From positions 1 to 61,691 of the forward strand of contig NZ_JABWGQ010000050.1 in NCBI RefSeq assembly GCF_014595975.1: a DNA stretch of 61,691 nucleotides, given 5' to 3'. The notes beneath the pieces are model-generated. The model made no database searches. It saw nothing but the letters and a program-made list of their open reading frames with translations, and was not told the origin of the DNA. The position numbers and the translations under genes were made by a program. The stretch comes from Sphingopyxis sp. LK2115 (GTDB taxonomy: Bacteria > Pseudomonadota > Alphaproteobacteria > Sphingomonadales > Sphingomonadaceae). Below, piece after piece: positions 1 through 61,691 of this stretch. Position 1 is the first letter of the stretch; the number at the start of each line of letters is the position of its first letter.

Positions 1-23
1 ATGGCCCACGGCCACAGCCGAAA

Positions 24-92
24 TTACACCACCTTGACGGACGCGACCCCAAGCTGACGACCACCGCTGCGCTTTGAGGCTTTGAGGATCAT
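24..92 (-). pseudogene. Truncated relaxase (MobA/VirD2-like) N-terminus
   Basis: Directly after the mobC-type gene, an ATG at 92 overlaps its TGA in an ATGA arrangement. It reads MILKASKRSGGRQLG, which resembles the start of plasmid relaxases that lie downstream of mobC. The reading frame then diverges and stops at TAA (24-26) after 22 residues. Other frames towards position 1 show no convincing relaxase continuation, so homology seems to end near position 45, as at a deletion or recombination junction. The relaxase catalytic Tyr/His motifs are absent. The match is from memory of the family, over only about 15 residues. Confidence 0.5.
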
Positions 93-457
93 GGCCGTGC
101 ATCGATGTCCAATGCTTGGATCAGGAGTTGGCGCATGTGATTGATATCCGCAGTCGCGGACATCAACGCTTCCTCTGTGTCAGGTGTGACCGCGCGGCTT
201 CCCGTGTTCGTCGCGCGCGCAAGCTGGTTCACATTGTTCGCCAACCTTGATTGACCAAGAAGGCCGAGCAATTGCGCGAGGGCTTGATGATCTTTGACCG
301 GAAACTTTCCGCACTTGCGGGGCGCGACCGTTTCCGGATCGAGCAAGCGCGAGCGGATATATGCGCCGAGCGCCATGCCAGCGGCATCGCGCTCTAGCTT
401 TGCACGTTCTTCAAACGTGAGACGCAGCGAGAAGGGCGGGATGGTGCGCTCACCCAT
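89..457 (-). CDS. mobC: MobC-like plasmid mobilisation (relaxosome) protein
   Basis: This 122-aa protein fits the bacterial mobilisation protein MobC family, small accessory DNA-binding proteins that help a relaxase open DNA at oriT. The N-terminal part (FSLRLTFEERAKLERDAAG, then a GAYIRSRLLD segment) is the ribbon-helix-helix-like region of the family. The middle has the QLARATNTG-type stretch, and the C-terminus has the helical INHMRQLLIQAL. Its stop overlaps the start of a broken relaxase, the normal mobC-mobA order. No oriT, replication or transfer gene is visible, so it is probably a leftover of an integrated mobilisable element. By eye it is less GC-rich than the adjoining genes, which supports transfer. 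Confidence 0.72.
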   Translation of the reverse strand: MGERTIPPFSLRLTFEERAKLERDAAGMALGAYIRSRLLDPETVAPRKCGKFPVKDHQALAQLLGLLGQSRLANNVNQLARATNTGSRAVTPDTEEALMSATADINHMRQLLIQALDIDARP

Positions 458-686
458 TGCACCTCTCCGATTTGCGCTTGCGGATCAGCGACGCGCGGCG
501 AGTCGAGAGATCGATATCGATGCTCTTAGTCGCTGGAGTTGGCGCACTGATTTGCGGCAGAGGTTTGGCAACGTCATTCGCGTTTGCGGGCACTTGCCAC
601 GCTAGCGATGTGTGCTTGAGAATGTTATCCCACTTAGTCAGCACCGCCCATAGAGAGTTCGAACCCTCTCCATGGAGGTGCACCAT
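450..686 (-). CDS. Possible small protein upstream of mobC
   Basis: A 78-aa frame whose last 8 bases overlap the mobC start (ATGGGTGA), which would allow translational coupling. The C-terminal half is rich in basic residues (STRRASLIRKRKSER). I recognise no family. The upstream part, around 640-690, is odd DNA with a tRNA T-arm-like stretch, so the N-terminus is doubtful. It may be a real accessory gene of the mobilisation module or a chance frame. No other gene is visible between the mobC start and 752. Confidence 0.3.
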   Translation of the reverse strand: MVHLHGEGSNSLWAVLTKWDNILKHTSLAWQVPANANDVAKPLPQISAPTPATKSIDIDLSTRRASLIRKRKSERCNG

Positions 687-752
687 CGTTTCCGCGGTTC
701 GGCTACGCTGGAAATGAACTGGATTATCGGTCGCGGGTTGTCGGCATTGGCT

Positions 753-1583
753 TCAGGTCAGCGTCGCACGCATCGTTCGGCGTCCGGTCGCATCGCGCGA
801 CCATAGCCGGGTTTCTTCGCCGTCGCGCGCAAGGCAGAGGTCGAAGGGGGCGCCGTCGGTGAGCGGTGCTTCGGCGCGGAAGGCAAAGCTGCGCGGGACC
901 AGTCCGGCGCGCAGGCCATGGTCCATCAGCAGTGTCGCGATAAGGGGGCCGTGGACGACCAGCCCGGCGTAACCTTCGACATTACGGGCATAGTCGCGGT
1001 CATAATGGATGCGGTGTGCGTTGAACGTCAGCGCCGAGTAGCGGAAGAGCAGCACCGGGTCGGGCATGATGCTGCGGACGGCATCGGCGGGTTCGGGGCT
1101 GACGGGCGCGACCGGCGCTGCGGCGGGGGCAGATCCCGCCGCCTCGCGAAACACGATATCCTGTTCTTCGCGAATCGCAGAGATACCATTTGCGAAAATC
1201 TCGTGGCGCAGCGTCACGAACAAAAGATCGCCGCCCGCGCCGCGCTTGGGGCTGATGGCGTCGATCGTTGTCACGCGGGTCAGCGTGGCGCCCACGGCTA
1301 TGGGCGACAGAAAGTCGATGCGGCTGCCCGCCCACATGCGGCGCGGAAGCGGCACCGGCGGCAACAGGCTGCGGTTGTCGCGGCGCGGGTGGCCGTCCAC
1401 GCCGATGGACGACTGGCGCGCCGTCGGCAGGAAATAAAGCCAGTGGCCGAGCGGCGGAACCATGTCCGGCGCCCACGGCGGCATGTCGTGGTCGAGAAGC
1501 GCCGCAAGGCCCGCAAGCGGTGCGGCGGTCGCGACGTCGTCGCGCGTCTCGCTGCGACCGACCCAGGCGGAATAATCGTCCAT
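753..1583 (-). CDS. MaoC/HTD2-like acyl-CoA hydratase (FAS1-like dehydratase domain)
   Basis: A 276-aa protein of the HTD2/mesaconyl-C4-CoA hydratase-like group with a hot-dog fold. The N-terminal half is the FAS1-like dehydratase domain, including PLGHWLYFLP and the MWAGSRIDFLSPI segment typical of the family. The C-terminal half has the MaoC-like region, with the FNAHRIHYDRDYAR motif carrying the Asp/His residues of the hydratase active site, followed by GLVVHGPL. It probably hydrates or dehydrates an enoyl- or mesaconyl-type CoA thioester; the substrate cannot be read from sequence. Its ATG shares one base with the TGA of the acyl-CoA dehydrogenase upstream (TGATG), so the two are co-translated. 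Confidence 0.75.
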   Translation of the reverse strand: MDDYSAWVGRSETRDDVATAAPLAGLAALLDHDMPPWAPDMVPPLGHWLYFLPTARQSSIGVDGHPRRDNRSLLPPVPLPRRMWAGSRIDFLSPIAVGATLTRVTTIDAISPKRGAGGDLLFVTLRHEIFANGISAIREEQDIVFREAAGSAPAAAPVAPVSPEPADAVRSIMPDPVLLFRYSALTFNAHRIHYDRDYARNVEGYAGLVVHGPLIATLLMDHGLRAGLVPRSFAFRAEAPLTDGAPFDLCLARDGEETRLWSRDATGRRTMRATLT

Positions 1584-2746
1584 CAGAAACTCTTGGGCAG
1601 GCCCAGCACGTGCGTCGCGACATGACTGAGGATCAGGTTCGTGCTGATCGGAGCAACCTGATAGAGCCGTGTTTCGCGGAACTTGCGCTCGATATCATAT
1701 TCCTCGGCAAAGCCGAAGCCACCGTGCGTCTGGACGCACATGTCGGCGGCATACCAGCTGGCTTCGGACGCCAGCATCTTCGCCATATTCGCTTCGGTCC
1801 CGCAATCGGTTCCTGCGTCGAACAGCCGCGCGGCCCTGTCGACCATTTCGGCAGCCGCGGCGATCTGGACATAAGCGCGCGCGATCGGGAACTGGACCCC
1901 CTGATTGGCACCGATGGCGCGGCCAAAGACCGAGCGGTCCCTGGCATAGGCGGCCGCGCGATCGACGAAGAAACGGCCGTCGCCGATACATTCGGAGGCG
2001 ATCAGGATGCGTTCGGCATTCATGCCCGACAGGATATAGCGAAAGCCCTTGCCCTCTTCGCCGATCAGATTGGCGGCGGGGACTTCGAGGTCGTCGAAGA
2101 AAAGTTCGGTCGTTGCATGGTTGAGCATCGTGCGAACGGGACGGATGGTCAGACCCTTGCCCACCGCTTCGCGCATGTCGACGAGCAGCACGCTCATTCC
2201 GTCGGAAGCTTTGGCGCATTGCTCGCGCGGCGTGGTGCGGCAGAGCAGGATCATCAGGTCCGAATGTTCGGCGCGGCTGATCCAGATTTTCTGGCCGTTG
2301 ACGACATATTTGTCGCCGATTTTCCTGGCAAAGGTGCGGATGCGCGTCGTATCGGTGCCTGCGGTCGGTTCGGTGACGCCAAAAGCCTGCAAGCGAAGCT
2401 CGCCGCGCGCGATCGCGGGCAGCCAGGCCTGCTTCTGCGCCTCCGACCCGTGTTTCAGCAGCGTGCCCATCGTATACATTTGCGCGTGGCACGCACCGCC
2501 GTTGCAACCCGACCGGTGGATTTCCTCCAGCACGGCGGTCGCCGCGCCAAGGCCGAGGCCCGACCCGCCATATTGTTCGGGGATGAGCACCGACAGGAAG
2601 CCCGCTTGGGTCAGCGTGCGGACGAACTCGGTCGGATAGATGCGGTCGCGGTCGAGCCTTTGCCAATAATCGCCCGGAAAATCGGCGCACAGGCGGCGCA
2701 CCGCCTCGCGGATTTCGGGATGGCTCTGCTGCTCGGCTTCGGACAT
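1583..2746 (-). CDS. Acyl-CoA dehydrogenase
   Basis: A 387-aa flavoprotein with the full acyl-CoA dehydrogenase layout: N-terminal helical domain (YGGSGLGLGAATAVLEEI), middle beta domain (QAFGVTEPTAGTDTTR, then GQKIWIS) and C-terminal helical domain (QTHGGFGFAEEYDIER). It should oxidise an acyl-CoA to the 2-enoyl-CoA with FAD, passing electrons to ETF. Coupling to a downstream MaoC/HTD2-type hydratase gives dehydrogenation then hydration, the first two steps of a short acyl-CoA degradation route; the acyl group is unknown. The 149-bp gap from hutU holds an imperfect hairpin (about 2756-2780), so it may have its own promoter rather than belong to the hut operon. Confidence 0.88.
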   Translation of the reverse strand: MSEAEQQSHPEIREAVRRLCADFPGDYWQRLDRDRIYPTEFVRTLTQAGFLSVLIPEQYGGSGLGLGAATAVLEEIHRSGCNGGACHAQMYTMGTLLKHGSEAQKQAWLPAIARGELRLQAFGVTEPTAGTDTTRIRTFARKIGDKYVVNGQKIWISRAEHSDLMILLCRTTPREQCAKASDGMSVLLVDMREAVGKGLTIRPVRTMLNHATTELFFDDLEVPAANLIGEEGKGFRYILSGMNAERILIASECIGDGRFFVDRAAAYARDRSVFGRAIGANQGVQFPIARAYVQIAAAAEMVDRAARLFDAGTDCGTEANMAKMLASEASWYAADMCVQTHGGFGFAEEYDIERKFRETRLYQVAPISTNLILSHVATHVLGLPKSF

Positions 2747-2895
2747 CGGTGTTCAGCTCTCCCCTGATCGTCAGGGAGAGGCTTAGGGTACGAAGCATCA
2801 TGCGCCAAGCCCTATCGGGGCCTTGCCGCGATTCCCCCTTGTTTGATCGCCATCCCGGCATTCGCCGGTGCGACGGACGCAAGGGATGAGGGCGC

Positions 2896-4557
2896 CTAGA
2901 TGCTCGGCAGGTCGAGGCCCTTGTCGCGCGCGCAGGCGATGGCGATGTCATAGCCCGCGTCGGCGTGGCGCATCACGCCCGATGCCGGATCGTTCCACAA
3001 AACGCGTTCCAGCCGCTGCGCAGCTTCTGGCGAACCATCGGCGACGATCACCATGCCGCTGTGCTGCGAATAGCCCATGCCGACGCCGCCCCCATGGTGC
3101 AGCGACACCCAGGTCGCGCCCGACGCGGTATTGAGCAAGGCATTGAGCAAGGGCCAGTCGCTGACCGCATCCGACCCGTCGCGCATCGCTTCGGTCTCAC
3201 GGTTGGGCGAGGCCACGGAACCAGAGTCGAGGTGGTCGCGGCCGATCACGACGGGCGCTTTCAGCTCGCCATTCGCGACCATTTCGTTGAAGGCAAGGCC
3301 CAGCCGGTGGCGGTCGCCGAGCCCGACCCAGCAGATGCGCGCGGGCAGCCCCTGGAACCGGATCTTCTCCCGCGCCATGTCGAGCCAGTTGTGGAGGTGC
3401 TTGTTGTCAGGGAGCAGCTCCTTCACCCTGGCGTCGGTCTTGTAGATATCCTCAGGATCGCCGGACAGCGCCGCCCAGCGGAAGGGGCCGATACCGCGAC
3501 AGAATAGCGGGCGAATATAGGCGGGGACGAAGCCCGGAAAGTCGAAGGCATTTTCGACCCCCTCGTCCTTTGCCATCTGACGGATATTATTGCCATAATC
3601 TGTTGTTGGCACGCCCGCCGCCTGCATGTCGAGCATCGCGCGGACATGCGCCGCCATCGATGCCTTCGCGGCCTTTGCCACGGCGGCGGGATCGCTCTCG
3701 CGCTTTGCGAACCATTGGTCGAGCGTCCAGCCCGCGGGGAGGTAGCCGTTCACCGGATCGTGCGCCGACGTCTGGTCGGTGAGCAGGTCGGGGCGGATGC
3801 CGCGGCGGGCCATCTCGGGCAGGATTTCGGCGGCGTTGCCCAGCAGGCCGACCGACACGGGCCGCCCCTCGGCATGGCTCGTCTCGATCATCGCCAGCGC
3901 TTCGTCGATGCTCGATGCCTGCTTGTCGAGATAGCCCGTGCGCAGGCGCATTTCGATGCGGCTTGGCTGGCATTCGATCGCGAGGCAGCTTGCGCCCGCC
4001 ATTACCGCGGCGAGCGGCTGCGCGCCGCCCATGCCGCCGAGCCCGGCGGTAAGCAGCCAGCGGCCCGAAAGGTCGCCGCCATAATGCTGGCGGCCCATTT
4101 CGACGAAGGTTTCGTAGGTGCCCTGCACGATGCCCTGGCTGCCGATATAGATCCAGCTGCCCGCGGTCATCTGGCCGTACATCATCAGCCCTTTGCGATC
4201 GAGCTCGTGGAAATGCTCCCAATTCGCCCATTCGGGAACGAGGTTCGAGTTCGCGAGCAGCACGCGGGGCGCATTTTCGTGCGTCCGGAAGACGCCAACG
4301 GGCTTGCCCGACTGGATGAGCAAGGTCTCGTCGCCTTCCAGTCGCTTCAGCGTCTCGACGATCCGGTCATAGCTTTCCCAGTCGCGTGCGGCGCGGCCGA
4401 TGCCGCCATAGACGACCAGTTCGTGCGGCGCCTCGGCGACGTCGGGGTGAAGATTGTTCATCAGCATCCGCATCGGCGCTTCGGTGAGCCAGCTTTTGGC
4501 GGTGATTTCGGCACCGGTTGCCGGGCGGATCACGCGGCTGTTGTCGAGACGGGTCAT
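2896..4557 (-). CDS. hutU: Urocanate hydratase
   Basis: Urocanase (553 aa, normal length) adds water to urocanate to give 4-imidazolone-5-propionate, the second step of histidine breakdown, using tightly bound NAD+. Family features visible are the N-terminal RVIRPATG segment, the [15 protein letters not shown]-binding region and the [18 protein letters not shown] stretch. The ATG at 4557 is preferred because it overlaps the hutG TGA (ATGA); an in-frame extension further upstream only reads hutG in another frame. It is the last gene of the leftward hutI-hutH-hutG-hutU operon. Confidence 0.96.
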
Positions 4558-5357
4558 GTACGTCCTTTCGCAAAATCGAGGGTCGCGGCAATCACTTGCT
4601 CCAGAACGGGCCGGATCGCGGGATTGGGGTCGAGGGGGGAGGGCCAGTTGCCGTGGGCGATCGTGTCGGGCTCGGCCATATAGCCGCGCTGCGCAAGCTC
4701 CATCTGGATCGCATGAATGCCATCGTCGGGGCAGCCATAGTGGCGCGTCGTCCAGCCGCCCTTGAAACGCCCGTTGACGATGTGGCTGTGGCCGCTCGCG
4801 GCGCAGATGTTCGCGACGACGGTTTCGAGTTCGGGTGCGCATGTCGTGCCCCCGTTGGTGCCGATGTTGAATTGCGGCAATTCGCCGTCGAACAGGCGCG
4901 GGACGTGGCTGCGGATCGAGTGGGCGTCGTAGAGGACGACCCGACCATGCGTGGATTTCACGCGGTCGAGTTCGGCGGTCAGCGCCTCATGATAGGGGCG
5001 GTGATAAAGATTAAGCCGCTGGGTGATCGATGTTTCGTCGGGCTGGTCGAAGCGATAGAGGGGTTCGCCATCGAATGTCGTCGTCGGACACAGTTCGGTC
5101 GTCGCCTGTCCAGGATAGAGCGACGCGCCCGACGGATCGCGGTTCATGTCGATGACGCTGCGCGAAATGTCGGTCGCAACCAGCGTCGCACCCATATCGG
5201 CGGCAAAGGCGTAAAGCTCTGCAATCCACCAGTCGGTGTCGATCTGGGCGTGCCATGGCGAGACGAATTGTTCGTCGAACCCCGCCAGGTCGGTCCCGCC
5301 GTGCGGGAAGGCGATGACAAGCGGCGCGTCGCCGCGATGGACGCGCAGCCAATGCAT
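4554..5357 (-). CDS. hutG: N-formylglutamate deformylase (amidohydrolase)
   Basis: A 267-aa member of the N-formylglutamate amidohydrolase family, which splits N-formylglutamate into glutamate and formate. Motifs visible are FPHGGTDL near the N-terminus, [26 protein letters not shown] and [11 protein letters not shown], which carry the likely zinc-binding His/Asp/Glu residues. The start at 5357 shares one base with the hutH stop. The presence of this enzyme and of HutF shows that the locus uses the five-step route through N-formylglutamate, not the formiminoglutamase route that releases formamide. Confidence 0.93.
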
Positions 5358-6877
5358 CAGCCGACCCCCGGCAGATTGGCGGGAACCGCAGCGACCAGGC
5401 TGCCGTCGCGGATCAGCGCGATCGCCGCTTCCATATCGGGATGGAAATGGCGGTCGTCCTCGAGCGTCGGCACCGCGGCGCGAAGATGCCGGTGCGCGGC
5501 TTCGAGCGCGTCGCTGGACCTGAGCGGCGCATGAAAGTCGATCCCCTGACAGGCCGCCAGCAATTCGATGCCGATCACCGCGCTCGCATTGTCGGCTATG
5601 TCGAGCAGGCGACGCGCGCCGTGCGCGGCCATCGACACATGATCCTCCTGATTGGCGCTGGTCGGGATGGAATCGACGCTCGCGGGGTAAGCGCGTTGCT
5701 TGTTCTCGCTGACCAGTGCGGCGGCGCTGACCTGCGGAATCATGAAACCGGAGTTGAGGCCGGGACGCGGGGTGAGGAAGGCGGGAAGGCCCGACAGTGC
5801 CGGATCGACGAGCATCGCGATGCGGCGCTCGGCAATCGAGCCGATTTCGCACAGCGCCATGGCGATCATGTCGGCGGCAAAGGCGACGGGTTCGGCGTGG
5901 AAATTGCCGCCTGACAGTGCTTCATCGGTGTCGGCAAAGATCAGCGGATTGTCCGAGACGCCATTCGCTTCGATCGCGAGCGTCGCCGCCGCCTGCCGGA
6001 GCAGATCAAGCACCGCGCCCATCACCTGCGGCTGGCAGCGGAGGCAATAGGGATCCTGCACGCGCGGATCGTCGACCGCGTGCGAGGCGCGGATCGCCGA
6101 TCCCGCCATCAGGCCGCGGAGCGCGTCGCCGACCTCGCGCTGTCCCGCGTGGCCGCGCAGAGCGTGAATGCGTGCGTCGAACGGCGCATCGGAACCCTTG
6201 GCGGCCTCGGTCGACAGCGCGCCCGTAATCAGGGCCGACCGGAACACCGTTTCGGCGCGAAACAGCCCCGCGAGCGCATTGGCGGTCGAAAACTGCGTGC
6301 CGTTGAGCAGCGCCAGCCCTTCCTTTGGGCCAAGCTCGATCGGCGTGAGATCCGCCTGCGCCAGCGCTTCGGCGGCGGGCAGGGTTTGACCGCCAACCTC
6401 GATTGCGCCGACGCCGATCATCGCCGCGGCCATATGCGACAGCGGCGCCAGGTCGCCGCTCGCGCCGACCGATCCCTGCGACGGAACGACGGGGGTGAGT
6501 CCCCTGGCGAGCATCGCTTCGAGCATCGCGACCGTCTCGCGTTTCACACCCGACGCACCCATCCCGAAACTGGCCAGCTTCAGCGCCATCATCAGGCGGA
6601 CGATCTTCGTCGGCGATGGGGCGCCGGTGCCCGCGGCATGGCTGAGGACGATATTGCGCTGAAGCGTCGAGAGTTCGTCGTCGGCGATGCCTACGCTCGC
6701 GAGCTTTCCAAAGCCGGTGTTGATGCCGTAGACGGGGGCGCCCCTTGCGACGATGCGCGCCACCGCGGCGGCGCTCGCGTCGATCGCCTCCCATGCGCCG
6801 ACGCTCAGTTCGGCGCTCGCGCCCTCATAGATTTCGCGCCAGTCGGCGAGCGTCATGGCGCCAGGCTTGATGATCAT
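5357..6877 (-). CDS. hutH: Histidine ammonia-lyase
   Basis: A 506-aa histidine ammonia-lyase, converting L-histidine to trans-urocanate and ammonia. The Ala-Ser-Gly triad that cyclises to the MIO electrophile is at residues 139-141 in [16 protein letters not shown]. The N-terminal [11 protein letters not shown] carries the catalytic Tyr, and the [14 protein letters not shown] and NPLIF motifs are intact. Its start overlaps the end of hutI by 4 bases and its stop touches hutG, so it is co-translated with both. Confidence 0.97.
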
Positions 6878-8058
6878 TGTCCATCCTTGATGCGTTGGTG
6901 AAGCGGATTGAAGCCGACGCGGTAGACAAGCTCGGCGGGGTCGCTCACGTTCCAGATCGCGAGGTCGCAGGCCTTGCCGGCTTCGAGCGTCCCTATCTCA
7001 TCCGACAGGCCGAGAGCGGCGGCGGCGTTGACCGTCACCCCGCGCAGCGCCTCTACTACCGTCAGGCCGAACAGCGTCGCGCCCATGTTGAGCATCAGCA
7101 GCAGCGAGCTTGTCGGCGAGGTGCCGGGATTGTTGTCGGTCGCGAGCGCGATCCGCACTCCGAGCCGGCGCATCGCGTCCACCGGCGGCAGCTTCGTCTC
7201 GCGCATGAAATAAAAGGCGCCGGGGAGCAGCACCGCAACGGTGCCCGCTTCAGCCATCGCGCGCACATCATCTTCGGTCGCATATTCCAGATGGTCGGCG
7301 GACAATGCCCCATGCCGCGCCGCAAGCGCGCTGCCGCTCAGCGCCGACAATTGTTCGGCGTGGAGCTTGACCTTGAGCTCATGCGCCTTCGCGGCAACCA
7401 GGACGCGCGCGCACTGTTCGGGTGAAAATCCAATGCCTTCGCAAAAGGCGTCTACCGCCGTCGCGAGCGGCGCAGCGGCGGGGATCATCTCGCCCACGAC
7501 GAGGTCAATATAGGCGTCGCTGTCGCCCCGATATTCGGGGGGCAGCGCATGTGCGCCAAGGAAAGTCGGTTCGACGCGGATCGCGCGGTGCTCGCCGAGC
7601 GCCCGCGCGGCGCGCAGCATCTTCAGTTCGTCATCGACCCGAAGCCCATAACCCGACTTGATTTCGATTGTCGTGACGCCCTCTGCGATCAGCGCGTCAA
7701 GGCGGGGAAGGGCGCTCGCGAACAGTTCGGCCTCGCTCGCTTCGCGCGTTGCGCGCATCGTCGAGACGATCCCGCCGCCCGCGCGCGCAATCTCTTCATA
7801 GCTCGCGCCTTCGAGCCGCATCGCCCATTCGTTGGCGCGGTTGCCGCCGTGGATCAGGTGCGTGTGGCAGTCGATCAGGCCGGGCGTGATCAGCCGCCCT
7901 TCGACGTCATGGGACTGTCCGGCGGCCGCAGGCGCCCCGGTAACCGGCCCCGCATAGACGATCCGCCCGTCCTTTGCCGCGACCACGCCGTCGTCGATCA
8001 GGCCGAGGTCCCCTCCGGCCATCGTCGCGAGTCGGGCGTTGGTCCAGCATTGCTCCAT
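6874..8058 (-). CDS. hutI: Imidazolonepropionase
   Basis: A 394-aa amidohydrolase-superfamily enzyme that opens the ring of 4-imidazolone-5-propionate to N-formimidoylglutamate. Motifs seen are the metal-binding [22 protein letters not shown], the KLHAEQLS region and [10 protein letters not shown]. The ATG at 8058 (MEQCW) is preferred; the earlier in-frame start at 8085 would put coding sequence across the operator at 8084-8101. It is the first gene of the leftward hut operon, facing hutF across a 53-bp gap. Confidence 0.95.
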
Positions 8059-8083
8059 CTGGACAGTCTCGCGCCGATGTATC

Positions 8084-8101
8084 ATTATGTCTAGACATAA
8101 T
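8084..8101. promoter_or_regulatory. Probable HutC operator between hutI and hutF
   Basis: A perfect 18-bp palindrome, ATTATGTCTAGACATAAT, lies in the 53-bp gap between the divergent hutI and hutF starts. GntR/HutC regulators commonly bind two-fold symmetric TGT-TA-ACA-type sites, and hutC is the second gene of the rightward operon. One dimer here could repress both operons, with urocanate as the usual inducer of the family. Binding and inducer are inferred. Confidence 0.8.
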
Positions 8102-8111
8102 ATGAGGACGG

Positions 8112-9464
8112 ATGATGGCTTCGCTCTGGTTCGAACGCGCGTGGATCGGCAATCGGTGGGAAAAGGACGTGCGGCTCCGCATCGCGGACGGGCGGATTGC
8201 GGGGATCGAAACCGACCTTGCGGCGGCGGCGGGCGAAGAGCGCCACCGCGCCGCGCTGCCCGGCCTCTGCAACGTTCACAGCCACGGTTTCCAGCGCGGT
8301 ATGGCAGGGCTTTCGGAACGCCGCAGCCGCCCGGACGACAATTTCTGGAGCTGGCGCGAGATCATGTACCGCTTCCTCGACCGGCTGACGCCCCGGGATG
8401 TCGCGGCGATCACCGCGCAGGCCTATGTCGAGATGCTCGAAGGCGGCTTCACGCGCGTCGGCGAGTTCCACTATCTCCACCACGATCCCGCGGGCGCGCC
8501 CTATGCCGATCCGGCCGAGATGGCGGGCGCGATCGCAGAGGCGAGCGCGGCAACGGGCATCGGCCTGACGCTGCTGCCCGTCTTTTACGCGCATGGCAAT
8601 TTCGGCGCGGTGCCGCCGAGCCACGGCCAGCGGCGTTTCCTGAACGACATCGACGGCTTTGCGGCGCTGATCGACGCGTCGCGGGCAAAGCTTGGCGGCG
8701 ACGCCAATATCGGCGTTGCCCCGCATTCGCTGCGCGCGGTAACGCCCGGCGAACTGGCGGCGTTGCTTGAATTATCGCCCAGCGGGCCGGTGCATATCCA
8801 TGCCGCCGAGCAGGTAAGGGAAGTTGCCGATTGCGTCGCGTGGAGCGGCGCGCGGCCGGTCGAATGGTTGCTGGACAACGCCGGGGTCGATGAACGCTGG
8901 TGCCTGATTCATGCGACCCATCTCGACGAAAGCGAAGTGCTTCGCCTTGCCGCCAGCGGTGCGGTGGCGGGGCTTTGCCCGATCACCGAAGCGAATCTTG
9001 GTGACGGCATCTTTCCGGCGACCGATTATCTTGCGGCGGGCGGGCGCTTCGGGGTTGGCACCGACAGCAATATATGGATCGATGCGGCGGGCGAACTGCG
9101 CGCGCTGGAATATTCACAGCGGCTGGCGCATCGCGCGCGGGCGCTGTTGGCGGATGACGCCGCGCCCTTCGTCGGCGCCAATCTGTTCGGCCGTGCGCTC
9201 CACGGCGGCGCGCAGGCGCTCGGCGTGCCCGCGGGGCTTGCCGTCGGCCAGGCCGCCGACATCGTGTCGCTCGACCTCGATCATCCCGCCTTTGCCGGGG
9301 CCGACGATGCGACGCTGCTCGACCGCTGGATCTTTGCGGCGCGTGGCGGGGTGATCGATTGCGTGTGGCGCGCGGGCGAAAAGCGCGTCGAAAAGGGCCG
9401 CCATGTCGCGGCGGCGGCTATCGCCTCTGCCTATCGCACCTGCCTCGACCGGCTGCTGGCATGA
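8112..9464 (+). CDS. hutF: Formimidoylglutamate deiminase
   Basis: A 450-aa amidohydrolase of the HutF type, converting N-formimidoyl-L-glutamate to N-formyl-L-glutamate and ammonia. Visible motifs are [11 protein letters not shown] (metal-binding HxH), [18 protein letters not shown], the VHIHAAEQ region and GTDSNIWID (metal-binding Asp). A start at 8115, the second of two adjacent ATG codons, is equally possible; GAGG lies 6-9 bases upstream. It feeds HutG encoded in the opposite operon, and its stop overlaps the hutC start. Confidence 0.94.
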
Positions 9465-10141
9465 ACCCCGCGCGGCGCATCCGCGACGAAATCGCCGCCG
9501 CGATCCGCTCGGGCGAATGGCGCCCCGGGGACCGCGTGCCGACCGAACAGGAACTGGCCGCGCGCCATGGCTGCGCGCGCGCGACGGTGAGCAAGGCGCT
9601 GGGCGAACTCGCCGCAGCGGGGCTGGTCGAGCGCCGCCGCAAGGCGGGCACATTTGTGGCGCACCCGCCGGTCCATTCGGCGGTGATGGCGGTGCCCGAC
9701 CTTGCCGAACTGATCGCCGCGCGGGGTGAAGTCTATCGCTGGTCGCTGAAGGCGATGCGCATCGAAACGGACGGGGTGGCGCAGTGCCCGCCGCCTGCGC
9801 TGCGCGTTGAGGGTATGCATTTCGCGGCCGGCGAAGCGTTCGCGCTGGAAACGCGCTTCATCGCGCTCGACGAGGTGCCCGACGCGGCGAATGCCGACTT
9901 TCGGGCGGAAGCGCCCGGCACCTGGCTGCTTGGCCATATACCATGGACCGAGGCGCGCCATGTGATCCGGGCGGTCACGCCGACGCGGATCGAGGCGGCG
10001 CAACTCGGCGTGGCGACGCGCGCCGCCTGCCTTGAGCTCGATCGCACCACCTGGCGCGCCGGCCGCGTCGTCACTCACGTCCGGCAACTGTTCCGCGGCG
10101 ACCGTTTCGACCTCGTCGCCGAGTTCAACGCCGGGACGTGA
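9461..10141 (+). CDS. hutC: Histidine utilisation repressor (GntR family, HutC type)
   Basis: A 226-aa GntR-family regulator. Residues 1-70 form the winged helix-turn-helix (RVPTEQELAARHGCARATVSKAL, then RRKAGTFV), and from about residue 80 to the end is a UTRA ligand-binding domain. The ATG overlaps the hutF TGA (ATGA), giving a co-translated pair. Its position strongly suggests it represses the whole hut locus from the palindrome at 8084-8101 and is released by urocanate. It would also regulate itself. Confidence 0.92.
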   Translation: MNPARRIRDEIAAAIRSGEWRPGDRVPTEQELAARHGCARATVSKALGELAAAGLVERRRKAGTFVAHPPVHSAVMAVPDLAELIAARGEVYRWSLKAMRIETDGVAQCPPPALRVEGMHFAAGEAFALETRFIALDEVPDAANADFRAEAPGTWLLGHIPWTEARHVIRAVTPTRIEAAQLGVATRAACLELDRTTWRAGRVVTHVRQLFRGDRFDLVAEFNAGT

Positions 10142-10282
10142 CCGGGCGGCCGTGCGGCGAGGTGGCAAGCGGGGGCAATCATCGATTAACCACGTCCGGC
10201 AACGCAACGGAAATCTTTATTACCGACTGTTAGCAAAACAGAAAATGCCTGGGTCGCGTCCGTTGCTTGCAGGAGACGACAC

Positions 10283-10855
10283 GTGGCAGAGTCAAAATCA
10301 TCCACTTCGGTGGCCGCCCGCCTCGATGCGATCGAGGCACAGATCAAGCAGATCATTGAAGCGCTTCACGGTTCGGGCGGCGTGTCCGGGCCTTCGACGA
10401 CGATCGAACTCACCGGCGAGGAACTCGACAAGATCGGCGATGCGCTGGAAGACCTTGACAGCCGCCTGACCGATCGACAGCGGCTTTATTTTCTCGGCAT
10501 TTTGGGAGCGGCGGCGCATCATTTCCAGCAGGTGCTGGCAACCGAGGGGCCGTCGATCGAGAATATCCGCACGATCAAGGTCGCCAATGCGGCGCGCATC
10601 CGCGATGTTAAACTGTCCGACGCTTTCCAGGGGCTTACCAAGGTCGAGCAGGGCCGGCTCGGCAGTATCCTGTCACCTGGAGGCGATGTGATGGATTCGG
10701 TCGGTGTGGGCGTTGGCGTCGCCTGCGTCGGCGTCGACTGGTCGAAGGATCTGGCGACCGACCAGCTCGGCGGATGGCGCACCAACCCGGCCTTTGGCGG
10801 TGCGGTCGTCAATCCGGGGCCGTTGGGCGGCCTGCCTGGGGGATTCGGGCGTTAA
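10283..10855 (+). CDS. Putative RiPP precursor protein with Gly-rich C-terminal core
   Basis: A 190-aa protein of no family I know, starting with GTG behind a good AGGAGA site (10271-10276). Residues 1-28 and 44-85 look helical (DAIEAQIKQIIEAL; GEELDKIGDALEDL; LTDRQRLYFLGILGAAAHHF) and would act as a long leader. From about residue 131 the character changes: SPGGD, a GVGVGVACVGVDW run with the only Cys at 148, Trp at 153 and 165, Phe at 171 and 188, and a Gly/Pro-rich end (PLGGLPGGFGR). That leader-plus-low-complexity-tail layout, followed 15 bases later by two radical SAM genes, a YcaO gene, an oxygenase and a protease, argues for a modified substrate. It could also be a scaffold protein; the role is inferred from context. 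Confidence 0.7.
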   Translation: MAESKSSTSVAARLDAIEAQIKQIIEALHGSGGVSGPSTTIELTGEELDKIGDALEDLDSRLTDRQRLYFLGILGAAAHHFQQVLATEGPSIENIRTIKVANAARIRDVKLSDAFQGLTKVEQGRLGSILSPGGDVMDSVGVGVGVACVGVDWSKDLATDQLGGWRTNPAFGGAVVNPGPLGGLPGGFGR

Positions 10856-10870
10856 GCCGGACGGTTCGAC

Positions 10871-12772
10871 ATGAACGCCCCCGTCAAAAGGCCGCGCCGC
10901 CGAGCGGCCGCCGCGGAGGAGGCTGCGCCAGAGGCGAAGGAAGCGGCGTCGGCGCGATCGGTTCATTCGATCGCGCTGGTCGCCGCCCCCTTCAACTCCT
11001 TTCGCCGCCCCTCGATCCAGGTCGGCCTGCTCGCCGCGATCGCACGCCAGTGCGGCTGGACTGCGCGAACGCACCATCTGTTCCTCGATTTTGCGGTGAT
11101 GATCGGCAGCGAATTTTACGAACGCATCGCCAATGATCGCGGCGTGGCGGTGGGCGACTGGCTGTTTTCGGTCGAGGCTTTCGGTCCCGATGCGCCCGAT
11201 GGCGACGGACGCGCGATGCTCGCGGCTTTCGATCTCAAGGACGCCGAGCAATTGTTGATCGTGCGGCGCGATGTCGTGCCGCGCTTCGTCCGGCTGGCGG
11301 CCGAAGAGATTGCGCGATCGAACCCAACGGTCGTCGGTTTTACCTCGACCTTTCAACAGACCGCGGCGGCGATTGCGATTGCCCGGCGGCTGCGATCGAT
11401 GCTGCCGCGCGCGCGCTTCCTGTTCGGCGGCGCCAATTTCGAGCGTGACATGGCGGCCGAATGGATCGCGCATGTCCCCGAGGTCGAATTGGTGCTGAGC
11501 GGCGAGGCCGATGACAGCTTTCCGGCGCTGCTGCGTGCCATTGACGCGGGCGAGGGGATTGATCGCGTCGCTGGACTGAGCTGGCGCGACGATGACGGGA
11601 CGGTGCGGCAGAACAAGCCCGCGAAGATGATCACCGCGCTCGACCGCAATCCGACCCCCGATTACGCCGAATATTTCGATCGCGCCGAATATCTGGGCCT
11701 CGTCCGGACCGGACTGCGCAACGACGTCCGCATCCCCTTTGAAAGCGCGCGCGGATGCTGGTGGGGCGAGCATAGCCACTGCGTCTTTTGCGGGCTCAAC
11801 GCGCTGACGATGAAGTTCCGGTCCAAGTCGCCTGACCGGGTGTGGACCGAGCTTGCCGAACTTGCCGAGAGGCATCGAAGTTATCATTTCGAGGCTGTCG
11901 ATAACATCGTCGACCGCGATTACCGCGGCGCGCTGTTGCCCAGGCTGTCGGCGGCGGATGCGACCTACGACATTTTCTATGAGGTCAAGTCGAACCTGAA
12001 ACCCGACGAGATTCGCGATCTGGCAGATGCGGGAATCCGCACAATCCAGCCCGGAATCGAAAGCCTGTCGACCCCGGTGCTGAAACTGATGCGCAAAGGC
12101 GTGCGCGGGCTTGACAATGTCAACCTGCTGCGCTGGTCGGCCCATTATGGCGTCGCGGTGAGCTGGAACGTGCTGTGGGGCTTTCCGGGCGAGAAAGCCG
12201 AATATTATGCCGAACAGGCGGACTTGTTCCGCCATCTGCACCATTTGCAGCCACCCTCGGCGGGGCTGCGCGTATGGCTCGAACGCTATAGTCCGTTGTT
12301 CAAGGACGAAGCGAGCTTTCCCAAGACATCCCGCAAGCCCGAACGCTCGCTCGACTTTATCGTGCCCGCGCGGATCGACAAGGAGGCAATTGCCTATTTC
12401 TTTGAATATGAACTGGAAAACACGCTGGCCGACCACGATTTCGACAGCATGGCCGAGGCGATCGGCGTCTGGAAAGAGGCGTGGATGCGCGGTTGGCGCC
12501 CGCAACTGCGCTATTTCTCGTCGCCCGGTGTCGTCACCGTCGAGGACAGCCGCCACGCGCCCGAACCGCGGCTGACGCGCCTCACCGGACGCGACGCGCG
12601 CATTTTCCAGGCGCTGCTTGAAAAGCCGCTGAGCGCCGGGCGTGTCGCCGAGCTGATCGACGAACCGCTCCAGCGCGTCGAGCGCTCGCTGCGCCTGCTG
12701 AGCCATGAAGGGCTGATCGCGAGCGAAGGCGGGCTGCACCTGTCGCTGCCATTGCCGGCACGGCGGCGATGA
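10871..12772 (+). CDS. RiPP maturation radical SAM protein (B12-binding type, C-x7-C-x2-C)
   Basis: A 633-aa protein with an N-terminal cobalamin-binding-like domain (residues 31-230; VVGFTSTFQQTAAAIAIARRL, then LFGGANFE and LVLSGEAD) and a radical SAM domain from about residue 285. The [4Fe-4S] cluster motif is C296-x7-C304-x2-C307 within RGCWWGEHSHCVFCGLN, not the usual C-x3-C-x2-C. This spaced motif marks the family known as ribosomal peptide maturation radical SAM protein 1. The last 70 residues (RLTGRDARIFQALLEKPL on) look like a winged helix, perhaps for leader binding. Relatives act on ribosomal peptides; C-methylation or another radical change on the core is possible, but the reaction cannot be told from sequence. 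Its end overlaps the next gene by 4 bases. Confidence 0.85.
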   Translation: MNAPVKRPRRRAAAAEEAAPEAKEAASARSVHSIALVAAPFNSFRRPSIQVGLLAAIARQCGWTARTHHLFLDFAVMIGSEFYERIANDRGVAVGDWLFSVEAFGPDAPDGDGRAMLAAFDLKDAEQLLIVRRDVVPRFVRLAAEEIARSNPTVVGFTSTFQQTAAAIAIARRLRSMLPRARFLFGGANFERDMAAEWIAHVPEVELVLSGEADDSFPALLRAIDAGEGIDRVAGLSWRDDDGTVRQNKPAKMITALDRNPTPDYAEYFDRAEYLGLVRTGLRNDVRIPFESARGCWWGEHSHCVFCGLNALTMKFRSKSPDRVWTELAELAERHRSYHFEAVDNIVDRDYRGALLPRLSAADATYDIFYEVKSNLKPDEIRDLADAGIRTIQPGIESLSTPVLKLMRKGVRGLDNVNLLRWSAHYGVAVSWNVLWGFPGEKAEYYAEQADLFRHLHHLQPPSAGLRVWLERYSPLFKDEASFPKTSRKPERSLDFIVPARIDKEAIAYFFEYELENTLADHDFDSMAEAIGVWKEAWMRGWRPQLRYFSSPGVVTVEDSRHAPEPRLTRLTGRDARIFQALLEKPLSAGRVAELIDEPLQRVERSLRLLSHEGLIASEGGLHLSLPLPARRR

Positions 12773-14307
12773 ACGTCGCCGTGACCGGGACCGCCGCGGC
12801 GGGGATCGACGGCGTTACCGTCGAACGGCTGGCCGCGACCCTGCGACCGGAGGATGATGCGGTCGCGGCGCTGCTGCTCGATCGCGCGCGCTCGCTCCTG
12901 GCCTTCCTGCGAGCCGGTGCGTCGGTGCCGCTGCTTGCCGCCCCGACAGGTGCGCTGCCCGCCGACGTGCGGCAGGCGCTCCGCGCCAGGCCCGGCCTGC
13001 GCGCGGGGACGAGTAACGGCGCCGCCGCGCTGGCCGCGCTGGAGGCGACGCGGCGACGGCTGCGCGCACGGCTGTCCCCCGGCGAAGCAGGAGCATTCGA
13101 CCAGCTGGTCCATCTGGGTGCCGCACCCGCCAGCGGACTGGCGATGATTCCCGCGCCCGCGCTCGGCCTTGCCGACCCCGCCTTTGCGGCCGCCGAACCG
13201 GCCGAACCGGCCGCGCCGCCGACGGGCTTTGCCGACCTCGTGCTGATCGCGAAGCTGACCCGCCATTGCAATTTGCGCTGCACCTATTGCACCGACTGGC
13301 GCGAAGGGCCGGGGAACCAGATGACCCCGGCGACGCAGGCGCTGATGGTGCGCCGTGTCGCCGAGGACCGGTCGATCGCGGCGGCGCGTTTCATCTGGCA
13401 CGGCGGTGAACCCAGCCTGATCGGCGTGCGCAAGATGCTCGGCTTTCTGTGGTTGCAGGCGCGGCTGCGACGGCCGGGGCAGATATTTGCCAATTCGATC
13501 CAGACCAACGCCGCTGCGCTGCCCGACCGCGCGGTCGCGCTCTGGCGGCTGTTCGACTTCAAGGTCAGTGTCAGCCTCGACGGACCGCGCGCCATCCACG
13601 ACCGCCAGCGACGCACGGCGCGCGGAGGCGCATCGTTCGATGCCGTCATCGACGGGATCGCGCGGCTGCGCGAGGCGGGTATCTTTGCCGGGGTGCTGAT
13701 CGTCGTGACGCCGGAAATCGCGGCCTATCCGATCGAAAGGCTGGTCGGCGAACTGGTCGATGCGGGTGTCCACGCAGCGGGTTTCCTGCCCGTGCGGCCC
13801 GATGCGGGGACCGGTAAGGGCCCCTATCTGCCGCCCGCCGCTTTTTCGGATTTCCTGATCCGTCTGTTCGACCTGCTCCGCACACGCCCCGACCTGCGCT
13901 TCGACGTCCGCGAGATCGACGCGCTGCACGCGGCATGGCAGCGACGGCCGACGGGCTTTTGCGAGCTCAACGGCCCCTGCCTTGGCGGTTATTTCGGGAT
14001 CGAACCCGACGGCACGGTGCGCCACTGCGACAAGTTCCTGGGGTCGGCAAGCCACGCGCTCGGCAATCTGGCCGAGCGCAGCCTTGCCGATATCCGCGCA
14101 AGCGCCGGGATGGCGGCGCTGAAGCAGCGCGAGGCCGAACGCTGGCTGCGGCTGCGGTCGTGCGCCTGGTATGGGCATTGCAAAGGCTGGTGTCCGCACG
14201 AGAGCCATATCGCCGCACTGCGCGGCGAGACTGCGCGCTGTTGTGGGCTGGCCCCGGTGTTCGATCATTTCGCGGCGCTCGCGACCGCCGAAAGGCTGAG
14301 CGCATGA
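12769..14307 (+). CDS. Radical SAM/SPASM peptide-modifying enzyme
   Basis: A 512-aa protein. Residues 1-155 form an Ala-rich helical region I cannot assign. The radical SAM core begins at 156 with a canonical C167-x3-C171-x2-C174 motif (RHCNLRCTYC), then WHGGEPSL, the SAM-binding GGEP motif, and VSLDGPRAIHD. The C-terminus carries SPASM-type cysteines (GPCLGGYFGIEPDGTVRHCDKF, then SCAWYGHCKGWCPHE and RCC) for auxiliary Fe-S clusters. Enzymes of this build form C-C, thioether or cyclophane links in peptides, often on aromatic residues; the precursor tail offers Trp and Phe. Starts and stops overlap both neighbours in ATGA fashion. Confidence 0.85.
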   Translation: MNVAVTGTAAAGIDGVTVERLAATLRPEDDAVAALLLDRARSLLAFLRAGASVPLLAAPTGALPADVRQALRARPGLRAGTSNGAAALAALEATRRRLRARLSPGEAGAFDQLVHLGAAPASGLAMIPAPALGLADPAFAAAEPAEPAAPPTGFADLVLIAKLTRHCNLRCTYCTDWREGPGNQMTPATQALMVRRVAEDRSIAAARFIWHGGEPSLIGVRKMLGFLWLQARLRRPGQIFANSIQTNAAALPDRAVALWRLFDFKVSVSLDGPRAIHDRQRRTARGGASFDAVIDGIARLREAGIFAGVLIVVTPEIAAYPIERLVGELVDAGVHAAGFLPVRPDAGTGKGPYLPPAAFSDFLIRLFDLLRTRPDLRFDVREIDALHAAWQRRPTGFCELNGPCLGGYFGIEPDGTVRHCDKFLGSASHALGNLAERSLADIRASAGMAALKQREAERWLRLRSCAWYGHCKGWCPHESHIAALRGETARCCGLAPVFDHFAALATAERLSA

Positions 14308-15329
14308 GTGCGGCCGCAATTGCCTGCCATGCCTGTGCCGCCGCGCGCCGCGCCTCGCTCGGCGTGGCCGCTGCGCCGCGCGGCGCGTTGCTCGCGCTTC
14401 CGGGCTGCGCCTGCCAGACGCTGCCCTCGGGCGAACGACGCAAGCGGCTGCTCGTCCCCGGCGCCGGGCCGCTCGCCGAACTGTCGGCACGCTATTTCGC
14501 CGAGGTCCGGCATTGGGTCGCGGTGGCCAAAGGGTGCGACGTGCGTGCGCTGGGAGCGGCCGCCGACGTCGCGCTGGGGCTTGGCGCGGGATGGCGACGC
14601 TGCGACGCGGCGGCGCGCGCGACCGGCGAGATGCTCGAACGCTATGGCGCCGCGCTGGTGCCGCCGGGAAGCGGCGCACGCGTTGTGCTGACCGACTGGC
14701 GCGGGGCGGTGTGCGGCGACGGACCGGCGGCGGCGGCGTGGCTGCCCTATCACCGGCACGGGCGTCCAGCGCTTCCCGCGTCGTCGACGGGACTCGGCTT
14801 TGCGTTCGACCGCAATCGCGCGCTGCGCGCCGCGGCGCACGAGATGATCGAACGAAGCGCGATCGACACGCTGGCGCGGGACGGGGCGCGCCGTGCAAAG
14901 CCGTTGGGTCCGGTGCGCATCGGCAAGGTTTCGGGGCATGGCTTTCACATCGCGGCGCCATTGCCCGTCGCGCTGGTGCTGGTCGCCGACGGGAGCGGCC
15001 GGATCGTAGCGGCCGGGGCGGCGGCCAGGACCGGAATCGATGCGGCGCTGATCGCGGCGCGGCGCGAGGCGGCGCTTGGCTGGCTTGTCGCGCAGGGTCG
15101 GGTGCTGCCGGGCGCGGGGCTGGATGGCGCGGGCCTGCTGGGGCCGCTCGCCGACCTTCCGCTGTCCGAATGGCCCGTGGCGCGGCGCCGCGGCGCCGTG
15201 GAGCCGCCTTTGTCACCGCGCGGGGCGTTGACGCGCCGCTTCGCATTCGCCGACCTGACGCCGGGCGACATCGCGGCGGCGGGCGGATGGGTCGTGCGCG
15301 CGATGGAAAGGACGGCCGCCGATGCTTGA
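14304..15329 (+). CDS. Divergent YcaO-like protein with Cys-rich N-terminus
   Basis: A 341-aa protein that I assign to the YcaO superfamily from two motifs. One is ARATGEMLERYGA at 104-116 (cf. A-x-x-E-A-x-E-R-Y). The other is SSTGLGFAFDRNRALRAAAH followed by EMIERSA (160-186), matching the S-x-x-G-x-A...E-x-x-E-R nucleotide-binding stretch. YcaO proteins use ATP to activate peptide backbone amides, making azolines, thioamides or amidines. Residues 8-37 hold C8-x2-C11 and C35-x-C37, which might bind zinc or a leader. It lacks the Pro-rich C-terminus of azoline-forming YcaOs, and no TfuA-type partner is encoded nearby. Activity is uncertain, but the fold and the setting agree. Confidence 0.68.
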   Translation: MSAAAIACHACAAARRASLGVAAAPRGALLALPGCACQTLPSGERRKRLLVPGAGPLAELSARYFAEVRHWVAVAKGCDVRALGAAADVALGLGAGWRRCDAAARATGEMLERYGAALVPPGSGARVVLTDWRGAVCGDGPAAAAWLPYHRHGRPALPASSTGLGFAFDRNRALRAAAHEMIERSAIDTLARDGARRAKPLGPVRIGKVSGHGFHIAAPLPVALVLVADGSGRIVAAGAAARTGIDAALIAARREAALGWLVAQGRVLPGAGLDGAGLLGPLADLPLSEWPVARRRGAVEPPLSPRGALTRRFAFADLTPGDIAAAGGWVVRAMERTAADA

Positions 15330-16338
15330 CATGGTGCCGCCGCACGCCACCGATCGGGTACGGTTGCTTTGCGGCAGCGATGCGCGCGCCGTCGCCCCGC
15401 TGCTCGACGCGGCCGCGTCGGCGGTTGAGGTCGCCGCAGGCGTGCGCCTGCTGCGCGGTGGCGGGGCGGTCTGGCGCGGGCAACCACGAGCGGTCGCCAG
15501 GCGGCTCGCGGCCGCGCTGCGACCCCGGCCCGACCGCGACGAGATACGCGCGTTCGACAGCCGCGCGGGCGCCGTCACCGCGCGCCATCTGGGCGAAGCC
15601 GTCGTCGACGCCGACCGCGTGGGCGACACGATCGACAGCGGCGGCACCGTCGTGTTCCAGAAGGTCGACAGCCTTGATTTCCACTGGCACCGGCTGGCGC
15701 GCGCATTCGAGGGGGCGACGCGCCAGCCCGCCCAGATCAATGTCTATGCGGGCGCACCGGGCGCACCGGGACTGGAATGGCATCGCGACCCGCACGATGT
15801 GCTGATCCTGCAATTGGCGGGCGCCAAGATTTTCGCGGTCGAGCGCGATGCGGGCGCCGCCGACATCGCGCTCGCCCCCAGCGACCTGTTGTGGCTGAGC
15901 CGCGGCGTCGGCCATCGTGCGACGAACGGCGCCGCGGGATCTATCCATGCCTCGCTTGGCCTGCTCCACTGGATGCGCGACGCGATGGCGGTGCCGGTCA
16001 TCGACCGGCGGCCGCTGGCTTCGCCGGTCGCCCGCTGTCGGCTGAGCGTCGAAGAGCGCGGCGCCGCGCTGCTCGGTTGGCGCCCGTTTCGCAAGCTGCC
16101 CCCCGACGTGGCCGACGGCGAGCTTCTGCGGCCCGACCTGCTCGCGCTGATCCATCTCGCGCGGCGCGAGTCCATTCTCGATCTTGGCGGGTTTCGCCGC
16201 GCGTTGGGCGGCGAGGAGGCAAGGATGATCGAAGCGGGGCTTTGTCCGCCGAGCCTGCGGCAATGGCTCGGAACCCGTTTGAGGCCGGTGCGCGTCCTGG
16301 CCGACCTGATCGCGCCGCTGGATCCCGGAGAAACATGA
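15322..16338 (+). CDS. JmjC/cupin-like 2-oxoglutarate oxygenase
   Basis: A 338-aa protein of the JmjC-type cupin group (related to the ribosomal oxygenases). The iron-binding H-x-D is at 154-156 in GLEWHRDPHDVLILQLAGAKIF, with Lys169 placed to bind 2-oxoglutarate. A distal His follows in LWLSRGVGHRATN (H198), with H209 as alternative. The C-terminal 110 residues look like a helical or winged-helix addition (LRPDLLALIHLARRE). In this operon it most likely hydroxylates the peptide or a partner. It overlaps the YcaO gene by 8 bases and the protease start by 4, so it is made in step with them. Confidence 0.75.
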   Translation: MLDMVPPHATDRVRLLCGSDARAVAPLLDAAASAVEVAAGVRLLRGGGAVWRGQPRAVARRLAAALRPRPDRDEIRAFDSRAGAVTARHLGEAVVDADRVGDTIDSGGTVVFQKVDSLDFHWHRLARAFEGATRQPAQINVYAGAPGAPGLEWHRDPHDVLILQLAGAKIFAVERDAGAADIALAPSDLLWLSRGVGHRATNGAAGSIHASLGLLHWMRDAMAVPVIDRRPLASPVARCRLSVEERGAALLGWRPFRKLPPDVADGELLRPDLLALIHLARRESILDLGGFRRALGGEEARMIEAGLCPPSLRQWLGTRLRPVRVLADLIAPLDPGET

Positions 16339-17282
16339 TGCGAAGCGACGATCGTTCCCGCTGCCTGCTCGATCTCGTCCGGCGAGACCGGCCCCGCTGG
16401 TTGCAGCAAGGCCGGACGATCGCGCGGCGCGAAGTGACGAAGGCGCAGGAATCGGTGGGCGCCACCGGAATCGGGCAGGACGAACTGGTTGCGCTGACCG
16501 AACGCCTCTCGCCCGAACTGCCCGCCGCCGCGCTGTCGCCGGGCGAGGTTGATACGCTGGAGGCGATCGTCCACACCGAATTGCGCCCCGCGCTGCTGGT
16601 GCAGGACGGCACCTTTTTGCCGCCGCCGGAAGAATGGCGGCATCTTGAAACCTATCGCGCGGGGATCGACCGGGCGATTGCGCGGACATGCCGCATCGAA
16701 ACGGAGGGCGGCATCGCGCTCGACTGGGTCGGCACCGGCTTTGTCGTCGCGCCCGACCTCGTCGCGACCAATCGCCATGTTGTGCAGGAGTTCGCGTCCC
16801 ACGAGCCCGGCCGCGGCTGGCGCATCCACGACGGTGTCACGGTGCGCGCCGATTTCCGGCAGGAGATCGGCAGCACCGCGGTCGCCGATGTGCCGGTGAC
16901 GGGTATCTGGGGTGTCCATGATCGCTTCGACATCGCCATCCTGCAGATGCGACCCGGCCTGTGTCCCAGCCCGATCCCGGCGGGCCTCGCCAATCTGGCG
17001 GCGCAGCGTGATGTCGTGGTCATCGGCTATCCCGCCTATGACTCGCGACGGAATGACGCCGCCGTCATGGACCGCATCTTTCGCGGCATCTATAATGTGA
17101 AGCGCGTGCAGCCGGGGCGGATCATGCTGCGCGACACCGCCAATTACCTGCTGCGCCACGACAGCTCGACGCTCGGCGGCAATTCGGGATCGCCGGTGAT
17201 CGACGTTCGGACCGGTCGTCTGATCGGCATTCACTTTCGCGGGCAATATCTGCGCTGGAACGACGCCGTCGACATTTCCTGA
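16335..17282 (+). CDS. Trypsin-like serine protease, last gene of the RiPP operon
   Basis: A 315-aa protein whose C-terminal two thirds is a chymotrypsin-fold protease. The catalytic triad is visible: His148 in DLVATNRHVV, Asp199 in RFDIAIL and Ser284 in GGNSGSPV. The first 120 residues are a helical region without a signal peptide or membrane segment, so it is probably cytoplasmic. The operon setting suggests it removes the leader of the 190-aa precursor or trims the product, a role more often filled by C39 or other peptidases. An adjacent ATG at 16338 could also be used; GGAG lies upstream of both. Confidence 0.82.
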   Translation: MMRSDDRSRCLLDLVRRDRPRWLQQGRTIARREVTKAQESVGATGIGQDELVALTERLSPELPAAALSPGEVDTLEAIVHTELRPALLVQDGTFLPPPEEWRHLETYRAGIDRAIARTCRIETEGGIALDWVGTGFVVAPDLVATNRHVVQEFASHEPGRGWRIHDGVTVRADFRQEIGSTAVADVPVTGIWGVHDRFDIAILQMRPGLCPSPIPAGLANLAAQRDVVVIGYPAYDSRRNDAAVMDRIFRGIYNVKRVQPGRIMLRDTANYLLRHDSSTLGGNSGSPVIDVRTGRLIGIHFRGQYLRWNDAVDIS

Positions 17283-17359
17283 CCGATCGCGCATAAATGG
17301 GATCCCCGGCAATCGACGGCTGCCGCGGTGACCGCCCCGTCGCGAAAGTCGCTCGCGGG

Positions 17360-17373
17360 TTGACGCGGATCAA
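17360..17373. promoter_or_regulatory. FNR-type box upstream of the universal stress protein
   Basis: TTGACGCGGATCAA differs by one base from the FNR consensus TTGAT-N4-ATCAA and lies 53-66 bases before the stress-protein start. TATGAT at 17377-17382 could serve as a -10 element, but its spacing to the box is unusual, so the true start is unclear. Universal stress proteins of alphaproteobacteria are often under low-oxygen FnrL control. Confidence 0.6.
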
Positions 17374-17426
17374 TGATATGATCCCGCAAAATGATCCAAT
17401 CTCATCCCCTCGCAGGAGACTGGACG

Positions 17427-18236
17427 ATGAAGAATATCCTCGTTCACGCCGCGGGCGACGAAGGCTTGACCACGCGGATCGAAAGCGCGCTGGCGATCGG
17501 CCGCCGCTTTGGCTCGCATCTCAGCTTTCTGATCAGCTCGCCCTATCAGCAATTTATCGCAGCCGATCCGTTCGGCGGCGTCTATCTGGCGAAAGAGCAG
17601 CTGGCGCAGGCCCAGATCGCCGATGCCGAGCTGGAACAGCGACTGCGCGCCGAACTCGAGCGCGAGGATGTGCCATGGGATGTCGCGGTGGCGGACGGCG
17701 ATGCGTTGTCGACGATGGCGCTCGCCGCGACGCTGGCCGATCTTTCCCTTGTCTCGCTTGACACGTCCGACCGGCGAGGGCGGCATGCGTCGACCATCGC
17801 CGGCGACCTGGCGCTTACGGTCCCGGTGCCGGTCCTCGCGCTGCCCGCCGACGCCCCGCCGATCGACCTCGATGCGCCGGTGATGGTGGCGTGGAACGGC
17901 AGCCCGCAGGCGGCGAGTGCGCTGCGCGCCGGCGTTGCGCTGATGCGCGACGCCGCTTCGGTCACGCTGGTAACGGTTGGCGACGACGACGGCCGCGTCG
18001 CGGCGGAGGATGCGCTGCGCTATATGTCGCGGCACGGCGTCCATGGCGAGCTGCGCCGCGAGGCGAAGGGAATGGATGCTTCCGAAGAAGTGCTGGTGCG
18101 CGTTGCTGACGAGATCGGCGCCGGGCTGGTCGTCATGGGCGCCTTTGGCCGGTCGCGGCTGCGCGAAACATTGTTCGGCGGCGTCACGCGCTTCATGCTC
18201 GACGTCGCGCCCGCGCCCCTGCTGCTCATGCACTAG
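17427..18236 (+). CDS. Universal stress protein (tandem UspA-like domains)
   Basis: A 269-aa protein with two UspA folds in tandem. The second is the better preserved, with PVMVAWNGSPQAASALR at its start and the nucleotide-binding GAFGRSRLRETLFGGVTR (G-x2-G-x9-G-S/T type) near the end. The first (MKNILVHAAGDEG...) keeps the fold but has lost the glycine loop. The ATG at 17427 is placed behind GCAGGAGAC. Such proteins bind ATP and support survival under starvation or low oxygen; the FNR-type box upstream fits that. It is followed by IS debris and tRNA-Asn, so it probably stands alone. Confidence 0.88.
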   Translation: MKNILVHAAGDEGLTTRIESALAIGRRFGSHLSFLISSPYQQFIAADPFGGVYLAKEQLAQAQIADAELEQRLRAELEREDVPWDVAVADGDALSTMALAATLADLSLVSLDTSDRRGRHASTIAGDLALTVPVPVLALPADAPPIDLDAPVMVAWNGSPQAASALRAGVALMRDAASVTLVTVGDDDGRVAAEDALRYMSRHGVHGELRREAKGMDASEEVLVRVADEIGAGLVVMGAFGRSRLRETLFGGVTRFMLDVAPAPLLLMH

Positions 18237-18322
18237 GACCGATCGACATTCAGGGGATTCCCAAAGCGGGAGATGCCTGATTCATAGGACTCCGCCTTTG
18301 CGGAGGGACTCGTGGGATCAAG

Positions 18323-18743
18323 CGATACGCGCTGAGCGAAGCGCAGTGGCAGCGGATCGAGCCGCTGTCGCCGGGCAACGCCTGCTATCCGCGACGGACG
18401 GCTTCGGACAACCGGTTGTTTGTAAACGGCGTGTTCCGGGTTTTGCGGTCCGGCGCCCGCTGGTCGGACCTGCCCGAACGCTGCGGCAAGCCGAGTCGGC
18501 GTGCAATCGCTTCACCCGCCGGGCGCGCGCGGGCGTCTGGGCGCGAATGTTCGCCGTGCTGGCCCGCGACTGCGACAATGGCTAGCTGACGATCGACAGC
18601 TCGATCGTCCGCGCCCATGCCCAGGCCGCAGCTGCCCAAAAAGGGTGCACACGACCAGGCTTTTGGGGCGCTGCCGAGGAGGATTGACGTCGAAGTGGCC
18701 TATCGCAGCCGACAGCTTCGGCCGCCCCGTGCGCTTCATCCTG
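18323..18743 (+). pseudogene. Decayed IS5-family transposase
   Basis: Pieces of an IS5-group (DUF4096 type) transposase are spread over the three forward frames. RYALSEAQWQRIEPL and DNRLFVNGVFRVLRSGARW, then SDLPERCGK, lie in one frame; RFTRRARAGVWARMFAVLA and LTIDSSIVRAHAQAA in a second; GGLTSKWPIAADSFGRPVRFIL in a third. At least two frameshifts and an in-frame TAG (before LTIDS) kill it. The catalytic DDE region downstream is missing. The 80 bases before it (18240-18320) resemble the leader of such elements, but I cannot define terminal repeats or target duplications. Confidence 0.8.
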
Positions 18744-18782
18744 ATCGTCAGAAGGCGGAACGCCGCACAATGGCAAGGAAAA

Positions 18783-18857
18783 TGGCTCCCCGGGCAGGAT
18801 TCGAACCTGCGACCAATCGATTAACAGTCGATTGCTCTACCGCTGAGCTACCGAGGA
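18783..18857 (-). tRNA. tRNA-Asn (GTT)
   Basis: The reverse strand folds into a standard cloverleaf: acceptor TCCTCGG pairing with CCGGGGA, D-arm GCTCAGCGGTAGAGC, anticodon loop CTGTTAA with anticodon GTT, T-arm GCAGG-TTCGAAT-CCTGC, discriminator G and encoded CCA. The encoded CCA is at 18785-18783. IS debris lies just beyond its 3' end, a common place for integration. Confidence 0.97.
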
Positions 18858-18917
18858 ACATCCCGCCGTGGCAGGCGAGGCGCTCCTTTGCCGCCGCTTG
18901 CCGGATATTGCAAGCCC

Positions 18918-19688
18918 TCAAACGATAAATTGTTCCATCGCGATGCGTTCGTCGAGGCCCTGGTCGGGATCGAACAGCAGGGTCAGCGGCCGGCTGCGGT
19001 CGGTGGTGACGAGAACGGTCTTTACGTCGCGGATTTCGCGCTGGTCGGCGACCGCGCTGACCGGGCGTTTGGCCGCTTCGCGCACGTTGAAGCGGATGCT
19101 CGTCGATTCGGGGACGAGCGCGCCGCGCCAGCGCCGCGGGCGGAAGGGGCTGATCGGGGTGAGCGCCAGCATCGCCGAATCGAGCGGCAGGATCGGGCCG
19201 TTGGCGCTAAGATTATAGGCGGTCGATCCCGCGGGGGTCGACACCAGCACGCCGTCGCAGGCCAGTTCCTCCAGCATCGTCCGTTCGTTGATCATCACTT
19301 CCAGCTTGGCGGCCTGGCGCGTTTCGCGCAGCAGCGAAATCTCGTTGATCGCGGGCAATATGTGGCGCTCGCCGCTGACCGTCACGATGTCGCCCGACAG
19401 CGGGTGGATCAGATAGGGGCGCGCCGCGGCGACGCGGTCCAGCAACCCCTCGACGCGAAATTCGTTCATCAGGAATCCGATCGTGCCGCGGTTCATCCCG
19501 AACACCGGCAGGCTGCGCCGCTGGTCGAGCAGCTGGTGAAGCATATGAAGCAGGAAGCCGTCGCCGCCGAGCGCGATCAGCAGATCGGCCTCGCCGACGT
19601 CGACAAAGTCATAGAGCGGGCGCAGTTCGGCCTCGGCCTCCATCGCGGCGGGCGCGTTCGATGCGACAAGCGCGATCTTGCGAAACAT
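18918..19688 (-). CDS. nadK: NAD kinase
   Basis: A 256-aa NAD kinase, phosphorylating NAD+ to NADP+ with ATP in the cytoplasm. The GGDG motif is present in LLIALGGDGFLLHMLH, and the conserved CDGVLVSTPAGSTAYNLSANGPIL stretch carries the NAD-binding and catalytic residues. The length is normal for the short alphaproteobacterial form. It follows moaA by 30 bases on the same strand and may share its transcript. Confidence 0.95.
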   Translation of the reverse strand: MFRKIALVASNAPAAMEAEAELRPLYDFVDVGEADLLIALGGDGFLLHMLHQLLDQRRSLPVFGMNRGTIGFLMNEFRVEGLLDRVAAARPYLIHPLSGDIVTVSGERHILPAINEISLLRETRQAAKLEVMINERTMLEELACDGVLVSTPAGSTAYNLSANGPILPLDSAMLALTPISPFRPRRWRGALVPESTSIRFNVREAAKRPVSAVADQREIRDVKTVLVTTDRSRPLTLLFDPDQGLDERIAMEQFIV

Positions 19689-19718
19689 GTGGTCCGGTTC
19701 CCCCTTGCGGCCGCCGCG

Positions 19719-20741
19719 TCAGCCGCCCGTTGCACTCATATGACGCGCGACCGCCGGTGTGGATTCGCGTTCGATGCGAAAGTCGTGCGCGCGGGGTTTG
19801 CCAGCGAGGGCGCGGTCGATCAAGCCGTCGACGTCGCCGCCTTCGCGCAGCGCCGCGCGCAGGTCGACATGGTCATCCTGTCCCAGGCACATATAGACGC
19901 GCCCCTCGACCGTCAGGCGGATGCGGTTGCACGTCGCGCAGAAATTGTCGCTGAGCGGGGTGATGAGGCCCAGCGTGACCGGGCTGTCCGCGACCGCAAA
20001 ATAACGCGCGGGACCGCCGGTGCGCTTGTCGAGCGGACAGATGGCATGCGCGTCGCGGAGCGGGGCGATGAACTGGTGCAGGGGGATATAATGGTCGCTG
20101 CGGTCGTCCTCGACCTCGCCAAGCGGCATGGTTTCGATAAGCGTTAAGTCGCAGCCATTGTCGGCGCACCAGCGAAGCATCGGCAGCAGCTGGTCCTCGT
20201 TCAGCCCGGCAAGCGCGACCATGTTGATCTTGACCGCGAGCCCCGCGCGCCGCGCCGCGGCGATGCCGTCGAGAGCGATGGCAAGGTCGCCGACACGGGT
20301 GATGTGACGGAAAGCCGCCGGATCGAGCGTGTCGAGACTGACATTGACGCGCCGCACGCCCGCCGCCGCGAGCATCGGGGCATGATCGGCGAGCCGCATT
20401 GCGTTGGTGGTGAGCGTCAGTTCGTCGAGCCCTTTGCCGATCAGCGCGCCGAGCCGCATGGCCAGCGTGTCGATTCCGCGCCGCACCAGGGGTTCGCCGC
20501 CGGTCAGCCGGATGCGCCGGATGCCGCGCGCGACGAATCGTTCGGCCAATTCGGTCATTTCTTCGATGCTGAGCACTGCCGATTTGGGCAGGAAACGCAT
20601 ATCTTCGGCCATGCAATAGCGGCAGCGAAGGTCGCACCGGTCGGTCACCGACAGGCGTAAATAACTGATCCGGCGGCCATGGCCGTCGATCAGCGGCGCT
20701 GCCGCCGCGGCGGGGGGAGATTTTGTGAAAGCCACCTGCAT
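19719..20741 (-). CDS. moaA: GTP 3',8-cyclase (molybdenum cofactor biosynthesis)
   Basis: A 340-aa radical SAM enzyme that makes 3',8-cyclo-GTP, the first step of molybdopterin synthesis. The N-terminal cluster motif is C-x3-C-x2-C in VTDRCDLRCRYCM; the C-terminal cluster cysteines are in FCATCNRIRLTVEGRVYMC. The last two residues are Gly-Gly, the tail needed by MoaA. The ATG at 20741 (MQVAF) is preferred to a TTG further upstream, since it gives normal family length. No other moa/moe gene is in the window. Confidence 0.95.
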   Translation of the reverse strand: MQVAFTKSPPAAAAAPLIDGHGRRISYLRLSVTDRCDLRCRYCMAEDMRFLPKSAVLSIEEMTELAERFVARGIRRIRLTGGEPLVRRGIDTLAMRLGALIGKGLDELTLTTNAMRLADHAPMLAAAGVRRVNVSLDTLDPAAFRHITRVGDLAIALDGIAAARRAGLAVKINMVALAGLNEDQLLPMLRWCADNGCDLTLIETMPLGEVEDDRSDHYIPLHQFIAPLRDAHAICPLDKRTGGPARYFAVADSPVTLGLITPLSDNFCATCNRIRLTVEGRVYMCLGQDDHVDLRAALREGGDVDGLIDRALAGKPRAHDFRIERESTPAVARHMSATGG

Positions 20742-20794
20742 CTTGTGATGCAAAAGGCAAGCGTTTGGCAAGCAAAGCCTGTTAGGGAAACCCG

Positions 20795-21991
20795 ATGAAT
20801 CGCTTGTCCGAATCCCTGACCGCCTGCGCCCGAAAGATCGAAGCGCAGCACGATCGTCACGACGAGGATGCCGGGGTCATTCTGGTGCAGGTCGACCAGA
20901 TGGCGCGCATCAATAACAGCGCGGGGACCGCCGCAGGCGACGCGGTGCTGGACGAAATCGGCCGACGGCTCGAAAACTTTGCCGGTGACGAGTTCGGACC
21001 CGGTTCGTGCGTCGAGCGGCTCGACGGGCCGCGCTTCCTGATCGTGCCCGCGACGCCGATCGCGCTCGGCGCGCTGCGGGCGCAGGAACGCGCGCTGCAC
21101 GTCGCGCTCGCCGAACCGATCGTCGGCGACCCGCACGGCCGCCTGTCGATCCGCATCGCCACGGCACTGATCGTGCGCGACGAATCGGTTGCCGAACAGC
21201 TGCTGCAGGCGTGCGAACAGCTCGCGCGGCCCGCGTCGGCGCGCGACGGCGTGATGGTCCATGCGGCGCTGTCGCGGAACGAGGTCGTGATCCATTACCA
21301 GCCGCAATATGATGTCGCGACCGGCGCGATGACCGGGGTGGAGGCGCTGCTGCGCTGGCAGCATCCCGAACTCGGCCTGCTCGGCGCGGGGCCGCTGGTG
21401 ACGGCGGCGCGCGCGGCGCGCCTCGAATGCGAACTGACCGAACATGCGCACCGGATCGCGCTCAACGAAATGGCGCGCTGGCCGGGGCAGCTTGGGCGGC
21501 TGCGCGTGTCGCTCAACATCACCGCCGCTGACCTCGGCGATCCCGACTTCGCCGCGCGGTTCGCGGCAATGGCCAGGGATGCAAAGGTCGATCCCGACCG
21601 GCTGACGCTCGAACTGACCGAACAGGCGATGCTGAGCGACCCCGCGAGCGCCGCCGAGCAGTTGGCGCAGATCCGCGCGCTCGGCTGCGCCATCGCGATC
21701 GACGATTTCGGCACTGGCTATTCCAGCCTGTCGCTGCTCGCGCGGTTGCCGATCGATTATCTGAAGATCGACAGCGGCTTTACCCGCACGATCGACGGCA
21801 GCGACCGCGACCGCATCGTGGTGCGCGCGATCGTCGATCTGGCGCGCGCTCTGGGCCTGCTGGTGGTGGCCGAGGGGATCGAGAATGAACGCCAGCTCGC
21901 GCGGCTGGCCGAGATCGGGGTGGCGACGTGGCAGGGATTCCTGAAATCGGGACCGGTGCCGGGGGACCAGTTGCTAAAGCTGATGGAATGA
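20795..21991 (+). CDS. EAL-domain c-di-GMP phosphodiesterase with degenerate GGDEF
   Basis: A 398-aa protein. Residues 25-150 have the fold of a GGDEF domain, but the signature is replaced by RLDGPRFLIV, so it is not a cyclase. Residues 160-398 are an EAL domain with the catalytic set largely present: E183-A-L in GVEALLRWQHP, Asn in SLNIT, ELTEQ, DDFGTGYSS at 303-311, YLKID, AEGIE and WQGF near the end. It should hydrolyse c-di-GMP. No membrane segment or sensor domain is seen, so it is probably cytosolic. It diverges from moaA with a 53-bp gap. Confidence 0.87.
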   Translation: MNRLSESLTACARKIEAQHDRHDEDAGVILVQVDQMARINNSAGTAAGDAVLDEIGRRLENFAGDEFGPGSCVERLDGPRFLIVPATPIALGALRAQERALHVALAEPIVGDPHGRLSIRIATALIVRDESVAEQLLQACEQLARPASARDGVMVHAALSRNEVVIHYQPQYDVATGAMTGVEALLRWQHPELGLLGAGPLVTAARAARLECELTEHAHRIALNEMARWPGQLGRLRVSLNITAADLGDPDFAARFAAMARDAKVDPDRLTLELTEQAMLSDPASAAEQLAQIRALGCAIAIDDFGTGYSSLSLLARLPIDYLKIDSGFTRTIDGSDRDRIVVRAIVDLARALGLLVVAEGIENERQLARLAEIGVATWQGFLKSGPVPGDQLLKLME

Positions 21992-22015
21992 TCGTCGCCT
22001 TCGCGGGGGGCGACG

Positions 22016-25000
22016 CTATGAAGCCTGCCGCGCCAGTTTGCCCAAACCCTTTGACAATTGCAGCGCGCCGTTGAGCCTAGCGCCGGTGCTCGCCCACTCG
22101 CCGCTGACCGACAGCTTGTTGTCGGGGCGAATGCGCGCGCGGCCCTTCAGCCGTTCGACATAGGCGATCAGGCCGGGGACGTTGGCGAACGCGTCGCCGT
22201 GGAAGCTGACAAGCGCGCCCTTGGTGCCGACGTCGAGCTTGGCAATGCCTGCGAGCTTCGCATTCGCCTTGATCTCCATGAGCTGAATCAGGTTCGCGGT
22301 TTCGGGCGGCAGCGGGCCGAAGCGGTCGATCATTTCCGCGGCGAAGGCGTCGAGTGCGGCGCGGTCCTCAGCCTCGTTCAGGCGGCGATAGAGCGCCATG
22401 CGCAGCGGCAGGTCGGGGACATAATCATCGGGGATGAGGATCGGCGCGTCGATGGTGATGACGGGGGACAGCGCCTCGCGCGGCGGCAGCTTGCCCGCGC
22501 CTTCGGCCTTGGCGACAAGGATCGCTTCCTCCAGCATCGACTGATAGAGTTCAAAGCCGACCTCGCGGATATGCCCCGACTGTTCGTCGCCGACGAGATT
22601 GCCCGCGCCGCGAATGTCGAGATCGTGGCTCGCGAGCTGGAAGCCCGCGCCCAATGTGTCGAGATCGCCGAGCAGCTTGAGGCGCTTCTCTGCCGTGTCG
22701 GTGATCGCTCCGCCCTCCGGCGTCGTCAGATAGGCATAGGCGCGCGTTTTCGACCGTCCGACGCGGCCGCGCAGCTGGTAGAGTTGCGCGAGTCCGAAGC
22801 GGTCGGCGCGGTGGACGATCAGCGTGTTGGCGCTCGGAATGTCGAGGCCGGATTCGACGATCGTGGTCGAAACGAGCACATCATATTTGCGGTCGTAAAA
22901 GGCGCCCATCCGTTCCTCGACCTCGCCTGGCGCCATCTGGCCGTGCGCGACGACATATTTGATTTCGGGCACGCGGGTGCGCAGATATTCCTCGATGTCG
23001 GGCAGGTCCTTGATCCGCGGGGTGACAAAGAAGCTCTGCCCGCCGCGGTCGTGCTCGCGCAGCAGCGCCTCGCGGATCACCACCGGATCCCACGGCGCGA
23101 CATAGGTGCGCACCGCGAGCCGGTCGACCGGCGGCGTCTGGATGACGCTAAGCTCGCGCAGCCCCGACATCGCCATCTGGAGCGTGCGCGGGATCGGCGT
23201 CGCGGTGAGCGTCAGCACATGGACGTCGGACTTCAACTGCTTCAGCCGCTCCTTGTGGACGACGCCGAACCGCTGTTCCTCGTCGACGATGACGAGGCCC
23301 AGATTCCTGAACTCGACCGATTTTGCGATCACTGCGTGGGTGCCGACGACGATGTCGATCTGTCCGCTGGCCAGTCCGTCGCGGGTGCGTTGCGCCTCGG
23401 CGGCGGGGACAAGGCGCGACAGGCGGCCGATATTGACCGGAAAGCCCTTGAACCGCTCGGCGAAGTTGGTGAAATGCTGGCGCGCAAGCAGGGTGGTCGG
23501 CACCACCACCGCAACCTGCACCCCCGCCATCGCCGCGACGAAGGCGGCGCGCAGCGCGACCTCGGTTTTGCCGAAGCCGACATCGCCGCACACCAGCCGG
23601 TCCATCGGGCGCCCCGACGCCATATCGGCGAGCACCTCGCCGATCGCGCGGTCCTGATCGTCGGTTTCCTGATAGGGGAAGCGGTCGGCGAAGGCGGGAT
23701 AGGCGGCATCCTGTGCGAGTATCTCGCCCGGACGGAGCGCGCGCTGCGCCGCGGTGGCGAGCAACTCGCCCGCAATTTCGCGGATGCGTTCCTTCATCCG
23801 CGCCTTGCGCCGCTGCCACGCTTCGCCGCCCAGCCTGTCGAGCGCGACGCCCTCGCTTTCGCCGCCATAGCGCGAGAGGACGTCGAGATTTTCGACCGGA
23901 ACGTAAAGCTTGTCGCCGCCCGCGTAGGTCAGCGCGACGCAGTCGTGCGGGCTGCTTCCGACCGGGATGGACGTCAGCCCTTCATAGCGGCCGATGCCAT
24001 GATCGAGATGGACGACGAGGTCGCCGACGCTGAGCGTCGCCAGTTCGGCAAGGAAGGCGTCGGCGCTCTTGCGGCGCTTCTGGCGGCGGACGAGGCGTTC
24101 GCCGAGAATATCCTGCTCGGTGAGCAGGCTGATCGCATCGCTGGCAAAGCCGTGATCGAGGGGGAGGATGATGAGAGCGACGTTGCCCGTCGCGGTGTCT
24201 CGACTTTGCCCGACATCAACGGACGTTGAACCCAGCGCTTCCTGCCACGTATCGACCTGAACCAGCCCCGTCACGCCATGGTCGCGGAGCAGACCCGACA
24301 GACGTTCGCGCGCGCCGCCCGAATAGCTGGCGATGATCGTGCGGCGACCCTTGCGGCGTTCGTCCGACAGATGGTCGGCGACCTTGTGATAGACATTAAG
24401 GTCGGCGGCGCGTTCGGGGGTGAAATCGCGCGCGGCAAAGGTTTCCAGATCGACGACCGATGCGGCGGGCGGGACATCGAAGGGCGTGACGATATGGATC
24501 GGGCGCGTTGCCGCTGCTTCGGTCCATTCGCGCTCGGCCAGATAGAGCGCCTCTGGCGCGAGCGGGCGGTAGCTGCCCGGTGACTCGCGTTCGGCGGCGA
24601 CGCGGTTGGCATGATAGTCGACGATCGCGGCGAAGCGCGTCTCGGCGGTTGCGTCGGTGCGGTGGCCGCGCAGCACCGGCGTTGCGGGGTCGATATGGTC
24701 GAACAGGGTCGCGAGCCGCTCCTCGAACAGCGGCAGCCAATGATCCATGCCCGCCTGCCGCCGCCCGTCGCTGACCGCCTGATAGAGCGGATCGCCGGTC
24801 GCCTGCGCGCCGAACAATTCGCGATAGGCGGAACGGAAGCGCTTGATCGTCGTCTCGTCGAGCAAGGTTTCGGACGCGGGGAGCAGTTGCAGCGCCGTGG
24901 CGGGGCCAAGGCTGCGCTGGTCCGCGGGGTCGAAGCGGCGGATGCTCTCGATCTCGTCGCCGAAAAAATCGACGCGCAGTCCCGTCTCCTCGCCCGCGGG

Positions 25001-25531
25001 AAACAGGTCGAGCAGGCCGCCGCGCACCGCGAACTCGCCCTGATCGGCAACGGTATCGACGCGGCTGAAGCCATTGGCGACAAGCAGCTCGGCGAGCGCG
25101 TCGCGGTCGATCCGCTGGCCGGGTGCCAAGGTCGTCGCGAGCTGGCGGATGCGGAAAGGCGTCAGCGTGCGCTGGGTGATCGCCGCAACGGTGGTCAGGA
25201 TCAGCTCGCCGCGCTTCGGCGCCGCCTGCAAGGCGGATAGCGTCGCCAGCCGGTCGGCGCTGACGCGCATCGAAGGCCCGGCGCGATCGTAAGGGAGGCA
25301 GTCCCACGCGGGAAAGCGGTGGACGATGATGTCGGGCGCGAAAAAGGGTGCGGCGTCGGCGATCGCCTGCATCGCGGCATCGTCGGTCGCGACATAGACG
25401 AGCCGCTTGTCGCTCGCACGCGCGAGGTCGGCGAGCAGCAGCGGCAGGAAGCCGTCGGCGGCGCGCGCCAGCGTCAGCGGCGCGGACGCCTGCCCGATGG
25501 CGGCGAAAATATCGGCGGCGGGTCGCGTCAT
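22016..25531 (-). CDS. mfd: Transcription-repair coupling factor
   Basis: Mfd (1171 aa) removes stalled RNA polymerase from DNA damage and recruits UvrA. The order is the UvrB-like N-terminal part (residues 1-450), the RNA-polymerase-interaction region (VGDLVVHLDHGIGRYEGL), the RecG-like translocase with Walker A GDVGFGKTEVALRAAF and DEEQRFGV box, helicase motifs to about 960, and the UvrA-masking C-terminal domain. The ATG at 25531 overlaps the sdhE stop (ATGA) and gives normal length; longer in-frame starts would run into sdhE. Confidence 0.96.
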   Translation of the reverse strand: MTRPAADIFAAIGQASAPLTLARAADGFLPLLLADLARASDKRLVYVATDDAAMQAIADAAPFFAPDIIVHRFPAWDCLPYDRAGPSMRVSADRLATLSALQAAPKRGELILTTVAAITQRTLTPFRIRQLATTLAPGQRIDRDALAELLVANGFSRVDTVADQGEFAVRGGLLDLFPAGEETGLRVDFFGDEIESIRRFDPADQRSLGPATALQLLPASETLLDETTIKRFRSAYRELFGAQATGDPLYQAVSDGRRQAGMDHWLPLFEERLATLFDHIDPATPVLRGHRTDATAETRFAAIVDYHANRVAAERESPGSYRPLAPEALYLAEREWTEAAATRPIHIVTPFDVPPAASVVDLETFAARDFTPERAADLNVYHKVADHLSDERRKGRRTIIASYSGGARERLSGLLRDHGVTGLVQVDTWQEALGSTSVDVGQSRDTATGNVALIILPLDHGFASDAISLLTEQDILGERLVRRQKRRKSADAFLAELATLSVGDLVVHLDHGIGRYEGLTSIPVGSSPHDCVALTYAGGDKLYVPVENLDVLSRYGGESEGVALDRLGGEAWQRRKARMKERIREIAGELLATAAQRALRPGEILAQDAAYPAFADRFPYQETDDQDRAIGEVLADMASGRPMDRLVCGDVGFGKTEVALRAAFVAAMAGVQVAVVVPTTLLARQHFTNFAERFKGFPVNIGRLSRLVPAAEAQRTRDGLASGQIDIVVGTHAVIAKSVEFRNLGLVIVDEEQRFGVVHKERLKQLKSDVHVLTLTATPIPRTLQMAMSGLRELSVIQTPPVDRLAVRTYVAPWDPVVIREALLREHDRGGQSFFVTPRIKDLPDIEEYLRTRVPEIKYVVAHGQMAPGEVEERMGAFYDRKYDVLVSTTIVESGLDIPSANTLIVHRADRFGLAQLYQLRGRVGRSKTRAYAYLTTPEGGAITDTAEKRLKLLGDLDTLGAGFQLASHDLDIRGAGNLVGDEQSGHIREVGFELYQSMLEEAILVAKAEGAGKLPPREALSPVITIDAPILIPDDYVPDLPLRMALYRRLNEAEDRAALDAFAAEMIDRFGPLPPETANLIQLMEIKANAKLAGIAKLDVGTKGALVSFHGDAFANVPGLIAYVERLKGRARIRPDNKLSVSGEWASTGARLNGALQLSKGLGKLARQAS

Positions 25532-25788
25532 GGTAGCGGGATATAGTCGAGCCGGCGCATCGCCGCGATGAGGTCGGGCCTGTCGAGATGCGCGGGGGGC
25601 GCGGCGGTGCCGAGCGCCCATGCCATGATGTCGACGTCGTCCTCGTCGACCACGGCTTCGAACCATGCGATCTCGGATTCGCCCCAGACGGGCGAATAAC
25701 GGTCGAAAAAGCCGCCGATCATGTAATCGGCCTCGCGCGTGCCGCGGTGCCAGGCACGGAATCGGAGGCGTTTGAGGCGGTCGGTCAT
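25528..25788 (-). CDS. sdhE: Succinate dehydrogenase flavinylation factor SdhE
   Basis: An 86-aa protein of the SdhE/SDHAF2 (DUF339) family that helps attach FAD to the succinate dehydrogenase flavoprotein. The core is RLRFRAWHRGTREADYMIGGF, which contains the R-G-x-x-E motif, followed by the FEAVVDEDDVDIMAWALG helix. The ATG at 25788 is used because the longer frame would include part of the repeat upstream. It is translationally coupled to mfd, a pairing often seen in alphaproteobacteria. Confidence 0.92.
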   Translation of the reverse strand: MTDRLKRLRFRAWHRGTREADYMIGGFFDRYSPVWGESEIAWFEAVVDEDDVDIMAWALGTAAPPAHLDRPDLIAAMRRLDYIPLP

Positions 25789-25826
25789 GGCGGGCCTTTT
25801 AGAGCGGTGACGGACATCGTCTCGTT

Positions 25827-25908
25827 CCGTTCGTGTCGAGCGAAGTGGAGGCATAGATCAGTCCAGCGCCCTGCCGAGGGGCATCTCGACTTCGCTGGAT
25901 GCGAACGG
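25827..25908. repeat. Dispersed palindromic repeat, family 1, copy 1
   Basis: Begins CCGTTCGTGTCGAGCGAAG and ends with the complementary ATGCGAACGG, so the ends can pair into a long imperfect hairpin. Inner parts contain GCCGAGGGGCATCTCGACTT. Copies with the same ends lie at 34847-34926 and 53488-53567, and a coding copy at 55208-55282. It fills the gap between the divergent sdhE and recG. Confidence 0.75.
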
Positions 25909-25959
25909 AGATGAGGGGCTGGGCAAGATGAAGGATTAGGGTTTAGACACGCCCTAGCG

Positions 25960-28026
25960 ATGCGACCCGAAATCCTCAACCCGCTCTTTGCCGCGCTCAC
26001 CGACCTGAAAGGCGTCGGGCCGCAGCTGGCCAAGCCGCTGGCGCGGCTGGGGCTGGAGCGCGTCGTCGACGTGCTGTTCCATCTTCCGACCGGGCTCATC
26101 TCGCGCGTCTCCGTCGACCGGATCGACCAGGCGCAGCCGGGGCAGACGATCATCGTCGAGGTGACCGCGCGCGACTATCGCCCCGGCCGCTCTCCACGCG
26201 CGCCCTTCGGGGTCGAGGCGTTCGACCGTGCGGGCGACCATGTGCGGCTCGTCTATTTCGGGCGGACGTCGGGGCTGGCGCGCAAGCTCTTCCCGATCGG
26301 TGAGACGCGCCGCGTGTCGGGGCGGCTCGATCTGTATGGCGAGACGCGCCAGATCGTCCATCCCGACCATGTCGCCGAACCCGGCGATGGCGGTGCGATA
26401 GCCGAGCATGAGCCTGTCTATCCGCTGACCGAGGGGCTGACCAACGCGCGCCTGTCACAGCTTGCGGCGGTGGCGCTCGAACGGCGGCCCGAACTCGCCG
26501 AGTGGATCGACGCGCCCCTGCTCGCCAGCCGGGGCTGGCCGGCGTGGCGCGAGGCGCTCGCGCGCGCACATGCCAGCCCGCGCGACGAGGCGGCGCGCGA
26601 CCGGCTGGCCTATGACGAGATTTTCGCGAACCAGGTCGCGTTGATGCTGATCCGCCAGCGGCTGCGCAACCGCAGGGGGCGCGCGATCGTCGGCGATGGC
26701 CGCCTGACAGGCAGGTTGCGGTTGCCTTTTGGCCTGACGGGGGCGCAGGAGCGCGTGGGGCGCGAGATTGCGGGCGACATGGCGCGGGACACGCCGATGC
26801 TGCGGATGCTGCAGGGCGATGTCGGGTCGGGCAAGACGCTGGTCGCGCTGCGCGCGATGCTCACCGCGGTCGAGGCGGGGACGCAGGCAGCGCTGCTGGC
26901 GCCGACCGAAATCCTTGCGCGCCAGCATTTCGCGACCTTGCAGACGATGCTCGCCGGGCTGCCGGTGAACCTTGCGATATTGACCGGGCGCGACAAGGGG
27001 CGGGTGCGCGAATCGACGCTGATGGGGCTGGCCGACGGCAGCATCGACATTCTGGTCGGCACCCACGCGATTTTCCAGCAGGCGGTGACATACAGGGATC
27101 TCGCGCTGGTCGTCGTCGACGAACAGCATCGGTTCGGTGTCGCGCAGCGGCTGATGCTCACTCAAAAGGCCATCCGTCCGCCGCACTTGCTGGTGATGAC
27201 CGCGACGCCCATCCCGCGCACGCTTTTGCTCGCCAACCATGGCGAGATGGACGTGTCGCGGCTTGACGAGATGCCGCCGGGGCGCACGCCGGTCGACACG
27301 CGCGTCGTGTCGGTCGAGCGGCTGGACGAGGTCGTCGCCTCGCTCGAACGCCATCTTGCAACCGGCGCGCAAGCCTATTGGGTCTGCCCGCTCGTCGCCG
27401 AGAGCGAGGCGAGCGAGCTGGCCGCAGCCGAAGAACGCGCGGCATTGCTGCGCGAGCGGCTGGGCGCCGACCGTGTCGGGCTGGTGCATGGCCGGATGAA
27501 GGGGGGTGACAAGGACGATGTCATGGCGCGCTTTCAGGCCGGGGCGATCGGCGTGCTCGTTGCGACCACGGTGATCGAGGTCGGTGTCGATGTTCCCGCC
27601 GCCAGCCTGATGGTCGTCGAACATGCCGAGCATTTCGGGCTGGCCCAGCTGCACCAGCTGCGCGGCCGCGTCGGGCGCGGGTCGCCGAAATCGGTGTGCC
27701 TGCTGCTGCGTTCGCCGACCCTGTCGGATACGGCGCGCGAGCGGCTGGCGTTGATGCGCGAGACCAACGACGGGTTCGTGATTGCCGAAAAGGATCTCGA
27801 ACTGCGCGGCGGCGGCGAACTTCTGGGCCTCAAGCAATCGGGGGAGGCCGACTACCGGCTTGCGAATCCCGATCAATTGGTGCGCTTGCTCCCCGTCGCT
27901 CACGACGATGCGCGCCTGTTCGTCGAACGCGACGGCGGCATGGACGGCGCGCGCGGCGATGCGGTGCGGCTTTGCCTCTACCTTTTCGAGCGCGATGCGG
28001 CGGTGCCGTTACTAAGGAGTGGCTGA
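25960..28026 (+). CDS. recG: ATP-dependent DNA helicase RecG
   Basis: RecG (688 aa) rewinds and branch-migrates stalled replication forks. It shows the N-terminal wedge region (LFHLPTGLISR and the OB fold to about residue 150), Walker A GDVGSGKTLVALRAM, the DEQHRFGV box, motif III TATPIPRTLL, the KGGDKDDVMARF region and the TVIEVGVDVPAAS and QLHQLRGRVGRG motifs. Length is normal. It faces away from sdhE-mfd. Confidence 0.96.
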   Translation: MRPEILNPLFAALTDLKGVGPQLAKPLARLGLERVVDVLFHLPTGLISRVSVDRIDQAQPGQTIIVEVTARDYRPGRSPRAPFGVEAFDRAGDHVRLVYFGRTSGLARKLFPIGETRRVSGRLDLYGETRQIVHPDHVAEPGDGGAIAEHEPVYPLTEGLTNARLSQLAAVALERRPELAEWIDAPLLASRGWPAWREALARAHASPRDEAARDRLAYDEIFANQVALMLIRQRLRNRRGRAIVGDGRLTGRLRLPFGLTGAQERVGREIAGDMARDTPMLRMLQGDVGSGKTLVALRAMLTAVEAGTQAALLAPTEILARQHFATLQTMLAGLPVNLAILTGRDKGRVRESTLMGLADGSIDILVGTHAIFQQAVTYRDLALVVVDEQHRFGVAQRLMLTQKAIRPPHLLVMTATPIPRTLLLANHGEMDVSRLDEMPPGRTPVDTRVVSVERLDEVVASLERHLATGAQAYWVCPLVAESEASELAAAEERAALLRERLGADRVGLVHGRMKGGDKDDVMARFQAGAIGVLVATTVIEVGVDVPAASLMVVEHAEHFGLAQLHQLRGRVGRGSPKSVCLLLRSPTLSDTARERLALMRETNDGFVIAEKDLELRGGGELLGLKQSGEADYRLANPDQLVRLLPVAHDDARLFVERDGGMDGARGDAVRLCLYLFERDAAVPLLRSG

Positions 28027-28047
28027 CCCGCGCGGGCGCGTCGCACG

Positions 28048-28174
28048 CCATTCGTGCCGGGCTTGCCAAAACGCCGTTCGTCTTGTTTCTGCGCCGAAAG
28101 GAAGAATGCCCCCCTTCGACGGCCTGCCAAGGCAGGCGCGCAGGACCGGTTTCGGCAAGCTCGGGGCGAACGGG
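28048..28174. repeat. Dispersed repeat, family 2, copy 1
   Basis: Starts CCATTCGTGCCGGGCTTGCC and ends GGCGAACGGG, with CCCCCTTCGACGGCCTGCC in the middle. It shares its plan and several blocks with copies at 31654-31773 and 33041-33158. It fills the gap between recG and the PilZ gene. Confidence 0.65.
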
Positions 28175-28194
28175 TTTCGAGGAATCCGCGTCTT

Positions 28195-28563
28195 CTAATT
28201 CACATCGGCGCGCGCGCCCATCGCGCGGATCATCGGCAGATAATCCTCGGCGGAGATGGATTTTTCGAACTGCACACCGGTCTTGCCGCCCAGCGACCAG
28301 ACCACCTTGGCGGCCGCCCGGCCGATGATCGGCATCCGGAATACGACAAGGTCGCCGGGATCGAGCCCGCGTTCGAAACGCATCAGCAGGCCGTCGGCGC
28401 TGATGTTGACGCAGGTGCACATTTCCTGCCGACCGTCAGGCATGACGAAGGGCAGGCGGCAATAGACGTCGCTCCGCGGAGCGATCCGCTGGTCGAGGCC
28501 GACATAATGGGCCTTGCTCGTGTCGATCTTGCGCATTTTCGTGGACCTTGCTGGTTTGGGCAT
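28195..28563 (-). CDS. PilZ-domain protein
   Basis: A 122-aa single-domain PilZ protein, a likely c-di-GMP receptor. It has the Arg-rich entry (LDQRIAPRSDV, around residues 24-34) and the N-x-S-x-x-G motif (VNISADGLLM) that together bind the dinucleotide. The first motif is RxxxR-like but spread, so affinity is uncertain. A second start at 28536 (MRKID) is possible. An EAL-domain gene lies 6 kb away, so both ends of c-di-GMP signalling occur in the window. The target is unknown. Confidence 0.85.
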   Translation of the reverse strand: MPKPARSTKMRKIDTSKAHYVGLDQRIAPRSDVYCRLPFVMPDGRQEMCTCVNISADGLLMRFERGLDPGDLVVFRMPIIGRAAAKVVWSLGGKTGVQFEKSISAEDYLPMIRAMGARADVN

Positions 28564-28610
28564 GACGTTCCACCGGAATGCTGAAGAAGTGGTAAATGAT
28601 CTTTGCCGCC

Positions 28611-29837
28611 TTAACGGGTCACGAGCCCGTGTTTTTTGGCGCCGAGGCTCAGGGGAACGTCGCCGTCGGACGGGACGATGCGATGGGCGGGGTCGCGAAC
28701 GACGCTGCCGCCGACCTTCACCGCGCCCTCTTCGAGCTTGCGGCGCGCTTCCTTGTTCGACGCGGCGAAGCCGAGTTCGCGCAGGGCATCGACGATGCCG
28801 ATCCCGTCGGCAGGCGCCGCGACGCGCGGAAGGTCGCCGCCAATCTGTCCCTTTTCAAAGGTTTGCGCCGCCGTTTCGGCGGCAGCCTTGGCCGCGTCGG
28901 CGCCGCGGCACATCGCGGTCGCCTCGTTCGCCAGGATTTTCTTCGCCTCGTTGATCTCGGCGCCCGCGAGCTTTTCCAATCGCGCGATCTCGTCCAGCGG
29001 CAGGTCGGTAAAGAGCTTCAGAAACTTGCCGACGTCGCGGTCGTCGCAGTTGCGCCAATATTGCCAATAGTCAAAATGGGACAGTTGATCGGGATTGAGC
29101 CAGACCGCGCCGGCGGCGGTTTTGCCCATTTTGGCGCCCGCGGCGGTGGTGAGCAGCGGAGTCGTCAGGCCATAGAGGTCGGCGCCGTCCATGCGGCGTC
29201 CCAGCTCCATGCCGTTCACGATATTGCCCCACTGGTCCGACCCGCCCATCTGAAGCCGCACGCCCATTTCGCGCGACAGGTGGCGAAAGTCATAACCCTG
29301 GAGGATCATGTAATTGAACTCGAGGAAGGTCATCGGCTGTTCGCGATCGAGCCGCAGCTTGACCGAATCAAAGGTCAACATGCGGTTGATCGTGAAATGC
29401 GTGCCGACTTCCTGGAGCAGCTCGATATAGCCGAGCTTGCCGAGCCAGTCCTGATTGTCGACCATCACCGCGTCGGTCGGGCCGTCGCCGAAGTTCAGGA
29501 ACTGCCGAAAGATGCCGAAGATCGACGCGATGTTCGCCGCGATCGTCTCGTCCGAGAGCATCTTGCGGCTTTCGTCGCGCCCCGTTGGGTCGCCGATCCG
29601 CGTCGTTCCGCCGCCCATCAGCACGATGGGCTTGTGCCCCGTCTGTTGCAGCCGGCGCAGCATCATGATCTGAACGAGGCTGCCGACGTGGAGCGAGGGC
29701 GCGGTGGCGTCGAACCCGATATATCCGGGGACGATCTGTTTCGCGGCAAGCGCATCGAGCCCTTCCGCGTCGGTCATCTGATGGATATAGCCTCGCTCGT
29801 CGAGAAGGCGCAGCAGGTCGGATTTATAGTTCGTCAT
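28611..29837 (-). CDS. tyrS: Tyrosyl-tRNA synthetase
   Basis: A 408-aa class I synthetase that charges tRNA-Tyr. The HIGH-type motif is HVGS in [11 protein letters not shown]; the KMSKS loop reads KMGKT in [14 protein letters not shown], an accepted variant of the bacterial enzyme. The C-terminal S4-like RNA-binding domain starts about residue 345 ([21 protein letters not shown]). It is divergent from the DOMON-like gene with a 41-bp gap. Confidence 0.96.
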
Positions 29838-29878
29838 AGCGGGCGGGCGCTTAGCATGGGGTTTGATATTTGGATAGC

Positions 29879-30427
29879 ATGCGCAAGGAGCTGATCTGTC
29901 ACCCCGGCACGCCCGCGCGCGCCGTGCGATCGGTCGCGGTCGAGGTCAGCCTGTCGTTCGACGATGGCTTTGCCCTCCGTTTCATCGTCGCCGGCGCGAT
30001 CGCCGATCTGGTGCTGCCCGATGGCGAGGGCGAGCTGGTCATCGCCGACAGCGCCACCGACGGCCTGTGGGAAAGCACCTGTTTCGAGGCATTTCTGACC
30101 GAAGAGGGGCAGGCGGATTATACCGAATTCAACTATGCGCCCGATGGGCGCTGGGCCTGTTACCAGTTCGACGATTATCGTTCGCTCCTGCGCTCCGACG
30201 ATCTGGCGCCGTGGGAAATCTCGGCGGAACGCGGCGAACAAAGCTATGCGCTGCGGATCGAGCCGGGCATTTTTCCCGATGTCGGCGCAAAGCTGGGCCT
30301 CGCCGCGGTGATCGAGGAAATCGATGGCACCAAAAGCTATTGGGCGCTCGCCCATCCGCCGGGGCAGCCCGATTTCCACCATCCCGATTGCTTTGCCCTG
30401 ACGCTTGAGGCACGCGGGCGGGCATGA
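29879..30427 (+). CDS. DOMON-like domain protein
   Basis: A 182-aa protein resembling the DOMON-like (family 9 carbohydrate-binding-like) beta-sandwich proteins. Useful marks are [34 protein letters not shown] and [32 protein letters not shown]. It has no signal peptide. The ATG at 29879 is preferred to a TTG three codons earlier. It overlaps the NamZ-type gene by 4 bases (ATGA). The tight pairing suggests it binds a sugar or muropeptide for that enzyme, but this is an inference. Confidence 0.72.
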
Positions 30428-31632
30428 CGACGCTTTTCGGTATCGACCGCCTGCTCGCCGACCCGGCGCTCCTGAAACCGCTCGGGGGCAAGCGCGTCGC
30501 GCTGCTCGCCCATCCCGCCTCGGTCACGGCCGAATTGACGCACAGCCTTGATGCGCTGATTGCCGCGGGGGTCAAGGTCACGGCGGTGTTCGGCCCGCAG
30601 CATGGCGTGCGCGGCGACCTGCAGGACAATATGATGGAGTCGCCCGATTTCACCGATCCGGTGTATGAAGTGCCATGTTTTAGCCTATATGGTGAGGTGC
30701 GGCGCCCGACCGGCCAGTCGATGCACAGTTTCGACGTGATGCTCGTCGACCTTCAGGATCTCGGCTGCCGCATCTACACATATGTCACGACCCTGCTCTA
30801 TGTGCTGGAGGCCGCGGCGCAGCATGGCAAGGCGGTGTGGGTGCTCGACCGCCCCAATCCCGCCGGGCGACCCGTCGAAGGGACGCGCCTGCGTTCTGGT
30901 TGGGAAAGTTTCGTCGGCGCGGGGCCGATGGTCATGCGCCACGGGCTGACGATGGGCGAGATGGGGCACTGGTTTATCCGCCATTTCAACCTCGATGTCG
31001 ACTATCGCGTCATCGAGATGGAGGGATGGGAACCCGATGGCCCCGGCTTTGGCTGGCCGGCGGATCGCGTCTGGATCAACCCCAGTCCCAATGCGCCGAA
31101 CGTCAACATGGCCCGCGCCTATGCCGGCACGGTGATGGTCGAGGGCGCGACGCTCAGTGAAGGGCGCGGCACGACGCGCCCGCTCGAACTGTTCGGGGCG
31201 CCCGACATCGACGCCAAGGCGGTGATCGCCGAGATGCACCGGCTGGCGCCCGAATGGCTGGGCGGGTGCAAGCTGCGCGACATCTGGTTCCAGCCGACCT
31301 TCCACAAACATGTCGGGCAACTTTGCAGCGGCGTCCATATCCATGCCGAGGGTGCGTGGTACGACCATGCCGCCTTTCGCCCGTGGCGCGTGCAGGCGCT
31401 GGGGTTCAAGGCGATCCGCTCGCTCTGGCCCGACTATCCGATCTGGCGCGGGCTCGATTTCAAATATGAATATACCGAGGACATGCTGGCGATCGACGTG
31501 ATCAACGGCGGACCGGAGTTGCGCGCGTGGGTCGACGATGCGGACGCCGAACCGGGCGACCTCGATGCGCTCTCGCTGCCCGATGAGGCGGGCTGGCGGG
31601 ACGAGGTGGAAGGGCTTTTGCTTTATCGTTAG
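30424..31632 (+). CDS. DUF1343 / NamZ-type exo-beta-N-acetylmuramidase
   Basis: A 402-aa protein of the DUF1343 family; its founder NamZ of Bacillus subtilis (GH171) releases terminal N-acetylmuramic acid from peptidoglycan fragments. Conserved stretches are VFGPQHGVRGDLQDNM, LVDLQDLGCRIYTYVTTLLYVLE, WVLDRPNPAGR, NMARAYAGTVMVEGATLSEGRGTTRP and WFQPTFHKHVGQLCSGVHIH. No signal peptide is visible, so the enzyme is probably cytoplasmic and acts on imported fragments, in cell-wall recycling. It is coupled to the DOMON-like gene and followed by a secreted M24 peptidase. Confidence 0.85.
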   Translation: MTTLFGIDRLLADPALLKPLGGKRVALLAHPASVTAELTHSLDALIAAGVKVTAVFGPQHGVRGDLQDNMMESPDFTDPVYEVPCFSLYGEVRRPTGQSMHSFDVMLVDLQDLGCRIYTYVTTLLYVLEAAAQHGKAVWVLDRPNPAGRPVEGTRLRSGWESFVGAGPMVMRHGLTMGEMGHWFIRHFNLDVDYRVIEMEGWEPDGPGFGWPADRVWINPSPNAPNVNMARAYAGTVMVEGATLSEGRGTTRPLELFGAPDIDAKAVIAEMHRLAPEWLGGCKLRDIWFQPTFHKHVGQLCSGVHIHAEGAWYDHAAFRPWRVQALGFKAIRSLWPDYPIWRGLDFKYEYTEDMLAIDVINGGPELRAWVDDADAEPGDLDALSLPDEAGWRDEVEGLLLYR

Positions 31633-31653
31633 TCGATTTTCGCGAACATCAGA

Positions 31654-31773
31654 TCCGTTCGTGCCGAACTTGTCGAAGCACCGTTCTTCCATGACGCTGA
31701 CGGAAAGAACGGCCCCCTTCGACTGGCTTGTCGGTCGAAAGGGGACAGGCTTCGACAGGTTCGGGTGAACGGG
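31654..31773. repeat. Dispersed repeat, family 2, copy 2
   Basis: Starts CCGTTCGTGCCGAACTTGTC and ends GGTTCGGGTGAACGGG, with GAAAGAACGGCCCCCTTCG inside. The ends are roughly complementary. It occupies almost all of the gap between the NamZ-type gene and the M24 peptidase, ending just before that gene's ribosome binding site. Confidence 0.7.
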
Positions 31774-31790
31774 AACGGGAGAGAGTTGTG

Positions 31791-33035
31791 ATGCACCGGC
31801 GGCAATTCATGCGGACTGCGGCACTGACCGGACTCGCATTGACAGCATCGGTATCGGCGCTGGCCGCCGATACGGCGGGCCTGCCCAACCTTGCCGCGGC
31901 CGCGGTGCCGATCGGCACCGCCGAGCGCATGGCGCGGATCGCCCAGGCCAGGGAATTGATGGCCGCGAACGACATCGGCGCGCTGCTGATCGAGCCGGGA
32001 TCCAGCCTGATCTACTTCACCGGGGTGCGCTGGTCGCGCAGCGAAAGGCTGACCGCCGCGGTGCTGACGCGCGAGGGCGAGGTGGCGGTGGTCACGCCCT
32101 TTTTCGAAGAACCATCGGTGCGCGAAAGCCTGGGCGTCGGCGCCGAGGTGCTGACCTGGAACGAGGATGAGAACCCGCTTGCTGCCGTCGCGGCCTGGCT
32201 TGGCAGACGCGGGCTGGCCAGGGGCAAGATCGGAGTCGAGGAAACGGTGCGGTATTTCGCAGTCGACGGGCTGAAGCAAGCCATGCCCGACGCCACCCTC
32301 GTCAATGGCGCGCCCGTCGTGCGCGGGTGCCGGATGCACAAATCCGCGGCCGAAATTGCGCTGATGCAGGTCGCGAACGACATCACGGTCGCCGCCTATC
32401 GCCACACGGCGCCGCGGATCGAGGCCGGGATGACGCCCGCCGAGATCGGCGCGATCATGCGCGCCGCGACGGTGGCGCTCGGCGGCAAGAGCGAGTTCGA
32501 GCTGATCCTGCTCGGCGAGGCGAGCGCTTATCCGCATGGGAGCGGCAAGCCGCAGGCGGTGACGCCGGGCGAGGTGGTGCTGATGGACTGCGGCGCCTCG
32601 GTCCATGGCTATCAGTCGGACATTTCGCGCAGCTTCGTTTACGGCAAGGCGAGCCCGCGCCAGCGGCAGGTCTGGGACCAGATGCGCAAGGGACAGGATG
32701 TCGCCTTCGCCGCCGCAAAGCTTGGCACCCCGGCGGGCGCAGTCGATGACGCGGTGCGCGCATATTATGAAAGCCTCGGCTGGGGACCGGACTATAAACT
32801 TCCCGGCACCTCGCACCGCACCGGTCATGGCATCGGGCTCGACGGGCACGAGCCGGTGAATCTGGTGCGCGGCGAAACGAAGCGGCTTGCGCCCGGCATG
32901 TGTTTCTCGAACGAGCCGGGGATTTATATTCCGGGCGAGTTCGGCATCCGGATCGAGGATTGTTTCCATATGACCGACAGCGGGCCGAAATGGTTCAGCG
33001 AACCGCCGCCGTCGCTGGATCATCCTTTCGACTGA
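31791..33035 (+). CDS. Exported M24-family Xaa-Pro peptidase
   Basis: A 414-aa metallopeptidase of the Xaa-Pro aminopeptidase/dipeptidase group. The N-terminus MHRRQFMRTAALTGLALTAS is a twin-arginine-type signal, with cleavage likely near ALAAD, so it acts in the periplasm. The metal ligands of the pita-bread fold are visible: Asp in LMDCGASVHGYQSDISR (two), His in GTSHRTGHGIGLDGH, Glu in CFSNEPGIY and Glu in GIRIEDCF. The ATG at 31791 is used because GGGAGAGAG precedes it and the signal peptide starts there. Export by Tat suggests that metal is loaded in the cytoplasm. Confidence 0.88.
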   Translation: MHRRQFMRTAALTGLALTASVSALAADTAGLPNLAAAAVPIGTAERMARIAQARELMAANDIGALLIEPGSSLIYFTGVRWSRSERLTAAVLTREGEVAVVTPFFEEPSVRESLGVGAEVLTWNEDENPLAAVAAWLGRRGLARGKIGVEETVRYFAVDGLKQAMPDATLVNGAPVVRGCRMHKSAAEIALMQVANDITVAAYRHTAPRIEAGMTPAEIGAIMRAATVALGGKSEFELILLGEASAYPHGSGKPQAVTPGEVVLMDCGASVHGYQSDISRSFVYGKASPRQRQVWDQMRKGQDVAFAAAKLGTPAGAVDDAVRAYYESLGWGPDYKLPGTSHRTGHGIGLDGHEPVNLVRGETKRLAPGMCFSNEPGIYIPGEFGIRIEDCFHMTDSGPKWFSEPPPSLDHPFD

Positions 33036-33040
33036 TAAAT

Positions 33041-33158
33041 CCGTTCACCCCGAACCTGGCGACGCCTGTTCTGGGCGACTGACCAATCCGCCGAAGGGGG
33101 CCGTTCATTCCTTTGGCGCCGCAGGAAGAAGGACGGCGCTTCGACCAGCTCGGCACCC
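33041..33158. repeat. Dispersed repeat, family 2, copy 3
   Basis: Starts with AATCCGTTCACCCCGAACCT just after the peptidase stop and runs to about CAGCTCGGCACCC, with GAAGGGGGCCGTTCATTCCT in the middle. It is the most diverged of the three copies. It separates the convergent peptidase and DUF817 genes. Confidence 0.55.
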
Positions 33159-33163
33159 ACGTA

Positions 33164-34021
33164 TCAGGCGTTCGCGTCAGGTTCTTTCGGCCGCTGCACC
33201 AAACTTACCAGCACGAACGAAATGATCATCAGCAGATACCAGCTGCCGAGCTTTTCCGGCCCGACCATGTGCCAGCCGTCATTCTGGCTCGGATAGGTCC
33301 AGGCGCGGGCAAAGGTGCCGATATTTTCGGCGAACCAGATGAACAACGCGACCAGCCCCCAGCCGACGAGCAGAGGCATCCGGCGATGGACGTGGAGCGG
33401 ACGGAACCACACCTGACAGCGCCAGAAGAGCAGGCCGGTCGCCGCGAACAGCAACCAGCGGACGTCATAGGTCCAATGGTGGGCGAAGAAATTGATATAG
33501 ATGGCGACGGCAAGCACATAGCTTGTCCAGACTGGCGGATAGCCCGTGTAGCGAAAGTCGAAGATCCGCCAGACGCGCGCGATATAGCTGCCGACCGCGG
33601 CATACATGAAACCAGAGAAAAGCGGCACCGCGCCGATGTGGAGCAGGCTCGCTTCGGGATATTGCCACGATCCCGCGGCGGTCTTGAACAGTTCCATCAC
33701 CGTGCCGACGATGTGGAAGATGAGGATGACCAGCGCTTCCCGTGGCGTTTCGAGCCGAAAGGCGAGCATGGCAAGCTGGATGAGCAGCGCGCCGATGGTG
33801 ATCGCGTCGTAGCGATGGAGCGGCGCATCGTCGGGCCAGAAGAAATGCGTGCCGAGCAGCAGTGCGAGCATCAGGCCGCCGAACAGGCAGGCCCAGCCCT
33901 GCTTGAACCCAAACACCAGAAGTTCGAGAAACCAGCCGCGCGGCCCCGGCGTAACCGCCATCGCTTCCAGTTGCGCGCGAACCGCGTGAAAGCGGCTGTG
34001 GCCGCGTTCGCGATCAGACAT
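33164..34021 (-). CDS. DUF817 family membrane protein
   Basis: A 285-aa integral membrane protein with about seven hydrophobic segments, matching the DUF817 family of unknown function. Telling stretches are FKTAAGSWQYPE, PLFSGFMYAAVGSYIARVWRIFDFRY, FFAHHWTYDVRW, HVHRRMPLLVGWGLVALFIWFAEN and YPSQNDGWHMV. The ATG at 34021 is preferred to a TTG 9 bases upstream. Its start overlaps the end of the Amj-type gene by 8 bases, so the two are translated together, which links this orphan family to envelope biogenesis by context only. Confidence 0.8.
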   Translation of the reverse strand: MSDRERGHSRFHAVRAQLEAMAVTPGPRGWFLELLVFGFKQGWACLFGGLMLALLLGTHFFWPDDAPLHRYDAITIGALLIQLAMLAFRLETPREALVILIFHIVGTVMELFKTAAGSWQYPEASLLHIGAVPLFSGFMYAAVGSYIARVWRIFDFRYTGYPPVWTSYVLAVAIYINFFAHHWTYDVRWLLFAATGLLFWRCQVWFRPLHVHRRMPLLVGWGLVALFIWFAENIGTFARAWTYPSQNDGWHMVGPEKLGSWYLLMIISFVLVSLVQRPKEPDANA

Positions 34022-34820
34022 GGACCGCAACCCACGCGATCAGCATCGCGGCAGGAAGCAGCAGCGCCTGCGCCAGCACCGTACCGGCAAGGCGGCTCAG
34101 CGAGATGAGGGTAATCGCGCGGCGGAAGTCGGCCTCGTCGACCTTACCCTCGACCGCGTCATCGGTCATCACCGACAATTGCGGGTCGATGAAAGCGAAC
34201 AGCAGGATCGTCGCAAAGCCGTTGATCAGCGCCGACAGCTGCGACGCGGTAACGCGAAACTCTGGCGCAAGATAGCCGGCATAGAGCGACGCGACGACGC
34301 CGACGGCGAGCAGCGATTGCGCAAGGCAGTTGGCGATCAACACGCCCCAGCCGATGCCCTTCGGCATCCGCCAGTTCCTGAGGTGCGACAGGCCGGGAAA
34401 CGTCAGTGATCGGGCCAATGTCCGAAGCCCGCTCGGACTTGCCGCCTTCAGCGCGAGCTTCGTCGTCGACCGATTATCCTGATACCAGCCGATCGCCGCG
34501 GCGAACATGCGCTGCCCCGTCGGCACCAGCAAAATGCCGATCAGCGTCGCCACGCTCGCGGCCGCCAGCACCAGCTGCATGTCGAGGAACAGATGCCCGC
34601 CGCTGCCGTCGTGGATACGCGTCTCGATCCGCTTGGCAAGGAAAGGCCCAAGGAAGCTGTTCGAGGTGCGCGAGAAGAGCACGAGGATGTTGAACAGCGC
34701 GAACGACATGGCGATGCGGCGGGTGCGCACCCCGGCGATGCGCGCGGCATAGGCGAGCGCGCCGATCAGGTTGATGAAGCCGGTGAGCAGCAGGATCGTG
34801 ACAAGGGGGAGGTCGATCAT
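34014..34820 (-). CDS. amj: Amj-type lipid II flippase family protein
   Basis: A 268-aa membrane protein with six or more hydrophobic segments, resembling the Amj (formerly DUF2837) family; Amj of Bacillus subtilis flips lipid II and can replace MurJ. Marks are NLIGALAYAARIAGVRTRRIAMSFALFNI, LFSRTSNSFLGPFLAKRIE and FIDPQLSVMTDDAVEGK. A second flippase alongside MurJ is common in this family's hosts. It starts just beyond a family 1 repeat and is coupled to DUF817. Flippase activity is inferred from the family. Confidence 0.8.
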   Translation of the reverse strand: MIDLPLVTILLLTGFINLIGALAYAARIAGVRTRRIAMSFALFNILVLFSRTSNSFLGPFLAKRIETRIHDGSGGHLFLDMQLVLAAASVATLIGILLVPTGQRMFAAAIGWYQDNRSTTKLALKAASPSGLRTLARSLTFPGLSHLRNWRMPKGIGWGVLIANCLAQSLLAVGVVASLYAGYLAPEFRVTASQLSALINGFATILLFAFIDPQLSVMTDDAVEGKVDEADFRRAITLISLSRLAGTVLAQALLLPAAMLIAWVAVHV

Positions 34821-34846
34821 GGCGGGCCTGAAGGAGCTTCTGAAAT

Positions 34847-34926
34847 CCGTTCACGTCGAGCGAAGCCGAGGCACCCATCGGTCGCGCGCGGCGTTGGGGT
34901 GTCTCGGCTTCGCTCGACACGAAGGG
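34847..34926. repeat. Dispersed palindromic repeat, family 1, copy 2
   Basis: CCGTTCACGTCGAGCGAAGC at one end and GTCTCGGCTTCGCTCGACAC followed by GAAGGGG at the other form a near-perfect inverted repeat with a GC-rich loop. It lies between the Amj-type gene and the end of the VWA gene. Confidence 0.75.
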
Positions 34927-35003
34927 GATTAGGGGATCGGTTCAACATTGCCAGCGAAGAAGTCGTGATCCCGGTCTGCGCCGGAATCGGGGAGCGGCGG
35001 GAA

Positions 35004-36182
35004 TCAATGCTTGCGCGTCAGTTCGCGCATCGCATCGTCAAGGCCCGCGAGGGTCAGCGGATACATGCGGTCGTTCATCAGCTGTTTGATCAGCTTCACC
35101 GACTGGGTGTAGCCCCAATGCGCTTCGGGCACCGGGTTCAGCCACACCGCTGCCGGATAGACATGCGTAATCCGCTGGAGCCACACCGCGCCCGATTCTT
35201 CGTTGAAATGTTCGACGCTGCCACCGGGGTGGGTGATTTCATAGGCGCTCATCGACGCATCGCCGACGAAGACGACCTTGTAATCATGGCCATATTTGTG
35301 AAGGATGTCCCACATCGGCGTGCGTTCGGACCAGCGACGCCGGTTGTCTTTCCACACCCCTTCATAGGGGCAGTTGTGGAAATAGAAGAACTCCAGATTC
35401 TTGAACTCGCTCGTCGCGGCGCTGAACAATTCCTCGCACAGCTTGATGAACGGGTCCATCGACCCGCCGACGTCGAGGAAGAGCAGCAGCTTGACCGCAT
35501 TGCGCCGCTCGGGGCGCATCTTGATGTCGAGCCAGCCCTGCCGCGCGGTGCCGTCGATCGTGCCGGCTATATCGAGCTCGTCGGCTGCGCCCTCGCGCGC
35601 GAACTTGCGCAGTCGGCGGAGCGCGATCTTGATGTTGCGGGTGCCGAGTTCCTTTGTGTTGTCGAGATTCTGGAACTCGCGCTTTTCCCAGACTTTCAGC
35701 GCGCGCTTGTGCCTGCTCTCGCCGCCTATGCGGACGCCTTCGGGGTTATAGCCCGAATTGCCGAAGGGGCTGGTGCCGCCGGTGCCGATCCATTTGTTGC
35801 CGCCCTCATGGCGCTTCTGCTGTTCCTCAAGCCGCTTTTTCAGCGTCTCCATGATCGCGTCCCAGTCGCCCAGCGACCTGATCGCTTCCATCTCTTCGGC
35901 GGTGAGATATTTCTCGGCAACGGCTTTCAGCCATTCTTCGGGAATGTCGACGGGATTCTGACCGTAATCGGCGAGCAGTCCCTTGAAAACCTTGTTGAAC
36001 ACCTGGTCGAAACGATCGAGCAGGCCTTCGTCCTTCACAAAAATCGCGCGGGATAGATAATAAAATTGTTCAGGGGTGCGGTCGATGACCTCGCGGTCGA
36101 GCGCCTCCAGCAGCATCAGATGCTCTTTCAGGCTGGCGGGAATGCCCGCGGCGCGAAGCTCGTCGAGGAAACCGAAAAACAT
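35004..36182 (-). CDS. CoxE-like VWA-domain protein
   Basis: A 392-aa protein with a C-terminal von Willebrand A domain of the CoxE type: LLLFLDVGGSMDPF (metal-binding D-x-G-x-S), FYFHNCPYEGVWKDN and VVFVGDASMSAYEI. The N-terminus (MFFGFLDELRAAGIPASLKEHLMLLEAL) is typical for the family. The ATG at 36182 is chosen because it gives the family start and normal length. Relatives act with MoxR-type AAA ATPases to assemble or insert metal cofactors, but no such ATPase gene is beside this one. The target protein is unknown. Confidence 0.83.
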   Translation of the reverse strand: MFFGFLDELRAAGIPASLKEHLMLLEALDREVIDRTPEQFYYLSRAIFVKDEGLLDRFDQVFNKVFKGLLADYGQNPVDIPEEWLKAVAEKYLTAEEMEAIRSLGDWDAIMETLKKRLEEQQKRHEGGNKWIGTGGTSPFGNSGYNPEGVRIGGESRHKRALKVWEKREFQNLDNTKELGTRNIKIALRRLRKFAREGAADELDIAGTIDGTARQGWLDIKMRPERRNAVKLLLFLDVGGSMDPFIKLCEELFSAATSEFKNLEFFYFHNCPYEGVWKDNRRRWSERTPMWDILHKYGHDYKVVFVGDASMSAYEITHPGGSVEHFNEESGAVWLQRITHVYPAAVWLNPVPEAHWGYTQSVKLIKQLMNDRMYPLTLAGLDDAMRELTRKH

Positions 36183-36567
36183 GCGGCAGGCGTAACCTGT
36201 CGACGCGGCGGGTGCAATCACTTTACGTTTACGGAAGGTGACGGACGGCCGGAGCAAGATCCATTTTCGGATGACGCCATTTGGCCGGGATCTGCCGTTT
36301 ACATTCCCCCGGAACGGGGAGGGGGCCCGTTTCGAAACGGAGATGGAGCGACCGGAACATGGCATCGTGACGAGAGTTTGGGTCTTTCCGTCCGCCCTGC
36401 GGGTTGCCGTCCCCCGTTCCGGGGAGGAACCGCCATGTCCGCTTCCACCCCGACCGGATCGCCCGCTGATCTCACGCGCCATCGGCGTCCGGGCACCTGT
36501 TGCCGCTTGCCAGGCGCGGCGATCGCCGCCAGATTGGTTTTGAAACGAAACCAAAGGAGCGATGCGC
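36183..36567. promoter_or_regulatory. 385-bp regulatory gap with two palindromes
   Basis: No gene is apparent. A perfect palindrome CCGTTTCGAAACGG is at 36327-36340, and TTGGTTT-N7-AAACCAA at 36534-36554 ends directly on the AAGGAG site (36554-36559) of the hydrolase gene. Two GC-rich imperfect inverted stretches (around 36303-36325 and 36410-36430) also lie here. The second palindrome could let a TetR-type repressor block transcription or translation of the hydrolase; no such gene is adjacent. Confidence 0.5.
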
Positions 36568-37491
36568 ATGATCGGCGATTTCGAGCAACAGCGGGTGACG
36601 CTTTCGACCGGCATCGAACTCGACGTGGTCGATATCGGGCCGCGCGACGCGCCCGCGCTGATCTTCCTCCACGGTTTTCCCGAATCGCATCGCACCTGGC
36701 GGCACCAGCTTCCCCATTTTGCGGGCCGCTTTCGCTGTATCGCGCCCGACCAGCGCGGTTATCGCGGGTCATCGAAGCCGCCGGAGGTCGACGCCTATAC
36801 CCCCGACAAGCTGATCGCCGACATTTTCGCTCTCGCCGACGCGCTCGGCGTCGACCGGTTCACGATCGTGGGACATGACTGGGGTGGAGCGATTGCGTGG
36901 GGTGTTGCGCTGGGCGGTCAGCCGGGCGGGCTCCACCCGGCGTGGGCGGGGCGGGTGACGCGGGCGGTGATCGCCAACGCGCCGCACCCCGCGATCTTTC
37001 AGCGCCTGCTTGCCACCAATGCCGAACAGCGCGCCGCGAGCCAGTATATCCGCATCTTTCGCGACCCCGCGAGCGATGCGATCATCGCCGACCACGGCAT
37101 TGCGGGCCTTCTGGCCCACGCCTTTGCGGGAAAGGTGCCGAGTGGCGGGTTGCAACCCGCCGACGAGATCGGCCGTTTGCTGAAGGACTGGGAGGATCGT
37201 GACGCCTGCCGCGCGATGGTCAACTGGTATCGCGCCTCGCCGCTGACCGTGCCCGCGATGGACGAACCCTATGCCGATCCGCCCGCGACGCCATTTCCCA
37301 CGCTTGATATCCCGACGCTGGTGATCTGGGCGCTCGACGATGTCGCGCTGCCGCCGTGCAATCTCGACGGCATGATCGAACTCGTCCCGGCGGTCACGAT
37401 CGTCAAGGTGCCCGATTGCGGGCATTTCGTGCCGTGGGATGCGCCCGACGCCGTCAATGCGGCGATCGATTCCTTCCTCGCGCAAGACTGA
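36568..37491 (+). CDS. Alpha/beta hydrolase, epoxide hydrolase-like
   Basis: A 307-aa enzyme of the soluble epoxide hydrolase/haloalkane dehalogenase branch. It has the oxyanion motif HGFPES, the nucleophile elbow VGHDWGGAIAW with catalytic Asp, an acid residue in VIWALDDVALP and catalytic His in DCGHFVPWDAP. The Asp nucleophile favours an epoxide hydrolase over an esterase. The ATG at 36568 is chosen since AAGGAG lies 8 bases before it; the ATG at 36562 is too close to that site. The substrate is unknown. Confidence 0.85.
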   Translation: MIGDFEQQRVTLSTGIELDVVDIGPRDAPALIFLHGFPESHRTWRHQLPHFAGRFRCIAPDQRGYRGSSKPPEVDAYTPDKLIADIFALADALGVDRFTIVGHDWGGAIAWGVALGGQPGGLHPAWAGRVTRAVIANAPHPAIFQRLLATNAEQRAASQYIRIFRDPASDAIIADHGIAGLLAHAFAGKVPSGGLQPADEIGRLLKDWEDRDACRAMVNWYRASPLTVPAMDEPYADPPATPFPTLDIPTLVIWALDDVALPPCNLDGMIELVPAVTIVKVPDCGHFVPWDAPDAVNAAIDSFLAQD

Positions 37492-37501
37492 GCGGATCGC
37501 C

Positions 37502-37536
37502 GAAAAAAATGGCGGGCGGCCCATGAGCCGCCCGCC
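37502..37536 (-). terminator. Hairpin with T-tract on the reverse strand
   Basis: GGCGGGCGGC at 37511-37520 and GCCGCCCGCC at 37527-37536 form a perfect 10-bp stem with a 6-base loop. Read on the reverse strand it is followed by ATTTTTTTCG, the classical intrinsic-terminator form. On the forward strand it lies 20 bases after the hydrolase stop but has no T-tract. No reverse-strand protein gene lies upstream, so either it works for the hydrolase in a weaker form or it ends an antisense or small RNA. Confidence 0.6.
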
Positions 37537-37661
37537 GTTGGGGGGGGTCTGTGCTTGCGTGTCTGGGGCACGCGAAATCATATTTTGCCACACGCAAAAT
37601 CACCCGGTTGCGACCAGGGCCGAAGACTTTGGGCGGGGCGAGTTAACCATATTATCGGCCG

Positions 37662-37699
37662 ATATGGCAGGCTTTCAGATTCTCCCATTCCTGCCATAT
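37662..37699. promoter_or_regulatory. Inverted repeat upstream of the AraC gene
   Basis: ATATGGCAGG (37662-37671) and its exact complement CCTGCCATAT (37690-37699) flank an 18-base spacer. A third degenerate half-site, CCTGTCAT, runs into the AraC start at 37701-37708. It is a likely autoregulatory site. The start codon has no clear ribosome binding site before it, so leaderless translation is possible. Confidence 0.55.
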
Positions 37700-37706
37700 T
37701 CCTGTC

Positions 37707-38495
37707 ATGGACGTTGGCGGACTCAGGGTTGCCTCGATCACCGACCGGATCGATGGCCCGTCAAGCTGGACAATCGAACGCGATGTCCACGCGCTCATCC
37801 TCTATGAGGCCGGAAGCTATCACTGGCTCGAAACCTGGCAGGACGGGCAATGCACGTCGCTTGGCGATCCCTTGCCGGGCGAGATGTGGTTGATCCCCGC
37901 AGGGTGCGTCTATCGCGCCGAAGCCAAGGGCGGCGGCGTGCGCTACATCGACATAGAAATCCCGCGCTCGCGGCTGACTGTCGCGCCGGGCACTCGCGCC
38001 CTCGCCGCGCATCACGATCGGGTGCTGGCGGCGCTGGGCCGCGCGCTCGCAGCCGGCGATGGCGCGGCGGCCGATCCCTTTGTCACCATCCTTCACGAAA
38101 CGCTGGCCGGAATGGCCAGCCGCTGCAACCCGCCCGCGATCGGCGATCGCATCAACCAGCTGATGCGTTTCATCCAGGCCCAGCTCGAAATGCCGCTGAC
38201 CGTCGAGGATATGGCGGCCGAGGCCGGCATGTCGGTCAACAGCCTGATCGTCCATTTCGCGCGCGCGACGGGGCGGACGCCCGCGCAATATGTGCTGCGC
38301 CAGCGACTGCGCCGCGCCTGCTGGTTCCTGATGAACCGCCCGCTGTCGATCGCCGAGATAGCCTTTGCCACCGGCTTTTCCAGCCACGCGCATCTGTGCG
38401 CAAGCTTTCGCCGCAAGCTGGGCATGTCGCCGGGCGAGTGGCGACGGCGGCATCGGTCGGCTGTCCTGCCCGACGTCGAAGGCGCGGCAGTTTGA
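37707..38495 (+). CDS. AraC-family transcriptional regulator
   Basis: A 262-aa protein with an N-terminal cupin-like sensing half (MWLIPAGCVYRAEAKGGGVRYIDIE) and two helix-turn-helix motifs at the C-terminus from about residue 160 (LTVEDMAAEAGMSVNSLIVHF and LSIAEIAFATGFSSHAHLCASFRRKLGMSPGEWRR). It probably regulates itself through the inverted repeat just upstream and perhaps the epoxide hydrolase-like gene before it. The inducer is unknown. Confidence 0.87.
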   Translation: MDVGGLRVASITDRIDGPSSWTIERDVHALILYEAGSYHWLETWQDGQCTSLGDPLPGEMWLIPAGCVYRAEAKGGGVRYIDIEIPRSRLTVAPGTRALAAHHDRVLAALGRALAAGDGAAADPFVTILHETLAGMASRCNPPAIGDRINQLMRFIQAQLEMPLTVEDMAAEAGMSVNSLIVHFARATGRTPAQYVLRQRLRRACWFLMNRPLSIAEIAFATGFSSHAHLCASFRRKLGMSPGEWRRRHRSAVLPDVEGAAV

Positions 38496-38535
38496 CCGGG
38501 CTGAAGAGGCACCGACCGACTGGTCGTTGTCGGCC

Positions 38536-38958
38536 CTAACTTTCCGGGCGGAGCAGGCAGCCGCTTGCCCCCGCATAGCGCGCGCTGCGCGATGCGAGCA
38601 GCGGGACGCTGCCGATGACCGTTTTCGTGTCGGGATCTTCGCTCAGCGACACCATCTCCATCCCCGGCTCGAAGTCGCTCTGACAGCTTTCCAGGCTGCG
38701 CCCCTGGACATAGCGGCATGAACAGCCGACGCGCGCGGCATAGGCGGCGCCGAGTTCGGCCCGCGCCCTGAACGCCGGGAATTGCCAGATCGCGAACCCG
38801 GCGAGCAGCACCCCGACGATCAGCACCCACGGCAGGCACCCGCCCCAGCGGCTCGGTTTTTTGCGTGGCGAAACCGGGCCGGGCGATGGTGGCGGTGCGG
38901 GCGGGGTCGTCGCGCCCGTTGATGGATCGGCGGGGTTGGTGCTATTCACCCGGCCCAT
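38536..38958 (-). CDS. Small membrane-anchored protein of unknown function
   Basis: A 140-aa protein I do not recognise. The first 40 residues are Pro/Ser-rich (PPAPPPSPGPVSPRKKPSRW), then one membrane segment (CLPWVLIVGVLLAGFAIW, about residues 41-58), then a periplasmic-side part with four Cys (CSCRYVQGRSLESC and CLL at the end), which may form disulfides. Its assigned ATG (38958-38956) overlaps the start of the divergent serine hydrolase; a GTG three codons later is an alternative. It was probably kept with that hydrolase. Confidence 0.65.
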   Translation of the reverse strand: MGRVNSTNPADPSTGATTPPAPPPSPGPVSPRKKPSRWGGCLPWVLIVGVLLAGFAIWQFPAFRARAELGAAYAARVGCSCRYVQGRSLESCQSDFEPGMEMVSLSEDPDTKTVIGSVPLLASRSARYAGASGCLLRPES

Positions 38959-40114
38959 GATGATGAAAAAACGGCTGCTGGCAAGTGCCGCCCTCGCGAT
39001 GCTTGGCGCCTGGTCGCTGACGCAGGCGGCGGGGCAGGGCAGCCTCGCCCCGGCAGCGCCCGCGCCGAAGTTCGGCCTTTCGCTCGACGATGTGGCGGCG
39101 GCCGACGCACCGCCCGCGCTTCCCCCCTTGCCCGCGGCCATCCGCGCCCGCGCCGACGCGCTGTTCTCCGATGCAGAGGCGGTGGGACAGACGCGCGCTC
39201 TGCTGGTGCTGCGCGATGGCGAGCCGATCTATGAACGCTATGCCGCCGGGTTCGGCCCCGACAGCAAGCTCATCAGCTGGTCAATGGCAAAGAGCATCAC
39301 CGCGGTGCTCACCGGCTTTCTGGTGGCCGACGGGCAATTGTCGCTCGACGGTCCGGCGCCAGTCGCGGCGTGGCAGCGCAGCGGCGATCCGCGCGGCGCG
39401 ATCACGCTCCGCCACCTGCTCCACATGTCGTCGGGCCTTGAACATGTCGAAAATGGCGATCCCGTCTGGGACGGCGACACGGTGGAGATGCTGTTCGGCG
39501 GAGGCGCCGACGACATGGCGGGTTTTGCCGAAGCCAAGCCCGCGGCGGCGCAGCCCGGCGAGGTGTTCAATTACAGCTCGGCGACGAGCATCATCCTCGC
39601 GGACATCATCGCCGACACGCTGACCCCGTCGGAAAGCCCCGACGCGCGGCGCGAGGCGATGCGCGACTTTATCGCCGGGCGGCTCGTCGAACCGCTCGGC
39701 ATGACCAGTCTGACGCCCGAATTCGATGCCAGGGGCACGATGATCGGCGGGTCGATCATGCACGCGGCCGCCCGCGACTATGCGCGGTTCGGCGAGTTTC
39801 TGCGCAACGACGGCGTCGTGGGCGGCCAACGGCTGCTTCCCGAAAGCTGGATCGACTTCATGCTGGCGCCGTCGGCGAACGATGCCGGCTATGGCGGGCA
39901 TATCTGGCTCAACCGCCGCCGTCCGGCGGGTGCCCAGCCCGCGCTCTGGCCCGATCGCGGCCCGAACGACCTGTTCGCCGCGATCGGCCATCAGGGGCAA
40001 TATATCATCGTTTCACCGTCGCAGCGCGTGACGATCGTGCGGCTGGGCGTCACCAGGGACGATCAGTTTCCGGCGCTGCGTCGCCATCTGGCCGATTTGA
40101 CCGCGGCGCTTTGA
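38957..40114 (+). CDS. Serine hydrolase, beta-lactamase/PBP4b family
   Basis: A 386-aa exported protein with a signal peptide (MMMKKRLLASAALAMLGAWSL, cleavage near residue 25). It has the S-x-x-K motif S109-M-A-K112 in ISWSMAKSITAVL, the Tyr of the second motif in VFNYSSAT (Y206-S-S), and HQG in IGHQGQYIIV in place of KTG. This is the pattern of the wide class C beta-lactamase-like family, which includes esterases and peptidases, so drug resistance should not be assumed. Three ATG codons in a row (38957, 38960, 38963) make the exact start uncertain. Confidence 0.85.
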   Translation: MMMKKRLLASAALAMLGAWSLTQAAGQGSLAPAAPAPKFGLSLDDVAAADAPPALPPLPAAIRARADALFSDAEAVGQTRALLVLRDGEPIYERYAAGFGPDSKLISWSMAKSITAVLTGFLVADGQLSLDGPAPVAAWQRSGDPRGAITLRHLLHMSSGLEHVENGDPVWDGDTVEMLFGGGADDMAGFAEAKPAAAQPGEVFNYSSATSIILADIIADTLTPSESPDARREAMRDFIAGRLVEPLGMTSLTPEFDARGTMIGGSIMHAAARDYARFGEFLRNDGVVGGQRLLPESWIDFMLAPSANDAGYGGHIWLNRRRPAGAQPALWPDRGPNDLFAAIGHQGQYIIVSPSQRVTIVRLGVTRDDQFPALRRHLADLTAAL

Positions 40115-40249
40115 GCCGGTTCGGCAAGGGTCGCCGGTTTCGGCCGGAAGCGGTCATAACCCAAAAGAAAGCCCATCCTTCTCAAGCGAGGGGGTAAACG
40201 GCCGCTACGACATCTCGCCGCCCCAAGGCCGACTCGGCTCGCCCGTTGA

Positions 40250-41071
40250 CTAAAGCAGAAAATCGCCCACCAGCGTGGTGACGCAATGGCCCGTCAGTTC
40301 GACCATGTCGCCGTCGAGGCGGCAGCCGACGTGGCCGCCGCGCGCGCTTGCCTGACAGGCGGCAAAGGCATCGCGGCCCAGCCGCGCCGTCCAATAGGGG
40401 GTGAGCACGCTGTGCGCCGATCCGGTGACCGGGTCTTCGTCGATCCCGGCGCCGGGCGCAAAGACACGGCTGACGACGTCGGCGCCCGACGGGTCGCCGG
40501 CGCCCGGTGCGGTCGCGATATACAGGATGTCGCTGCCCTCGCTCAACGCGCGAAAGTCGGGCTTGAGCGCACGCACGCTCGCCGCGTCGGGATAGACGAT
40601 CAGCGCATATCCGTTCGCGTGCCACAGCGTTTCGACCGGTTGCCCGCACAGCGCGCGGACGATGTCGGGCATCGCCCTGGGCAGGGGCGGATAGGCGGGC
40701 AGCGCCATCCGATAACCCTCATCCTCACCGTTGCGCGCGACCCGCAAGATGCCGGCCTTGCGCGTGCGAAAACGCATGTCGCTGCGCCACTGCGCCGCTG
40801 ACAGCAGCACATGCCCGCTCGCCAGCGTCGCATGGCCGCACAGCGCAACCTCGACCGTCGGGGTGAACCAACGCAGCTCATAATCGGCCTCGCCGCTTTC
40901 ATCGGGCACGAGGAATGCGGTTTCCGACAGATTATTTTCGGCCGCGATCGCCAGCAGCGTCGCATCGTCGAGCCATTCGTCGAGCGGCATCACGGCGGCC
41001 GGATTGCCCGTGAAGGGACGGTCGGCAAAGGCATCGACGCGACTGATCGCAAGGCGGCGCGGTGCGCTCAT
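40250..41071 (-). CDS. PhzF-family isomerase-like protein
   Basis: A 273-aa protein of the PhzF/YddE family, which has a diaminopimelate-epimerase fold. Marks are [14 protein letters not shown] at the N-terminus, the catalytic Glu in [36 protein letters not shown], and the late [27 protein letters not shown]. No phenazine genes are near, so a housekeeping isomerase role is more likely. Its ATG overlaps the pdxH stop by 4 bases. Confidence 0.9.
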
Positions 41072-41658
41072 GGGTATAGATATCCCTTCGTCCAGCCATC
41101 GCCGGTGCGCTCGAACAGGGTGCGTTCGTGGAGCCGGTGGGCACGGTCCTGCCAGAACTCGATGCGTTGGGGCGTCACGCGCCAGCCTGACCAGCGTGGC
41201 GGGCGCGGCACGTCCTGCCCCGCAAAGCGCGCCTGCATTTCGGCAAAGCGCGCCTCGAAGGTCGCGCGGCTGTCCAGCGGGCGCGACTGGTCGCTCGCCC
41301 AGGCGCCGAGCTGGCTGTCGCGGCTGCGCGTCGCGAAATAGGCGTCGGCGGTGGCGTCGTCGACCGGTGTGGCGCTTCCTTCGATGCGAATCTGGCGGCG
41401 CAGCGATTTCCAGTGGAACAACAGCGCGACATGCGGGTTCGCGGCCAGTTCGCCGCCCTTGCGGCTGTCAAGGTTGGTGTAGAAGACGAAACCGTCGGGC
41501 CCATGCCCTTTCAGCAGCACCATGCGCAGCGAAGGGCGCCCGTCGGGTGTCGTCGTCGCGAGCGCCATCGCATTGGAATCATTTGACTCGCTTGCTCGCG
41601 CTTCGGCGAACCAGTTGTCGAACAGGGCCAGGGGATCGTCGATCATGCACGCGGTCAT
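41068..41658 (-). CDS. pdxH: Pyridoxamine 5'-phosphate oxidase
   Basis: A 196-aa FMN enzyme that oxidises pyridoxine or pyridoxamine 5'-phosphate to pyridoxal 5'-phosphate. Conserved parts are [55 protein letters not shown], the SDQSRPL region and the C-terminal [14 protein letters not shown]...LYP. The ATG at 41658 (MTACMIDD) is taken; another at 41646 gives nearly the same protein. It is divergent from the J-protein gene. Confidence 0.94.
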
Positions 41659-41778
41659 AATGCGCAGAACGCGCATGGTCGAGCGACATGTGCGGAACTT
41701 GATCGCCGCGGCCCGCATTCCCACATCGCCGCGCAATGGGCCTTCACGGCCAGTCGTTAATCAGGCTACAGGAGCAAG

Positions 41779-42696
41779 ATGGCCGATCCCTATTCCACCC
41801 TTGGTGTTACGAAAAGCGCGAGCGAAGCCGAGATCAAGTCTGCCTATCGCAAGCTTGCCAAGGAATTGCACCCCGACAGGAACAAGGACAATCCGAAGGC
41901 GTCGGAACGCTTTTCCGACGTGACCAAGGCCTATGACCTGCTTTCGGACAAGGCGAAGCGTGCGCAATATGACCGCGGCGAGATTGACGCCGACGGCAAT
42001 CCGGCCATGCCCTTCGGCTATGGGGGCGGCGGTTTTCGGGGCGATCCGCGCGCACAGGGCGGGTTTTCCGGTTTCGGCAATGACGGCGCCGATTTCGGCG
42101 ATATTTTTGAAGGTCTGTTCGGCGGACGCGGCAGCGGGCCTTTCGGCGGGTTCGGCGGGCGCAGCGCACCGCCGCCCAAAGGAGCCAACATCCCCTATCG
42201 CCTGTCGGTGTCCTTCGTCGACGCGGCGACACAGGCGCCGCAGCGGATCACACTGGCCGACGGCAGTACGATCGACCTCAAACTGCCCGCCGGGGTCGAA
42301 ACCGGAACGCAGATGCGCCTGGCCGGCAAGGGTCAGCCGGGACCGGGTGGCAACGGCGACGCGATCGTGACGATCACGGTCAAGGACCACCCCTTTTTCG
42401 TGCGCGACGGCGCCAACATCCGGCTCGACCTGCCCGTCACGCTGGCCGAAGCAGTGAAGGGCGCGAAGGTGAAGGTGCCGACGGTCGACGGCCCGGTGAT
42501 GCTGTCGATCCCCGCGGGTTCCTCGTCGGGCAAGGTCATGCGGCTCAAGGGCAAGGGGTTCAGCCAGAAGGGCGGCGGCCGCGGCGACCAGCTGGTGCGG
42601 ATCATGGTCGACCTGCCCGCCGACGACGCTGCGCTGGTCAAGCTGCTGGGCGAATGGCACGATCCGCGCAACGTGCGGGCGGACCTCGGCGTGTGA
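41779..42696 (+). CDS. J-domain co-chaperone (CbpA-like, no zinc finger)
   Basis: A 305-aa DnaJ-class protein. The J domain (residues 3-70) has the HPD motif in LAKELHPDRNK. A Gly/Phe-rich linker follows (FGYGGGGFRG to FGGFGGRSA), then two beta-sandwich substrate-binding domains (IDLKLPAGVETGTQMRLAGKG and LSIPAGSSSGKVMRLKGKGF). The Cys-rich zinc region of DnaJ is missing, so it is of the CbpA type. It probably delivers substrates to DnaK. Confidence 0.93.
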   Translation: MADPYSTLGVTKSASEAEIKSAYRKLAKELHPDRNKDNPKASERFSDVTKAYDLLSDKAKRAQYDRGEIDADGNPAMPFGYGGGGFRGDPRAQGGFSGFGNDGADFGDIFEGLFGGRGSGPFGGFGGRSAPPPKGANIPYRLSVSFVDAATQAPQRITLADGSTIDLKLPAGVETGTQMRLAGKGQPGPGGNGDAIVTITVKDHPFFVRDGANIRLDLPVTLAEAVKGAKVKVPTVDGPVMLSIPAGSSSGKVMRLKGKGFSQKGGGRGDQLVRIMVDLPADDAALVKLLGEWHDPRNVRADLGV

Positions 42697-42699
42697 CGC

Positions 42700-43767
42700 G
42701 TGGCTGAGGTCAGGGATAACGGACGCGCGGCGGCGCTGGAGCGCGAGGTTGCCGACGAGGTCGGCAAGGAGTTTCTGGCCGAAGGCCATTCGCCCGAATC
42801 GCCCGAAGCGCGCGCCGAGCAGGCGAAACGCGTCCATCTGCGCGCGCGGGCGCTGGGGGTTATAGAGCGCGGGCGCGAACAGCTTGGCCCCGGCACGCGC
42901 GCCTATCGGATCGTGCGCCGCGTCGTCGTCGGCACCTATACCGACGGCTTCATCCACGCGGGCAACCTGGCCTATCTGGCGCTGATCGCGCTCTTTCCCT
43001 TTTTCATCCTGCTCGCCGCCGCGCTCAGCCTGTTCGGCGGCAGCGTCGGCGGCGAGCGCGCGGTCGAAGCGGTTTTCTCGACGATGCCGCCGACCGTCGC
43101 CAAGGCCTTGGCCGGTCCGATCCGCGAAGTGATGACCGCGCGCACGGGCATCTTCCTGTGGCTCGGCGCGCTCGTCGCGCTGTGGACCGTCGGCAGCCTG
43201 ATCGAAACGGTGCGCGACATTCTGCGGCGTGCCTATGGCACGCATTTCAGCAAGGGGTTTTTCCATTACCGCCTGCTGTCGATCGGCATCATCACCGGCG
43301 CCGTCGTGCTGATGCTGCTGTCGTTCAGCATGCAGGTGCTGATCGTCGGGGTCGAGCAGTTCGTGACCCGCGTGCTGCCCGAACAATATCAGGACTGGGG
43401 CGTCGTGCTCATTTCGCGCGCCGTCTCCGGTCTGGGGCTGTTCGTCGCGATTTACCTGCTCTTCTACAGCCTGACACCGTCGAAATATCGCCGACTGAAG
43501 CGTTGCCCCAAATGGCCGGGGGCGCTGTTCACGACCCTATGGTGGATCGGCGTCACGCTGGCGCTGCCGCCCTTGCTCGCCGGCCTGCTCAGCTATGATG
43601 CGACCTATGGCAGTCTTGCAGGGGTGATGGTCGCGCTGTTCTTTTTCTACCTCGTCGGATTGGGTATGGTGATGGGCGCCGAACTCAACGCCGCGCTCGT
43701 CGAGGTTGAGGATTTGGGCCATGACGCTATGGGGCGCGTGGACGACGTGACAGTCGACGACAAATAA
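42700..43767 (+). CDS. YihY/virulence factor BrkB family membrane protein
   Basis: A 355-aa inner-membrane protein with six hydrophobic segments and a charged N-terminal extension of about 85 residues. Family marks are AYLALIALFPFFILLAAALSLFG, FLWLGALVALWTVGSLIETVRDILRRAYG, FYSLTPSKYRRLKRCPKWPGALFTTLWW and YLVGLGMVMGAELNAAL. The start is GTG at 42700, three bases after the J-protein stop. Its function is not settled in any organism. It sits in a run with fabI and aroC. Confidence 0.9.
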   Translation: MAEVRDNGRAAALEREVADEVGKEFLAEGHSPESPEARAEQAKRVHLRARALGVIERGREQLGPGTRAYRIVRRVVVGTYTDGFIHAGNLAYLALIALFPFFILLAAALSLFGGSVGGERAVEAVFSTMPPTVAKALAGPIREVMTARTGIFLWLGALVALWTVGSLIETVRDILRRAYGTHFSKGFFHYRLLSIGIITGAVVLMLLSFSMQVLIVGVEQFVTRVLPEQYQDWGVVLISRAVSGLGLFVAIYLLFYSLTPSKYRRLKRCPKWPGALFTTLWWIGVTLALPPLLAGLLSYDATYGSLAGVMVALFFFYLVGLGMVMGAELNAALVEVEDLGHDAMGRVDDVTVDDK

Positions 43768-43784
43768 GGCCGGAGAATATGGAA

Positions 43785-44612
43785 ATGACGGGTCTGATGA
43801 AGGGCAAGCGCGGGCTGATCATGGGGCTTGCGAACGACAAGTCGCTCGCCTGGGGCATTGCAAAGGCGCTTCACGCGCATGGCGCGGAGCTTGCGATCTC
43901 CTATCAGGGGGACGTGATGCTGAAGCGCGTCAAGCCGCTTGCCGACCAGCTCGGTTGCGATTTCCTGATCGATTGCGACGTTGCCGACATGGACAATCTG
44001 GACGCGGCCTTCGCGACGCTCGGCGCGCGCTGGCCGACGATCGACTTTGTGGTCCACGCGATCGGTTATACGAACAAGGAAGCGCTGCGCGGCAAATATG
44101 CCGATGTGACACTTGACGACTTCCTGATGACGATGAACATCAGCGTCTACAGCTTTACCGCGGTTGCCCAGCGCGCGACGGCGATGATGACGCCATTCGA
44201 TCCCGAAACGGGCAAGGGCGGCGGGTCGCTGCTGACCCTCAGCTACTATGGCGCCGAAAAGGTCATCCCGCATTACAACGTCATGGGCGTCGCCAAATCG
44301 GCGCTCGAAACCAGCGTCAAATATCTCGCCAATGATTATGGTCCGCAGGGGGTGCGCGTGAACGCGATCTCGGCAGGGCCGATCAAGACGCTCGCCGCAT
44401 CGGGCATCGGTGATTTCCGCCTGATCCTGAAATGGAATGAATATAACGCCCCGCTGCGCCGCAACGTGACGATCGACGATGTCGGCGGTTCGGCGCTCTA
44501 TCTGCTCAGCGATCTGGCGAGCGGTGTGACGGGCGAAACGCACCATGTCGATGCGGGTTACCACACTATCGGCATGAAGCAGGAAGACGCGCCGGATATT
44601 GCGCTTGCCTGA
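43785..44612 (+). CDS. fabI: Enoyl-[acyl-carrier-protein] reductase
   Basis: A 275-aa NADH-dependent enoyl-ACP reductase, the last step of each fatty-acid elongation round and the target of triclosan. It has the nucleotide-binding start GLIMGLANDKSLAWGIA and the catalytic Tyr/Lys region SYYGAEKVIPHYNVMGVAKSALE, followed by VRVNAISAGPIKTLAASGI. The ATG at 43785 (MTGLMKGKRG) is preferred to one at 43779, since GGAG at 43772-43775 is 9 bases from the former and only 3 from the latter. Confidence 0.95.
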   Translation: MTGLMKGKRGLIMGLANDKSLAWGIAKALHAHGAELAISYQGDVMLKRVKPLADQLGCDFLIDCDVADMDNLDAAFATLGARWPTIDFVVHAIGYTNKEALRGKYADVTLDDFLMTMNISVYSFTAVAQRATAMMTPFDPETGKGGGSLLTLSYYGAEKVIPHYNVMGVAKSALETSVKYLANDYGPQGVRVNAISAGPIKTLAASGIGDFRLILKWNEYNAPLRRNVTIDDVGGSALYLLSDLASGVTGETHHVDAGYHTIGMKQEDAPDIALA

Positions 44613-45135
44613 TGGCCTTGCCGTCCGCGCGGCGGGCGCAGAAGATGCCGATGCCATCGATGCGGTCATCCGCGCCGCCTTTGCCGGAACCCAATATGGG
44701 TATCAGGGCGAGGGCGAACTGGTGCGGATGATCGAGGCGGATGGCGATGCGCTGGTGTCGCTCGTCGCCGAACAGGGCGGCGAAATCGTCGGCCATGTGC
44801 TGTTCAGCCGGATGGCTGTGAACGCCGACGGCCGCACCGTTGCGGCAGCGGGCCTTGCGCCCGTTTCGGTTACGCCTGCGCGGCAGGGGCGGGGCATCGG
44901 CGACGCCTTGATCCGCGCGGGGCTCGATGCGCTCCGCGAACAGGGTGTCGTGATGAGCTTCGTGCTTGGCCATGCGGACTATTATTCACGCTTGGGCTAT
45001 TCGCCCGGACTGGCGGCGCGTTTCGTTTCACCCTTTTCAGGCCCGCATTTCATGGCGATGATGCTGGACAGCGCCGCCGAATGGCCGCAAGGCGGCCGGG
45101 CGGATTATGCGCCGGCATTCGGCCGGTTGGGGTAA
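44599..45135 (+). CDS. GNAT-family N-acetyltransferase
   Basis: A 178-aa acetyltransferase with the acetyl-CoA binding motif A in LAPVSVTPARQGRGIGDALIRAGLDAL and the late VLGHADYYSRLGYSPG segment seen in YhbS-like proteins. The start is a TTG at 44599, inside the end of fabI (14-base overlap); a TTG at 44607 cannot be excluded. The acceptor substrate is unknown. The genes on either side are tightly spaced, so it is probably co-expressed with fabI and aroC. Confidence 0.82.
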   Translation: MRLPDGLAVRAAGAEDADAIDAVIRAAFAGTQYGYQGEGELVRMIEADGDALVSLVAEQGGEIVGHVLFSRMAVNADGRTVAAAGLAPVSVTPARQGRGIGDALIRAGLDALREQGVVMSFVLGHADYYSRLGYSPGLAARFVSPFSGPHFMAMMLDSAAEWPQGGRADYAPAFGRLG

Positions 45136-45138
45136 GCG

Positions 45139-46215
45139 ATGAGTTTCAACAGCTTCGGACGCGTTCTTCGCTTCACGACCTGGGGGGAGAGTCACGGCCC
45201 CGCACTCGGTGCTGTGGTTGATGGCTGTCCGCCCCGCCTGTCCTTGTCCGAGGCCGACATCCAGCCCTTTCTCGACAAGCGCCGTCCGGGCCAGTCGCGT
45301 CACACGACCCAGCGACAGGAACCCGACCAGGTGCGCATCCTGTCGGGGGTGTTCGAGGGCAAGACGACGGGCACGCCGATCAGCCTGATGATCGAGAATG
45401 TCGACCAGCGATCAAAGGATTATGGCGAGATTGCTGAGGCCTATCGCCCTGGCCACGCCGATTATGCCTATGACGCCAAATATGGCATCCGCGATTATCG
45501 CGGCGGCGGGCGGTCGAGCGCGCGCGAGACCGCGGCGCGCGTCGCCGCGGGCGCCGTGGCGCGGCTGGTGATCCCAGAGGTTCAGATTCACGCCTGGGTC
45601 GCCGAAATCGGCGGCGATGCGATCAACCCTGAAAACTTTGACCTTGAAGAAATCGACCGCAATCCCTTTTTCTGTCCCGATCCGGCCGCGGCGCAGCGCT
45701 GGCAAGCGCTGATGGATGCAGCGCGCAAGGCGGGCAGTTCGCTGGGCGCGGTCGTCGAATGTGCGGCGAGCGGCGTTCCCGCCGGGTGGGGGGCGCCCAT
45801 CTATGCCAAGCTCGACAGCGACCTTGCCGCCGCGATGATGGGCATCAACGCGGTGAAGGGGGTCGAGATCGGTGCGGGTTTCCACGCCGCGCGGCTTCGC
45901 GGCGAGGAGAATGCCGACCCGATGCGGCCCGCGACCGACGGCAGCAACCGCCCCGATTTCCTGTCAAACAATGCCGGCGGCGTCGCGGGTGGCATTTCGA
46001 CCGGCCAGCCCGTCGTCGTGCGCGTCGCCTTCAAGCCGACCAGTTCGATCCTCACCCCCGTGCCCACGGTGAACAAGGCGGGCGAGGCGACCGACATCGT
46101 GACCAAGGGCCGCCACGACCCCTGCGTCGGCATCCGCGGCGCGCCGGTGGTCGAGGCGATGATGGCGCTGGTGCTCGCCGACCACAAGCTGCTCCACCGG
46201 GCGCAGTGCGGATAG
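45139..46215 (+). CDS. aroC: Chorismate synthase
   Basis: A 358-aa enzyme that forms chorismate from 5-enolpyruvylshikimate 3-phosphate with reduced FMN, ending the shikimate pathway. Signatures present are [67 protein letters not shown] and the C-terminal [19 protein letters not shown] and [19 protein letters not shown]. Length is normal. It starts 4 bases after the GNAT gene. Confidence 0.97.
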
Positions 46216-46259
46216 CGTGGTCGGGCCGGTTTGAAACACAAGCTCACATCATGCCGTCA

Positions 46260-46277
46260 TTCCGGCCTTCGCCGGAA
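46260..46277. repeat. Short hairpin repeat after aroC
   Basis: TTCCGGC-CTTC-GCCGGAA is a perfect 7-bp stem with a 4-base loop, within CGTCATTCCGGCCTTCGCCGG, a kind of short dispersed hairpin common in sphingomonad gaps. There is no T-tract, so it is not a clear terminator. Confidence 0.5.
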
Positions 46278-46316
46278 GGGCGGTCGAGATGAAGTTGAGC
46301 AGGCTTCGGTGGTAAG

Positions 46317-48107
46317 ATGATCGACGTCGCCCGCGCCTTTGTCACCGAATATCAGGCGATCATCGGCCTGGTCGTCCTGGCGGTGATGTTCGTGGGTTTC
46401 GTTCTGGAACGCTTTCCGGCAACCGTCGTCGCGATCCTCGGCACCTGCGCCTTCCTCTTCCTCGGCATATTGTCGGGGCGCGACCTTTTCTCGGTCTTTT
46501 CAAACCCGGCGCCGGTGACGATCGGCGCCATGTTCATCCTGTCGGGCGCGCTGCTGCGCACAGGCACGTTGGACGCCATTGCAAGCCGGATCATCGCGCG
46601 TGCGCAGCGACATCCAAAACTGGCGCTCGCCGAAATGTTCCTCGGCGTCTATGTCGCCTCGGCCTTCCTCAACAACACGCCGGTCGTCGTCGTGATGATC
46701 CCGATCATGCTCCGGCTCGCGGCGGCGCTCGACCTCAGCGCCAAGCGCCTGCTGATTCCGCTGTCCTATGTGGCGATCCTTGGCGGCACGACGACGCTTA
46801 TCGGCACCTCGACCAACCTGCTGGTTGCGGCGGTGGCGGAGGACAGTGGCCTCGACCGCTTCGGTATCTTCACCATCACGCCGGTCGGACTGGTCGCGGG
46901 GGCGGTTGGGGCTTTGGGGCTGCTGTTTATCGCGCGGCGCTTCCTGCCCGACGATGCGCCGAACCAGATTGCGCTCAGCCAGGACCACCGCTCCTTTCTG
47001 TCCGAAGTGCGGATACTGAAGGGTGGCAATCTGGTGGGCCGCCGCATCGGCGATGTGCCCTTCGCCAAGCGGGCCAACGTCAGGCTGGTCGGGCTGAAGC
47101 GGGGCGGCTCGCTGCGCCGCACCGCGCTTGCCGACGAAAGGTTGCAGGTCGATGACCGGCTGGTGCTGCGGCTCGAACTGGCCGAGCTGCTCTCGCTTCG
47201 CGCGAACAAGAATGTCGCGATCGGGCTGACCGCCGGGCATGACGATGTCGAACAGGATGAGGCGGAGATCGTCGAAGCGATGATCGCGCCCAGTCATCCC
47301 GCGATCGGCCGCCGCCTTGTCGAAATCCCCTTTCTGTCGGCGTTGCGCGTCCGCATCCTTGGCATTGCGCGCTTTCGCAAGACGCCGGGCCCCGATCTGC
47401 CCAATGCGCGGATCCAGGCGGTCGACCGCGTGCTGGTTACCGGCCCGGCGGACCAGATCGAACAGATGTACGGCAATCCGCACCTCTATGGCGTCGGCTC
47501 GACGACCGAACGCGAGTTTCGGCGCGGCAAGGCGCCGATCGCGGTCGGCGCGCTGCTCGGCGTCATTCTGCTTGCCGCGCTCAACGTGATGGACATCGGC
47601 GTTGCGGCGATCATCGGCGTCGGGCTGATCCTCGTGACGCGCTGCATCGACGCCGACGAGGCATGGGATTCGATCGACGGCAATGTGCTGGTGCTGATCT
47701 TCGCCATGCTCGCGGTCGGGCTGGCGCTCGAAAACTCCGGCAGCGTGGCGTTGGTGGTCGACAAGCTGACGCCGATTCTGGTCGACGTGCCGCCGTGGGG
47801 GCTGGTGCTTGCCACCTATGTCATTTCGGTGCTGCTGACCGAGGTGGTGACCAACAATGCGGTTGCCATCCTGGTCACCCCCCTGGCGATTGCGGTGGCG
47901 CGCGACCTTGGCGTCGATCCCTATCCGCTGGTCGTCGCGGTGATGTTCGCGGCGTCGGCGAGCTTTGCGACGCCGATCGGTTATCAGACGAACACACTCG
48001 TCTATGCGGCGGGCAATTACCGCTTCGTCGATTTCCTGCGCGCCGGCATTCCGATGACCGTGTGCGTCGGCGCCGCGACGGTCGTTGCGATCAGCCTGTT
48101 GATGTAA
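46317..48107 (+). CDS. SLC13-family permease with central TrkA-C domains
   Basis: A 596-aa inner-membrane transporter. The two membrane halves (residues 1-215 and 400-596) each contain a CitT/ArsB-type motif, SAFLNNTPVVVVMIPI and LTEVVTNNAVAILVTPLAIAVA. Between them (215-395) lie two TrkA-C (RCK_C)-like soluble domains, with GRRIGDVPFAKRANVRLVGLKR and the IGRRLVEIPFLSALRVRILGI stretch. Members move dicarboxylates, sulfate or similar anions with sodium. Substrate is not predictable. It is followed by a DAACS symporter on the same strand. Confidence 0.86.
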   Translation: MIDVARAFVTEYQAIIGLVVLAVMFVGFVLERFPATVVAILGTCAFLFLGILSGRDLFSVFSNPAPVTIGAMFILSGALLRTGTLDAIASRIIARAQRHPKLALAEMFLGVYVASAFLNNTPVVVVMIPIMLRLAAALDLSAKRLLIPLSYVAILGGTTTLIGTSTNLLVAAVAEDSGLDRFGIFTITPVGLVAGAVGALGLLFIARRFLPDDAPNQIALSQDHRSFLSEVRILKGGNLVGRRIGDVPFAKRANVRLVGLKRGGSLRRTALADERLQVDDRLVLRLELAELLSLRANKNVAIGLTAGHDDVEQDEAEIVEAMIAPSHPAIGRRLVEIPFLSALRVRILGIARFRKTPGPDLPNARIQAVDRVLVTGPADQIEQMYGNPHLYGVGSTTEREFRRGKAPIAVGALLGVILLAALNVMDIGVAAIIGVGLILVTRCIDADEAWDSIDGNVLVLIFAMLAVGLALENSGSVALVVDKLTPILVDVPPWGLVLATYVISVLLTEVVTNNAVAILVTPLAIAVARDLGVDPYPLVVAVMFAASASFATPIGYQTNTLVYAAGNYRFVDFLRAGIPMTVCVGAATVVAISLLM

Positions 48108-48182
48108 ACGCGCCGGTTGCGCGCCATTTTCGCCGCCGCTAGGGTCCGCGCCCTTACAGGTCGCAAACAGGGGGAAGAATTG

Positions 48183-49508
48183 ATGGCCGAAGCGAGCATC
48201 GTGATGCCGGCCGAGGGGCAGGAAGACGCGCGCGCGCGGCGTCTGCAATGGCGGATGCTGATCGGCTTTGTCGTCGGCCTGCTGGCGGGGCTGGCCGCGC
48301 ATTATGGCGCCGCGGGGCAACCGTGGGTCGACGAGGTGATCTTCTATCTCGGCAAGGTTGGCGATGTCTTCTTGCGCCTGCTCTTCATGCTGGTCATCCC
48401 GCTGCTGGTATCGGCGCTGATCGTCGGCGTGGCCGAGATGGGCGAAATGCGCGCGCTCAAGACGGTGGGGCTGCGCACGCTGATCTACACCATCCTCGTG
48501 TCGACGATCGCGGTTGCGATCAGCCTGCTGGTCGTCAACCTGCTCCAGCCGGGCGCGGGCGTCGATCCAGACGTCGCGCGCTCGCTGATCGCGGACGGCG
48601 CCGAGCGCGCAGGCAGCATCATCCAGACGAGCCGCGAGGCCAAGGCGGGGGCCGACGCGATCGTCGCGATCGTCCCCAATAATTTCTTCCTTGCGATGAG
48701 CGAGAACGACGTGCTTGCGGTGATGTTCTTTGCGCTGTTTTTCGGCATTGGGCTGATGATGGTGCAGACGCCGCAGACGCAGGTGTTGAAAAGCGCGATC
48801 GAGGGTGTGTTCGAGGTCGCGATGAAACTGATCGGGCTGGTCATCCGCCTCGCGCCCATCGCCATTTTCTGCTTCATGTTTAACCTTGGCGCGCAATTCG
48901 GCGTCGACCTGCTTGTCCGCCTGTCGGCGTTTGTCGGTGTGGTGTTGCTGGCGCTGGGTTTGCAGATGTTCGTCGTCTTTCCGATCCTGCTCAAGACATT
49001 GGCCGGCAAATCGCCCATCGCCTTTTTCCGCGAAACGCAGGAAGCGTCGGTGATGGCCTTTTCCACCGCTTCGTCGAACGCAACCTTGCCGACGGCGCTG
49101 CGCGTCGCGCACGACCGGCTGCACCTGCCCGACCGGGTTGCGCGTTTCGTGCTTACCATCGGCGCGACCGCGAACCAGAACGGCACCGCGATGTTCGAGG
49201 GCGTGACGGTGATCTTCCTTGCACAATTCTTCGGTGTCGACCTGACCTTGCAACAACAGATCATGGTGATGGCGGTGTGCATCCTGGGCGGCATCGGGAC
49301 GGCGGGCGTTCCGGCAGGCTCCTTGCCGGTGATCGCGCTGATCCTTGCGATGGTCGGCGTTCCGCCGGCGGGCATCGGGCTGGTGCTTGGCGTCGACCGT
49401 TTCCTTGACATGTGCCGCACGACGCTGAACGTCATCGGCGACCTTGTCGCTGCAACGGTCGTTTCGGCCGGGATCGACGATCAGCCCGATGCGCCGGGCC
49501 CCGTCTGA
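48183..49508 (+). CDS. Dicarboxylate/amino acid:cation symporter (DAACS family)
   Basis: A 441-aa symporter of the glutamate/C4-dicarboxylate family with eight membrane helices and two hairpins. Hallmarks are the serine-rich STASSNATLPTALRV of hairpin 1, the helix 7 motif TANQNGTAMFEG (the N-M-D-G-T position) and the helix 8 substrate-binding VDRFLDMCRTTLNVIGD. The Asp and Arg of helix 8 fit an acidic substrate such as glutamate, aspartate or succinate. The ATG at 48183 follows AGGGGGAAG. Confidence 0.9.
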   Translation: MAEASIVMPAEGQEDARARRLQWRMLIGFVVGLLAGLAAHYGAAGQPWVDEVIFYLGKVGDVFLRLLFMLVIPLLVSALIVGVAEMGEMRALKTVGLRTLIYTILVSTIAVAISLLVVNLLQPGAGVDPDVARSLIADGAERAGSIIQTSREAKAGADAIVAIVPNNFFLAMSENDVLAVMFFALFFGIGLMMVQTPQTQVLKSAIEGVFEVAMKLIGLVIRLAPIAIFCFMFNLGAQFGVDLLVRLSAFVGVVLLALGLQMFVVFPILLKTLAGKSPIAFFRETQEASVMAFSTASSNATLPTALRVAHDRLHLPDRVARFVLTIGATANQNGTAMFEGVTVIFLAQFFGVDLTLQQQIMVMAVCILGGIGTAGVPAGSLPVIALILAMVGVPPAGIGLVLGVDRFLDMCRTTLNVIGDLVAATVVSAGIDDQPDAPGPV

Positions 49509-49517
49509 CCCTTTTGT

Positions 49518-50333
49518 CTATTGATCGCGCACCTTGCTGGGCGGGTCTACGCGGTTAGCGCGCACGCGAATTGGCGGCGTCGCTGGCGTGCCCGCTCTCG
49601 ACGGGGGAGTCGATTGAACGGCCGGTCCCGCGGCAGGATGCGCGCTCTTGACAATCGGATCCGTGTCGGACGGCGCTGCGCCGCTCGCTGGCCGTTGCTG
49701 GCGCGAACGTTGCGTCGCGCGTGTCTCCCTTTGTCCGCGCGGCCGCGAATATATCTCGCCCGGCTCGGTCGCGGGCAGGTTGCGGATCGCTCGCGGCGTG
49801 CCGGTCATGCCTTCGGCGGACCGCCGCGGACGGGCGCCACGCGGGCGATCATCATCGTGCGCGTCGCGAGTCCAGCCGGGCCGCCCTTTGCCGCGCCCGC
49901 GGTCGTCATCGCGGTCGCGATGCCAGCCAGGCCGGCCGGCTTTCCCGTCGCCGCGCTTGCCATGATATTTCCACCAGGCGCGGCGGCCGCCCCAATAGTC
50001 CAGATAATGGCCGCGCAGCGGATAGCGGTTGCGATAGCGGTCGAACATCCACAGTCCGTGACCCGGATAATAATAATTGTCGTACCAACCGCCGCCAAAG
50101 CCGATCTGGACGAACCCGCTGCCATAATCGGCGGCGTCATAGCAATCATAGCCGTAGCCGTCGTCATAGGCATAGCCGTCATAATCATAATAGGCATCGC
50201 CATAGCGCGCCGCGCAATCGCTGCGCGCAGCAAAGCTTGCGCCATAGACGTCGCCATAATAGCAGCCGGACAGCATCGTCGTCGCGAGCGTGCCGAATGC
50301 GACGGAAAGGAGGCGCGGGAAACGCATGGGCAT
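49518..50333 (-). CDS. Tyr/Asp-rich putative lipoprotein
   Basis: A 271-aa protein with a signal sequence ending in a lipobox (TLATTMLSGC, Cys near residue 24). Residues 25-125 are very rich in Tyr, Asp and Gly (DAYYDYDGYAYDDGYGYD; WYDNYYYPGHGLWMFDRYRNR). The rest is a low-complexity basic region with many Arg, Asp, Gly and Pro. I know no function. The composition suggests an outer-membrane or periplasmic protein that binds metal or polysaccharide, but this is a guess. It is divergent from the P450 gene. Confidence 0.65.
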   Translation of the reverse strand: MPMRFPRLLSVAFGTLATTMLSGCYYGDVYGASFAARSDCAARYGDAYYDYDGYAYDDGYGYDCYDAADYGSGFVQIGFGGGWYDNYYYPGHGLWMFDRYRNRYPLRGHYLDYWGGRRAWWKYHGKRGDGKAGRPGWHRDRDDDRGRGKGRPGWTRDAHDDDRPRGARPRRSAEGMTGTPRAIRNLPATEPGEIYSRPRGQRETRATQRSRQQRPASGAAPSDTDPIVKSAHPAAGPAVQSTPPSRAGTPATPPIRVRANRVDPPSKVRDQ

Positions 50334-50413
50334 GGACTCGGTCCTTCTCGGCCGGCGGATTGCGACCTTGGGGTCGAAACTGCCCGAGCCGAGTTGAATT
50401 GGCGGTGAATGGC

Positions 50414-50433
50414 GTGCAATGCCTTACTTGCAC
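50414..50433. promoter_or_regulatory. Inverted repeat upstream of the P450 gene
   Basis: GTGCAA-N8-TTGCAC has perfect 6-bp arms and lies 60-79 bases before the P450 start, in the 159-bp gap it shares with the lipoprotein gene. The size and symmetry fit a TetR- or LuxR-type operator; no regulator gene is adjacent. Confidence 0.45.
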
Positions 50434-50492
50434 CATTGTCAGTAGTGCGATACCCATCGGGCCAACGCCAGGATAGACAAGGATTCGACCCG

Positions 50493-51902
50493 ATGAACGC
50501 GCCGACGCAAATCCAACCCGCCAATCCTCGCTGGTCCGCGGCACGCTTCGGCCCGGATACCCGGCATTGGCTGCCGCGCAACCCCGACAGCGCGATCGAC
50601 CATATTCCGGGCGAGGACGGACTGCCCCTGATCGGCAACACGCTCGAACAGCTGCGCGACTATCCCGCCTTTGCGCGCCGCATGGTCGCCCGATATGGCC
50701 TCGTCTATCGCAACAACAGTTTCGGCGGGCGCAGCGTCGCGTTGCACGGGGCGGAAGCGAACGAGCTGGTCATGTTCGATCGCGACAAGATTTTCTCGTC
50801 CGAACAGGGCTGGGGGCCGGTGCTCAACCTGCTCTTCCCGCGCGGCCTGATGCTGATGGATTTCGAAAAGCATCGCGCCGACCGCAAGCTCCTGTCGGTC
50901 GCCTTCAAGCCCGAACCGATGCGCCACTATGCCGACGCGCTCAACGACGGGATCAGGGGGCGCGTTGCAAGCTGGAGCGGCAAGAGTTTCAAATTCTATC
51001 CCGCAATCAAGGAGCTGACGCTCGACCTCGCCGCCACCAGCTTTCTCGGCATCCCCTGGGGTCCAGAGGCGGACAAGGTCAACAAGGCCTTCGTCGACAT
51101 GGTGCAGGCGTCGATCGGCATTGTGCGCCGCCCGTTCCCTTTCACTGCGATGGGCCGCGGCGCCAGGGGCCGCGCCTATCTGGTCGACTATTTCAGCCGC
51201 ATGGTCCCCGAACGCCGCGAAGGCGCGGGCGAGGACATGTTCAGCCAGATCTGCCGCACGCGCGACGACAATGGCGATCATATGAGTGTCGATGCGATCG
51301 TCGATCATATGAACTTCCTGATGATGGCGGCGCACGACACGATCACCAGTTCGATCACCACGCTCGTCTGGGAACTTGCGCGCCATCCCGAATGGCAGGA
51401 CCGGCTCCGCGAAGAGATGCTCGCCGTCGCCCCCGCGGGCGAGGGGGTCGGCCACAACAGTCTTGGCGAGCTCGAACTTACCGAATGGGCGTTCAAGGAA
51501 GCGTTGCGGCTCGTGCCCCCCGTGCCGAGCTTTCCGCGGCGTGCGCTCAAGGATTTCGAGTTCGGCGGCTATCGCATCCCGGCGGGCACCCCGGTCGGCG
51601 TCAGCCCCGCTTTCACGCATATGATGGAGGAACATTGGCCCGAACCTCACAAGTTCGACCCGATGCGATTTTCGCCGGAGGTCGCGCGCGGGCGGCATAA
51701 ATATGCCTGGGTGCCTTTCGGCGGCGGTGCGCATATGTGCCTGGGGCTGCACTTCGCCTATATGCAGGCGAAGATCTTTTTCCATCATGTCGTCACGACG
51801 CACCGGATCAGCATTGCGCCCGGCTATGCTCCCGAATGGCAGATGCTGCCGATTCCGCGTCCCAAGGACGGGCTGACCGTGACGTTCGAGCCGCTGAAAT
51901 AA
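50493..51902 (+). CDS. Cytochrome P450
   Basis: A 469-aa soluble P450. The heme-binding loop is FGGGAHMCLG near residues 408-417 with the axial Cys, the ExxR motif is in FKEALRLVPP, and the I-helix is MMAAHDTITSSITTLVWELARHP, with an acidic/Thr pair replaced by HDT. The PxxF-type region is PHKFDPMRF. The ATG at 50493 is used because the stretch before it contains the promoter region. No ferredoxin or reductase gene is next to it, so it must draw electrons from partners elsewhere. The substrate is unknown; relatives include CYP51- and retinoic-acid-hydroxylase-like enzymes. Confidence 0.88.
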   Translation: MNAPTQIQPANPRWSAARFGPDTRHWLPRNPDSAIDHIPGEDGLPLIGNTLEQLRDYPAFARRMVARYGLVYRNNSFGGRSVALHGAEANELVMFDRDKIFSSEQGWGPVLNLLFPRGLMLMDFEKHRADRKLLSVAFKPEPMRHYADALNDGIRGRVASWSGKSFKFYPAIKELTLDLAATSFLGIPWGPEADKVNKAFVDMVQASIGIVRRPFPFTAMGRGARGRAYLVDYFSRMVPERREGAGEDMFSQICRTRDDNGDHMSVDAIVDHMNFLMMAAHDTITSSITTLVWELARHPEWQDRLREEMLAVAPAGEGVGHNSLGELELTEWAFKEALRLVPPVPSFPRRALKDFEFGGYRIPAGTPVGVSPAFTHMMEEHWPEPHKFDPMRFSPEVARGRHKYAWVPFGGGAHMCLGLHFAYMQAKIFFHHVVTTHRISIAPGYAPEWQMLPIPRPKDGLTVTFEPLK

Positions 51903-51968
51903 TCGTCGCCGTCGCGGGGGGCGGCAACTGTCCTTGTCCGCACGCGTCAAGTCCGTCATCTGGGACGC

Positions 51969-52685
51969 GTGACGACTCTCCGCCCCTATTTTTTGTGGTT
52001 CGCCGTCGCGCTGCTCCTCGCCTTCGCCGCGGTTCGCGGCGTGCAATGGATGCGCGATCACCCCGAACATCTTCCCGGCGCGCGCTTTGAACTCGCGCAT
52101 CCACAGGGGTGGGCGACGCATCGCAAGCTGGTTGCACTCGCCGACGACGATGCCGCCTGCTTCGCCGCCTTTGACCGTTCGGGCGCAGGCTATTTGCGGC
52201 GGCCGGTCGTGGGCGAGGGCGTGTGCCGGGCCAGCCAGCGCATGATTCTGACCGGCAACAGCCTGGTCCCGACGATGCGCCCCGCGAACGCCGCGCCCGG
52301 CTGCGCCGTTACCGCGGCGATGGCGCTGTGGACGCGCGACGTCGTGCAGCCCGCGGCCGATCGTTATTTCGGACAGCCGGTCGTCGAGCTGGAAAATCTC
52401 GGCAGCTATAATTGCCGTAAAATTGCCGGCGGTGCAGCGCAGAGCCAGCATTCGACCGCCAATGCGATCGACATTTCGGCTTTCGTGCTTGCCGACGGCA
52501 CGCGGATCGCGATCATCAACGACTGGCAACCGGGCGATCGGCGCAGCGAATTCCTGCGCGCGGTGCGCGACGGATCGTGCGGCCTGTTCTCGACGGTGCT
52601 GTCACCCGACCATAATGCCGCGCACGCCGATCATTTCCACTTCGATATGGCCGCGCGGACGGCTGGGTGGACGGTTTGCCGCTAA
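51969..52685 (+). CDS. Extensin-like C-terminal domain protein
   Basis: A 238-aa protein anchored by one N-terminal membrane segment (FLWFAVALLLAFAAVRG). The rest matches the bacterial extensin-like domain, which shares a metal-site pattern with D-Ala-D-Ala carboxypeptidases: SQHSTANAIDISAFVLADG carries the His and Asp, and HADHFHFDM the second pair. Six Cys outside the anchor may form disulfides. It probably acts on peptidoglycan in the periplasm. The start is GTG at 51969. Confidence 0.82.
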   Translation: MTTLRPYFLWFAVALLLAFAAVRGVQWMRDHPEHLPGARFELAHPQGWATHRKLVALADDDAACFAAFDRSGAGYLRRPVVGEGVCRASQRMILTGNSLVPTMRPANAAPGCAVTAAMALWTRDVVQPAADRYFGQPVVELENLGSYNCRKIAGGAAQSQHSTANAIDISAFVLADGTRIAIINDWQPGDRRSEFLRAVRDGSCGLFSTVLSPDHNAAHADHFHFDMAARTAGWTVCR

Positions 52686-53119
52686 AGCGGCTTTGAATAG
52701 AGAATCGTGCGTGCTTCTTCTTTGAAGCCGCTGGTTTCGTGCCACGTCTGGCTGATTATATTGTCCAGTTCGACATCCGATCCGACGCGGTCGTGACCGC
52801 GCTCGCGCGCGCGCGCTTCGATCGCCGCCAGCAAGGCGCGGGCGCCGCCCCTCCGTCGCAACGCTGCATCCACCCACAGACCCTCGATATGCGGATAGGG
52901 CGGCACGGCGCAGCCGTCGAACATCGTGCGGAGCTGGACCTCGGCAAAGCCGACCGCGCGATCACCCGTGTCCGTGAGAATGAAATTCCACAGGGTCGGG
53001 TCGGCCAGCATCGCCGGCAATTCGCTGGCGAGTTCCGCCGCCTCTGCGTCGGGCCACAGTCGGGCGCGCATCGCGGCCCAGGTGCTGACATCGTCAAGGC
53101 GCGCATCGCGAACGATCAT
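52682..53119 (-). CDS. GNAT acetyltransferase, AAC(6')-like
   Basis: A 145-aa acetyltransferase resembling the aminoglycoside 6'-N-acetyltransferase branch (VRDARLDDVSTWAAMRARLWPD, then ADPTLWNFILTDTGDRAVGFAEV, PHIEGLWVDAALRRRGGARALLAAIE, and NIISQTWHETSGFKE). Chromosomal relatives often have other natural substrates, so resistance is not implied. The ATG at 53119 starts 2 bases after the sufA stop; it is probably at the end of the suf transcript. Confidence 0.82.
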   Translation of the reverse strand: MIVRDARLDDVSTWAAMRARLWPDAEAAELASELPAMLADPTLWNFILTDTGDRAVGFAEVQLRTMFDGCAVPPYPHIEGLWVDAALRRRGGARALLAAIEARARERGHDRVGSDVELDNIISQTWHETSGFKEEARTILYSKPL

Positions 53120-53121
53120 CG

Positions 53122-53472
53122 TCAAACGGTGAAGCTTTCGCCGCAGCCGCAGGCGCCCTTGGCGTTCGGATTCTCGAATACGAAGCCCGCGGCGAAATCA
53201 TCCTCGACCCAGTCCATCGTGCTGCCGATAAGGTAGAGGACCGACGCGCCGTCGATGTAGAAGGTGCCGCCCGGCGTCTCGATCTTTTCATCGAACTTCG
53301 CCTCGTCGGTCACATAGTCGACCGAATAGGCAAGCCCCGAACAGCCGCGCCGCGGCGTCGACAGCTTGACGCCGATCGCGCCTTCCGGGGCCGCGGCCAT
53401 CAGCTTCGCGATGCGCGCTTCCGCGTTGGGCGTCAGCGTGACGGCGGCGGGACGGGTTCTGGTTTCGGTCAT
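53122..53472 (-). CDS. sufA: A-type Fe-S cluster carrier (SufA/IscA)
   Basis: A 116-aa A-type carrier with the three conserved Cys: one in RRGCSGLAYSVDY and two in the C-terminal KGACGCGESF. It receives clusters from SufBCD and passes them to target enzymes. The ATG at 53472 (MTETRT) is preferred to a TTG two codons earlier. It lies after sufT, separated by a family 1 repeat. Confidence 0.93.
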   Translation of the reverse strand: MTETRTRPAAVTLTPNAEARIAKLMAAAPEGAIGVKLSTPRRGCSGLAYSVDYVTDEAKFDEKIETPGGTFYIDGASVLYLIGSTMDWVEDDFAAGFVFENPNAKGACGCGESFTV

Positions 53473-53487
53473 TTCCAACTTCCTTTC

Positions 53488-53567
53488 CCGTTCGCGTCGG
53501 GCGACGTCGAGACACCCCGAAACCGCGAACGAACGACAGGCATCCCGGCTTCGTCCGACACGAACGG
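53488..53567. repeat. Dispersed palindromic repeat, family 1, copy 3
   Basis: Begins CCGTTCGCGTCGGGCGACGT and ends CTTCGTCCGACACGAACGG, a long inverted repeat. It sits in the 115-bp gap between sufT and sufA, inside the suf transcript, where its hairpin could change the yield of sufA from the shared mRNA. Confidence 0.75.
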
Positions 53568-53587
53568 AATAAACATATGGGTGCTGC

Positions 53588-54058
53588 TCACAACATCCCC
53601 AGTTCCAGCCGCGCCTCGTCGCTCATATTGGCAGGCGACCAGGGCGGGTCCCAGACAAGGTTCACTTCGGCGTCGCCGACGCCCGGCACCGCGCCGACGC
53701 GCAGTTCGACCTCGCCCGGCATCGATTCGGCGACCGGGCAATGCGGCGTCGTCAGCGTCATTGTCACCAGCACATGCCCTTCGTCGATCTCGACATTATA
53801 GATCAGGCCCAGGTCATAGATGTTCACGGGGATTTCGGGATCATAGATATCCTTGAGCGCCGCGATAACGGCCTCGTAGAGGTCGCCGCCGACCGCCGCG
53901 GGGTCGACCGCCGCGGGCTTGGCGGCAAGGAAGCCCTCCAGATAATCGCGCTTGCGTTCCAGCTTTTCGGGCGCGGTTTCGGCGTCCAGCGCGCGCGCCT
54001 TTGGCGGCGCCGCGACGCGCGTGACTTCTTCTACCCTGATCGTCCGCTCCTCGTTCAT
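53588..54058 (-). CDS. sufT: SufT-type DUF59 Fe-S assembly factor
   Basis: A 156-aa protein whose C-terminal 100 residues are a DUF59/MIP18 domain: LYEAVIAALKDIYDPEIPVNIYDLGLIYNVE and the conserved MTLTTPHCPVAESMPGEVE with the reactive Cys. The first 50 residues are a charged extension. SufT proteins help mature Fe-S proteins when demand is high. The start overlaps the sufS stop by 4 bases. Confidence 0.9.
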   Translation of the reverse strand: MNEERTIRVEEVTRVAAPPKARALDAETAPEKLERKRDYLEGFLAAKPAAVDPAAVGGDLYEAVIAALKDIYDPEIPVNIYDLGLIYNVEIDEGHVLVTMTLTTPHCPVAESMPGEVELRVGAVPGVGDAEVNLVWDPPWSPANMSDEARLELGML

Positions 54059-55299
54059 CCGAAAATCCTTTCGACGCGGGCGAGGCCGTCGATCAGCGCC
54101 GCCACATCGTCGTCATTGCTGTACAAACCGAAACTCGCGCGCGCGGTCGCGGCCACGCCCAGATGTTCCATCAGCGGCTGCGCGCAATGGTGCCCGGCGC
54201 GGATCGCGACGCGGCTTTCGTCCAAGATGGTGCCGATGTCGTGCGGATGAACCCCCGCCATCGAAAAGCTGACGATTCCGGCGCTGTTTTCAGGGCCGTA
54301 AAGGGTGATGCTGTTGCGCCGCGCAAGCTGGTCGCGCAGGCTGCCGACCAGCGCCCGTTCGTGCGCGTGGATCGTCGCAACCCCGATGGCCTGGACATAA
54401 TCGACCGCCGCGGCCAGCCCGATCACCTCGACGATCGCGGGCGTGCCCGCTTCGAAGCGGGTGGGGGCGGGGGCATAGGTCGTCCCGGCAAAGGTCACGC
54501 GGTCGATCATCGACCCGCCGCCCTGCCATGGCGGCAAGGCGTCGAGCTTGTCGCTCCACAGCACGCCGACGCCGGTGGGACCGTAAAGCTTGTGCCCCGA
54601 AAAAACATAATAGTCGCAGCCGAGCGCCGTCACATCGACCGGCAGGCGCGGCACCGCCTGGCACCCGTCGATCAGCAGCTCGGCGCCGACGCGATGCGCC
54701 AGTTCCGCCGCGCGCGCGACGTCGAGCGGGCTGCCGAGCACGTTCGAGACATGCGCAAAGGCGACCATATTATGTTCGGGGGTGAGCAGCTTCTCGGCCG
54801 CATCAAGGTCGATGCGGCCGTCCGCCGTCAGCGGGCAGACGTCAACCTCCCACCCCGCGAGCTGCCACGGCACGATATTGCTGTGGTGTTCGAGCGTCGA
54901 GAGCAGCACGCGGCCTTTGCGTGGATGCGCGTAAGCGACCAGGTTGATCGCCTCGGTCGCCCCGCGCACGAACGCGACCTGGTCCTCCTTTGCGCCGATG
55001 AAGCCTGCAATCCGCCGCCGCGCCGCCTCATAGGCAAGCGTCATATCGGCCGAGCGCGCATAGACGCCGCGATGCACGGTCGCATAGTCGCGCCCCATCG
55101 CGTTCACCGTCGCGTCGATGACGGCCTGCGGCTTTTGCGCGGTCGCGGCGGTATCCAGATAGTGCCAGCCGGGGGTAAGGCCCGGAAACTGCCCCCTGAT
55201 CCCGCTGGTGTCGAGGCAAGTCGGGACACCCGGCGTGCGTGCGCTGCCGAGGGGCGTCTCGACTTCGCTCGATGCGCACGGGGAAGAGAGGCTGCTCAT
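54055..55299 (-). CDS. sufS: Cysteine desulfurase SufS with repeat-derived N-terminus
   Basis: A 414-aa PLP enzyme that takes sulfur from cysteine for Fe-S cluster building. The PLP Lys is 237 in YYVFSGHKLYGPTG and the persulfide Cys is 372 in RAGHHCAQPL. The canonical body starts around residue 33 (GIRGQFPGL...YLDTAATAQKP). Residues 6-31 are encoded by a family 1 repeat (55208-55282) that stays open in this frame, giving an N-terminus unlike other SufS. The ATG overlaps the sufD stop (ATGA), so this start is probably still used. No sufE or sufU is present in the window. Confidence 0.93.
   Translation of the reverse strand: MSSLSSPCASSEVETPLGSARTPGVPTCLDTSGIRGQFPGLTPGWHYLDTAATAQKPQAVIDATVNAMGRDYATVHRGVYARSADMTLAYEAARRRIAGFIGAKEDQVAFVRGATEAINLVAYAHPRKGRVLLSTLEHHSNIVPWQLAGWEVDVCPLTADGRIDLDAAEKLLTPEHNMVAFAHVSNVLGSPLDVARAAELAHRVGAELLIDGCQAVPRLPVDVTALGCDYYVFSGHKLYGPTGVGVLWSDKLDALPPWQGGGSMIDRVTFAGTTYAPAPTRFEAGTPAIVEVIGLAAAVDYVQAIGVATIHAHERALVGSLRDQLARRNSITLYGPENSAGIVSFSMAGVHPHDIGTILDESRVAIRAGHHCAQPLMEHLGVAATARASFGLYSNDDDVAALIDGLARVERIFG
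55208..55282. repeat. Family 1 repeat inside the sufS coding region
   Basis: On the reverse strand it reads CCGTGCGCATCGAGCGAAGT, then GAGACGCCCCTCGGCAGCGC, closely matching copy 1 (CCGTTCGCATCCAGCGAAGT, then GAGATGCCCCTCGGCAGGGC). It ends in TTGCCTCGACAC. It lies between the start codon and the conserved body of sufS. Confidence 0.8.
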
Positions 55300-56023
55300 A
55301 CCAATTCCCCCAGCTTGGCGAGCGCGAGCTGCTGAAGCCGCGTTTCTTCCCCGGCCCCGTCGAAAACCCCCGCGACAAAGGCTTGGAGCAGCATTGTCTT
55401 TGCCTCGGCGGGCGGTAGCCCGCGCGACTGGAGATAATAGAGCGCTTGTCCGTCGAGTTCACCGATTGCGCAGCCGTGCGCGCATTTCACGTCGTCGGCG
55501 AAGATTTCGAGTTCGGGCTTGGCATTGGCGGTTGCGCTGCGGTTCAGCAGCATCGCCTTTACATCCTGTTCGCTGTCGGTCCGCTGCGCATCGCGTGCAA
55601 CGGCGACCTTGCCCAGATAGGTGCCGGTGGCGGTGCCGCCGAGGACCGATCGCACGACCTGCCGCGACGTCGCGCCCGGTTCGGCGTGGGTGACGGTGGT
55701 GACGATCTCGAGATTCTGTTCCCCGCCGCCGATCTGCGCGGCGCCGAGCGTGAAATCGGCGCCTTCGTGCAGTGTTACCGCAAGCTCGATGCGGCCATAG
55801 GCGCCGCCGATGTTGAGGATATGGAGCGACGCCGTCGCCCCTTTGCCGATGATCATTTCGATCTGATGGATCGCGCCTTTGTCCTGCACGATCGCGCGGC
55901 GGAAATCGCCGCCCGCGGGCACGACGATGCTCTCGGGCGCGGGCAGCGGCCACGCCGCGGCCACCGCGTCGATGTCGCTATAGCGCCACGCTTCGTCGCG
56001 TCGCGAGGGGAGGGTGGTCACGC

Positions 56024-56027
<4 letters not shown>
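55296..56027 (-). CDS. sufD: Fe-S scaffold protein SufD
   Basis: A 243-aa member of the SufB/SufD family, shorter than the usual SufD because the N-terminal region is reduced. The beta-helix core and the C-terminal end are present: LNRSATANAKPELEIFADDVKCAHGCAIGELDGQALYYLQSRGLPPAEAKTMLLQAFV, which includes the conserved His and Cys of KCAHGC. It forms the SufBC2D complex with SufB and SufC. Start and stop overlap both neighbours by 4 bases. Confidence 0.92.
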
Positions 56028-56767
<740 letters not shown>

Positions 56768-56769
56768 GT

Positions 56770-57057
56770 TCAGGAAACATCCTCTTCGGCCTTGTTCATC
56801 AATCTTTCCATCGCTGCCGCATTCCGGTTCGACATCCACAGGGTAAAACGGGCCAGAAAGTTGTTCCCGGCGATGATTTGCGCTTTCAGTTTTTCAAGCG
56901 TGTCGAGCTGATCCCGCGACACGGTTTCAACGGTGTCCAGCAACTGCAACCCGCGACCGTCGGGCAGCTGGCCAAGGTTCGAGCGATAGTCGTGGGCACG
57001 CTGTTTGAGCGCCCCGAAACGCGACTGAAGCTCAACGATCTGGTCCAAACGATCCAT
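56770..57057 (-). CDS. Uncharacterised helical protein in the suf operon
   Basis: A 95-aa soluble protein that I do not recognise. It looks almost wholly helical with a coiled-coil pattern (DQIVELQSRFGALKQRAHDY; TVSRDQLDTLEKLKAQI; RNAAAMERLMNKAEED) and has no Cys. It lies between sufB and sufC and ends 2 bases before the sufC start, so it is surely co-translated. Such placement suggests an accessory role in cluster assembly, but nothing in the sequence shows it. Confidence 0.7.
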   Translation of the reverse strand: MDRLDQIVELQSRFGALKQRAHDYRSNLGQLPDGRGLQLLDTVETVSRDQLDTLEKLKAQIIAGNNFLARFTLWMSNRNAAAMERLMNKAEEDVS

Positions 57058-57157
57058 TACCTCACACTCCCCTCAAGGATGACCCCCAGCGACCTGTGCA
57101 CTTCGACCCTCTCAAGCCCATCCCCTTCAGGGGAGGGGTGGGGGCGGGCGGCTATCG

Positions 57158-58645
<1,488 letters not shown>

Positions 58646-58649
58646 CTTT

Positions 58650-59141
58650 TTAACTCGTCGCCCCCGCGAAGGCAGGGGGCGTTGTCGGCCTGACTGGCGT
58701 TGCGGGCAGGGAATCTCCACCGGCCCCCGCCTTCGCGGGGACGACGGCGAGACTCGCAAGGCTGATGTTCGCCAGCGCCCCGCGCACCGCGCCGTTCACG
58801 ACGCCCCAATGCGGTTGCACCTTGCAACTGCCTTCGAGCGAGCAATCGTGCCGCCCTTCGGCGACGCAAGAGGTGAGGGCGATCGGTCCCTCGACCGCTT
58901 CGATGATATCGGCAACGCTGATCGCCGCCGCGGGCCGCGCGAGCCGCACCCCGCCGCCGCTGCCGCGCGACGCCACGAGCAGGCCGGCGCGGGCAAGGCC
59001 GCTCACCAGCTTCTGTGCGGTCGGGCCGGGGATGCCCGTCTGTTCGGCCAGCATGGCTGCGTGAATCGGCACCGATCCGCACTGGCGCGCGGCGGCGCTC
59101 ATCAGCACCACGGCATAATCGGCAAGGTTGGACAGGCGCAT
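58650..59141 (-). CDS. Rrf2-family Fe-S-sensing regulator of the suf operon
   Basis: A 163-aa Rrf2/IscR-type regulator. The winged helix is at residues 1-65 ([38 protein letters not shown]), and the three cluster-binding Cys are C92-x7-C100-x5-C106. It should bind a cluster and repress the operon when clusters suffice. Residues 132-163 ([15 protein letters not shown] to PPAFAGATS) are encoded by a palindromic repeat, a late addition that replaces the normal end. It is the first gene of the operon; the symmetric site at 59177-59193 lies 36-52 bases upstream. Confidence 0.9.
58655..58746. repeat. Palindromic repeat (third type) at the 3' end of the Rrf2 gene
   Basis: TCGTCGCCCCCGCGAAGGCA and CCCCCGCCTTCGCGGGGACG are inverted copies about 50 bases apart. 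It encodes the peptide signatures VPAKAG and AFAGAT, which I know as typical translations of such repeats. Single half-copies (TCGTCGCCTTCGCGGGG) follow the EAL gene (about 21991) and, degenerate, the P450 gene (about 51903). Confidence 0.8.
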
Positions 59142-59176
59142 GGTCTTTTCCGTCGCAATTGCGAACGATTCTTAAA

Positions 59177-59224
59177 TGGAGTAATTTGCTCCACTTATAT
59201 AGGAGGGGCTTGCGCAGCGCGCAA
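59177..59224 (-). promoter_or_regulatory. Promoter and operator of the suf operon
   Basis: On the reverse strand, TTGCGC (59224-59219) and TATATA (59201-59196) are 17 bases apart and fit -35 and -10 boxes. Directly downstream, TGGAG-N7-CTCCA (59193-59177) is a perfect inverted repeat placed over the expected transcription start. It is a good operator for the Rrf2 repressor encoded next. Confidence 0.65.
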
Positions 59225-59264
59225 GCAAGCGTGGCCTCGCGCCGCGATAGAAAAGCTGCGGCGC

Positions 59265-59302
59265 AAAAAAAAGACACCCACCCGGCCGGGGCCGGATAGG
59301 TG
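59265..59302 (-). terminator. Intrinsic terminator after the AraC gene
   Basis: Read on the reverse strand: CACC-TAT-CCGGCC, loop CC, GGCCGG-GTG-GGTG, then TCTTTTTTTT. The 6-bp GC stem with an outer 4-bp stem and a long T-tract fits a Rho-independent terminator. It would end transcription from the AraC gene at 59446-60333 and shield the suf promoter. Between it and the AraC stop (59303-59445) is only a small hairpin (CCTCGT/ACGAGG near 59324-59337) and no gene I can support. Confidence 0.75.
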
Positions 59303-59445
59303 CCGAGATGAAGGTCTCAAGTCCTCGTCAACGAGGATGAGCTCTTCTGGGTCGCGGATTTTGATTATGCGCAGCGGGCGATTCGTGATTGTATGGAAAC
59401 GCCAAATCGTCAGGCTGCGCAATTTTTGATGGTTAACCCGCCGCC

Positions 59446-60333
59446 TTATGTTTCGGACACGATGGGGCTGACCTTGCCGGCCAGCTGTTTTCGGCCCGTG
59501 GTGGTCGCCTGCGTGTACAGGGTCGGGTTGCCGAGCTGACCGGGCGTCGCGCCGGCAAAGCGCTTGATCTCGCGAATCAGGTGCGACTGGTCGTAAAAGG
59601 CGTCGCCGAGCTGCGCCGCGTCGAGTCCTTCGCCGCGTGCAAGCGCCGAGGCCGCGCGCACCGCGCGATATTTGCGCGCCAGCATTCGCGGCGACAGGCC
59701 GTAATAATGTTTCGTCATCCGCTCGACCGAGCGGATCGACATGCCGGTGGCTTCGACCAGCGCGGCCACCTGCGGCGAAGGCGTGGCGGTCAGCCATTCG
59801 TCGACGGTGCGGATGAACCACATCGGTGCGGTCTCGCCGCGCGTCAGCACCTCGCGCGCGAAATTATTGCCGATCACCAGCTTTGCTTCGGCGGTGTCCG
59901 CTTGCTCCAGCGCGGTGGCGACCTCGTCGATCCAGGGGCCGAAGAGGTCGGCGGCATCCATCGCATCGTCGGTCAGCTTATCGGCGTCGTCGCCCATCAG
60001 CGCCGCCCAGCCCGCGGGCAACAGGCCGAAACCGAACATCGCGGTCGGGCCGTTGGCGATGGCGCGCACGCGGCCGCTGGTCGGCCCGACGATATTGGCG
60101 CGGCACGCGGGCGAACGTTTGCCATCGGCGAAGATATATTCGCCATCGGCGACCGTCATGAAACGGAATTGCGGACGGTCGGCGCGCTCATATTCGTCGA
60201 ACCGCGGCATGTTGATCCGCGCGATGTAAAAGCTTGACACCATTTCCGCCAGATCGGGATCGGGCAGAAAATAATGAAGCTCGAACGGCGCGTTGCCGTT
60301 CACGCCGTTAGGCGAGGATGATGTTTGCGACAT
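59446..60333 (-). CDS. AraC-family regulator
   Basis: A 295-aa regulator. The N-terminal 190 residues form an unassigned sensing part (FELHYFLPDPDLAEMVSSFYIARI; FRFMTVADGEYIFADGKRS). The C-terminal AraC-type DNA-binding part starts near residue 192 (PQVAALVEATGMSIRSVERMTKHYYGLSPRMLARKYR) and includes LGDAFYDQSHLIREIKRFAGATPGQL. Ligand and targets are unknown. It is flanked by a DUF885 gene upstream and its own terminator. Confidence 0.86.
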   Translation of the reverse strand: MSQTSSSPNGVNGNAPFELHYFLPDPDLAEMVSSFYIARINMPRFDEYERADRPQFRFMTVADGEYIFADGKRSPACRANIVGPTSGRVRAIANGPTAMFGFGLLPAGWAALMGDDADKLTDDAMDAADLFGPWIDEVATALEQADTAEAKLVIGNNFAREVLTRGETAPMWFIRTVDEWLTATPSPQVAALVEATGMSIRSVERMTKHYYGLSPRMLARKYRAVRAASALARGEGLDAAQLGDAFYDQSHLIREIKRFAGATPGQLGNPTLYTQATTTGRKQLAGKVSPIVSET

Positions 60334-60433
60334 GACAGACCCAAACCCCCACGGCCTTTCCCTGGCCGCCCTTTATCTGAGTCAAATCATTTGCTTTTCC
60401 GCGCCTTCCGTCAAGCGGCAATCGTCAACCAAC

Positions 60434-61691
60434 TTAACCCTTTTCGGTGGCGATCCATGCATCGACCCGCCGTTCGAGAATGTCGAGCGGCACCGGTCCC
60501 GATTCGAGCACGACATCGTGAAAGCGACGGAAATCGAATCGTTCGCCCAGCGCCGCCTGCGCGCGGCCGCGCAGTTCCATGATCTTGAGCTTGCCGATCA
60601 GATAGGCGGTCGCCTGCCCCGGATAGACGATATAACGCTCGATCGCCTTTTCGATGTCGCCGTCGGGGTTGGGGGTATTGTCCTTCAGATATTGTATCGC
60701 CTGCTCGCGGCTCCAGCGCTTGTCGTGAATGCCGGTATCGACGACGAGGCGGCACGCGCGCCAAAGCTCCATGCCCAGCCGCCCGAAGTCGCTGTAGGGG
60801 TCGGTGTAGAAACCCATGTCCTTTGCAAGTTCCTCCGAATATAATCCCCACCCCTCGGTATAGGCGGTGACGCCGCCAAAGCGGCGGAAGGGCGGCAGGC
60901 CGGTGAGCTCGGTCTGCACCGCGCGCTGGAGGTGATGCCCCGGCACGCCCTCATGATAGGCGAGCGCTTCCAGCTCGGTCTTGGGCATGTCGCGCAGATC
61001 GTAGAGGTTGACATAATAGGTGCCGGGCCGCGACCCGTCGGGCGAAGGCGACTGGTAGAAGGCCTTGCCCGCCGATTTTTCGCGGAACGCTTCGACGGGT
61101 TTGACCACCAGCGGCGCCTTGGGCAGCGTGTTGAAAAAGGCCGGAAGCCGCGCTTCCATCGCCTTGGTGCGGGCATCGACTTCGGCGAGATAGGCTTCGC
61201 GCGTCGTATGATAATATTGCGGGCTGGTGCGCAGGTGGACGAAAAACTGCTGCAAACTACCCTTGAACCCGACCTTCGCCATGATCGCCCGCATCTCGTC
61301 ATGGATGCGTGCGACTTCGGCCAGGCCGAGGTCGTGGATCTGGCTCGCGGTCAGGTCGGTGGTCGTATAATTGGCCAGCAGCGCCTCGTAATAGGCCTTG
61401 CCGTCGGGCAGGCGCCAGACGCCGTCGGCGGTCGGCGCCTTCGCCTGCTGGCGCTTCATTTCGGCGAGCAGGCGGACATAGGCGGGGCCGGCGCTTTCGG
61501 TCCAGGCCGCCTTGGCCGCGGCGATCAGCCGCGCCTTTTCGCCAACGCGGGCGTCGAGCTTGCCGACCTTTGCCATGATGTCGGCGATCACCGCATTGTC
61601 GGGGCCGAGCAGATTGCCGATGTCGGAAATCAGATAGGCATAGATCTGTAATTGCAGAGCTAGGCGGTGCGATCCCTCGAGGGTTTCACGG
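60434..61691 (-). CDS. DUF885 family protein (partial, N-terminus outside window)
   Basis: The C-terminal 418 or so residues of a DUF885 protein; the frame stays open to the last base, so the gene begins beyond the window. Members are about 580-600 aa, often exported, and look like zinc peptidases. The H-E-x-x-x-H-type motif is in EALAYHEGVPGHHLQRAVQ, followed by FRRFGGVTAYTEGWGLYSEELAKDMG, which holds the third Glu ligand. The stretch SPDGSRPGTYYVNLYDL is also typical. Substrate is unknown. Confidence 0.88.
   Translation of the reverse strand, partial: RETLEGSHRLALQLQIYAYLISDIGNLLGPDNAVIADIMAKVGKLDARVGEKARLIAAAKAAWTESAGPAYVRLLAEMKRQQAKAPTADGVWRLPDGKAYYEALLANYTTTDLTASQIHDLGLAEVARIHDEMRAIMAKVGFKGSLQQFFVHLRTSPQYYHTTREAYLAEVDARTKAMEARLPAFFNTLPKAPLVVKPVEAFREKSAGKAFYQSPSPDGSRPGTYYVNLYDLRDMPKTELEALAYHEGVPGHHLQRAVQTELTGLPPFRRFGGVTAYTEGWGLYSEELAKDMGFYTDPYSDFGRLGMELWRACRLVVDTGIHDKRWSREQAIQYLKDNTPNPDGDIEKAIERYIVYPGQATAYLIGKLKIMELRGRAQAALGERFDFRRFHDVVLESGPVPLDILERRVDAWIATEKG

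What the first reader, a model, noticed from the sequence alone, without database searches (positions are those of the whole stretch)
10283..17282. Six-gene operon that looks like an undescribed RiPP pathway
Putative precursor, B12-type radical SAM (C-x7-C-x2-C), SPASM radical SAM, YcaO-like protein, JmjC-like oxygenase and trypsin-like protease follow one another with 4-8-base overlaps after the first gap of 15 bases. Four different peptide-modifying chemistries on one substrate would be exceptional, and I know of no characterised pathway with this set. The motifs are seen; that they act on the precursor is inferred.
Basis: partly seen in the sequence, partly recalled or inferred. Interest (0 to 1): 0.93.

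Follow-up and report, generated by a model that had tools for sequence, protein, structure and literature searches.

The report
Five-enzyme RiPP operon, near-invariant core
Six overlapping bacterial genes, kept together in distant species, encode one small protein with a nearly unchanging tail plus five enzymes that would likely methylate, cross-link, ring-close or thioamidate, hydroxylate and then cut that tail into an unknown peptide.

Summary
Six genes lie at 10283-17282 with one 15-base gap, then overlaps of 4, 4, 8 and 4 bases. B is a B12 radical-SAM C-methyltransferase (TIGR03975, 692 bits, cut-off 282). C is a SPASM radical SAM related to the darobactin synthase DarE. D has the YcaO fold. 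E is a JmjC oxygenase with an intact HxD...H triad. F is a V8-like serine protease. All six occur in the same order in two same-genus genomes and in an alphaproteobacterium of another family; a Polyangiaceae MAG has five, without the JmjC gene. Among 80 genomes of the genus, close relatives of A, B, E and F occur only in the three carriers. A looks like a RiPP precursor: its tail holds three islands nearly invariant in 18 relatives, with Trp153 and Lys155 (WSK) in 18 of 18, as in darobactin's WNWSKSF. The tail shows no amino-acid change against 4 and 17 synonymous changes in the two same-genus relatives. I read it as a new RiPP class whose fixed core hints at a conserved function rather than a diversifying antibiotic. 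All chemistry is inferred.

The parts
10283..10855 (+). gene A: RiPP precursor, 190 aa; leader about 1-137, predicted core 138-190
   Evidence: 18 aligned sequences; model mostly helical in 11-119 (pLDDT over 70 only around 41-70), pLDDT under 50 from 120 to the end; tail islands near-invariant; dN/dS 0.02-0.03
10694..10750 (+). island 1 of the core (residues 138-156): DSVGVGVGVACVGVDWSKD; likely site of Val methylation, of YcaO action at Cys148 and of a Trp153-Lys155 cross-link
   Evidence: mean pairwise identity 0.83; V144, V146, G150, W153, K155 in 18 of 18, C148 in 17 (Ser in L039). Chemistry inferred
10775..10795 (+). island 2 (residues 165-171): WRTNPAF; candidate JmjC target
   Evidence: identity 0.92; Arg166 in 17 of 18, Gln in L039, which lacks the JmjC gene. 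Target inferred
10826..10852 (+). island 3 (residues 182-190): C-terminal GGLPGGFGR, role unknown (recognition follower or product end)
   Evidence: identity 0.86; G183, P185, G186, F188, R190 in 18 of 18
10871..12772 (+). gene B: B12-dependent radical SAM C-methyltransferase, rSAM_ocin_1 family
   Evidence: TIGR03975 691.7 bits (cut-off 281.85); C-x7-C-x2-C at 296; sub-threshold B12-binding and winged-helix matches
12769..14307 (+). gene C: radical SAM/SPASM maturase, DarE/DarW-like
   Evidence: DarW 250.7, DarE 193.4 bits (both cut-offs 650, not met); 29% identity to a DarE over 356 columns
14304..15329 (+). gene D: stand-alone YcaO with an N-terminal CxxC...CxC segment
15322..16338 (+). gene E: JmjC (ROX-type) oxygenase; H154, D156, H198
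   Evidence: PF08007 37.2 bits; triad invariant in 4 of 4; relatives include an L16 3-hydroxylase, MINA and NO66
16335..17282 (+). gene F: V8/glutamyl-endopeptidase-like serine protease, candidate leader peptidase; H148, D199, S284
   Evidence: Trypsin_2; best PDB matches are glutamyl endopeptidases (6e-6), followed by a MarP-type protease
17391..18236 (+). Usp-domain gene in the same variable block in the genus; part in the pathway not shown
   Evidence: Usp 56.0 bits; homology to both same-genus carriers runs through it and ends at 18237 and 18251

Best explanation
The operon encodes a 190-residue precursor whose predicted-disordered, near-invariant C-terminal tail is likely modified by four co-encoded enzymes and then would be cut from its leader by the co-encoded V8-like protease, giving what is likely a RiPP of a new class. 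B likely puts methyl groups on Cbeta of valines in SVGVGVGVACVGV, as the Cx7Cx2C enzyme PoyC does. C likely joins Trp153 to Lys155 by a C-C bond, as DarE does in WNWSKSF; the darobactin ether is not expected because its first Trp is Val here. D would make a thiazoline at Cys148 (Ser in one lineage) or a thioamide on a nearby glycine. E would hydroxylate WRTNPAF, most likely Arg166. F would cut after Asp138. Shown: gene order, families, folds, triads, conservation and purifying selection. Inferred: every reaction and every site.
For: Gene set and order kept in G002, G038 and G495, five of six in L039. Close relatives of A, B, E and F in the same 3 of 80 genus genomes, own included. Tail conservation 0.69 against 0.45 for the leader, islands 0.83-0.92; zero nonsynonymous against 4 and 17 synonymous changes in the tail. 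Tail modelled without structure. W153 and K155 in 18 of 18; C's nearest named kinds are DarW and DarE, 29% to a DarE, whose DarA ends in WNWSKSF; WSK turned up in 300 of 200,000 shuffles of the tail. B is TIGR03975 with the motif given for PoyC (PMC11285071, passages). D has the YcaO fold; position 148 is always Cys or Ser. E keeps its triad; of the five loci that I read, the one without E is the one with Gln for Arg166. F matches glutamyl endopeptidases, and Asp138 is kept in 17 of 18.
Against: No product or mass is known. A matches no NCBIfam family and no RRE was found by the Pfam and NCBIfam scans. In the DarE paper, a Phe in place of the first Trp left only a +16 Da mark on the second Trp and no ether (PMC9055067); +16 alone leaves no room for the Lys bond, so DarE may need that Trp, and C would have to differ from it. 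C and D pass no named maturase cut-off. D has no TOMM or TfuA partner among the six genes. The E-Arg166 link rests on one locus whose tail has diverged elsewhere too. The A model is poor (mean pLDDT 48.9, 18 sequences), so disorder is a weak inference. The strongly kept tail also fits a modified protein that is never released. F also resembles MarP-type proteases and has a 130-residue N-terminal extension. The three genus carriers share one site and count as one event.
Confidence: 0.63

Rival explanations
1. A is not a peptide precursor but a protein whose tail becomes a permanent, modified functional site, as McrA of methanogens carries YcaO-made thioglycine and radical-SAM methylations (recalled). 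F would be a quality-control or activating protease, and nothing is released.
For: The tail is more conserved than the leader and has no amino-acid change in two genome comparisons; the nearest folds to D are methanogen YcaOs; no exporter or immunity gene was seen by eye among the ORFs at 6.9-20.8 kb of the window, and none is kept among the loci.
Against: The tail models without structure and is split by variable spacers (0.33, 0.37), which suits a cut-out peptide; the protease gene is kept in all five loci that I read; L039 has an exporter-like ABC gene about 1.5 kb downstream of F (by eye).
Confidence: 0.2
2. A defence or conflict module in which the protease F is the effector and the modified tail is its inhibitor, sensor or bait.
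For: F carries about 130 residues before its protease domain, aligned from residue 1 or 2 in the other four loci, of a kind that I recall from conflict-system trypsins; the operon is patchy, 3 of 80 genus genomes.
Against: Four peptide-modifying enzymes are excessive for a bait; no relative of A on viral contigs or plasmids. No PADLOC scan was run, so other defence genes nearby are not excluded.
Confidence: 0.06
3. A diversifying antibiotic RiPP of the darobactin kind, aimed at the outer membrane.
For: The C gene and the WSK motif resemble DarE and DarA; missing DarBCD exporter genes do not exclude it, since one class of daropeptide clusters also lacks them (PMC9055067).
Against: The core hardly changes over large distances; the first Trp of the darobactin core is Val in 17 of 18 and Gly in 1.
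Confidence: 0.08

Closest known systems
Darobactin / daropeptides (DarA-DarE)
   Same: C is of the DarE/DarW kind, with the same CNLRCTYC motif that the paper quotes for DarE; the precursor carries (N/D)WSK in most relatives, with W and K invariant.
   Different: 29% identity and below the family cut-offs; Val instead of the first Trp; 190-aa precursor instead of 55 in the DarA that I read; added B12 radical SAM, YcaO, JmjC and protease; no DarBCD genes among the six.
Polytheonamide-type proteusins (PoyC, Cbeta-methylation of Val)
   Same: B12 radical SAM with the Cx7Cx2C motif and a Val-rich core (PMC11285071, passages).
   Different: The leader matches no family above cut-off in NCBIfam or Pfam; a SPASM radical SAM and a YcaO are present.
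Bottromycins
   Same: Radical SAM C-methyltransferases acting on Phe, Val and Pro (PMC11285071, passages) and YcaO enzymes (a reference title seen; otherwise recalled).
   Different: The N-terminus of the bottromycin precursor is the core (PMC5103208, start of abstract); as far as I recall no SPASM or JmjC gene.
Biphenomycin-like pbs/bpm clusters
   Same: B12 radical SAM, a JmjC- or cupin-type protein and several chemistries on one peptide (PMC12257519, passages).
   Different: MNIO and arginase instead of YcaO and SPASM; core motif FHAFRF; the cupin-type protein PbsQ gave no further modification in the co-expression reported there.
ROX-type JmjC hydroxylases (YcfD, MINA, NO66)
   Same: PF08007, HxD...H triad, relatives named as protein hydroxylases.
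   Different: Encoded in a RiPP-like operon; C-terminal region not matched; target unknown.

Membership tests
RiPP pathway | ribosomal precursor with leader and core encoded beside dedicated modifying enzymes | tested here: met
   the leader-core border is inferred
RiPP pathway | enzymatic modification of the core and a released product | not testable with these tools
   needs expression and mass spectrometry
rSAM_ocin_1 C-methyltransferases (TIGR03975) | score above the curated cut-off over the whole model | tested here: met
   691.7 against 281.85 bits, profile 1-606 of 606
Daropeptides | maturase passes the DarE (NF038005) or DarW (NF041300) cut-off | tested here: not met
   193.4 and 250.7 bits, both cut-offs 650
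Daropeptides | core with two aromatic residues two apart (WxW, WxF or WxY) for the ether cross-link | tested here: not met
   residue 151 is Val in 17 of 18 and Gly in 1
Daropeptides | Trp-x-Lys/Arg pair for the C-C cross-link (bicyclic classes) | tested here: met
   W153 and K155 in 18 of 18; whether the bond forms is untested
YcaO superfamily | YcaO fold | tested here: met
   8 of 18 relatives carry PF02624; D alone is below Pfam's cut-off
TOMM azoline pathways | SagD-type YcaO above cut-off or an E1-like partner gene | tested here: not met
   SagD model 27.5 against 219.25 bits; no such partner among the six genes
Thioamide pathways | TfuA partner beside YcaO | tested here: not met
   None among the six genes; TfuA-independent YcaOs are known to me from recall only
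Proteusins | nitrile-hydratase-like leader | tested here: not met
   no NCBIfam match for A up to E 0.1; only sub-threshold, unrelated Pfam hits
ROX/JmjC_2 oxygenases | PF08007 above cut-off with HxD...H iron ligands | tested here: met

The most novel reading that the evidence does not exclude
The product is not an antibiotic but a conserved, RiPP-derived cofactor or signal: a ladder of methylated valines ending in a Trp-Lys cyclophane, with a thiazoline or thioamide and a hydroxylated arginine, made by five enzymes on a core that evolution has hardly allowed to change, and shared between Alphaproteobacteria and Myxococcota.
Probability: 0.26. Interest if true: 0.9.

Novelty: new variant of a known kind. 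Interest (0 to 1): 0.73.

Why it matters
If true, it is a RiPP class that joins B12 C-methylation, a DarE-like Trp-Lys cross-link, YcaO chemistry and JmjC hydroxylation on one substrate, with proposed target residues for four enzymes that can be tested one by one in E. coli. A core kept nearly fixed between phyla would make the product itself the object of strong purifying selection, as for cofactor precursors (recalled: PQQ, mycofactocin), and so a lead to a new conserved small molecule.

Full report
Observation. The starts of D (14304) and F (16335) are internal ATGs chosen by overlap and homology. The precursor gene starts with GTG behind a GGAG. HutC lies upstream (9461-10141) and a Usp-domain gene downstream (17391-18236).

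The precursor. A has 17 hits among 5.8 billion proteins. Sixteen of these plus the window and L039 make the alignment of 18 (P0010 dropped). The model is mostly helical in 11-119, with pLDDT over 70 only around 41-70, and under 50 from 120 to the end; its mean is 48.9, so the missing structure of the tail is a weak inference. Mean pairwise identity is 0.45 for residues 1-137 and 0.69 for 138-190. Three islands reach 0.83 (DSVGVGVGVACVGVDWSKD), 0.92 (WRTNPAF) and 0.86 (GGLPGGFGR), between spacers of 0.33 and 0.37. In 18 of 18: V144, V146, G150, W153, K155, W165, T167, A170, G183, P185, G186, F188, R190; in 17 of 18, among others, D138, C148, D152 and R166. Against G002 and G038, A has the lowest dN/dS of the six genes (0.021 and 0.031), with no nonsynonymous change in the tail against 4 and 17 synonymous ones.

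The darobactin link. DarA of Vibrio crassostreae ends AWNWSKSF, and the window has GVDWSKDL. WSK appears in 300 of 200,000 shuffles of the window's tail. DarE makes the Trp-Trp ether and the Trp-Lys C-C bond (PMC9055067: abstract, passages and part 1 of section 8). Here the place of the first Trp is Val (17) or Gly (1), so at most the Trp-Lys bond is expected. Against a simple transfer: in that paper a Phe in place of the first Trp gave a +16 Da mark on the second Trp and no ether, which leaves no room for the Lys bond either. C would then have to act without the first Trp, unlike DarE.

Distribution. All six in the same order: G002 and G038 (same genus; A 98.9% and 96.3% identical) and G495 (another family of the class; A 58%, B 65%, C 62%, D 44%, E 47% over 171 columns, F 60%). 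L039, a Polyangiaceae MAG contig of 15,273 bases, has A, B, C, D and F and no E. A was found in 3 of 80 genus genomes and 2 of 385 in a draw from the class, the own genome counted in both. C at 85% or more: 2 of 59 other genus genomes, with remote matches (37% or less) in seven more. Strong matches to D: 2 of 396 in a draw from the order, own included. B, E and F: the same three of 80; other hits were weak (B 34% or less in three genomes, E 37% or less in 16, F 33% or less in 19). Equal longest-contig lengths pair 5 of 17 A hits and 7 of 18 D hits with E hits, a hint only; the five A hits so paired have WRT(N/Y)PAF. The operon lies directly after hutC: in 22 of 22 hutC loci of non-carriers that I compared, each reaching about 1,500 bases past hutC, homology to the window ends at 10126-10157, while both carriers run on to 18237 and 18251, through the Usp gene. 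The three genus carriers are thus one event.

How it likely works. The leader would be the docking part. B likely methylates valines in the VG ladder, and its winged-helix-like region (571-619, sub-threshold) may hold the leader. D would act at Cys148, Cys in 17 and Ser in 1, or on a glycine. C likely closes Trp153 to Lys155. E likely hydroxylates Arg166: of the five loci that I read, the one without E has Gln there, a single case on a tail that has diverged elsewhere too. F would cut after Asp138. No exporter, immunity gene or regulator beside HutC was seen by eye among the ORFs at 6.9-20.8 kb (only A to F, HutC and Usp were scanned against libraries). The flanks differ between the window, L039 and G495; L039 has an exporter-like ABC gene about 1.5 kb downstream. 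With the fixed core this points, weakly, away from a diversifying antibiotic.

What is new. In nine PMC searches (some lists capped) no listed title or abstract start names this set. The one paper with radical SAM, YcaO, JmjC and RiPP (PMC12710340, passages) notes that bacterial JmjC relatives appear in RiPP-like contexts. The review of leader proteases (PMC10885120, term search) has no hit for trypsin-like, glutamyl, Glu-C, chymotrypsin or S1 family. Multi-chemistry RiPPs exist (PMC12257519, passages), so the kind is known and the variant is new.

Noticed in passing
L011 901-3926 (G019); also G036 and G035 by coordinates: Another candidate RiPP cluster in the same genus: a 183-aa precursor-like ORF with Gly/Asn/Tyr repeats, a SPASM radical SAM and a ROX-type JmjC gene side by side. 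SPASM plus JmjC may be a recurring pair.
   Followed up: partly
L086 1423-4716 (G836): A B12 radical SAM 34% identical to gene B (CWWG...CxxC motif) next to, on the other strand, what look by eye like lasso-peptide genes (PqqD-like, leader-protease-like, asparagine-synthase-like).
   Followed up: no
window 10150-18857: The operon and a Usp gene form a block after hutC; homology to the two carriers ends about 530 bases before a tRNA-Asn gene (18783-18857, minus strand), as in an island.
   Followed up: partly
L039 13812-15257: Beside the Polyangiaceae copy, a minus-strand protein with a hydrophobic repeat region and a nuclease- or toxin-like C-terminus, followed by a small gene that could be its partner; only looked at by eye.
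   Followed up: no
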